Part shown: positions 1 through 32,393 of the stretch, one piece after another
How positions within the stretch are numbered: the first letter of the stretch is position 1
Layout of the letters: each line of letters starts with the position of its first letter
NCBI GenBank assembly: GCA_002710725.1
Contig: PAKT01000043.1
Span: forward strand, 1 to 32,393
Reading direction: 5' to 3'
Source of the DNA: Spongiibacteraceae bacterium
GTDB taxonomy: Bacteria > Pseudomonadota > Gammaproteobacteria > Pseudomonadales > Spongiibacteraceae
DNA length: 32,393 nucleotides
Position numbers and translations under genes: made by a program
The notes under the pieces: model-generated
What the model saw: the letters and a program-made list of their open reading frames with translations, nothing else
Told to the model about the DNA's origin: nothing
The model's database searches: none

Positions 1-2
1 GG

Positions 3-650
3 CGCGAGCAGCGCTACCCCCTGGTGATTACCGATATTCATATGCCGCAAATGGATGGCTACGAGATGGCCCGCCATATCCGCGCCGAAGAGGATGCGGC
101 GAGCCCTACCCGCATTATCGCGCTGTCGGCCAATGCCTCACGTGATGAAAAGGCTCGGGCAACGGCGAAGGGTGTGGACGCTTACCTGGTCAAGCCCACC
201 ACCGGGCAGCGGCTGCTGGATACTATCGGGCAGCTGGCGCCGGCACTGGTGCCGGAAGCGCGTCCACAGGCGCAACGCCAGCAGGCTGAGAGCGCGGATA
301 TAGACAGCGAGATTGATCTGGCCGTTCAGCGCCAGGTGATCGGCGATGATGCTGAATTGCTTCAGGAGCTGGCACTGGACTACCTGGCCTCGTCCCGGGC
401 GCAACTGGCAGAGCTCGGGCGGCTGATCGATCAGGGCGATCTGGCTGCGGCGGCGGAGACTGCGCACAAGCTCAAATCCTCCTCGCGCGCGATTGGCGCC
501 AGCGGTCTCGGCGACCAGCTGGAAAATTTTGAGCAGGCGGTGGCCGCAATGAGCGGCAGTGCCGCCGGCGCTGCCCTTACGACACTGAAGGCGCGCCACC
601 AGCGGGTGGTAAATGCCCTGCAAAGGCAGCTGGGCCTGCCCCAAACCTGA
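3..650 (+). CDS. Hybrid sensor histidine kinase, C-terminal part (receiver + Hpt), 5' truncated
   Basis: The left window edge cuts this gene; only its last ~215 codons are visible, in frame from base 3. The visible part begins inside a receiver domain: the phosphoacceptor strand reads LVITDIHMPQMDG (first Asp), and the conserved Lys is in YLVKPTT. After a Pro/Gln/Ala-rich linker comes an Hpt domain with the phosphorylatable His in AHKLKSSSRAIGA. This is the usual tail of a tripartite (HK-REC-Hpt) phosphorelay kinase; the sensor and kinase domains lie outside the window. Only 7 bases separate its stop from the next gene, a receiver-EAL protein, so the two are probably co-transcribed and the Hpt is the likely phosphodonor to that receiver (inference). 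The input signal cannot be read from what is present. Confidence 0.9.
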   Translation, partial: REQRYPLVITDIHMPQMDGYEMARHIRAEEDAASPTRIIALSANASRDEKARATAKGVDAYLVKPTTGQRLLDTIGQLAPALVPEARPQAQRQQAESADIDSEIDLAVQRQVIGDDAELLQELALDYLASSRAQLAELGRLIDQGDLAAAAETAHKLKSSSRAIGASGLGDQLENFEQAVAAMSGSAAGAALTTLKARHQRVVNALQRQLGLPQT

Positions 651-657
651 GGTTAAT

Positions 658-1836
658 ATGAACGAAGTCTGGGTAATCGACGACGACCCCTTTGCCGCCA
701 AACTAACCCAAAGGCAGTTCGCCGCCTGCCTGCCGGATAGCCTTGTTTCGGCCCATACCGACCCGCTGGCCAGTTCGCAGCGTCTTGCCAAAGATGGCGG
801 CCACAATATCGACCTGGTGGTGCTGGACCTGCGCATGCCAGCGATGGACGGCATCACCTTCGTTCGCCACCTCGCCGCGGCCAGCTATCGTGGAAAACTC
901 ATCTTCTGCAGTGGCCAGAGCGACCAGATGCTGTCCGCCGCCCAACAGATCGCCGAAAACCAGGGCCTGTACGTGCTCGGTAGCCTGCCCAAGCCCGCCA
1001 GCCTGGAGGCGGTAAAGGTCCTGCTAAAGCGCGAACAAAGCATGACGCCGCCGCCGACTTTTACGGTCAGCCGCGACGATATTGTTCGAGCGCTCAATCG
1101 CGGCGAGTTCGTCAACCACTACCAGCCCAAGGTGGCGTTGAGCGATCGCCGTTTTCACTCGGTGGAAGTGTTGCTGCGCTGGGTCAAGGGCACTAAAACC
1201 ATTAGTCCGGAGGCCTTTATCCCGGTGGCTGAACAGGAGGGGCTGATTGAATCGCTCACCCATGGCGTAATCGATCGGGCCTTTGCCGATCTGGCCGGCT
1301 GGTCCAGGCAGGGTTTCAGCCCACAGTTGTCGATCAATCTTTCGACGGCGGGACTCAACGATCTGAATCTGCCTGAACAGTTGCTGGGCTACTGCGAACG
1401 CGCAGGCATCGACCCGGAAAAGATTACTCTGGAGCTGACCGAGAGCAAGGTTATCGACCCGGCGTCGCGCGGCCTCGATATTCTCAGCCGGCTGCGCCTG
1501 CAGGGCTTTAATCTGTCCATCGACGATTTCGGTACCGGCTACTCGTCTCTGGCACAGTTGCGCCAGATCCCCTTCAATGAGCTCAAGATTGACGGTTCTT
1601 TCGTTGCCGGCGTGAGCGAGCGCAGTCCCCTGCAGGCCATCGTTAACAGCAGCGTGCGCCTGGCCACCGAGCTCGATATGACGATCGTTGCCGAAGGCGT
1701 GGAGAGCAAGGCCGACTGGGACTATGTGGCTGGCGCCGGTTGCCACCTGGCTCAGGGCTTTTATATCGCCAAGCCCATGCCCGGCCAGGCGATTCCGGTA
1801 TGGGCGGATCTGTGGCGGGAAAAATCCCGGGGCTGA
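658..1836 (+). CDS. Response regulator with EAL c-di-GMP phosphodiesterase domain
   Basis: The protein has 392 residues if it starts at the ATG at 658. That start has a TGAGG ribosome site just upstream, overlapping the stop of the kinase gene, and begins directly at the receiver (MNEVWVIDDDP). The receiver (about 1-120) keeps the acidic pair D8-D10, phosphoacceptor D57 (VVLDLRMPAMDG) and K112 (LPKP). The EAL domain (about 140-392) carries EVLLRW in place of EALLRW, so catalytic E170 is kept. It also keeps LSINLS, LELTES, IDDFGTGYSSL, LKIDGSF and VAEGVES, so active c-di-GMP hydrolysis to pGpG is expected. It belongs to the RocR/VieA-type architecture class. The neighbouring kinase with Hpt is probably its phosphodonor, which would make this a phosphorelay controlling c-di-GMP breakdown. 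The phosphorelay link is inferred from adjacency. Confidence 0.93.
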   Translation: MNEVWVIDDDPFAAKLTQRQFAACLPDSLVSAHTDPLASSQRLAKDGGHNIDLVVLDLRMPAMDGITFVRHLAAASYRGKLIFCSGQSDQMLSAAQQIAENQGLYVLGSLPKPASLEAVKVLLKREQSMTPPPTFTVSRDDIVRALNRGEFVNHYQPKVALSDRRFHSVEVLLRWVKGTKTISPEAFIPVAEQEGLIESLTHGVIDRAFADLAGWSRQGFSPQLSINLSTAGLNDLNLPEQLLGYCERAGIDPEKITLELTESKVIDPASRGLDILSRLRLQGFNLSIDDFGTGYSSLAQLRQIPFNELKIDGSFVAGVSERSPLQAIVNSSVRLATELDMTIVAEGVESKADWDYVAGAGCHLAQGFYIAKPMPGQAIPVWADLWREKSRG

Positions 1837-1906
1837 GCGCCGGCTTGCGCGGGCGGCGCTGCCGGCATAGGCTGGCTGCACCGCAATAACAATAAGGTAG
1901 CCCACA

Positions 1907-2335
1907 GTGATAAGCACCCACGACCCGATACTCGGCCCCGTAATCGCCCTCGTACTCTGGACCTGTTTCATGCAGGCCTGGATGGCCCTCACCCGCATCC
2001 CCTATATGGCCAAAAACCGCATTCACCCGCAGAAGGGAGAGCGCACGGCCGAGCTCAGCAAATTATTGCCGAAGGAAATTCAGTGGAAGGCGGATAACTA
2101 CAATCACCTGATGGAACACCCCACGATTTTCTATGCCACCGCCGTGGTCTGGGCTCTGATCGGAACTGCGGGCACATTGATCGTCACCGTCGCCTGGGTT
2201 TATGTGGGCCTGCGTGTGGTGCACAGCCTGGTTCAGGCAACGGTCAATCGGGTGCTGCCACGGCTGATGATCTTTACGATCAGCTCACTGGCAGTACTGT
2301 GGATGGCGGTCCACGCAGCGCTGGTGGTGCTTTGA
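1907..2335 (+). CDS. MAPEG-family membrane protein
   Basis: This is a 142-residue integral membrane protein with four hydrophobic segments (about 9-27, 71-90, 92-110 and 120-141). The loop carrying NHLMEHPTIFYA matches the MAPEG family (membrane-associated proteins in eicosanoid and glutathione metabolism), as do the length and topology. Bacterial members are often of unknown substrate, and some have glutathione-transferase or peroxidase activity. I chose the GTG at 1907, with AAGG (1894-1897) upstream, because no ATG sits near the first hydrophobic segment. The gene follows the EAL regulator by 70 bases, with a GC-rich imperfect inverted repeat (GCCGGC arms) between them. It converges on the small minus-strand gene downstream. 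The family call is good; the reaction is unknown. Confidence 0.85.
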   Translation: MISTHDPILGPVIALVLWTCFMQAWMALTRIPYMAKNRIHPQKGERTAELSKLLPKEIQWKADNYNHLMEHPTIFYATAVVWALIGTAGTLIVTVAWVYVGLRVVHSLVQATVNRVLPRLMIFTISSLAVLWMAVHAALVVL

Positions 2336-2361
2336 TAGGAGCGCTTTGGTGAGGAATAAGT

Positions 2362-2643
2362 TCAGGGCAGGGGGGTAACGCTGAGGCCGTACTGCTTCAT
2401 GACGCCGTAGGCGGGCAGTTCGGTGTCGAGCACAATGTGCCCTTCGAGGTCCCGGGTTTTGACGTTGAAATCCTCACCGTGGGCATCCGGGAAATTGCAC
2501 AGCACCGCGTCAAAGGCGGCACTGGCCAGGCAGCTTTCCGGCGTGTCGGTGCGCAGGGCGACGAGGTATTCCCCTTCCGGTGAAGGTTGCGAGGATTGCG
2601 CGCCGTGTTTGCGGCAGACTGTCAGACGAAGTTTTATGCTCAT
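2362..2643 (-). CDS. Small protein of unknown function
   Basis: The protein has 93 residues if it starts at the ATG read leftwards from 2643. I do not recognise it. It begins SIKLRLTVCRKHG, has two further cysteines (ESCLAS and VLCNFP) and many acidic residues, and shows no signal peptide or membrane segment. An in-frame TTG ten codons upstream (2673) has a better-placed GGAG, so the real start may be there. The ORF lies between MAPEG and uup in the same direction as uup, 75 bases beyond the uup stop, and could be the last gene of a uup transcript. Base composition matches the neighbours. Support as a gene rests on frame, codon character and position only. Confidence 0.6.
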   Translation of the reverse strand: MSIKLRLTVCRKHGAQSSQPSPEGEYLVALRTDTPESCLASAAFDAVLCNFPDAHGEDFNVKTRDLEGHIVLDTELPAYGVMKQYGLSVTPLP

Positions 2644-2718
2644 GGGAAGGTTCGTATGGTTGATCTCCGACAATAAACTCCGGTCGGAATTGCGCCATGC
2701 GTAGTTTCCACGATGGAC

Positions 2719-4602
2719 TTACATTTCTGACAGTTCCAGCCAGCGCTCCATGGCCTCGTCGAGTTCCGCCTGCCGCGCTGACACCTGTTCCCAGTGGGCG
2801 GTGATCTGTTCCGGCGACAGGTCGGCAAAGTCGCTCTGCTGAGAGCGCTCGCTCAGCGCTTCAATCTCGGCTTCCAGTTCTGCGATCCGGTCCGGCAGGC
2901 TGTCGAGTTCGCGCTGCAGTTTGTAGCTCAGTTTCTTTTTGGCGGGCTTGTTGTCCGGTGCCGTTGCCTGCGATGCGAGCTTGCCGGCGCTGTTGTTTCC
3001 GCCAGTGCCGGGAGTAAAGGCCGCTTTGAGGCGGGCCGGCGGGATGTCGCTGTAGCCGCCGACAAAGTTGTCGATCCGGCCATTGCCTTCAAACAGCAGA
3101 CAGGCGCTGGCCACATTGTCGACAAAGGCCCGGTCGTGACTGACCAGCAGTACGGTGCCGTCAAACTCGGTCAGCAGTTCTTCCAGCAGCTCCAGCGTTT
3201 CCATATCCAGGTCGTTGGTCGGTTCATCCAATACCAGAATATTGGCGGGCTGGCTGAACAGCAGGGCGAGAATCACCCGGGCGCGTTCGCCCCCTGACAG
3301 CACCCGGATCTGGGAGCGGGCGCGCTCGGCGGTAAACAGGAAGTCGCCCAGGTAACTGATGATGTGTTTCTGCTTGCCGTTAACCGTCAGGCTTTCCCGG
3401 CCCTGGCCGACCACGTCCACCACCGATTTGTTGTCGTCCAGCACCGAGCGCATCTGATCGAAATAGGCGATCTGCTGCTTGCTGCCCTGGCGCACGCTGC
3501 CGGTGTTGGGCTCCAGTTCGCCGACGATCAGCCGCAGCAGAGTGGTCTTGCCAACCCCGTTGGGGCCGATCAGCGCCAGTTTGTCGCCGCGACTGACGGT
3601 CAGGTCGAGCCGGTCGATCAACAGCTTGTCACCGTAGCCGTGACTGACGGATTTGAGTTCTGCCACCAGCTTGCCGCTGCGCTCGCCCTGATCCAGATTG
3701 AGCCGGGCATTGCCCTGCACATTACGGCGCTGGGCGTACTCTTCGCGCAACCGTTTAAGCGCTCGAACGCGGCCTTCGTTGCGGGTGCGCCGGGCCTTGA
3801 TACCGGTGCGAATCCAGCGCTCTTCTTCGGCCAGGCGCTTGTCGAACAGGGCGTTCTGCTCCTGTTCGATGCGCAGATCTTCTTCGAGGCGGCGGCTGTA
3901 TTCGTCGAAATTGCCCGGGTAACTGCGCAGCTGGCCGCGATCGAGCAGCACAATGCGGGTGGCGAGTTTGTTGATCAAGGCGCGGTCGTGGGTGATGAAC
4001 AGCACGCAGCCCTCAAAGCCCAGTACCGCCTGTTCCAGCCATTCGATGGCGGCGATATCCAGATGGTTGGTGGGCTCGTCCAGCAGCAGAATGTCGGGTT
4101 GGGCGACCAGCGCGCGGGCGAGGGCGACCCGGCGACGCCAGCCGCCGGAGAGCTCGCTCAAGGTCTGCTGACCATCCAGTTGCAGACGGCTCAGGGTGTG
4201 CTCGATGCGCTGGTGAAACTCCCAGCCACCTTCGGCTTCAAGTTGCTCCTGAACCTTGGCCAGCTCGTCCATATTGCCTTCTGCCGCCAGCGACTCGTAG
4301 CGCGCCAGCAGCTTTCCGGCGTTTTCCAGGCCTTCGGCCACCGCCTGAAACACGGTGGTGCCCGGTGTGGCGTCTATCGGCGCCTGCGGCATGCTGGCCA
4401 CTTTAACCCCTTGATCCAGCTGAATTTCTCCACCGTCGGGCAGGAGTTCGCTGGCGATAATTGAGAGCAGGGTGGATTTGCCGGAGCCGTTGCGACCGAC
4501 CAGACAGACCCGCTCGCCGGGGTCGAGTTGCAGGTCGGCTTTGTCCAGCAGTATCTGCTGGCCAATGGCAAATTCGAGGCTTTTGGCGCTGAGTAATGGC
4601 AT
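2719..4602 (-). CDS. uup: ABC-F ATPase Uup
   Basis: This is a 627-residue soluble protein with two ABC ATPase domains and no membrane domain, as in the ABC-F class. ABC1 has Walker A GRNGSGKS (36-43), signature LSGGWRRR and Walker B ILLLDEPTNHLD. ABC2 has GPNGVGKT, LSGGERAR and LVLDEPTNDLD. An arginine-rich interdomain linker lies between them (EERWIRTGIKARRTRNEGR). The C-terminal 90 residues, beyond a Lys-rich stretch, form a predicted coiled coil typical of Uup, which distinguishes it from EttA and YbiT. Uup binds DNA and ribosomes and affects transposon excision and translation (family knowledge). The frame stays open upstream to 5040, but the ATG at 4602 (MPLLSAKSLEF) matches the family N-terminus; the upstream part overlaps the divergent gene and lacks domain character. 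Confidence 0.95.
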   Translation of the reverse strand: MPLLSAKSLEFAIGQQILLDKADLQLDPGERVCLVGRNGSGKSTLLSIIASELLPDGGEIQLDQGVKVASMPQAPIDATPGTTVFQAVAEGLENAGKLLARYESLAAEGNMDELAKVQEQLEAEGGWEFHQRIEHTLSRLQLDGQQTLSELSGGWRRRVALARALVAQPDILLLDEPTNHLDIAAIEWLEQAVLGFEGCVLFITHDRALINKLATRIVLLDRGQLRSYPGNFDEYSRRLEEDLRIEQEQNALFDKRLAEEERWIRTGIKARRTRNEGRVRALKRLREEYAQRRNVQGNARLNLDQGERSGKLVAELKSVSHGYGDKLLIDRLDLTVSRGDKLALIGPNGVGKTTLLRLIVGELEPNTGSVRQGSKQQIAYFDQMRSVLDDNKSVVDVVGQGRESLTVNGKQKHIISYLGDFLFTAERARSQIRVLSGGERARVILALLFSQPANILVLDEPTNDLDMETLELLEELLTEFDGTVLLVSHDRAFVDNVASACLLFEGNGRIDNFVGGYSDIPPARLKAAFTPGTGGNNSAGKLASQATAPDNKPAKKKLSYKLQRELDSLPDRIAELEAEIEALSERSQQSDFADLSPEQITAHWEQVSARQAELDEAMERWLELSEM

Positions 4603-4682
4603 ATCAATTCGAGGTGGTGGTCTGGGCAGCGCGCAGTGTGCCTGTAAAGCGCCCGGCAATAAAGCCCGATAGAGGGTAAGTA

Positions 4683-4713
4683 GATACCGCGATGGTGGTA
4701 TCGCCGGTATCGC
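4683..4713. promoter_or_regulatory. Candidate operator: repeated GGTATCGC with inverted GATACCG
   Basis: The 153 bases between divergent uup and the GGDEF-EAL gene contain two direct copies of GGTATCGC (4697-4704 and 4706-4713), starting 9 bases apart. An inverted half GATACCG lies at 4683-4689. Such clusters in a divergent promoter region often bind a regulator, but no family consensus is recognised and no clear -35/-10 pair could be fixed. Confidence 0.3.
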
Positions 4714-4755
4714 GTAGACTGAAACCCTCCAGAATCTCGAGGTTCGCTGAAATTG

Positions 4756-7700
4756 ATGGTCACTATCGCACGAGCGTTGCTGCTGCTTGCTCTGGCTTCT
4801 GCGAGTCTGGCGAATGAGCGAGTTGTTTTGCAGCTTAAATGGGAGCCCCAATTCCAGTTCGCGGGCTATTACGCGGCGCTGTGGCAGGGCTACTATGCAG
4901 CCGCAGGACTGGAGGTCGATATTGTTCCGCTGGCGGATGAGGCCGGTCGCTTCCGCAACGTCCAGCAGGAGCTTATCGACGGTCGCGCCGACTTTGCCAT
5001 TGGTGGCAGCGATATTCTGGTGGGGCGCGATCAGGGGCATCCGCTGGTTGTTCTGGCCCCCATCTTTCAGCGCAGCCCTGGCGCTCTGGTTACACTGGCG
5101 GATCTCCAGCTGCGCTCATTGCGCGATCTTTCCGGACTGCGCATCGCGGTCAACCCCAACGACTTCGTCGCCAAGGAACTGCAGGCGCTGATAGCGGCAA
5201 GGGTAAACCGGGCAGAGCCCCCCGTGCTGGTTGACGAGCCGCTGACGCTGAAAACCCTGCAGTCGGGGAAGGCCGATGTGCTTCTGACCTACGGGATTTC
5301 GGCGGAGTACGAGGCCCGGGAAGCAGGTCTTGATGTCCGTACGCTGGCTATTTCTGATATCGAACCGACTTTTTTTGGCGACACCCTCTATACCCATCAG
5401 CGGGTGATCAACCGCTCGCCCGACCGGGTGCGCCGCTTTCTTGAGGCGAGCCTGCAGGGCTGGCACTACGCCATGACCCATAGGGAAGAAATGATTGAGC
5501 GCATCGCTGCCTTGCCGCGTCAATTCAACCCCTTTGAGTCGCTGGAGGGATACAACCGCTTTTTCGCCGATAACACCAGCAGCCTGCTGTACTACCCCCA
5601 TATTCCGGTGGGTTTGAATGAGCCGGAGCGCTGGCGGCAAATGCACCGACTGCTGAGCGATGCGGGCCTGCTGCAAGCTGAATACCCCGGCAGCGAACTG
5701 CACTTTCGGATGGATCGACCGGAAGCTGCGCCAAAGACCCCCTGGTTTGCGATGGTTCTGCTTGGTGGTGGCCTTGTGCTGGCGATACTGCTGATTCGCT
5801 TGCCAGGCCGTTATTCGCTTCCGCTCGCTGCGGCCGGCATCGTTGTTGCCCTGGCTTACGCGCTCGAGGTGCAGTTAAAGGAGCGTCATCAAGACCAGCA
5901 ACACAAAGATGTCTGGGCTCAGCTGGCCGGTATCCGGGTGCAGCTTGAGGGCAGGATCAATGGACAGTTCGCCTTGCTGCGGGGGGTGGTGGGTTTGATT
6001 GCCTCAGAGCCCGACCTTGATCAGAAACGCTTTTCCGAATTTGTGGGCGGCCTGATTGATCAGGACCCGCTGCTGGTGAATGTTGCGGCAGCGCCGGATC
6101 TGGTGGTGCGCCATGTTTATCCACTGGCGGGCAATGAAAAAGCCGTCGGCCTCAACTATCGAACCAATGCCGAGCAGCTGCCGATGGTTGAGCTGGCCCG
6201 GGATCTGCGACGCATGATCGTCGCCGGGCCACTGGAGCTGGTGCAGGGCGGGCGAGCAATTATCGGAAGAGCGCCGGTTTACCTCTCCAAGCCTGGAACA
6301 GACAGCTTCTGGGGCATTGTCTCGGCGCCGGTGGATTTTGACCGCTTGATCGATGATGTCGGCTTGAACGCGCCCAATCTGGGTTTGGAGATAGCCATAC
6401 GTCACGGCCGTCTGGCCTGGGCTGTGAATGGTGAGCCACTGATTTACGGTGATATGGATGTATTCGACCGTGAGCCGGTCAGCATGCAAGTCTCGCTGGG
6501 TGCGGTGGAGTGGGAAATTGCCGCCCTGCCCAAGGGGGGGTGGCGTGACTTGCCGGCCTCGCTGGCCTGGTACTGGCCGACCGCACTGGGTCTTGCCCTT
6601 GCGCTGGGGCTGGCACTCTATCTTGCTCTGCGTCAGTTCAGCGCGCGACTGCAGATAAGCAATGAGTTCAAGCGCAACGAAGGCCTACTGCGCCGGGTGA
6701 GTCAAAGCGCCGATGTCGGTGGCTGGGAAATCGATTTGCGCAGCGGCTGCGAATATGTGACCGACGAAGTGTACCTGCTGCACGGTACAACGCCCGACGC
6801 AGGCAAAGGCGCCTCGCCAACACGCTGGTTCAACTTTTACGATGATGCCAGCCGCAACCTGATCCGCACCCGAATTCGCGAGGCGATCGATACCGGCGAA
6901 ATTCAGGATTTTGAGGTTATGGTTGAGCGCGATGACGGCTCACCGGTGTGGCTCCGCCATATTGTTGAACCCGCGCGCAGCGATGGTCGCATTACCCATT
7001 TGCACGGCGTGGTTCAGGATATCTCCCCCATCCGTCAGGCGGACAAAACCATTCAATACCATGCAACCACAGATCCGGTCACGGGTTTGCCCAATCGCAT
7101 CCAGTTCAGCCAGCGCCTTGCGGCGGCGCTGGCATCGCCGCGCGGTTATGCCTACAAGATTGCGGTGCTGTTTATCGACCTCGATCACTTTAAAGACATC
7201 AACGATTCGCTGGGTCACGGAGTCGGTGACCAGTTGCTGAAGTCGCTGGGGCATCGCTTCAGCGCCATGCTGCGCGACGAGGATGTCGTTGCTCGTTTGG
7301 GCGGTGATGAGTTTACCGTCATGTTGCCCGGTATCACTGATGCAGACTCCTGTACCCGTGTCGCTCAGGAAATTATCGCCCTGACTCAGGAGCCGATAAT
7401 GATTGACGAGCACGAGGTTCATATTACCGCCAGTATCGGCATCAGCCTGTTCCCGCAGGACGCCAGCGATGTGGAAACTCTGTTGCGACATGCAGACCAG
7501 GCGATGTACGCGGCGAAAGCGGCCGGGCGCAACACAGCGCGTTATTTCACGGCCTCCATGCAGGAGGACGTGGACCGACGTCACAGAATGCATATGCAGC
7601 TTGCGACGGCTCTGAAGGAGCGCGAGCTATCCGTTTTTTACCAGCCCATTGTCGATGTTCGCAGTGGCGAGATTGTGAAGTGCGAAGCGCTGGCGCGCTG

Positions 7701-8343
7701 GGGTGACATCCCGCCTCAGGAATTTATATCGCTGGCAGAGGATACCGGCCTGATTGGCGAGCTGGGTGAATTCGTCATGCTGCAGGCCTGTGAGGACGTT
7801 GCCGCCATAAATGCGGAAACCGGCCGGACAATCAGCATGGCCTTTAATAAATCCACCCGGGAGTTTGTTGAAGAATCGCGAACCCACAGCTCGGTGCTCG
7901 AGCAGCTCAGAGCGCAGGAACTGTTCCCGAATATCACGGTTGAGATAACCGAAAATCTCTTGATGCAGGAAAGCAGCGAAACCATTGAGCACCTGATGGA
8001 GTTGCGTAAAGCCGGTCTGAAAATTGCGATAGATGATTTTGGCACCGGTTATTCATCGCTCAGCTACCTGCAGAAATTCCCGGTCGATATTGTCAAGATC
8101 GATAAGTCGTTTATCTGTGACATTGAAGGCAACGGTGATGCCCGCTCGCTGGTTAGAGCCATTATCTCAATGGCGCAGAGTCTGCGGCTCAATGTGGTGG
8201 CCGAAGGCGTGGAAACCGCCGGTCAGCTCGCGATACTGCGCCAGCTTAACTGTGACTATGTGCAGGGCTATTACTATTCGCCGCCACTGCCCCGGGACAA
8301 GTTCATTCAGTATCTCCGCAATTACAATCGCTTTTCTGCCTGA
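4756..8343 (+). CDS. SBP-CHASE-PAS-GGDEF-EAL membrane protein (c-di-GMP turnover)
   Basis: This 1195-residue protein has these parts in order. A signal peptide (MVTIARALLLLALASASLA) leads into an NMT1/THI5-like periplasmic binding domain (about 20-300; LQLKWEPQFQFAGYYAAL). Two transmembrane segments follow (about 330-348 and 353-372), then a CHASE domain (about 390-560; GNEKAVGLNYRT) and a third transmembrane segment (about 595-620). The cytoplasmic part has a PAS domain (about 640-760), a GGDEF domain with intact GGDEF (849-853) and an RxxD inhibitory site (RDED, five residues upstream), and an EAL domain with CEALARW (E977), VEITEN, IDDFGTGYSSL and VAEGVE. Both catalytic domains look active. 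The two periplasmic sensors suggest ligand-controlled synthesis or breakdown of c-di-GMP. TTG at 4753 abuts the chosen ATG. The ligand is unknown; THI5-like domains bind pyrimidines and other small molecules. Confidence 0.93.
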   Translation: MVTIARALLLLALASASLANERVVLQLKWEPQFQFAGYYAALWQGYYAAAGLEVDIVPLADEAGRFRNVQQELIDGRADFAIGGSDILVGRDQGHPLVVLAPIFQRSPGALVTLADLQLRSLRDLSGLRIAVNPNDFVAKELQALIAARVNRAEPPVLVDEPLTLKTLQSGKADVLLTYGISAEYEAREAGLDVRTLAISDIEPTFFGDTLYTHQRVINRSPDRVRRFLEASLQGWHYAMTHREEMIERIAALPRQFNPFESLEGYNRFFADNTSSLLYYPHIPVGLNEPERWRQMHRLLSDAGLLQAEYPGSELHFRMDRPEAAPKTPWFAMVLLGGGLVLAILLIRLPGRYSLPLAAAGIVVALAYALEVQLKERHQDQQHKDVWAQLAGIRVQLEGRINGQFALLRGVVGLIASEPDLDQKRFSEFVGGLIDQDPLLVNVAAAPDLVVRHVYPLAGNEKAVGLNYRTNAEQLPMVELARDLRRMIVAGPLELVQGGRAIIGRAPVYLSKPGTDSFWGIVSAPVDFDRLIDDVGLNAPNLGLEIAIRHGRLAWAVNGEPLIYGDMDVFDREPVSMQVSLGAVEWEIAALPKGGWRDLPASLAWYWPTALGLALALGLALYLALRQFSARLQISNEFKRNEGLLRRVSQSADVGGWEIDLRSGCEYVTDEVYLLHGTTPDAGKGASPTRWFNFYDDASRNLIRTRIREAIDTGEIQDFEVMVERDDGSPVWLRHIVEPARSDGRITHLHGVVQDISPIRQADKTIQYHATTDPVTGLPNRIQFSQRLAAALASPRGYAYKIAVLFIDLDHFKDINDSLGHGVGDQLLKSLGHRFSAMLRDEDVVARLGGDEFTVMLPGITDADSCTRVAQEIIALTQEPIMIDEHEVHITASIGISLFPQDASDVETLLRHADQAMYAAKAAGRNTARYFTASMQEDVDRRHRMHMQLATALKERELSVFYQPIVDVRSGEIVKCEALARWGDIPPQEFISLAEDTGLIGELGEFVMLQACEDVAAINAETGRTISMAFNKSTREFVEESRTHSSVLEQLRAQELFPNITVEITENLLMQESSETIEHLMELRKAGLKIAIDDFGTGYSSLSYLQKFPVDIVKIDKSFICDIEGNGDARSLVRAIISMAQSLRLNVVAEGVETAGQLAILRQLNCDYVQGYYYSPPLPRDKFIQYLRNYNRFSA

Positions 8344-8484
8344 GCTCTTTTCGCCAGAGCTCAGGCCAGATGTGGCAGCGCAGCCTCTATCAATAAGATT
8401 AATAAGCGCGAATAAATCTAATCAATTTAAGTAATAGTTCAAAAAGCCGTATGCTGTTGCCTCTATTCTGGGCGAGCGCTTTTT

Positions 8485-9153
8485 ATGGCAGAAATCCTGA
8501 TGGTGCGGCACGGCCAGGCGGCCTTTGGCACCGATAACTATGACCGGCTCACGGAGCTGGGCTGGGAGCAATCGCGCATTCTCGGCGAGCATTTTGCGGC
8601 GACCGAGCCGCAGTTTGACAGGGTGTTTACCGGCACCCTGCGCCGTCACCGGGAAACCCTTGCGGGTATTCAGCAGGCCCTGCCGGCGCTGCCGTCGGCA
8701 GTGGAGCTTGCCGGGCTTAACGAGTTTGATTTTCACGCGCTGGTAGTGGCCTATCGCAGTCAGTGTCTTGGCGCAGAAGCTGAGCTGGATATAACTGACG
8801 CGCGAACCTTTTACGGTTGTCTGCGCGAGGCTTTGCTGGCCTGGAATCGCAATGAATTGGACGGGCTGGCCGAAGACTGGGGCGGTTTTGAAACGCGGGT
8901 GCGCGGCACGCTGGCAGAAATTGCCGCAACGCGCGGGCGGGTGCTGGTGGTCAGTTCCGGTGGTCCGATCAGCGCCGTGGTGCGGGAGGTTATGTCACTG
9001 GGCGTGGAGCAGATGGTCAATCTCAATCTGCAGGCCGTCAATACCGGTATCACCCGCTACTTCGGCAATCGCAAACACTGGCGGCTCAATATGTTTAACG
9101 CGGTGCCGCACCTGGAGCCCAGTCAGCACCGTCATTTGATTACTTATACCTGA
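8485..9153 (+). CDS. Histidine-phosphatase-superfamily protein with altered second His motif
   Basis: The protein has 222 residues. The N-terminus ILMVRHGQA (R8-H9-G10) is the phosphohistidine motif of the phosphoglycerate-mutase/SixA superfamily. FTGTLRRHRETL supplies the usual second arginine. Where the family normally has a second catalytic His (SHGG), this protein reads VVSSGGPIS, with Ser158 in the His place; it may belong to a subfamily with a different mechanism or weak activity. It lies 93 bases upstream of an acyl-CoA dehydrogenase and phosphotransferase pair, in the same direction. It may be their partner or simply the first gene of the same operon. No substrate can be assigned. Confidence 0.85.
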   Translation: MAEILMVRHGQAAFGTDNYDRLTELGWEQSRILGEHFAATEPQFDRVFTGTLRRHRETLAGIQQALPALPSAVELAGLNEFDFHALVVAYRSQCLGAEAELDITDARTFYGCLREALLAWNRNELDGLAEDWGGFETRVRGTLAEIAATRGRVLVVSSGGPISAVVREVMSLGVEQMVNLNLQAVNTGITRYFGNRKHWRLNMFNAVPHLEPSQHRHLITYT

Positions 9154-9245
9154 GGAGCCTTTGTTCATTCGTCATTGCGTCGCCGTGTAATGACGTGAAT
9201 AGTGAATCAATCAGCGCTTCTCCTATTCTGATCGGGAACACGACC

Positions 9246-10481
9246 ATGGATTTCACACCTTCAGCAAAGTCCCAGCAACTCCTGCAAACACTCGAACGGT
9301 TTTTTGACGACTACATTTACCCGAACGAGGTGCAGTACGCCCGTCAGCTACACGACGCTGAAAATCGCTTTGCGGCCCTGCCGCTGATGGATGAGTTGAA
9401 AGCCAAAGCGAGAGCCGCCGGCCTGTGGAATCTGTTTGTACCGCCATCGCACGCGGAGTACTGCGACCTCGGCGGCCTCAGCTTCAGTGACTACGCGCCG
9501 CTGGCTGAACTGATGGGTCGGGTGCAGTGGAGCCCTGAAGTGTTTAACTGTAATGCGCCCGATACCGGCAATATGGAAGTGCTGATGAATTTCGGTACAG
9601 AGGCCCAGAAAGACAGGTGGCTGAGACCGCTGCTCAATGGCGAGATTCGGTCGTCCTACGCCATGACCGAGCCACAGGTTGCCTCCAGCGATGCGACCAA
9701 CATTGAGCTGCGGATTGAGCGCGACGGTGACGAGTGGGTACTGAACGGGCGCAAGTGGTTTATCACCGGCGCCATGTACGAGCGCACAAAAATCTTCATC
9801 GTGATGGGTAAGTCTGATCCGGATAATCCCAACCGCCATCAGCAGCAAACCCAGGTGCTGGTACCCAAAGACACGGCCGGCCTTGAGATTATCCGGCCGC
9901 TGACCACACTGGGCTATGACGATGCGCCGATTGGTCACGCGGAGCTGGTGTTCAACAATGTACGGGTACCCGCGGAAAATGTACTGCTCGGTGAAGGGCG
10001 CGGTTTCGAAATCGCCCAGAGCCGATTGGGGCCGGGCCGGATGCATCACTGCATGCGCTTGATTGGCGCCGCTCAGCGCGCGCTGGAACTGGCCTGTCAG
10101 CGTGCGGTAGCGCGCACCACCTTTGGCCGGCCGCTGAGCAAGCATCAATCGGTGCGTGAAGATATTTCGAAAAGTTTTTCGGAAGTGGAGATGGCGCGCT
10201 TGCTGGTGCTGAAAACCTGCGACAAGATAGATCGCGAAGGGGTTGCCGAATCCATCGATATGATTGCTGCTACCAAAACCACCGTGCCGCTGCTGGTGCA
10301 GAATCTGATCGATCGCTGCATGCAGCTACACGGCGCGGGTGGTCTGACCGAGGATTATTTTATGGCCGAGGCCTTCAACTATGCGCGCTGGTGTCGACAG
10401 GCCGATGGCCCGGATCAGGTGCACCAGATGGCCTTGGGCAAAAAAATTATTGATCGCTACAGTGGACAAGAATCACGATGA
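9246..10481 (+). CDS. Acyl-CoA dehydrogenase of the ACAD10/11 (LvaC) type
   Basis: This is a 411-residue FAD enzyme. It shows the ACAD signatures YAMTEPQVASSDATN and GRKWFITGA. The C-terminal run LHGAGGLTEDY followed by ADGPDQVH resembles the C-terminus of human ACAD11 (ADGPDEVH). In ACAD10/11 and the Pseudomonas levulinate protein LvaC, this domain acts on a 4-phosphoacyl-CoA made by a partner kinase and eliminates phosphate to give an enoyl-CoA that enters beta-oxidation. I chose the ATG at 9246 (MDFTPSAKSQQLL), preceded by GGGAA; an upstream GTG at 9195 would add 17 residues without family character. Its stop overlaps the start of the next gene (ATGA at 10478-10481), indicating translational coupling with the kinase. 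Confidence 0.93.
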   Translation: MDFTPSAKSQQLLQTLERFFDDYIYPNEVQYARQLHDAENRFAALPLMDELKAKARAAGLWNLFVPPSHAEYCDLGGLSFSDYAPLAELMGRVQWSPEVFNCNAPDTGNMEVLMNFGTEAQKDRWLRPLLNGEIRSSYAMTEPQVASSDATNIELRIERDGDEWVLNGRKWFITGAMYERTKIFIVMGKSDPDNPNRHQQQTQVLVPKDTAGLEIIRPLTTLGYDDAPIGHAELVFNNVRVPAENVLLGEGRGFEIAQSRLGPGRMHHCMRLIGAAQRALELACQRAVARTTFGRPLSKHQSVREDISKSFSEVEMARLLVLKTCDKIDREGVAESIDMIAATKTTVPLLVQNLIDRCMQLHGAGGLTEDYFMAEAFNYARWCRQADGPDQVHQMALGKKIIDRYSGQESR

Positions 10482-11500
10482 CGACACTGGAACTCGATAC
10501 CACAAAGCTTGAGCGCTATCTTTCGGCGCATATTCCCGAATTCAAGGGGCCCTTAAGCGCCGAGAAATTTGCCGGTGGTCAGTCCAACCCGACTTATCTG
10601 CTTACCAGTGCCAGTGGACGCTATGTGCTGCGCCGCAAGCCGCCGGGTGAGCTGCTGAAATCTGCGCACGCGGTCGACCGGGAATTCAGGGTCATGAGCG
10701 CGCTGGCGTCCACGGCCGTTCCCGTGCCAAACATGCGCGTACTCTGCGAGGACGACAGTATTATCGGCTCTATGTTTTACGTGATGGATTTTGTTGAGGG
10801 GCGCATCTTCTGGAATGCGGCATTGCCGGAGCAGACTAACAGTGAGCGCGGCGCCATTTACGATGCCATGAACCGGGTGCTCGTAGATCTGCACAATGTA
10901 GATGTTGATTCGGTTGGTCTGTCTGACTACGGCAAACCCGGCAATTATTTTGAGCGCCAGATTTCGCGCTGGACCAAGCAGTACCGCGCCAGTGAAACCG
11001 AAGCCATTCCCGCCATGGAAACACTGATGCAGTGGCTGGAGCACAACAAGCCGGATGACGACGGCCTTGTGTGTATCAACCACGGCGATTTCCGCCTCGA
11101 CAACATGATGTTTCACCCCAACGAAAATCGGGTGTTGGCGCTGCTGGATTGGGAGCTGTCTACCCTCGGTCACCCCTATGCCGACCTGGCCTATCAATGC
11201 ATGCAGTGGCGCATTCCCACCGACGCCGCGATTCCGGGCTTGGGCGGTCTGGATCGGGATGCGCTGGGCCTGCCGAGCGAGGCGGCCTACGTGCGGCGTT
11301 ACTGCGAGCGTCGCGGCATTAGCGGAATCGATAACTGGACCTTTTATATCGCGTTTGCCTTTTTCCGCCTGAGCGCTATTTTGCAGGGCATTCAAAAACG
11401 GGCGCTGGACGGCAATGCCTCCAGCGACAAGGCTCAGGCTTACGGGGCGCTGGCGCGACCGCTGGCCGAGCTGGGCGTAGAGACGATCGAAAATGGCTAG
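10478..11500 (+). CDS. ACAD10/11-type phosphotransferase (APH fold; LvaA-like)
   Basis: This 340-residue protein has the aminoglycoside-phosphotransferase fold. Catalytic HGDFRLDN (H202-N209) and metal-binding LLDWELS (D224) are intact. FAGGQSNPTY and RRKPPGELLKSAHAVDREF are the hallmarks of the kinase half of ACAD10/11, and DYGKPGNYFERQI also matches. In that family the enzyme phosphorylates the 4-hydroxyl of 4-hydroxyacyl-CoAs, so this is unlikely to be an antibiotic kinase. The ATG overlaps the stop of the dehydrogenase by four bases, so the two mammalian domains appear here as a coupled gene pair. The exact acyl chain cannot be read from sequence. An aminotransferase/omega-amidase pair and an acyl-CoA ligase lie further right, but not in the same transcript. 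Confidence 0.92.
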   Translation: MTTLELDTTKLERYLSAHIPEFKGPLSAEKFAGGQSNPTYLLTSASGRYVLRRKPPGELLKSAHAVDREFRVMSALASTAVPVPNMRVLCEDDSIIGSMFYVMDFVEGRIFWNAALPEQTNSERGAIYDAMNRVLVDLHNVDVDSVGLSDYGKPGNYFERQISRWTKQYRASETEAIPAMETLMQWLEHNKPDDDGLVCINHGDFRLDNMMFHPNENRVLALLDWELSTLGHPYADLAYQCMQWRIPTDAAIPGLGGLDRDALGLPSEAAYVRRYCERRGISGIDNWTFYIAFAFFRLSAILQGIQKRALDGNASSDKAQAYGALARPLAELGVETIENG

Positions 11501-11581
11501 CGCATCCCAGAACCGGCGCGCTTTCGCGCGCCAACATGACCCATGTAGTAGGCTCTGGCTGTCTGACTGAACAGAGGGCGA

Positions 11582-12055
11582 ATGGTGCAGCGCGGTTTTA
11601 CCCTGATGGAAATGCTGGTGGTGCTGGCGATCATTGCCATACTGGCCACAATGATGGTGCCCAGTCAGGGGCATCGCAATATCCAGACTCAGGTAGTTGA
11701 GAGCGTTGAGCTGGTCGATGGCTACAAAGCCGCGATTGAAGCCTACTTTCGCGCAGCGGGTTCCTTTCCCGCAGACAACGAGCAGGCGGGCATGCCGGCG
11801 CCGGAACTGCTGATGGGCAATTACCTGCAGCGGGTTGACGTGCTTGACGGTGCCATGCACCTGATGATGGGGAACAAGTTTCCAGCGTCACTGCAGGGCA
11901 GCGTCGTCAGCTTGCGGCCCCTGCTTGTTGAGGGTTCACCGTCGAGCCCGATCTCCTGGGTGTGCGGTTACGACGAAGTGCCGGAGGGCATGAAGGCGAC
12001 GGCCGATAATCGCACCGATCTGGAAATCAAATATCTGCCGCTGCGCTGTCGCTGA
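11582..12055 (+). CDS. Type IV pilin-like protein (prepilin)
   Basis: The protein has 157 residues. A very short leader ending in Gly5 precedes FTLMEMLVVLAIIAIL, the class III (PilD) prepilin signal with phenylalanine at mature position 1 and Glu at mature position 5 (E10). The hydrophobic helix is followed by a soluble domain. A Cys pair near the end (C128 and C156) would close the D-region loop typical of type IVa pilins, and the ending YLPLRCR also resembles that family. A GAGGG ribosome site lies just before the ATG. No other pilus genes lie nearby, so it is an orphan pilin or minor pilin that would depend on a pilus or type II machine elsewhere. It sits 81 bases after the phosphotransferase and converges with the omega-amidase. 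Confidence 0.85.
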   Translation: MVQRGFTLMEMLVVLAIIAILATMMVPSQGHRNIQTQVVESVELVDGYKAAIEAYFRAAGSFPADNEQAGMPAPELLMGNYLQRVDVLDGAMHLMMGNKFPASLQGSVVSLRPLLVEGSPSSPISWVCGYDEVPEGMKATADNRTDLEIKYLPLRCR

Positions 12056-12089
12056 CAGCAAAAGTTCAGCGCTCTATACGTGCGCAGGC

Positions 12090-12857
12090 TTAGTCAGTGT
12101 TCAGTGTGAAAGCATCAGCATCCAGCATGGCGGGGAATTTCTCGCGAAACGCCATCAGCGCGTCTTTATCCAGTGTCGCCCGCAGCGACTCCGGTTCATG
12201 GGGACGGCCGCTGGCCAGGGGCTGACCCTTGAAATCGATAATGGCACTGTCGCCACTGTAGGGTATGCCGTTGCCGTCTTCGCCCACCCGGTTTACACCA
12301 ATCACAAAACTCAGGTTTTCGATGGCGCGTGCAGTCAGCAGTGACGACCAGGCGTGTCGCCTGGGCTCCGGCCAGTTGGCCACATAAATCAATACGTCGT
12401 AGTCGTCGCGATTGCGGCTGAACACCGGAAAGCGCAGGTCGTAGCACACCTGCAAGCAGAAGCGCAGGCCGCGAAATTCGACAATCTTTCTGTTTGTGCC
12501 GGGGTGGTAGTGGTTGTGCTCGCCGGCCATGCGAAACAGGTGGCGTTTGTCGTAATAGGTGTGGCCCTCGGGCGTTACCCAGTACATACGGTTTACATAC
12601 CGCTCACCGTCTTTGACGGCGACAGAGCCGGTGATGGCGCAGTCGTGTTCTGCGGCAAGTGCCTGCATCCAGGGCAAGGTCGGCCCGTCTGCGGCTTCGG
12701 CGATGGCCTCGGCCTGCATTGAAAAGCCGGAGGTAAACATTTCGGGCAGGACGATGACATCGGCGTCGCCGTTGTCGGCGATCAGGCCGCTGAAATAATC
12801 GCGGTTCTTGTCGGCCTCCTGCCAGTACAGAACCGATTGCAGGGCAGCTACTTTCAT
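12090..12857 (-). CDS. yafV: Omega-amidase (YafV-type nitrilase)
   Basis: This is a 255-residue carbon-nitrogen hydrolase. The catalytic triad of the nitrilase superfamily is visible: E39 (VLPEMFTSGF), K104 (YYDKRHLF) and C138 (LQVCYDLRFP). ANWPEPRRHAW and GDSAIIDFKG match the YafV/NIT2 omega-amidase branch, which hydrolyses 2-oxoglutaramate to 2-oxoglutarate and ammonia (also 2-oxosuccinamate). Its ATG overlaps the stop of the upstream aminotransferase (four-base overlap at 12854-12857). The aminotransferase would make the 2-oxoglutaramate when it uses glutamine as donor, so the pair forms a glutamine transaminase/omega-amidase route. The family call is strong; the pathway is inferred from the gene pair. 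Confidence 0.93.
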   Translation of the reverse strand: MKVAALQSVLYWQEADKNRDYFSGLIADNGDADVIVLPEMFTSGFSMQAEAIAEAADGPTLPWMQALAAEHDCAITGSVAVKDGERYVNRMYWVTPEGHTYYDKRHLFRMAGEHNHYHPGTNRKIVEFRGLRFCLQVCYDLRFPVFSRNRDDYDVLIYVANWPEPRRHAWSSLLTARAIENLSFVIGVNRVGEDGNGIPYSGDSAIIDFKGQPLASGRPHEPESLRATLDKDALMAFREKFPAMLDADAFTLNTD

Positions 12858-13996
12858 AGGGCTTTCAACCTGTTGGCGGCGTCTATCAGGGTTTGTTCGC
12901 GCTTGGCAAAGCAGAAACGCACGATGCGGCTCTCCGGCGGAGTTTCGTAAAACACCGACAGCGGGATGGCGGCCACGCCATGCTCGCGGGTCAGGCGCTG
13001 GCAGTAGTCCAGATCGTTGTCGTCGCTGAGTTCACTGTAGTCGGCCAGCACAAAATAAGTGCCGGCGCTGGGCAGCAGTTTGAAGCGCGAGCCCTGCATG
13101 GCTTCTACAAAGCAGTCGCGTTTATCCTGGTAAAAATTGGCCAGCTCGTGAACGGTGTTGCCTTGCTCGACCAGCATATCAGCCACCGCATACTGGGCCG
13201 GTGTAAAGCTGGTAAAAGTGACAAACTGATGCACCTTGCGGAACTCTTCGCTGAGGGCTGCGGGGGCAACGCAGTAGCCCAGCTTCCAGCCGGTGACATG
13301 GAAGGTTTTGCCAAATGACGACACCACAAAGCTGCGCGCCGCCAGCGCCGGGTAGCGGTGCGCGCTGTTGCGCTCGCGCTCGAACACGATGTGCTCGTAG
13401 ACCTCATCGCTGATCACCAGCAGGTTGTGTTTTTCGGCAATGCGTTCCAGTTCGCGCCAGTCCTTGTCGGTAAAAGCAGTGGCGGTAGGATTGTGGGGGC
13501 TGTTGACCATGATCAGCCGGGTAGTGGGTTTGATACTGTCTTCAATCTGCTGCCAGTCGGGTTGGTAATGCGGGGGCATCAGTGCAAGCCGGGTGCAGTT
13601 TCCGCCGGCAAGAGTAATGGCCGGTTCGTAGCTGTCATAGGCCGGGTCCAGCAGAATCACATTGTCGCCGGGCCGGATCACAGCCTGCACCGCGACAAAC
13701 AGGGCCTCGGTGGCGCCGGAGGTGAGAGTGACTTCCAGGTCGGGGTTGATCTGGCGGCCGTAGCATGCCCGTACAAGATCGGCGATGGCTTCGCGCAACT
13801 CCGGAATGCCGTTCATGGGCGCGTACTGATTACGGCCACTGGTCGCGTGGTGATTGAGTCTTTCCAGCAGATACTCGCTGGCGGCAAAATCGGGGAAGCC
13901 CTGTGACAGGTTGATGGCGCCGTGCTCGTTCGCCAGTGCCGACATGACGGAGAAAATGGTGGTGCCGACGTGGGGCAGTTTGCTGTTGATGGTCAT
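12854..13996 (-). CDS. PLP aminotransferase (methionine/glutamine type, YbdL-like)
   Basis: This is a 380-residue fold-type I aminotransferase. The PLP lysine is K230 in SSFGKTFHVTGWKLGY. VNSPHNPTATAF carries the substrate/cofactor Asn, LISDEVYEHI-like VISDEVYEHI the Asp/Tyr pair, and SQGFPDF with NQYAPMNGIPELR is typical of YbdL and the kynurenine/glutamine transaminase group. The likely reaction is transamination of 4-methylthio-2-oxobutanoate to methionine, or of similar oxo acids, with glutamine as donor; the omega-amidase then removes the product. It is translated directly into the omega-amidase through a four-base overlap. It is transcribed away from the acyl-CoA ligase; the 146-base gap between them contains the dyads noted separately. 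Exact substrate specificity cannot be decided from sequence. Confidence 0.92.
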   Translation of the reverse strand: MTINSKLPHVGTTIFSVMSALANEHGAINLSQGFPDFAASEYLLERLNHHATSGRNQYAPMNGIPELREAIADLVRACYGRQINPDLEVTLTSGATEALFVAVQAVIRPGDNVILLDPAYDSYEPAITLAGGNCTRLALMPPHYQPDWQQIEDSIKPTTRLIMVNSPHNPTATAFTDKDWRELERIAEKHNLLVISDEVYEHIVFERERNSAHRYPALAARSFVVSSFGKTFHVTGWKLGYCVAPAALSEEFRKVHQFVTFTSFTPAQYAVADMLVEQGNTVHELANFYQDKRDCFVEAMQGSRFKLLPSAGTYFVLADYSELSDDNDLDYCQRLTREHGVAAIPLSVFYETPPESRIVRFCFAKREQTLIDAANRLKAL

Positions 13997-14080
13997 GGCC
14001 TGTCGCTGAGTCAGAGTCTGGGTGCATTTTGCGTGAGGCGGGATACATCGTCCAGTTCTGCTATAGTGGCTGAATGCCCC

Positions 14081-14113
14081 TTGACGGTGTCAATACAGCC
14101 CCGCGAGCGCGGG
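14081..14113. promoter_or_regulatory. Two adjacent short palindromes in the leader of the acyl-CoA ligase
   Basis: TTGACGGTGTCAA (14081-14093) is a 5-base inverted repeat around GGT. CCCGCG-AG-CGCGGG (14100-14113) is a 6-base one. They lie between a possible -10 (TATAGT, 14062-14067) and the AAGGAG ribosome site (14131-14136). They could be an operator or a leader hairpin. I recognise no FadR or PsrA consensus. Confidence 0.3.
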
Positions 14114-14142
14114 AAAATAACAGCTAAAACAAGGAGACGTGC

Positions 14143-15765
14143 ATGCTTGCGCCCATGATGGAAAGTCCGTTACTGATTTCCGGTCTGCTGGAATTTGGTG
14201 TAGTCAGCCACCCCGACGCGGAAATTGTCAGCCGCAAGGTTGAAGATGGCAGTATTCACCGAACCACCCAGAAAGAGGCGGCCAAGCGCACCCGCCAGCT
14301 CGCCAACGCCTTGCTGAACTGGGGCGTAAAACCGGGTGACCGCATAGCGACGCTGGCCTGGAATACCTGGCGCCACTACGAAGTGTATTACGCCACGGCG
14401 GGTATCGGCAGCATTTGCCACACCGTCAACCCCCGACTGTTCCCGGAGCAGCTCGAGTATATTTTCAATCACGCCGAAGACCGTATGCTGTTTATCGACG
14501 TGAACCTGATGCCTATTATCGAGCCCTTGATCGACAAGCTGCCTCATCTGCAGGCCATTGTGGTGATGTGCGACAAGGCGCATATGCCAGACAGCAAGAT
14601 CGACAAGCTGATCTGCTACGAAGACTTCATTGCGGCCCACAGCGATGAGCTCGCCTGGCCCCAGTTTGACGAGAGCACGCCCTGTTCGCTGTGCTACACC
14701 TCGGGTACCACCGGCAACCCGAAGGGCGTTCTGTATACCCACCGCTCCACCGTGTTGCACGCCATGGCAAGCCTGCATGCGCAGGTGCTCGATATCAGCT
14801 CCGACAGCGTCATACTGCCGGTGGTGCCGATGTTCCACGTCAACGCCTGGGGCCTGCCCTATGCGGTGACCATTACCGGTGCCAAACTCGTGTTCCCCGG
14901 CGCCGCTATGGATGGCGCCAGCCTGTGGGAGCTGATCGAGGCGGAATCGCCCACCCTGCTGGCGGGTGTGCCCACCATATGGCTGGGGCTGCTGAACCAC
15001 CTCGACAGCATCAACAAAACGCTGGACAGCGTCGAGCGAGTGATCGTTGGCGGCTCGGCCGCACCGCTGTCCATGATCAGGGCCTTTGATGAAAAACACG
15101 ACGCCTTCCTTCTGCACGCCTGGGGTATGACAGAGATGTCGCCCATCGGCACGGTGAATGCGCCTACCAAAAAGCTGCTGAGCCTGCCCAAAGAAGAGCG
15201 CTATAAAAAGCAGCTCAAGCAGGGCAAGCCGGTCTACGGCGTTGAAATGAAAATTATCGACGACGAGGGTAATGAGCTGCCGCGCGATGGCAAGGCTTAC
15301 GGTCGCCTGATGGTGCGCGGCCCCTGGATCGTCAACAGTTACTACAAGAGCGGCAAGCTGGCGACCGAAGACGGCTGGTTTGATACCGGCGACGTGGCGA
15401 CCCTCGATGCTGACAACATGATGCAGATCGTCGACCGCAGCAAAGATGTGATCAAATCCGGTGGCGAATGGATCAGCTCCATTGATCTGGAAAATGTTGC
15501 TGTGGGTCATCCTGCTGTTGCCGAGGCCTGCGTTATCGGCATCGCCCATGAGAAGTGGCAGGAACGGCCGCTGCTGCTGGTGGTGCTAAAAGACGGCGCC
15601 AGCGCCACCAAGGATGAGATTATCGATTTTCTCAAACCCCAGCTGGCCAGTTTCTGGGTGCCGGACGATGTGGTGTTCCGCGACGAGCTGCCGCATACCG
15701 CCACCGGCAAACTGCTGAAAGTGCCGCTGCGCGAAGAGTATGCGGGCCACTACATAAAATCGTAA
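14143..15765 (+). CDS. Fatty-acyl-CoA ligase (AMP-forming)
   Basis: This 540-residue adenylate-forming enzyme activates a carboxylic acid to acyl-AMP and then acyl-CoA. The ATP-binding P-loop reads [25 protein letters not shown] is motif A5, [11 protein letters not shown] is the ribose-binding Asp motif, and [15 protein letters not shown] is the hinge. The C-terminal catalytic lysine is in [21 protein letters not shown] near the start and the overall pattern match the medium/long-chain fatty-acid ligase clade (AlkK-like), which often uses medium-chain or unusual acids. The AAGGAG six bases before the ATG fixes the start. Seven bases after its stop begins a shikimate-kinase-like gene, so they are probably co-transcribed. 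It could feed the ACAD11-type pair upstream, but that is only a possibility. Confidence 0.93.
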
Positions 15766-15772
15766 GCTTGCG

Positions 15773-16273
15773 ATGAGCGAGCGCAACAACATTACGCTGA
15801 TTGGTATGCCGGGGGCAGGGAAAAGCACCCTCGGCGTGTTGCTGGCCAAAACGCTTGCCAAAGGCTTTGTCGATACCGATGTACTGATCCAGCAGCGGGA
15901 AAACTGCACCCTGCAGGCCTATCAGGAGCGACACGGCCTCGAACGCTTTCAGGCGCTGGAGGCCGAGGTTCTCAGCAATCTGGATGTGAGCAATTGCGTT
16001 ATCGCCACCGGCGGCAGCGCGGTCTATTCCGGACAGGCCATGCAGGCTCTTGCCGCACACTCCCAAATCGTTTTTATTGATGTGCCGCTCGAGGTATTGA
16101 ATGAGCGCATCAACAATATGGAGAGCCGCGGTATTGTGCAGAAGCCCGGCCAGGATTTTGCTACCCTTTATCGCGAACGCTGGGCGCTGTACGAGCAGGC
16201 GGCAGAGATTCGAATTGAAGCTGATCATCACGCCATGGAAGCCGTGCTCGCACTGATGCTCGACCGGCTCTAA
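15773..16273 (+). CDS. Shikimate-kinase-like P-loop kinase with altered substrate site
   Basis: This is a 166-residue nucleoside-monophosphate-kinase-fold protein. Walker A is GMPGAGKST (11-19). VDTDVLI (D34, D36), ATGGSAV (79-84), a lid arginine (R119) and YRERWALYEQAA (R136) all correspond to shikimate kinase AroK. The AroK motif FRxxE, whose Arg binds shikimate, reads FQALE here (Q60), so shikimate may not be the substrate. The usual aroK-aroB pairing is absent. Instead it follows a fatty-acyl-CoA ligase by seven bases and precedes purU. It may be a paralogue that phosphorylates another small hydroxylated molecule. The family is sure; the substrate is unknown. Confidence 0.85.
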   Translation: MSERNNITLIGMPGAGKSTLGVLLAKTLAKGFVDTDVLIQQRENCTLQAYQERHGLERFQALEAEVLSNLDVSNCVIATGGSAVYSGQAMQALAAHSQIVFIDVPLEVLNERINNMESRGIVQKPGQDFATLYRERWALYEQAAEIRIEADHHAMEAVLALMLDRL

Positions 16274-16290
16274 CGCGAATAAATTTTACC

Positions 16291-16306
16291 CGCCCTGACA
16301 AGGGCG
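16291..16306 (+). other. Short hairpin upstream of purU
   Basis: CGCCCT-GACA-AGGGCG forms a perfect six-base stem with a four-base loop between the kinase stop and the purU start. It has no following T-run, so it is not a standard terminator. It may affect purU translation or message stability. Confidence 0.35.
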
Positions 16307-16322
16307 CCCACCGGATAACACC

Positions 16323-17180
16323 ATGTCTGAAACGCCTTACGTACTCACCTTCAAATGCCCCGACCAGCTAGGCATACTCGCCCGTGTCTCAAACCTGATG
16401 TACCAGCGCGGCGCTTTTATTACCGAGGTAGCGCAGTATTCAGATCCCTACACCAGCGCGTTTTTCTCCCGCATGGTATTTGACGACCGCAGCCTGACCT
16501 GCGACATGCAGGATTTTGTCGACGAACTCAAGGCGCTGGCCCAAACCCTGAACATGGACTACCGGCTGCGCCCGATATCACAAAAGCCGCGGATACTGCT
16601 GGCGGTGTCAAAAGACGATCACTGCCTGAACGTGCTGCTGACCAAGTGGCGTTCAGGCGCACTGCCCGCCGACATTGTCGGGGTGTTTTCCAATCATCAG
16701 GACTGCAGCGGTCTGGTCGAATGGTACGGCATTCCCTTCCATCATCTGCCGGTAACGCCCGAGACAAAGCCGGAGCAGGAAGCAAAAATTGTCGAGCTGA
16801 TGGAAAGAGAAAATGTGGAGCTCTTAGTGCTGGCCCGCTACATGCAAATACTGTCAGACGACTTGTGCGCCAAGCTCGAAGGCCGTGCCATCAATATTCA
16901 CCACTCCTTTCTGCCCAGCTTCAAAGGTGCCCGTCCTTACCATCAGGCCCACAGCCGGGGCGTGAAAGTGGTGGGCGCCACTGCGCACTACGTTACGGCC
17001 AAACTGGATGAAGGGCCCATCATCGTTCAGGAGGTGAAGCCGGTTAACCACACCTTTACCATCGAGCAGCTCGTCCATCTTGGGCACGACATTGAAGCAA
17101 CCGCGCTGTCGCATGCGGTTCGTTTGCACTGTGAAGAGCGGATTGTTTTGAATGGTGATAAGACGGTTATTCTTCAGTAG
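16323..17180 (+). CDS. purU: Formyltetrahydrofolate deformylase PurU
   Basis: This 285-residue cytosolic enzyme hydrolyses 10-formyl-tetrahydrofolate to formate and tetrahydrofolate, balancing one-carbon units and supplying formate for PurT. The N-terminal ACT domain (about 5-85) begins LTFKCPDQLGILARVSN. The C-terminal formyltransferase-like hydrolase domain starts at RILLAVSKDDHCLNVLL. It holds INIHHSFLPSFKGARPY with the catalytic Asn/His and HYVTAKLDEGPII with the catalytic Asp. Length and order match the family exactly. It follows the kinase by 49 bases, with a small hairpin between. Methionine and glycine regulate the E. coli enzyme through the ACT domain (family knowledge). The GC-rich region ends with this gene; DNA to the right is AT-rich. 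Confidence 0.96.
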   Translation: MSETPYVLTFKCPDQLGILARVSNLMYQRGAFITEVAQYSDPYTSAFFSRMVFDDRSLTCDMQDFVDELKALAQTLNMDYRLRPISQKPRILLAVSKDDHCLNVLLTKWRSGALPADIVGVFSNHQDCSGLVEWYGIPFHHLPVTPETKPEQEAKIVELMERENVELLVLARYMQILSDDLCAKLEGRAINIHHSFLPSFKGARPYHQAHSRGVKVVGATAHYVTAKLDEGPIIVQEVKPVNHTFTIEQLVHLGHDIEATALSHAVRLHCEERIVLNGDKTVILQ

Positions 17181-17293
17181 CAAAGCATTTGGTAATTGTT
17201 CGTTCCTGAATGCTGGGTTGCAAATAGTCGAACTGTGCTGGAGGGTGGGCTTGCGGGTAATTCCATTAAGCAGGCCGCCCGCTAATAATTATC

Positions 17294-17312
17294 ATGAGGC
17301 CGAAGGCCTCAT
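17294..17312 (+). other. Perfect hairpin before the first BLUF gene
   Basis: ATGAGGCC-GAA-GGCCTCAT is an 8-base perfect stem with a 3-base loop, 113 bases after purU and 20 bases before the BLUF start. No T-run follows. It may stop transcription from purU weakly or act as a 5' leader structure of the BLUF mRNA. An ATG in its left arm is in frame with the BLUF gene, but initiation there is unlikely because the stem would mask it. Confidence 0.45.
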
Positions 17313-17332
17313 CAACAGGCTTTAATAGTCAT

Positions 17333-17737
17333 ATGAAAGAACTCATACAAATCATATATATAAGCTCATCAAAAGAACTTTTAGATGAAGATCAACTTTG
17401 TGAGCTTTCTTCTTCTTTCAGTAGAAACAATGAAGAACATGGAATTACTGGCTTGCTTTTATATAAAGATGGCAGTTTTATGCAAGTTATTGAAGGTGAA
17501 AAGCTAAACATCGAGCAACTGTATTTCAATATTGAAAAAGACACCAGGCATTCGGGCGTGGTGCAGCTTATTAAAGAATCAATTGCTCAGCGTCAATTCC
17601 CTGAGTGGTCAATGGCAGTCAAACATATACCACCAGAAAAAAACCCGGAATTCTCTGATTTTTTTGTTTCAAACAATGCTAACGCCACTTTAGGTCATAT
17701 GGCTAAAACTCTTCTGAAGAGTTTTAAAAACGTATGA
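17333..17737 (+). CDS. Short BLUF blue-light photoreceptor (first copy)
   Basis: This 134-residue protein is little more than a BLUF domain (about 2-97), which binds FAD and senses blue light. All key residues are at the spacing seen in cyanobacterial PixD: Y9 (IIYISS), N33 (NNEEHGITGLLLY), Q51 (FMQVIEG), W92 and M94 (EWSMAV). It should therefore be photoactive. About 35 C-terminal residues form the helical cap typical of short BLUF proteins, which signal by protein contact and have no output domain of their own. I chose the ATG at 17333 because the BLUF strand starts at once; an in-frame ATG at 17294 lies inside a hairpin. Its DNA is markedly AT-rich compared with purU, suggesting transfer. 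A second BLUF gene lies 1.7 kb downstream. Confidence 0.92.
   Translation: MKELIQIIYISSSKELLDEDQLCELSSSFSRNNEEHGITGLLLYKDGSFMQVIEGEKLNIEQLYFNIEKDTRHSGVVQLIKESIAQRQFPEWSMAVKHIPPEKNPEFSDFFVSNNANATLGHMAKTLLKSFKNV
17705..17725 (+). terminator. Perfect inverted repeat at the end of the BLUF gene (possible terminator)
   Basis: AAAACTCTTC and GAAGAGTTTT are perfect 10-base inverted arms around one T. They overlap the last codons of the gene and are followed by TAAAAACG. A hairpin with a 3-base loop would end in a T-rich arm (GTTTT), so a weak, possibly bidirectional, terminator is possible. The repeat could instead be coincidental in AT-rich coding DNA. Confidence 0.4.
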
Positions 17738-17834
17738 AAAGTACCATTAGCCGGGCCGGTCTGCGATAAAACTAATAAAAAAATCGAACCGAAAGTAAAT
17801 CCCTGAGAATGAGCCGAACGATAAGGAGACTGCT

Positions 17835-18005
17835 ATGAGCATGCAAAACAATAACGAAGTTGTGATTAAAGATATAAAAATGCCTTTTATGTCTATGGTC
17901 GTTTTTATGGTCAAGTGGGTGATCGCGTCAATCCCCGCTATGCTAATCCTGTCTGTCATTGCCGGTATTTTTGCTACAGTTTTCGGTACCTTGGTGTCAC
18001 CCTAG
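17835..18005 (+). CDS. Small membrane protein, 56 residues
   Basis: This short gene has a near-perfect ribosome site: AAGGAG (17823-17828) six bases before the ATG. It encodes a 56-residue protein. A short polar N-terminus (MSMQNNNEVVIKDIK) is followed by a hydrophobic stretch from about residue 17 to the end, with one Lys (K27). The stretch could form one long or two short membrane helices (MPFMSMVVFMV and SIPAMLILSVIAGIFATVF). I do not know its function, though the pattern resembles small conserved gammaproteobacterial membrane proteins. It lies 97 bases after the first BLUF gene, on the same strand, and could be on its transcript. A minus-strand open frame across it is a shadow. The start is well supported; the role is unknown. 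Confidence 0.8.
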   Translation: MSMQNNNEVVIKDIKMPFMSMVVFMVKWVIASIPAMLILSVIAGIFATVFGTLVSP

Positions 18006-18268
18006 TACGAAGGGAGCAGGAGTCGGAGGAATAACAAATCCACCAAGGTCCCTGTTTGTGAGTTACATCCCCTCCGCCTCGTCCCCTTTCGGCTAAACTC
18101 GTTTTCGATTACTTTCAACTGATTGAGTAATGAGGCTGATAATAACCATAAGATCTAAGAGTCGGCGCATTTCACCTGCCGGTCAGTGACCGAAGCCGCT
18201 TGCTATGCCTGCCGGCACTTCAGTGCGCTCGTTAATGAATCTGAACCGATAACATAGGAATAATAAGA

Positions 18269-19117
18269 ATGAATAAAATGCATGCGGTCCGCTCGCTCAT
18301 GGCAGGAGCCCTGTTTTCGCTCTGCAGCCTTTTTCCCAGCACAGCGCTGTCGCAGGATGCTGAGCCAGCGTTTGCCTCGGGTACCTTTCATTTCTTCGAT
18401 ATTATTGTGCCGCAGTCCAAAGAGGTTATTAAGAAACTGCTGCCGCCTGGCTATACATTGGGGGATGCACCCAATGTCCTGACCAAGGGTGAAAATAATC
18501 ATGTGTTGCTGGTCTCCCTCGGTCAGGTGATCGAAAGCAAAATGTACGACAGCGTGCCTCTTCCCAGCTTTTACGACGTGAAGCTATCCATCCCCTATGT
18601 TAAGGCGCCCGGCATTGCGGGCCTCGTGGTATATGACATTGCCTATTTCTTTGAAAACCCGGCCATGTGCTTCGGTGTGTTCGCCGAGTGCCAGCCATCG
18701 ACGGTCAGTATGTCCTACGGTGACAGCGGCGCTTTCAGTGTCCGGCGACAGCTGCAGGACGCTTTCAGCTCGCCGGTGGTTCAAGGCAGCTACCAGCTTG
18801 ACTCCGAGAACGCCTCCACGGCGCTGACCAAAGCCGTTGATACCTACGTGAACACCCAGCTGATGCTGGGTTCTTCGCCGCTGTCCTGTAACACCATACC
18901 TACCTCGGCTTACCCTTCTTGCCTGGCCCGGGAAGACCGCTTTAGTGAGGCCAGCACGGGGCCGCGTACCTACCGGGTGAACCTTAAGTTGAAATTGGCC
19001 GAATTCGGTTGCCAGGCTGAAGGCCTGCCGGAGGTCCTGGAGGTGAACAATGTGATCGCGCTGGAAGGTATCATGCCCTTTCGGGCCGGCACTCCCCAGA
19101 CTTGCCCCGCAGAATAA
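18269..19117 (+). CDS. Exported protein of unknown function
   Basis: The protein has 282 residues with a clear signal peptide (charged start, hydrophobic core LMAGALFSLCSLFPS, likely cleavage after TALS), so the mature protein should be periplasmic or secreted. The mature part has several cysteines (AMCFGVFAEC, LSCN, PSCLA, GCQA, QTCPAE) that could form disulfides. The segment VIKKLLPPGYTLGDAP followed by a hydrophobic strand and YDVKLSIPYV recalls the acetoacetate-decarboxylase-like fold, but the match is weak and no catalytic lysine can be asserted. AGGA lies ten bases before the ATG. A second in-frame ATG (18278) would still leave a signal peptide. It stands between the small membrane protein and the second BLUF gene. 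Real gene: confident; function: unknown. Confidence 0.85.
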   Translation: MNKMHAVRSLMAGALFSLCSLFPSTALSQDAEPAFASGTFHFFDIIVPQSKEVIKKLLPPGYTLGDAPNVLTKGENNHVLLVSLGQVIESKMYDSVPLPSFYDVKLSIPYVKAPGIAGLVVYDIAYFFENPAMCFGVFAECQPSTVSMSYGDSGAFSVRRQLQDAFSSPVVQGSYQLDSENASTALTKAVDTYVNTQLMLGSSPLSCNTIPTSAYPSCLAREDRFSEASTGPRTYRVNLKLKLAEFGCQAEGLPEVLEVNNVIALEGIMPFRAGTPQTCPAE

Positions 19118-19450
19118 ATCCGGTCGTCTAAACCGACTTAACTGGGCAGTGCCCCCAGACGAACACAAGCGCGTTAAGGGCGGAATCCACTCAGATTTAT
19201 GTTGCGCGAGATTGATCCCCCGCCCCCGGCGACTTATGTCATAGCGGGCACCCCGATTCTTTATAGTTGAGAAGGGGCGCCGGATGATCTGCTTGCGCTG
19301 ATTAATCGTAAAATTAATTTTTTCAATGATGTAGGTCGTGGCTTTATCTTGAGATGCGCGTTGGCAATCAAAGAGCGAGCTTTATAAGCTTTGGCCCTGT
19401 GGCTGCCTGGGCCAACACTATCTCGATATTCGCACAAAGGAATTTGAAAT
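19118..19450. other. Intergenic region without a recognisable gene
   Basis: I see no convincing coding frame in these 333 bases. Just after the exported-protein gene there is a small imperfect hairpin (CTGGG-CAGTG-CCCCCAG, around 19143-19159) without a T-run. The right half is AT-rich and should hold the promoter of the second BLUF gene, but no clear -35/-10 pair stands out. Confidence 0.5.
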
Positions 19451-19906
19451 ATGGGGAATAACAATGACGAGGCTGAACTGATTCAGTGTATATATACTAG
19501 TGCTGAATCAATAAATTTCAGTCGAGATCAATTGTTGTCGCTGCTGGAAAGAGCCAGAGTGGTAAATTCTGGTTTAGGTATAACGGGAATGTTGCTGTAT
19601 GAGGATGGTTCATTCTTTCAGGTTTTGGAGGGGCCTCCGAACGCAGTTCGTTCGCTGTACAAAAAAATAAGCGCCGACAAAAGACATCGCCGCATCACCA
19701 AAATCATTGAGGAGCCGGTAGAACGTCGCTTACTGCCGGATTGGTCGATGGGATATTCATCTGTTACAAGAGAAGAGCTGAAGGAAGTTGACGGCCTCAA
19801 CGACTTCTTTCAAAAGGGAAAGTGCTACGCTGATCTGGATGAGTGTAGGGCAAAGAAGCTTCTTGATGCCTTTAAAGACGGCCGGTGGCGTGCGTCTTTA
19901 GGCTAG
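19451..19906 (+). CDS. Short BLUF blue-light photoreceptor (second copy)
   Basis: The protein has 151 residues: a BLUF domain (about 8-103) plus a C-terminal tail rich in charged residues. Key flavin-site residues are all present at PixD spacing: Y15 (QCIYTSA), N39 (VVNSGLGITGMLLY), Q57 (FFQVLEG), W98 and M100 (DWSMGY). It should bind FAD and respond to blue light. It shares the same layout as the first BLUF protein but is clearly diverged from it, so this is an old duplication or separate acquisition rather than a recent copy. The ATG has AGGA about nine bases upstream. No output domain is present; signalling must go through a partner or regulator. Base composition lies between that of the first BLUF gene and the GC-rich neighbours. 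Confidence 0.92.
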   Translation: MGNNNDEAELIQCIYTSAESINFSRDQLLSLLERARVVNSGLGITGMLLYEDGSFFQVLEGPPNAVRSLYKKISADKRHRRITKIIEEPVERRLLPDWSMGYSSVTREELKEVDGLNDFFQKGKCYADLDECRAKKLLDAFKDGRWRASLG

Positions 19907-20081
19907 GAGCTGGTTATTCCCCAATAATGATTCCGAAGTGTAAAAGCCTTAAAGCCGCATTGGCGGACATTTTTGACTAAATATAGGCCGGTGTTTTGTG
20001 AAGCTGTAAATGGTAGCCTCAGGTCAGATATTGAAGTAGCGCGTGCTACCATGAGCCATCAGTCACCTGGGCGGAGCAAGC

Positions 20082-20849
20082 ATGAGCGAAGGTATCATCA
20101 AGGCGGCGGAAGATTTCTGGAACATCCGCGGCGACTTCAAAATCGGCGGTATTCTCAATATCGGCACCCAATGTTCGCTGGTGCGTTTGCATAACGACCG
20201 CTTTGTGCTGCTCGACGCCTATGCCTTGAGCGGTGAGATCAAGGCGGCCGTTGATGAGGCGACGGATAATGGCGCGTTGCTGGACGCGATTATCAATCTC
20301 CATCCCTTTCATACGGTGCACGTGGAAGCGGCCCACGCCATGTACCCTCAGGCAAAGCTTTTTGGTACCCGTCGGCATGTGGAGAAGTTTCCCAATCTGC
20401 CGTGGCAGAGCATGCTGGTCGAGTCTGCGGAGTTTGCGGCCGCTTACGCCGAAGACTTCTCCTTTACTGTCCCCGGTGGTGTCGATTTCATCTCCAGTAA
20501 CGAGAACCTGCATTTTTCCTCGGTGCTTGCTTATCACAAGGCATCCAGAACGATACATGTGGATGACACCTTGATGTACCTGCCCTTGCCGGGGCTGATC
20601 GGCAAGCTGCGATCGCCTAAGCTGTCATTTCACCCGACACTATTCCTTACCCTTGAGGCGCGCAGCGGGGCGGCGGCTGAGTTTCGGGCCTGGGCGCAGC
20701 AGCTGGCGACGAGCTGGGCTGAGGCAGAAAACCTGTGTGCGGCGCACTCTGCGACTATTGTGCAGAGTAACGACCTGTCGCGGCAGATTCTGGATGCGTT
20801 GGGCCGCGTTGAAAAGTTTCTCCGTAAACACGAGAAGAAGTTTGGCTGA
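20082..20849 (+). CDS. Metallo-beta-lactamase-fold-like protein, degenerate metal motif
   Basis: The protein has 255 residues, probably cytosolic. The opening pattern (strands GGILNIGTQCSLVRL and FVLLDAY, then INLHPFHTVHVEAAHAMYP and KLFGTRRHVEKFP) is like the N-terminal half of the MBL fold. The usual HxHxDH metal motif reads HPFHTVHVE here, and IHVDDTLMYL may supply the later Asp. It resembles MBL-like families with degraded metal sites (DUF4336-like), but I cannot fix the family. An 'HGGAGC'-like weak ribosome site (GGCGGAG) precedes the ATG. Only three bases separate its stop from the deacetylase-family gene, so the two are almost certainly one operon. Function unknown. Confidence 0.8.
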   Translation: MSEGIIKAAEDFWNIRGDFKIGGILNIGTQCSLVRLHNDRFVLLDAYALSGEIKAAVDEATDNGALLDAIINLHPFHTVHVEAAHAMYPQAKLFGTRRHVEKFPNLPWQSMLVESAEFAAAYAEDFSFTVPGGVDFISSNENLHFSSVLAYHKASRTIHVDDTLMYLPLPGLIGKLRSPKLSFHPTLFLTLEARSGAAAEFRAWAQQLATSWAEAENLCAAHSATIVQSNDLSRQILDALGRVEKFLRKHEKKFG

Positions 20850-20852
20850 GTC

Positions 20853-21752
20853 GTGATTCCGCTGATTTTTGATCCGATCTACAGCCAGCTGGACTTGCCC
20901 GCGCGACACCGCTTTCCTATTGATAAATATCGCACCCTGCGGGATCTGCTGCTAAGTCTTGGGGCTGCGCCAACACAGTTTCTGCGGCCCAAGGCTTTGC
21001 GGCCTGAAACTCTCGAAGGGACCTTGTGTGCCGATTACATTGGGCGTTTTGTCCGCGGTGAGCTGGATCGGCAGGCCATGCGCCGCATTGGTTTCCCCTG
21101 GTCCGAGCAGCTGGTCAAGCGAACGTTTACGGCGGTGGGCGGAACCATCCTCGCGGGTGTGTTGTCGCTGGAGCGCGGGCAGGCGATTAATCTGACCGGC
21201 GGTTATCACCACGCCTTTTATGACTACGGTGCCGGTTTCTGTATCGTGAACGACTTGTACCTGTCGGCCCTCAATCTGATTCAGAACCACGGCGTCGAGC
21301 GCGTTCTGATTTTTGATTGTGACGTGCATCAGGGAGACGGCACCGCCAGTCTGGCAAGCGCGCGGGACGATGTTTTTACGGTTTCCATACACGGTGAAAA
21401 AAATTTCCCCTTTCGCAAGCAGCAGTCGGATCTGGATGTGGCCCTGCCGCAGGGTGCGGGTGATGATGTCTATCTCTGCGCTGTCGAAGCGGCTTTGGAA
21501 AAGGCCTTGTCTGCCTTCAGGCCTGATGCCGTGATCTATGACGCCGGGGCCGATGTACATGCAGACGATGACCTCGGCCATTTCGAGCTCAGCACACAGG
21601 GCGTTTATCAGCGCGACCAGTTGGTGCTTGAGCGCTGCTCGTCACTGGACCTGCCGGTGTCGGCGGTAATCGGCGGCGGTTACCAGCGCGATATGGCGGC
21701 CTTGAGCGATGTGCACCTGCAGCTGTTTCGTGCCGCCGGCGTGGTGGGCTGA
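20853..21752 (+). CDS. Histone-deacetylase-family amidohydrolase
   Basis: This 299-residue zinc hydrolase belongs to the HDAC/acetoin-utilisation/acetylpolyamine amidohydrolase superfamily. The catalytic His pair H119-H120 (TGGYHHAFYD), zinc ligands D157 and H159 (FDCDVHQGDGT), the third zinc ligand D239 (GADVHADDDLG) and catalytic Y277 (GGGYQRD) are all in place, so it should be an active deacetylase. Bacterial members remove acetyl groups from small amines or proteins; the substrate here is unknown. The start is GTG at 20853, three bases after the MBL-like gene; the family N-terminus (LIFDPIYSQ) begins immediately. The gene is followed after 103 bases by a MATE transporter on the same strand. 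Confidence 0.92.
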   Translation: MIPLIFDPIYSQLDLPARHRFPIDKYRTLRDLLLSLGAAPTQFLRPKALRPETLEGTLCADYIGRFVRGELDRQAMRRIGFPWSEQLVKRTFTAVGGTILAGVLSLERGQAINLTGGYHHAFYDYGAGFCIVNDLYLSALNLIQNHGVERVLIFDCDVHQGDGTASLASARDDVFTVSIHGEKNFPFRKQQSDLDVALPQGAGDDVYLCAVEAALEKALSAFRPDAVIYDAGADVHADDDLGHFELSTQGVYQRDQLVLERCSSLDLPVSAVIGGGYQRDMAALSDVHLQLFRAAGVVG

Positions 21753-21855
21753 TCAGCGACGCAGGCTTTGTTGTCGGGCCTGAAACAGCGACTCGAGCCT
21801 CGCGTCCCGGCGAGCACCTCGGTATGATCCTCTCCTTTTAGTTATCGACCAACCC

Positions 21856-23214
21856 ATGACTTCTTCCCGCCGTGAACTCAAAGCCCTGCTGGCGCTCGCC
21901 CTGCCCATTCTCGGTGGGCAGCTGGCGCAGACCGCCAATGGGTTTGTGGATACGGTGATGGCGGGACGGGTCAGCGCTAATGACCTGGCGGCGGTGGCGG
22001 TGGGCGCCAGCGTCTGGGTGCCGCTGTATCTGTTTATGACCGGCGTGTTGATGAGCGTGACACCGATTCTGTCGCGCCATCTGGGCGGTGATCGGCTGGA
22101 GCGCATCAACCCGCTGGCACAGCAGGCCCTGTGGTTGTCGCTGGGCCTGGGTATGCTGGGTTTTCTGGTGCTGCGCAGCATGGGGCCGGTGCTGGTGGTG
22201 ATGGAGGTGGACACCGCTATTCGCCCGCTGGTGGATGACTATCTCAAAGCCCTCAGCTGGGGGATGCCCGGCGCGGCCTTGTGGCTGGCGCTGCGCAGTT
22301 ACACCGAGGCCATGTCGCACACCCGCCCGGTGCTGTGGATCAGCGTGATCGGGCTGGCCGTGAACATTCCCTGCAATTACGTGCTGATCTACGGCGAGTT
22401 CGGTTTTCCTGAAATGGGCGGCGTCGGTTGTGGCTGGGCGACCTCGCTGGTGCTTTGGCTGATGGCTTTGCTGATGGCCGGCTATGTGGCTGTACACCGG
22501 GTTTATCAGGGCGCGCGGCTGCAACTGCGCGAGCGCCATCTGGAGTGGCGCAATCTGTTTTATATGCTGCGCCTCGGTTTGCCGGTGGGGCTGTCGATCT
22601 TTTTTGAAGTAAGCATCTTTTCAGTGATTGCCCTGCTGATCAGTCGCCTCGGTGCCGAGACGGTGGCGGGGCATCAGATTGCCCTGAACTTTACCGCGCT
22701 GATTTTCATGGTGCCTTTGAGTTTTGCACTGGCCACCACCGTGCGCGTGGGAAGGGCCCGGGGGCGGGAGGATCAGGCGGCGCTGCGAGAGGCGATTGGC
22801 ACTTCAATGCGCGTGAGCATCGGTATCGGGCTGTTTGCGTCGATTGCGCTGTTATTGGGTCGCCATCATATCCCCCTGATCTACACCGATAACAGTGGCG
22901 TGCAAAGCCTGGCGGCCTACCTGCTGATTTTTGCGGCGCTGTATCAGGTCTCGGATGCCATTCAGGTTTGGGCCAGTGGCTGCCTGCGCGGTTTTGAAGA
23001 TACCGCTTGGCCGATGGTGCTGACGCTATTGTCGTATTGGGGGTTGGGTTTGCCGCTGGGTTACCTGCTGGGGCTGACCGATCTGCTGGTGCCTGCCATG
23101 GGCCCCGCCGGGTTCTGGATTGGTCTGGTGGCGGGCCTCAGTGGCGCAGCGCTATTACTCGGTGTACGCCTGATCTGGCGTACGCGGCAACCCTTGAGTG
23201 TAAGAGCCCTGTGA
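21856..23214 (+). CDS. MATE-family multidrug/sodium antiporter (NorM-like)
   Basis: This is a 452-residue inner-membrane transporter with about 12 hydrophobic helices in two similar halves. The first helix (ALALPILGGQLAQTANGFVDT) and the loop MAGRVSANDLAAVAVG are typical of the NorM branch. The second half repeats the pattern (LGLPVGLSIFFEVSIFSV, then RLGAETVAGHQIALNF). MATE proteins export cationic drugs and metabolites in exchange for Na+ or H+. The length equals the family norm. The gene ends only eight bases from the converging selO, so the two messages must overlap at their 3' ends. It may share a transcript with the deacetylase gene, but the 103-base gap leaves this open. Confidence 0.93.
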   Translation: MTSSRRELKALLALALPILGGQLAQTANGFVDTVMAGRVSANDLAAVAVGASVWVPLYLFMTGVLMSVTPILSRHLGGDRLERINPLAQQALWLSLGLGMLGFLVLRSMGPVLVVMEVDTAIRPLVDDYLKALSWGMPGAALWLALRSYTEAMSHTRPVLWISVIGLAVNIPCNYVLIYGEFGFPEMGGVGCGWATSLVLWLMALLMAGYVAVHRVYQGARLQLRERHLEWRNLFYMLRLGLPVGLSIFFEVSIFSVIALLISRLGAETVAGHQIALNFTALIFMVPLSFALATTVRVGRARGREDQAALREAIGTSMRVSIGIGLFASIALLLGRHHIPLIYTDNSGVQSLAAYLLIFAALYQVSDAIQVWASGCLRGFEDTAWPMVLTLLSYWGLGLPLGYLLGLTDLLVPAMGPAGFWIGLVAGLSGAALLLGVRLIWRTRQPLSVRAL

Positions 23215-23222
23215 TACGCGAA

Positions 23223-24689
23223 TCAGGTCCCGCAAAAGGTTTGTGACACCGCCTCGTCAGGCTGTGCCGGGCGGGCGTAGTCGAGGTTTTCGATGTTGTC
23301 GGCAAAGGGCTTTTGCAGCAGCGCATTCAGGCGGTGAAAGGGCGCAAAGTCGCCCTGATTGGCCGCGCGAATGGCTTCTTCTACCCGGTGGTTGCGAGGA
23401 ATAAACAGGGGGTTGCTGGCGAGCATGGTATCGGCGCGTTCGGCTTCGCTTTGCTGGCTGTCGTCCGTGCGTTGCTGCCAGCGCTCAAGCCAGTCGGAAA
23501 AAGCAGGCGTAAAATCCCACAACGTTTTGACCGTGTCGGTGCCGGCGGCGTGTTCAGCAAGGCGTCGAAAGGCGAGGGTAAAGTCAGCGCGCTCCTGCTT
23601 CAGCAGATCGAAAAAGTCAGTTGCGAGGGCATCGTCTTCGTCGAGGTAATCCCCGAGGCCAAACTTGCGAGCCAGAATGTTCTGGTAGGCCTGCACGTGC
23701 ACATCGGGGTAGCGGTTCACTTCAGCCTGGGCAATCTTCACGGCTTCGTCTTCGTCATCGTGTAACAAGGGCAGCAGCGCCTGCGCCAGGCCGGCAAGAT
23801 TCCAGTGGCCGATGTGGGGCTGGTTGCCGTAGGCATAGCGGCCGCCGTGATCGATGGAGCTGAACACGGTGGCGGGATCAAAGGCTTCCATAAAAGCGCA
23901 GGGACCGTAATCGATGGTCTCACCGCAGAGCAGCATGTTGTCGGTATTCATTACCCCGTGAATAAAGCCGAGCCCCTGCCACTGGGCGATCAGCTTCGCC
24001 TGCCGCTCGATAATGCCGCGCAACAGCGCCTGAATCGGGGTGTCAGAATCGCGGCAGTCGGGATAGTGGCGCTCGATAACATGATCGCAAAGGGCGCGCA
24101 GGCCGTCGGTATCCTTGCGCGAGGCAAAGAACTGCACGGTGCCGACGCGGATGTGGCTGCTGGCGACACGAGTGAGAATGGCGCCAGGCAAAGCTTCTTC
24201 CCGATAAACCGGTTCTCCGGTTGTGACGGCGGCGAGAGCGCGGGTGGTGGGTACGCCGAGAGCGTGCATGGCCTCGCTCAGAATATACTCACGCACTACC
24301 GGCCCAAGTGGCGATTTACCGTCGCCGCCGCGCGAATAGGGGGTGCGCCCCGAGCCCTTGAGCTGGATGTCGTAGCGCTGCTGATTCTGCGCAATGACTT
24401 CGCCGATGAGCAGGGCGCGACCGTCGCCGAGTTGCGGGTTCCAGGAACCGAACTGAAAGCCGGCGTAGACGGTGGCGATCGGGTCGGCAGAATCAGGGAA
24501 AGCGCGACCGCTGAGCATGTCGAGTCCGGCGGGGGATTGCAGCCAGTCGCTGTCCAGATTCAGAAAGCGGGCCAGCTCATTGTTCACCGCAATCAGTTCG
24601 GGTTGGGGCACGTGCTCGGCGCCCTGGCGGTGGTAGAAATGCGCGGGGAGTGCAGTGTACGTGTTCTGAAAAACGGGTGCGTTTGACAT
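23223..24689 (-). CDS. selO: Protein adenylyltransferase SelO (YdiU)
   Basis: This 488-residue protein has the atypical protein-kinase fold that transfers AMP to Ser/Thr/Tyr residues of target proteins (AMPylation) in response to redox stress. Family motifs are present: YAGFQFGSWNPQLGDGRA, LKGSGRTPYSRGGDGKSPLG (the inverted nucleotide site), and HGVMNTDNMLLCGETIDYGP with the catalytic/metal Asp-Asn and DYG. Length is standard. The usual C-terminal Cys pair of redox-regulated members appears reduced to a single Cys in the last residues (QTFCGT). Position: convergent with the MATE gene (eight bases apart) and divergent from the DUF819 gene. Confidence 0.95.
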   Translation of the reverse strand: MSNAPVFQNTYTALPAHFYHRQGAEHVPQPELIAVNNELARFLNLDSDWLQSPAGLDMLSGRAFPDSADPIATVYAGFQFGSWNPQLGDGRALLIGEVIAQNQQRYDIQLKGSGRTPYSRGGDGKSPLGPVVREYILSEAMHALGVPTTRALAAVTTGEPVYREEALPGAILTRVASSHIRVGTVQFFASRKDTDGLRALCDHVIERHYPDCRDSDTPIQALLRGIIERQAKLIAQWQGLGFIHGVMNTDNMLLCGETIDYGPCAFMEAFDPATVFSSIDHGGRYAYGNQPHIGHWNLAGLAQALLPLLHDDEDEAVKIAQAEVNRYPDVHVQAYQNILARKFGLGDYLDEDDALATDFFDLLKQERADFTLAFRRLAEHAAGTDTVKTLWDFTPAFSDWLERWQQRTDDSQQSEAERADTMLASNPLFIPRNHRVEEAIRAANQGDFAPFHRLNALLQKPFADNIENLDYARPAQPDEAVSQTFCGT

Positions 24690-24830
24690 AAAAATTCATA
24701 TGGCTGATTGAGGCTATCACTCTACCATCAGACGCGACTCCCTTGCGAAGCCGCAGAGCACACCGCAGAATGGGGCGCGCTTCTTTTCACAAGAAATCAC
24801 AAAAATTCTAAAAAAACAGGCGATAAATTA

Positions 24831-25955
24831 ATGACCTTGCTTTCTTCCGACCACCATATTGCGATTCTGGCCCTGCTGCTGGTGATTGTTGCGCTGGGCA
24901 TGGCAATGGAAAAACGCCCCCGCATCGGCCAGTTCGGCGTGTTGTTTATCATCTTGTTTCCGGCGCTGCTCAGTGCGCTGAACGTGATGCCGCGCGCGGC
25001 GACGGTTTACAGCATTGTGGTGCAGGAGTTTGTGCCTTTGTCGCTGCCGATGCTCCTGTTTCAGGCGGATCTGCGCCGTATCTGGCGTGAATCCGGGCGG
25101 GTGATTATTGCTTTTCTCGGCGCGGCCACAGCGACGGTGGTGGGCGCGTTGATTGCCCTGCCCTTGGTTAATCTGGGCGCGGAGGAAGGTGTGTGGGCCG
25201 GCATTCTCACGGCTGGCTTTATTGGCGGCAGCGCCAACGCCGGCTCGGTGGCGGTGGCGATGAACAAAGCCAGCGACCCAATGATGGGCGTGGCTGTCGC
25301 CTCGGTGTTTGCGGTGGCGGTGCCCTTTCTGGCCCTCCTGCTGACGCTGCCCAACATGCCGAGGTTGTGGCGCTGGTTCAGCCCGGAGCCGCTGACCCAT
25401 GTCTCCCTGCCCGGGGCGAGCGGCAGTGTCAGCAGTCGCGGTATCAGCGCGCTGAGTCTGGCAGTCTCGCTGGCCCTCAGTGCGGTGATTGTGGCGGCAA
25501 GTGATTACACGGCGCAGTGGCTGAATTACGGCCCGGCCAAGTTCCTGATGATTACCCTGCTGAGCGTGGTGTTTGCCACCCTGCTGCCACGACAGGCGGC
25601 GCGGTTGAATGGCCACTACGAACTGGGGCAGATTCTGATTTACTGTTTCTTTGCGGTGATCGGGGTGCAGATTAATTTTGTGCTCGCGCTGACCGAAGGT
25701 CTGCAGATCATGCTGTTTACCGCCATTCTGCTGACGGTACATCTGGTGTTGCTGGCGGTGTTTGGGCGCCTGCTGAAGCTGAACGGCGCGGAGCTGGCGG
25801 TGGCTTCAAACGCCTGCATTCTCAGCCCGCCGACGGCGGCGGCCATGGCTGTGGCGCGGGGCTGGCATGCGCTGGTCACGCCCGCTCTGCTGTGTGGGGT
25901 GTTTGGATATGCCATTGCCAATCTGGTGGGGATTACGCTGGCTGAACTGCTCTGA
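24831..25955 (+). CDS. DUF819-family membrane protein
   Basis: This is a 374-residue protein of about ten transmembrane helices. The start MTLLSSDHHIAILALLLVIV, the conserved block GLEMEKRPR-like (MAMEKRPRIGQFG), ILTAGFIGGSANAGSVAVAM and CILSPPTAAAMAVARGW match the DUF819 (YjcL-type) family. Its members are poorly characterised; the fold is thought to resemble transporters. I took the ATG at 24831; the frame is open back to 24708, but the extra 41 residues are polar, lack family character and overlap the selO leader. Only a weak AGG lies upstream. The gene is transcribed away from selO; a hairpin cluster follows its stop. Transport substrate unknown. Confidence 0.88.
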   Translation: MTLLSSDHHIAILALLLVIVALGMAMEKRPRIGQFGVLFIILFPALLSALNVMPRAATVYSIVVQEFVPLSLPMLLFQADLRRIWRESGRVIIAFLGAATATVVGALIALPLVNLGAEEGVWAGILTAGFIGGSANAGSVAVAMNKASDPMMGVAVASVFAVAVPFLALLLTLPNMPRLWRWFSPEPLTHVSLPGASGSVSSRGISALSLAVSLALSAVIVAASDYTAQWLNYGPAKFLMITLLSVVFATLLPRQAARLNGHYELGQILIYCFFAVIGVQINFVLALTEGLQIMLFTAILLTVHLVLLAVFGRLLKLNGAELAVASNACILSPPTAAAMAVARGWHALVTPALLCGVFGYAIANLVGITLAELL

Positions 25956-25962
25956 TCGCGCT

Positions 25963-26145
25963 CCTTCTCCCTTTGGGAGAAGGTTGGGATGAGGGGGAAA
26001 TGTTTTTACCTCACTCCGGTTTTTGCCCTTTTCTCCTCACTCTTCATCCCTCACCCCCAACCCATTGACTCGCTTTGCTCGGGGCTTTGCCCCGCCGTCG
26101 CCAGCTCCGGCGCCCAAATCCTTTGGATTTGTCCCGGAGGGAGAG
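25963..26145. repeat. Cluster of TTT-loop hairpins (REP-like intergenic repeat)
   Basis: The gap between the DUF819 and ntrC stops holds three perfect hairpins, all with TTT loops. They are CCTTCTCCC/GGGAGAAGG (25963-25983), CGGGGC/GCCCCG (26080-26094) and CAAATCC/GGATTTG (26115-26131); the last is nested in CTCCGG/CCGGAG (26105-26139). GGTTGGGATGAGGG on the left is roughly mirrored by CCCTCACCCCCAACCC around 26048-26063. This resembles the dispersed CCCTCTCCC-type palindromic elements seen in many GC-rich gammaproteobacteria. It may also help end the convergent messages. Confidence 0.7.
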
Positions 26146-26152
26146 GGGGTTT

Positions 26153-27589
26153 TTAGTCGTCGAGATCATCCCCGCCCATACCCAGCTCCTTGATCTTGCG
26201 GGTCAGGGTATTGCGGCCCCAGCCCAGCAGGTTTGACGCATCCCGGCGTCGGCCCTGGGTGTAGTTGAGGGCGGCTTCAATCATGATGCGTTCAAACTGC
26301 GGCACCGCGCGATCGAGCAGACGGTCGCGGCCGAGCAGCAATTCCTGGTCGGCCCAGTGACGCAGATTGTCCTGCCAGTGCACGCTGGGAACACCGGGTG
26401 CGGTTTCGGCATCTTTGGCCGGTTGTTCCAGCATTTCCGGCGGCAGGTCATTGATATGAATATCGCGACCGGAGGCCATCACCGTCAGCCAGCGACAGGT
26501 GTTTTCCAGCTGCCTGACGTTACCGGGCCACGGCAGTTTGGTGATGTACTCTTCCGCTTCCGGGCGCAGCCGCTTCGGCTCCACATTCAGTTCGGTGGCG
26601 GCCTGTTTGAAGAAATGCTTGGCCAGCATGTGAATATCTTCGCGACGTTCGGCCAGGCGCGGAATGTGAATGCGGATAACGTTCAGGCGGTGAAACAAGT
26701 CCTCGCGAAACTTGTGGGCCTGCACCAGTTTTTCCAGATCCTGATGGGTGTCGGCGATGATGCGCACATCCACTTTTACCGATGTGTGGCCGCCCACCCG
26801 GTAAAACTCGCCGTCGGCTAACACGCGCAGCAAGCGGGTCTGGGTTTCGGCGGGCATGTCACCGATTTCATCGAGAAACAGGGTGCCGCCATTGGCCTGC
26901 TCAAAGCGGCCCCGGCGCTGGGAGCCCGCTCCCGTGAAGGCGCCTTTTTCATGGCCGAACAGTTCCGACTCCATCAGGTCGCGGGGGATGGCGGCCATAT
27001 TCAGGGCGATAAAGGGTTTGTCGGCGCGAGGGCTGTGGCGGTGCAGGGCGTGTGCCACCAGCTCCTTGCCGGTGCCGGATTCGCCGTTGATCAGCACCGT
27101 GATGTTGGAGTGGGCGAGACGACCAATGGCGCGAAACACTTCCTGCATGGCCGGCGCTTCGCCGATGATTTCCGGCGTTTCGTAGTTGTCGGCCGCGGGC
27201 GCAGCATTCTTGCGCTTGTTGGTGTGTTCCAGCGCGCGCTGGATGGTGGCGACTACTTCATCCACATCAAAAGGTTTGGGCAGGTACTCAAAAGCGCCGC
27301 CCTGATAGGAGGCCACTGCACTGTCCAGATCGGAATGGGCGGTGGTGATGATGACCGGCAGGCCGTGGTAGTTCTCGGTAATTTTGGTGAGCAGCCCCAG
27401 CCCGTCGATGCCGGGCATGCGGATGTCGCTGATGATGGCGTCTGGGGTGCCGGTATCCAGTTGGGTCAGCAGTTCATCGCCGCTCTCAAAGGACTGGGTG
27501 TCAATATTGGCCTGGTTCAAAGCTTTTTCCAGTACCCAGCGGATGGATCGGTCGTCGTCTGCTATCCAGACGGTATGCGGCTTGCTCAT
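26153..27589 (-). CDS. ntrC: Nitrogen regulator NtrC (sigma54 activator)
   Basis: This 478-residue cytosolic protein activates nitrogen-limitation genes with RNA polymerase-sigma54. The receiver (1-120) carries D55 (IISDIRMPG) and K105 (YLPKPFD). The AAA+ domain carries Walker A GESGTGKE (169-176), the sigma54-contact loop GAFTGA (216-221), LFLDEIGDM (Walker B) and the arginine finger region. The C-terminal Fis-type helix-turn-helix reads GRRRDASNLLGWGRNTLTRKIKELG. The ATG at 27589 overlaps the ntrB stop by four bases (ATGA), and MSKPHTVWIADDD fits the family; the open frame upstream to 27649 lies in ntrB. NtrB phosphorylates D55 when glutamine is low. Its likely targets in this window are the GCAC-N7-GTGC sites upstream of glnA and upstream of ntrB. 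Confidence 0.97.
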   Translation of the reverse strand: MSKPHTVWIADDDRSIRWVLEKALNQANIDTQSFESGDELLTQLDTGTPDAIISDIRMPGIDGLGLLTKITENYHGLPVIITTAHSDLDSAVASYQGGAFEYLPKPFDVDEVVATIQRALEHTNKRKNAAPAADNYETPEIIGEAPAMQEVFRAIGRLAHSNITVLINGESGTGKELVAHALHRHSPRADKPFIALNMAAIPRDLMESELFGHEKGAFTGAGSQRRGRFEQANGGTLFLDEIGDMPAETQTRLLRVLADGEFYRVGGHTSVKVDVRIIADTHQDLEKLVQAHKFREDLFHRLNVIRIHIPRLAERREDIHMLAKHFFKQAATELNVEPKRLRPEAEEYITKLPWPGNVRQLENTCRWLTVMASGRDIHINDLPPEMLEQPAKDAETAPGVPSVHWQDNLRHWADQELLLGRDRLLDRAVPQFERIMIEAALNYTQGRRRDASNLLGWGRNTLTRKIKELGMGGDDLDD

Positions 27590-28665
27590 GCGGCTAACTC
27601 CAGGGGTATGTTGAGCGTAAACACGGTATTGCCGGGTTCGCTCGAGCATTCAATGAGTCCACGGTGGCGGTTGATGATGGACTGGGAAATGGACAGGCCC
27701 AGGCCGGTGCCTTCGGGGCGACCACTGACCATGGGCAGGAAGATGGCCTCGCGCACGCTGTCGGCGATGCCGGGGCCGTTGTCGATGACATCCACGCGGC
27801 AGACCAGCTTGTAACGGTGAGAGCCGATGGTGAATTGGCGCATGGTGCGGGTGCGTAATATGATCCGCGGATCTTCAATACTGACGTTCTGCTGTTGCAG
27901 GGCCTGAACGGCATTGCGCACGATGTTCAGCGTCGCCTGGATCAGCTGTTCGCGATCGGCGATCAGCTCGGGAATGCTGGGGTCATAGTCGCGGACGATA
28001 TGAACGCTGCCGCAGCCTTCCGCCTCGACCAGATGGCGCACCCGCTCCAGCACTTCGTGGATGTTGGTGGGTTCCATGTTCAGACTTTGATTGGGGCCGA
28101 GCATGTTATCGACCAGATTGCGCAGGCGGTCCGCCTCTTCAATGATGATATTGGTGTAATCGTTAAGGCTGTCGTCGGGCAGCTCCCGCGCCAGCAGCTG
28201 GGCGGCACCGCGCAGGCCACCGAGCGGGTTTTTGATTTCGTGGGCCAGGCCGCGAATCAATACCCGGGCGTGCTCCTGGCTGGAGAACAGGCCCTCTTCC
28301 CGGCTGATACGCAGCAGCCTGTCCAGCGGCTGCAGTTCGATGATCAGGGATTTGCGGCCGGAGGTCTCGTAGACCGGGGTGACCGCAAAATCGACGGTGA
28401 TTTTCTCGCCGGTCTGCAGTGAGAGCTGGGCCTCGCGTTTGGTATAGGCATTGAAGTTATTGATCGCGTCGAGCAGGTTGATCATCGCGTCTTCGGGTTC
28501 AAAGAACAGCTTGGTGACCGAGTGGCCGGTCATACGCAGGCGTGACACCGCCAGCAGGGCTTCTGCCGCCGGGTTGAGGTAACTCACCGTCAGGTTCGGC
28601 TCTACCAGAATGATGGCCGTTTTCAGGTTGTCGAGAATGCGGTGGTGAAGATTATCCGGTGCCAT
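27586..28665 (-). CDS. ntrB: Nitrogen sensor histidine kinase/phosphatase NtrB
   Basis: This 359-residue soluble kinase phosphorylates or dephosphorylates NtrC under control of PII (GlnB/GlnK). A PAS domain (about 8-115; ILVEPNLTVSYLNPAAEALL) leads to the phosphorylated H142 in RGLAHEIKNPLGGLRGAAQLL-type sequence, then the ATPase domain with N box (NIVRNAVQAL), DNGPGI and GTGLGLSIS. No membrane segment is present, as expected. I start at ATG 28665 (MAPDNLHHRILDNL); AAGGAG lies 13 bases upstream, rather far, and the open frame extends further without family character. It is coupled to ntrC by an ATGA overlap. The 191 bases before it carry an NtrC-like dyad and a candidate -10, so it may have its own promoter apart from glnA. 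Confidence 0.96.
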   Translation of the reverse strand: MAPDNLHHRILDNLKTAIILVEPNLTVSYLNPAAEALLAVSRLRMTGHSVTKLFFEPEDAMINLLDAINNFNAYTKREAQLSLQTGEKITVDFAVTPVYETSGRKSLIIELQPLDRLLRISREEGLFSSQEHARVLIRGLAHEIKNPLGGLRGAAQLLARELPDDSLNDYTNIIIEEADRLRNLVDNMLGPNQSLNMEPTNIHEVLERVRHLVEAEGCGSVHIVRDYDPSIPELIADREQLIQATLNIVRNAVQALQQQNVSIEDPRIILRTRTMRQFTIGSHRYKLVCRVDVIDNGPGIADSVREAIFLPMVSGRPEGTGLGLSISQSIINRHRGLIECSSEPGNTVFTLNIPLELAA

Positions 28666-28815
28666 GCGGGTGCTTGAACTCCTTTCTACCCCACCGCTGC
28701 AAGCAATATCCGGGCCATCGGATTGTGTTGGTGCCCGGCGGGCAGGGCGCGGCAACCCGGGCCGGCAGCTGCGGGTGACGATGGGGGGTCACTAAAACGA
28801 GGCGTTGCGCTCTCC

Positions 28816-28821
28816 AGTATA
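28816..28821 (-). promoter_or_regulatory. Candidate -10 of the ntrBC promoter
   Basis: Reading the minus strand, TATACT lies here, about 150 bases before ntrB and next to the NtrC-like dyad. No good -35 is seen 17 bases upstream, where the dyad sits. Confidence 0.35.
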
Positions 28822-28826
28822 GCGCA

Positions 28827-28847
28827 GGCGCACCTAAATGGTGCGCC
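28827..28847. promoter_or_regulatory. NtrC-type dyad upstream of ntrBC
   Basis: GGCGCACC-TAAAT-GGTGCGCC is a perfect 8-base inverted repeat. Its core (28830-28844) fits the NtrC site GCAC-N7-GTGC, as do the two sites before glnA. Centred about 28 bases before the start expected from the nearby TATACT, bound NtrC would cover the -35 area and repress, as at E. coli glnLp. It lies just beyond the DUF4124 stop, but no T-run follows, so a terminator role is less likely. Confidence 0.6.
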
Positions 28848-28856
28848 GGTGGTGGC

Positions 28857-29441
28857 TTATCTGCTGCCGGGCCATTGGGCTGTAATGCTGGTGATGTCGG
28901 ATTGCCCCAGAATCTTACCGTCCCGATCCAGCACCCGGGCACTGATCTGGTGCCCGCCGGGGGTGAGGCGGTCTATCCGGGTTTGGTAGCTGGAGCCCGC
29001 GCCAAGGCTTTCGCCGTTGTGCAGGAATTCCAGCTGGTGCTTGGGCAGCAGCGGCGGGTTAACGGTGGCGCTGACATTGGTGCCGAGCAGGCCGTTGGCG
29101 ATAAAGTCGCCGTCGGCAGGGTGGGTTATTGTCACTTCATAGCCGGAGCCATAGGTGTCGGTCTTCTTTTTTTCTGGCCGGTGCGTGGGTTTTACGGCCG
29201 GCGCGCGGTTGGGTTCCTTCACCTCTACCTGCTCAGCGCCCTGGCTGGGCTGGTCGCTGAATACCGTCTGGCCCTGCTCGTCGGTGGAGCGATAGATAAC
29301 GGTGCCGTCACCTTTCTTGTTAGCGTCGGCAAGGGCCGCGCCGGCCACCATCGTCGCCAGCAGAATCAGGGCCGACAGTCGGGTGCGGGTGCGGGTGCGG
29401 GTGCGGGTGCGGGTGCGGGGTGGCGTGTGCGTTGCTGTCAT
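28857..29441 (-). CDS. Exported DUF4124-domain protein with Arg-Thr repeat leader
   Basis: The protein has 194 residues. The N-terminus has an unusual (Arg-Thr)n run followed by a hydrophobic core (LSALILLATMVAGAALA), i.e. a signal peptide with a highly basic n-region; export to the periplasm is expected. The DUF4124 domain follows (TVIYRSTDEQGQTVFSDQP). A Lys/Pro-rich linker leads to a beta-rich C-terminal part (VTITHPADGDFIANG through HQISARVLDRDGKIL), Ig- or fibronectin-like in pattern. DUF4124 proteins commonly stand between glnA and ntrB in Pseudomonas relatives; their role is unknown. No Shine-Dalgarno is seen at the ATG, and a TATAAA lies only three bases before it, so initiation may be leaderless or the start uncertain. 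A strong terminator separates it from glnA. Confidence 0.85.
   Translation of the reverse strand: MTATHTPPRTRTRTRTRTRTRLSALILLATMVAGAALADANKKGDGTVIYRSTDEQGQTVFSDQPSQGAEQVEVKEPNRAPAVKPTHRPEKKKTDTYGSGYEVTITHPADGDFIANGLLGTNVSATVNPPLLPKHQLEFLHNGESLGAGSSYQTRIDRLTPGGHQISARVLDRDGKILGQSDITSITAQWPGSR
29381..29416. repeat. Hexanucleotide tandem repeat, six copies of GGGTGC
   Basis: Six perfect GGGTGC units plus a partial one lie inside the start of the DUF4124 gene. On the coding strand each unit encodes Arg-Thr, making the basic n-region of the signal peptide. Unit gain or loss keeps the frame but changes the charge of the leader. Confidence 0.95.
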
Positions 29442-29503
29442 TGTTTTATAGTCATCCGACAGCCGGGTGCCGTCAAGCGGTGATAGTGCAATTTGTGAGC
29501 GGC

Positions 29504-29533
29504 AAAAAAAAGCCCGGCACTAGGCCGGGCTTT
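29504..29533 (-). terminator. Rho-independent terminator of glnA
   Basis: On the minus strand AAGCCCGGC-loop(5)-GCCGGGCTT forms a perfect 9-base GC-rich stem followed by a run of T (A-run 29504-29511 on the plus strand). It begins about 17 bases after the glnA stop, the expected place for the end of the glnA message. Confidence 0.92.
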
Positions 29534-29549
29534 CGGTGAGCGTTTGCGA

Positions 29550-30956
29550 TTAAACGCTGTAGTACATGTCGAACTCGACCGGGTGAGTGGTCATGTTCAG
29601 GCGCTCGACTTCGCCGGCTTTCAGACCGATGTAGGCATCGATCATGTCGTCGTCGAATACGCCACCGGCGGTCAGGAACTCGCGGTCTGCGTCCAGAGCC
29701 TGCAGAGCCTGATCCAGTGAAGAGGCAACGGTCGGGATTTCCGCAGCTTCTTCGGCGGGCAGGTCGTACAGATCCTTGTCGGCAGCGTCGCCGGGGTGGA
29801 TCTTGTTCTGGATGCCGTCCAGGCCAGCCATCAGGAAGGCAGCGAACATCAGGTAAGGGTTGGCTGAAGGATCGCCAAAGCGCACTTCGATGCGGCGTGC
29901 TTTCGGGTTGGCAACGTAAGGAATACGGATAGAAGCTGAACGGTTGCGGGCGGAGTAGGCCAGCATAACCGGGGCTTCAAAGCCGGGTACCAGACGCTTG
30001 TAGGAGTTGGTGGACGGGTTGGCAAAGGCGTTCAGCGCGCGAGCGTGCTTGATGATACCGCCGATGTAGTACAGAGCCATTTCAGACAGACCGCCGTAAG
30101 CGTCGCCGGCAAACAGGTTCTTGCCGTCTTTGCTCAGAGACATGTGGCAGTGCATGCCGCTGCCGTTGTCGCCAACCAGAGGTTTGGGCATGAAGGTGGC
30201 AGTTTTGCCGTAGGCGTGAGCGACGTTGTGTACGCAGTACTTCAGAACCTGTACTTCGTCAGCTTTTTTCACGCAAGCGGCGGGGCCAACACCGATTTCA
30301 CACTGACCGGCTGTGCCGACTTCGTGGTGGTGTACTTCGATATCCAGACCCATGGCTTCCATGGCGTCGCACATGGCGGCGCGCAGGTCGTGCAGGCTGT
30401 CGACCGGCGGTACGGGGAAGTAACCACCTTTAACGCCAGGACGGTGACCGAAGTTGCCGTCTTCAAAAACCTTGTTGGAAGACCAGGCGGCTTCGTCAGA
30501 GCTGATGGCGTAGCCAGCACCGCTGATGTCGGCGTGCCATTTAACGTCGTCAAACACGAAGAACTCGGGCTCCGGACCAAACAGGGCGCCATCAGCGATA
30601 CCGGTAGACTTCAGGTACTCTTCAGCGCGGGCAGCGATGGAGCGCGGATCGCGGTTGTAGCCCTGCATGGTGGAAGGCTCAACGATGGTACAGCGAACGA
30701 TAACAGTGGGGTCATCGGTAAAAGGGTCGATAACAGAGGCTGAGTCGTCCGGCATCAGGATCATGTCGGATTCGTTGATGCCTTTCCAGCCAGAGATGGA
30801 GGAGCCGTCGAACATCTTGCCTTCTTCGAAGAAAGAGTCGTCGATTTCCTTAACCGGCAGAGTTACGTGCTGCTCTTTACCCTTGGTGTCGGTAAAGCGC
30901 AGGTCGACCCATTTGGCTTCATTGTCTTTGATCAGTTTCAGAGTATGCTCTGACAT
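29550..30956 (-). CDS. glnA: Glutamine synthetase type I (GlnA)
   Basis: This 468-residue subunit of the dodecameric enzyme makes glutamine from glutamate, ammonia and ATP. It shows [18 protein letters not shown] (beta-Grasp domain), [11 protein letters not shown] and [14 protein letters not shown] (metal-binding Glu/His), [35 protein letters not shown] and [20 protein letters not shown]. The adenylylation tyrosine is Y397 ([10 protein letters not shown]), so GlnE-type control is expected. Length is the type I-beta norm. GGAGG lies ten bases before the ATG. Transcription is from the sigma54 promoter near 31066 with two NtrC sites upstream, and ends at the terminator just downstream. Its neighbours ntrB and ntrC are its own regulators. 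Confidence 0.98.
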
Positions 30957-31065
30957 TCGGGTTGTCCTCCAATAAGAGCTGGTTGTCTCGGCCGGGCCGA
31001 AAGTGGGCGATTATATGCCGTTCGTTCAGGGGCGCATAGCATCCCCGATTGTGGGTTCATGTGAA

Positions 31066-31080
31066 GCAAAAGCTGTGCCA
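31066..31080 (-). promoter_or_regulatory. Sigma54 promoter of glnA
   Basis: Minus strand: TGGCAC-N5-TTGC, an exact match to the -24/-12 elements. Transcription would start near 31054, giving a leader of about 98 bases before glnA. Confidence 0.9.
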
Positions 31081-31161
31081 GATGATAATGGCCTGTCGTT
31101 GCCGAATTTCGGGAGCTTTTGCCGCTTTGCGCCAGAAAAAGGGGCGCCAGATTGCTAGCTA

Positions 31162-31176
31162 GCACTATAATGGTGC
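31162..31176. promoter_or_regulatory. NtrC-binding site, proximal
   Basis: GCAC-TATAATG-GTGC fits the NtrC consensus GCAC-N7-GTGC. Its centre lies about 115 bases before the predicted glnA start, within the enhancer distance known at E. coli glnAp2. Confidence 0.85.
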
Positions 31177-31182
31177 GGTAAA

Positions 31183-31197
31183 GCACTAAATTGGTGC
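31183..31197. promoter_or_regulatory. NtrC-binding site, distal
   Basis: GCAC-TAAATTG-GTGC, 21 bases from the proximal site, i.e. two helix turns on the same face, which favours cooperative NtrC binding. A further half-site (TTTGGTGCG, 31212-31220) follows after 22 bases. Confidence 0.85.
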
Positions 31198-31254
31198 GGT
31201 TTGCGTTCTTGTTTGGTGCGCCTCTCACTGGCCGATGCTGGTGACTGGCTGGTG

Positions 31255-31260
31255 TATACT
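31255..31260 (+). promoter_or_regulatory. Candidate -10 of thiI
   Basis: TATACT lies about 40 bases before the thiI ATG and is preceded by TG (GGTGTATACT). No strong -35 is seen, so this is tentative. Confidence 0.4.
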
Positions 31261-31300
31261 AGCGTCTTTTCCTCCGCATATCCGCCAAGTCTGGGCTGTC

Positions 31301-32393
31301 ATGAAGTTTATCGTCAAGTTTTTCCCCGAAATCACCATCAAGAGCCGTCCGGTTCGCAAGCAGTTCGTCAAACAGCTGCATACCAATCTCAAGCGCCTGC
31401 TGCAGCCCCTCGACCCTGAAGTACAGGTACTGCGGGAGTGGGACAAGATGGTGGTGAGCACCGCGAGGCAGGAGCCGGAAACGCTGGCGGCCTTTGTGGA
31501 GGTGCTCCGCAACACGCCGGGCATTGCCTATTTTATGGATGTGGTGGAATACCCCCTGGTGGATATCGATGATATCTACCAGAAGACGCTGGCGCTGTGG
31601 GGCGACAGGCTGGCGGGCAAGCGCTTCAGTGTGCGCTGCAAACGCGGCGGCAAGCACGAGTTTCAGTCGCTGGATGTGGAGCGCTATGTCGGCGGCGGCT
31701 TGAATCAGAACACCGACGCTGCGGGGGTGGATCTCGGCAATCCAGAGCTTGTTGTGCGAATAGAGGTGCGCGACGACAAGGTATTTGTGGTTAATCAGCG
31801 CTACCCCGGCCTGGGCGGCTTTCCGCTGGGCAGCCTCGATCCGGTGCTGTCGCTGATCTCCGGGGGGTTTGACTCGCCGGTGGCCAGTTACCTGATGATG
31901 AAGCGCGGCCTGCGCACCCATTTCTGTTTTTTCAACCTGGGCGGCCGCGATCACGAGATCGGAGTCAAAGAGGTGGCCCTGTATCTGTGGATGAAATACG
32001 GCGCCTCGCATCGGGTTAAGTTTGTCACCGTGCCCTTTGAGGGTGTGGTGGGCGAAATCCTGAAAAATGTCGATAACTCGCAGATGGGTGTGGTACTCAA
32101 GCGCATGATGCTGCGCGCTGCGGAAAAGGTCGCCGATGAGCTGAATGTGCAGGCGCTGGTCACGGGTGAGGCCATCGCCCAGGTGTCGAGCCAGACCCTG
32201 ACCAACCTGTCGGTCATTGACGCGGTAACCGACAAGCTTGTACTGCGCCCCCTTATCGCCGCCGACAAGGGCGACATTATTCGCACGGCGGCTGAAATCG
32301 GTACCGAAGAGTTTGCCGCCAATATGCCGGAGTACTGCGGTGTGATTTCAGTCAAGCCAACCACCAAGGCGCGACCGGAGCGCATTGCCGCCC
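31301..32393 (+). CDS. thiI: tRNA 4-thiouridine synthase ThiI, 3' truncated by the window
   Basis: The gene runs out of the right edge; 364 codons are visible. ThiI transfers sulfur to U8 of tRNA (a near-UV sensor base) and also to ThiS for thiamine thiazole synthesis. The N-terminus [15 protein letters not shown] opens the ferredoxin-like and THUMP domains (about 1-165; [20 protein letters not shown]). The PP-loop ATPase motif is [10 protein letters not shown] (from about 187). C346 (MPEYCGVIS) corresponds to the first of the two active cysteines; the second, in the rhodanese domain if present, is outside. thiI is divergent from glnA, with 344 bases between them carrying the glnA promoter and NtrC sites. 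The ribosome site is weak. Confidence 0.96.

Follow-up and report, generated by a model that had tools for sequence, protein, structure and literature searches.

Introduction

Mammalian ACAD10 and ACAD11 have been described to phosphorylate 4-hydroxyacyl-CoAs and then eliminate the phosphate, and to trace back to LvaA and LvaC, which are separate genes in Pseudomonas putida (PMC11342911, PMC12440821). The same chemistry is reported, on 4-hydroxyvaleryl-CoA, for the P. putida lva operon, which encodes the kinase LvaA, LvaB, the acyl-CoA dehydrogenase (ACAD) LvaC, LvaD and LvaE. In vitro, the domains of ACAD10 can be replaced by separate kinase and ACAD proteins from Burkholderia (PMC11342911). 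The P. putida and Burkholderia pairs have thus already established the split two-gene form.

Two described systems contain a phosphatase-like component beside this chemistry. In the HAD domain of ACAD10, the DxD motif is reduced to its first Asp; the domain holds back the kinase and has hardly any phosphatase activity of its own (PMC11342911). In the levulinate cluster of Pseudomonas citronellolis LA18, lvaB, whose product interacts with LvaA in the lva system, is absent, and a histidine phosphatase family gene is found between the kinase and the ACAD; its role was left open (PMC6692424). For the histidine phosphatases themselves, the second catalytic His has been described as fully conserved across the superfamily (PMC3866925) and as one of the two signature histidines of the 2H-phosphatases (PMC5501728).

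Here we analyze a locus in a 32,393-nucleotide stretch of Spongiibacteraceae DNA (hereafter, the window), which is one contig of a 2.9-Mb, 71%-complete genome.

Results

Layout of the locus

An earlier note on this DNA had described positions 8485–11500 as a two-gene form of ACAD10/11. The kinase/dehydrogenase pair is real and is a further member of the established split form, but the span holds three genes, the first of which, encoding a histidine-phosphatase-fold protein that we call HisP, had not been mentioned (Table 1). All three genes lie on the + strand, without any further gene between them. For the dehydrogenase, the ATG at 9246 is preferred over the GTG at 9195, giving a protein of 411 residues, as the homology of relatives starts at this ATG and several of them have stops just upstream. 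The ATGA overlap by which the dehydrogenase and the kinase had been said to be coupled was confirmed.

Table 1 Genes, motifs and signals of the three-gene locus. Positions are those of the window.
Feature	Position	Strand	Comment
HisP, histidine-phosphatase-fold protein (222 aa)	8485..9153	+	Ser in place of the second catalytic His; member of the [S/T]SGG subfamily
Arg8-His9 codons of HisP	8506..8511	+	RHG motif, nucleophile His present; invariant alignment column
Ser158 codon of HisP	8956..8958	+	site of the second catalytic His
ACAD10/11-type acyl-CoA dehydrogenase, predicted to eliminate phosphate from 4-phosphoacyl-CoA	9246..10481	+	ORF open from GTG 9195
QSRLGPGRMHHCMR in the dehydrogenase	10017..10058	+	equivalents of mouse ACAD11 R626, R631 and H634-C-M-R637 (HCMR motif)
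ADGPDQVH in the dehydrogenase	10401..10424	+	catalytic Asp (mouse D753) replacing the usual Glu
ATGA overlap of dehydrogenase stop and kinase ATG	10478..10481	+	couples both genes
APH-fold kinase (340 aa), predicted 4-hydroxyacyl-CoA kinase	10478..11500	+	ACAD11 kinase-domain type
HGDFRLDN in the kinase	11081..11104	+	catalytic Asp (mouse D220) and Asn (N225)
Hairpin GGCGCGC-TTTC-GCGCGCC	11515..11532	+	3' of the kinase stop, without T-run

The upstream neighbor is an NMT1-CHASE-GGDEF-EAL protein that ends at 8343, and a pilin-like gene begins at 11582, past the GC hairpin. This hairpin is possibly the end of the three-gene unit; it is missing among the matches of the terminator scan, and a promoter scan gave no match above chance. 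Within the window, no ligase, lactonase or SDR/ketoreductase adjoins the unit, while a methylthiopropionyl-CoA-ligase-like gene is found 2.6 kb downstream, past two opposite-strand genes. Two additional kinase/ACAD pairs are found elsewhere in the host genome, on contigs C72 and C36.

The dehydrogenase and the kinase are of the ACAD11 type

As the earlier note had claimed, the dehydrogenase and the phosphotransferase match both ACAD11 domains (phmmer E values of 2e-111 and 2e-89, respectively), with all residues tested present. The motifs listed there were found as well, KPPGELL at residue 54 and AHAVDREF at residue 63 of the kinase and ADGPDQVH at residue 386 of the dehydrogenase. The closest solved structures to the dehydrogenase are 4hr3 and mouse and human ACAD11 (E about 1e-111), with E 2e-111 for the ACAD domain of the mouse structures 8v3u/8v3v, to which it is about 47% identical over a full-length domain alignment. 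The equivalents of R626, R631, H634, HCMR, R637 and D753, residues that have been assigned to the handling of 4-phosphoacyl-CoA (PMC12440821), are all present, and ADGPDQVH aligns with the LADGPDEVH of ACAD11, which carries the catalytic Asp, D753. An eight-residue ACAD11 string is identical in 93 of 101 aligned members of the dehydrogenase family and all of its residues are carried by the window protein, whereas an ordinary ACAD reads IRKIGAGE at the same eight positions.

Phylogeny had been set beforehand as a refuting test for this assignment. In an IQ-TREE tree of 63 rows (maximum likelihood with a quick search, and with long outgroup branches), mammalian ACAD11 is nested among bacterial proteins that include that of the window (SH-aLRT 97%), and the window dehydrogenase and ACAD11 are set apart from the ordinary ACADs. 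By its placement in the tree, the dehydrogenase belongs inside the ACAD10/11 clade, an outcome that does not refute the assignment, and it is predicted to eliminate phosphate from 4-phosphoacyl-CoA.

The kinase belongs to PF01636 (E 4.5e-54). Among solved structures, 3dxp and the ACAD11 kinase domain come closest to it (E about 1e-89), and its match to the mouse ACAD11 kinase domain (8v3u/8v3v) is full length (phmmer E 1.6e-89, 45% identity). It carries the equivalents of the alpha-C Glu, R176, H218, D220, N225 and DWE of ACAD11. In the DREF motif of mouse ACAD11, the Arg and Glu are Arg84 and Glu85 by our count, which does not match the published R86 numbering; both are conserved in the window kinase. 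In the kinase tree, the window kinase and ACAD11 share a clade at 98–100%, although ACAD11 is a long branch that is paired there with another long branch. None of the curated NCBIfam models names the kinase or the dehydrogenase above its cut-off.

Compared with the described systems, the window pair aligns over its full length with mammalian ACAD11 and shares its catalytic and phosphate-binding residues, but its domains are separate genes rather than fused, and in place of the HAD domain of ACAD10 there is a separate histidine-phosphatase-fold gene. The tested Burkholderia pair (kinase Q63VL0, PMC11342911) likewise consists of a kinase and an ACAD that are encoded separately and belong to the families found here. 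In Burkholderia multivorans, the kinase is 63% identical to that of the window and a HisP gene lies directly upstream; there, however, two SDR genes separate the kinase from the ACAD. LvaC shares the ACAD10/11-specific residues (PMC12440821), while LvaA, by published identity, is only 29% identical to the ACAD10/11 kinases (PMC11342911), as compared to the 45% of the window kinase to ACAD11. Unlike in the lva operon, no gene like LvaD (an SDR) or LvaE (an acyl-CoA ligase) adjoins the window pair, and an LvaB-like gene is likewise not apparent, with no further gene among the three. The P. citronellolis LA18 cluster resembles the window in having a histidine phosphatase family gene and no lvaB, but differs in gene order, and the likeness of its phosphatase to HisP is based on the published gene description.

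HisP belongs to a serine subfamily of histidine phosphatases

HisP matches PF00300 (E 3.5e-18). Its fold is intact, as the AlphaFold2 model is confident (pLDDT 92.6) and the Foldseek matches are histidine phosphatases. In common with branch 1 of the histidine phosphatases (CobC, PhoE, phosphoserine phosphatase, PGAM5), HisP has the fold, the RHG motif with the nucleophile His, the second Arg and the Glu, but lacks the second His, which is Ser throughout its subfamily. In a profile search, Ser was found at this position in 96 of 96 subfamily members, mostly as [S/T]SGG. Subfamily members score at least 160 bits and the next relatives at most 63 bits; all of the lower-scoring PF00300 relatives above the threshold have His at site 158, in the form of SHG, AHG or VHG, as does 9mmh, the best PDB relative. 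The annotated plasmid copies of HisP that were checked by alignment all have Ser. The remaining active-site residues (Arg8, His9, Arg54 and Glu80) are kept in 73–74 of the 74 unique aligned rows, with Arg8-His9 found in all 74. As judged from these alignments, HisP represents a subfamily of its own, always with Ser at the site of the second catalytic His, and our search of the open-access literature found no prior report of such a subfamily. Some HisP open frames are 384–935 residues long, for which overlong frames in GC-rich DNA, rather than gene fusions, are the likely cause.

HisP accompanies the kinase

Among 200 Pseudomonadota genomes, HisP was found in 28, all of which have the kinase, as compared to 51 of 200 overall (hypergeometric P = 1.6e-20); by genus, the kinase is found in 21 of 21 genera with HisP versus 34 of 110 overall (P = 5e-14). 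It should be noted that both P values overstate independence, as the sampled genomes are related. The dependence is one-way, with 23 of the 51 kinase-bearing genomes having no HisP. In the same sample, 19 of 30 HisP copies share a strand with the kinase at a distance of no more than 2.4 kb, and 11 are not near it.

Gene order varies around this linkage. Same-family relatives keep the order HisP-ACAD-kinase, and another genome of the window's order has HisP-SCP2-kinase-SDR. The arrangement is thiolase-HisP-kinase in Sulfitobacter, ACAD-SDR-kinase-HisP-SDR in Pseudoalteromonas, HisP-kinase-SDR-SDR-ACAD in B. multivorans, HisP-kinase-SDR-ACAD in Azoarcus and Caballeronia, ACAD-kinase-HisP-SDR-SDR in Azospirillum and kinase-HisP in Deinococcus radiodurans; linkage was also seen in a deltaproteobacterium. 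The kinase tree has HisP-linked kinases in each of its two deep branches, and parsimony counts about nine events in which linkage was gained or lost, at least five of them forced by well-supported branches. The neighbors of the unlinked HisP copies have no common theme, and the Haematobacter copy is located among other fatty-acid genes. At the level of genome content and gene order, the pairing of HisP with the kinase is established.

Discussion

We explain the locus best as a three-gene unit that feeds 4-hydroxyacyl-CoAs into beta-oxidation, with the third member acting on the kinase or its product, and we assign this reading a probability of about 0.72. By comparison with the tested relatives, the kinase would phosphorylate the 4-hydroxyl of the acyl-CoA and the dehydrogenase, by means of FAD and its Asp base, would eliminate the phosphate to yield a 2-enoyl-CoA. 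HisP, in which the phosphate pocket and the nucleophile His remain but the second catalytic His is gone, would most likely act on the kinase or on the 4-phosphoacyl-CoA product. In the version that we prefer, HisP would be a partner protein that binds the product and holds back or fine-tunes the kinase, much like the crippled HAD domain in ACAD10.

The two-enzyme part of this proposal, which the earlier note had likewise put forward, is very probably correct, as judged from family membership and conserved residues. The pair might instead act on another acyl-CoA, being an ordinary beta-oxidation dehydrogenase beside an unrelated small-molecule kinase, as APH-fold kinases have diverse substrates, NCBIfam names neither protein above its cut-off and no lvaD- or lvaE-like genes are adjacent in the window. 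We consider this quite improbable, since HCMR and the catalytic Asp, which define the elimination from 4-phosphoacyl-CoA, are present here and absent from an ordinary ACAD, and since the kinase aligns along its entire length with the kinase domain of the fused ACAD11 and is translationally coupled to the dehydrogenase. As for the substrate, the lipid-peroxidation products and gamma-lactones suggested earlier, as well as levulinate-like acids, are speculative candidates on an equal footing, since within the window the unit is not flanked by a ligase, lactonase or ketoreductase.

That HisP works on the kinase/4-phosphoacyl-CoA step is probable. It is extremely unlikely that HisP is an unrelated housekeeping neighbor brought into the operon by accident: although 11 of 30 copies are not near the kinase, and the Haematobacter copy sits with other fatty-acid genes, such a reading is opposed by the presence of the kinase in all 28 sampled genomes with HisP and by tight same-strand linkage in several gene orders across Pseudomonadota, with examples also in Deinococcota and a deltaproteobacterium. 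Regulation of the kinase by HisP is a version to which we give somewhat less than even odds. It is favored by analogy, as the HAD domain of ACAD10, with one motif Asp left, restrains its kinase, and as P. citronellolis has a histidine phosphatase gene where lvaB is missing. As counterpoints to a role of HisP at this step, 23 of the 51 kinase-bearing genomes lack it, 11 of 30 copies are not beside the kinase, and the purified kinase and dehydrogenase of Burkholderia reportedly function when supplied with just the complementary part of ACAD10 (PMC11342911), so that HisP is not obligatory there.

The main rival to a regulator is a slow or selective phosphatase, as the nucleophile and acid residues are fully retained. 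HisP would then be an active repair enzyme of altered specificity that hydrolyzes dead-end 4-phosphoacyl-CoA or free 4-phospho-acids, for example of an enantiomer that the dehydrogenase handles poorly. Virtually every aligned member retains His9, Arg8, Arg54 and Glu80; removal of phosphate from 4-phosphovaleryl-CoA was proposed by the P. citronellolis authors (PMC6692424); and free 4-phospho-acids build up in cells when the ACAD10 kinase, which prefers the R form, is working (PMC11342911). Against this stands the second His, conserved in the superfamily (PMC3866925, PMC5501728) and replaced by Ser in every HisP member, so that we regard an active repair phosphatase as possible but doubtful. 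The retention of the nucleophile His and the acid Glu would fit residual catalysis as well as sensing.

Returning to HisP as a regulator, a more general form of the proposal, which we advance as a conjecture with the odds clearly against it, is that HisP is a widespread subunit dedicated to bacterial 4-hydroxyacyl-CoA kinases, acting as their regulator or chaperone and sensing 4-phosphoacyl-CoA to restrain the kinase, in convergence with the HAD domain of ACAD10 and, perhaps, with LvaB.

The pair by itself is ordinary, and its two-enzyme chemistry had already been established. What is new is the degenerate histidine-phosphatase subfamily that is tied to a known kinase. The question thus raised is why a kinase that makes a phospho-acyl-CoA, a potentially sequestering product, is repeatedly accompanied by a phosphatase fold minus one catalytic residue, in two such cases: as a separate histidine-phosphatase fold in bacteria and, in ACAD10, as a HAD fold in the same chain as the kinase. 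If HisP is a regulator, it could explain how P. citronellolis dispenses with LvaB and would provide a simple bacterial system for how the build-up of phospho-acyl-CoA is prevented, a point raised by the work on ACAD10.

Additional gene pairs and neighboring genes

At the two further dehydrogenase/kinase pairs of the genome, on contigs C72 and C36, the histidine-phosphatase-like gene is absent beside the pair. The C72 pair is arranged in the order kinase-ACAD and is preceded by SDR and zinc-alcohol-dehydrogenase genes. PDB entry 3dxp, a kinase of the window kinase's family, bears the title 'putative acyl-CoA dehydrogenase' in its deposition. This misannotation probably stems from the fused ACAD10/11 proteins.

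Features of the window and of related loci
Feature	Location	Coordinates	Size	Genome
ACAD11-type dehydrogenase/kinase pair	C72 (L220)	4453-7747		same as window
ACAD11-type dehydrogenase/kinase pair	C36 (L221)	4753-7145		same as window
NMT1/THI5-type periplasmic binding domain, CHASE, PAS, GGDEF and EAL in one protein	window	4753-8343	1196 aa	
Acyl-CoA ligase, near 3-(methylthio)propionyl-CoA ligase model	window	14143-15765		
BLUF blue-light sensor gene	window	17294-17737		
ORF between both BLUF genes, without Pfam match	window	18269-19117		
BLUF blue-light sensor gene	window	19451-19906		
SCP2 sterol-carrier-type protein (PF02036)	L218	6564-6872	102 aa	same order

The GGDEF/EAL protein is a cyclic-di-GMP enzyme whose sensor part apparently binds a ligand; a long version of it likewise lies upstream at locus L094. 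Downstream, the acyl-CoA ligase, which scores 787.6 bits against the model's cut-off of 822, possibly belongs to DMSP metabolism. It is followed by a shikimate-kinase-fold protein, for which the nearest model, homoserine kinase NF040667, also scores below its cut-off. The BLUF stretch has a GC content of 47-51%, as compared to ~60% in the remaining window.

In L218, the SCP2-type protein is placed between the [T]SGG protein, of the histidine-phosphatase fold, and the kinase, and could possibly serve as an acyl-CoA carrier for the 4-hydroxyacyl-CoA pathway.
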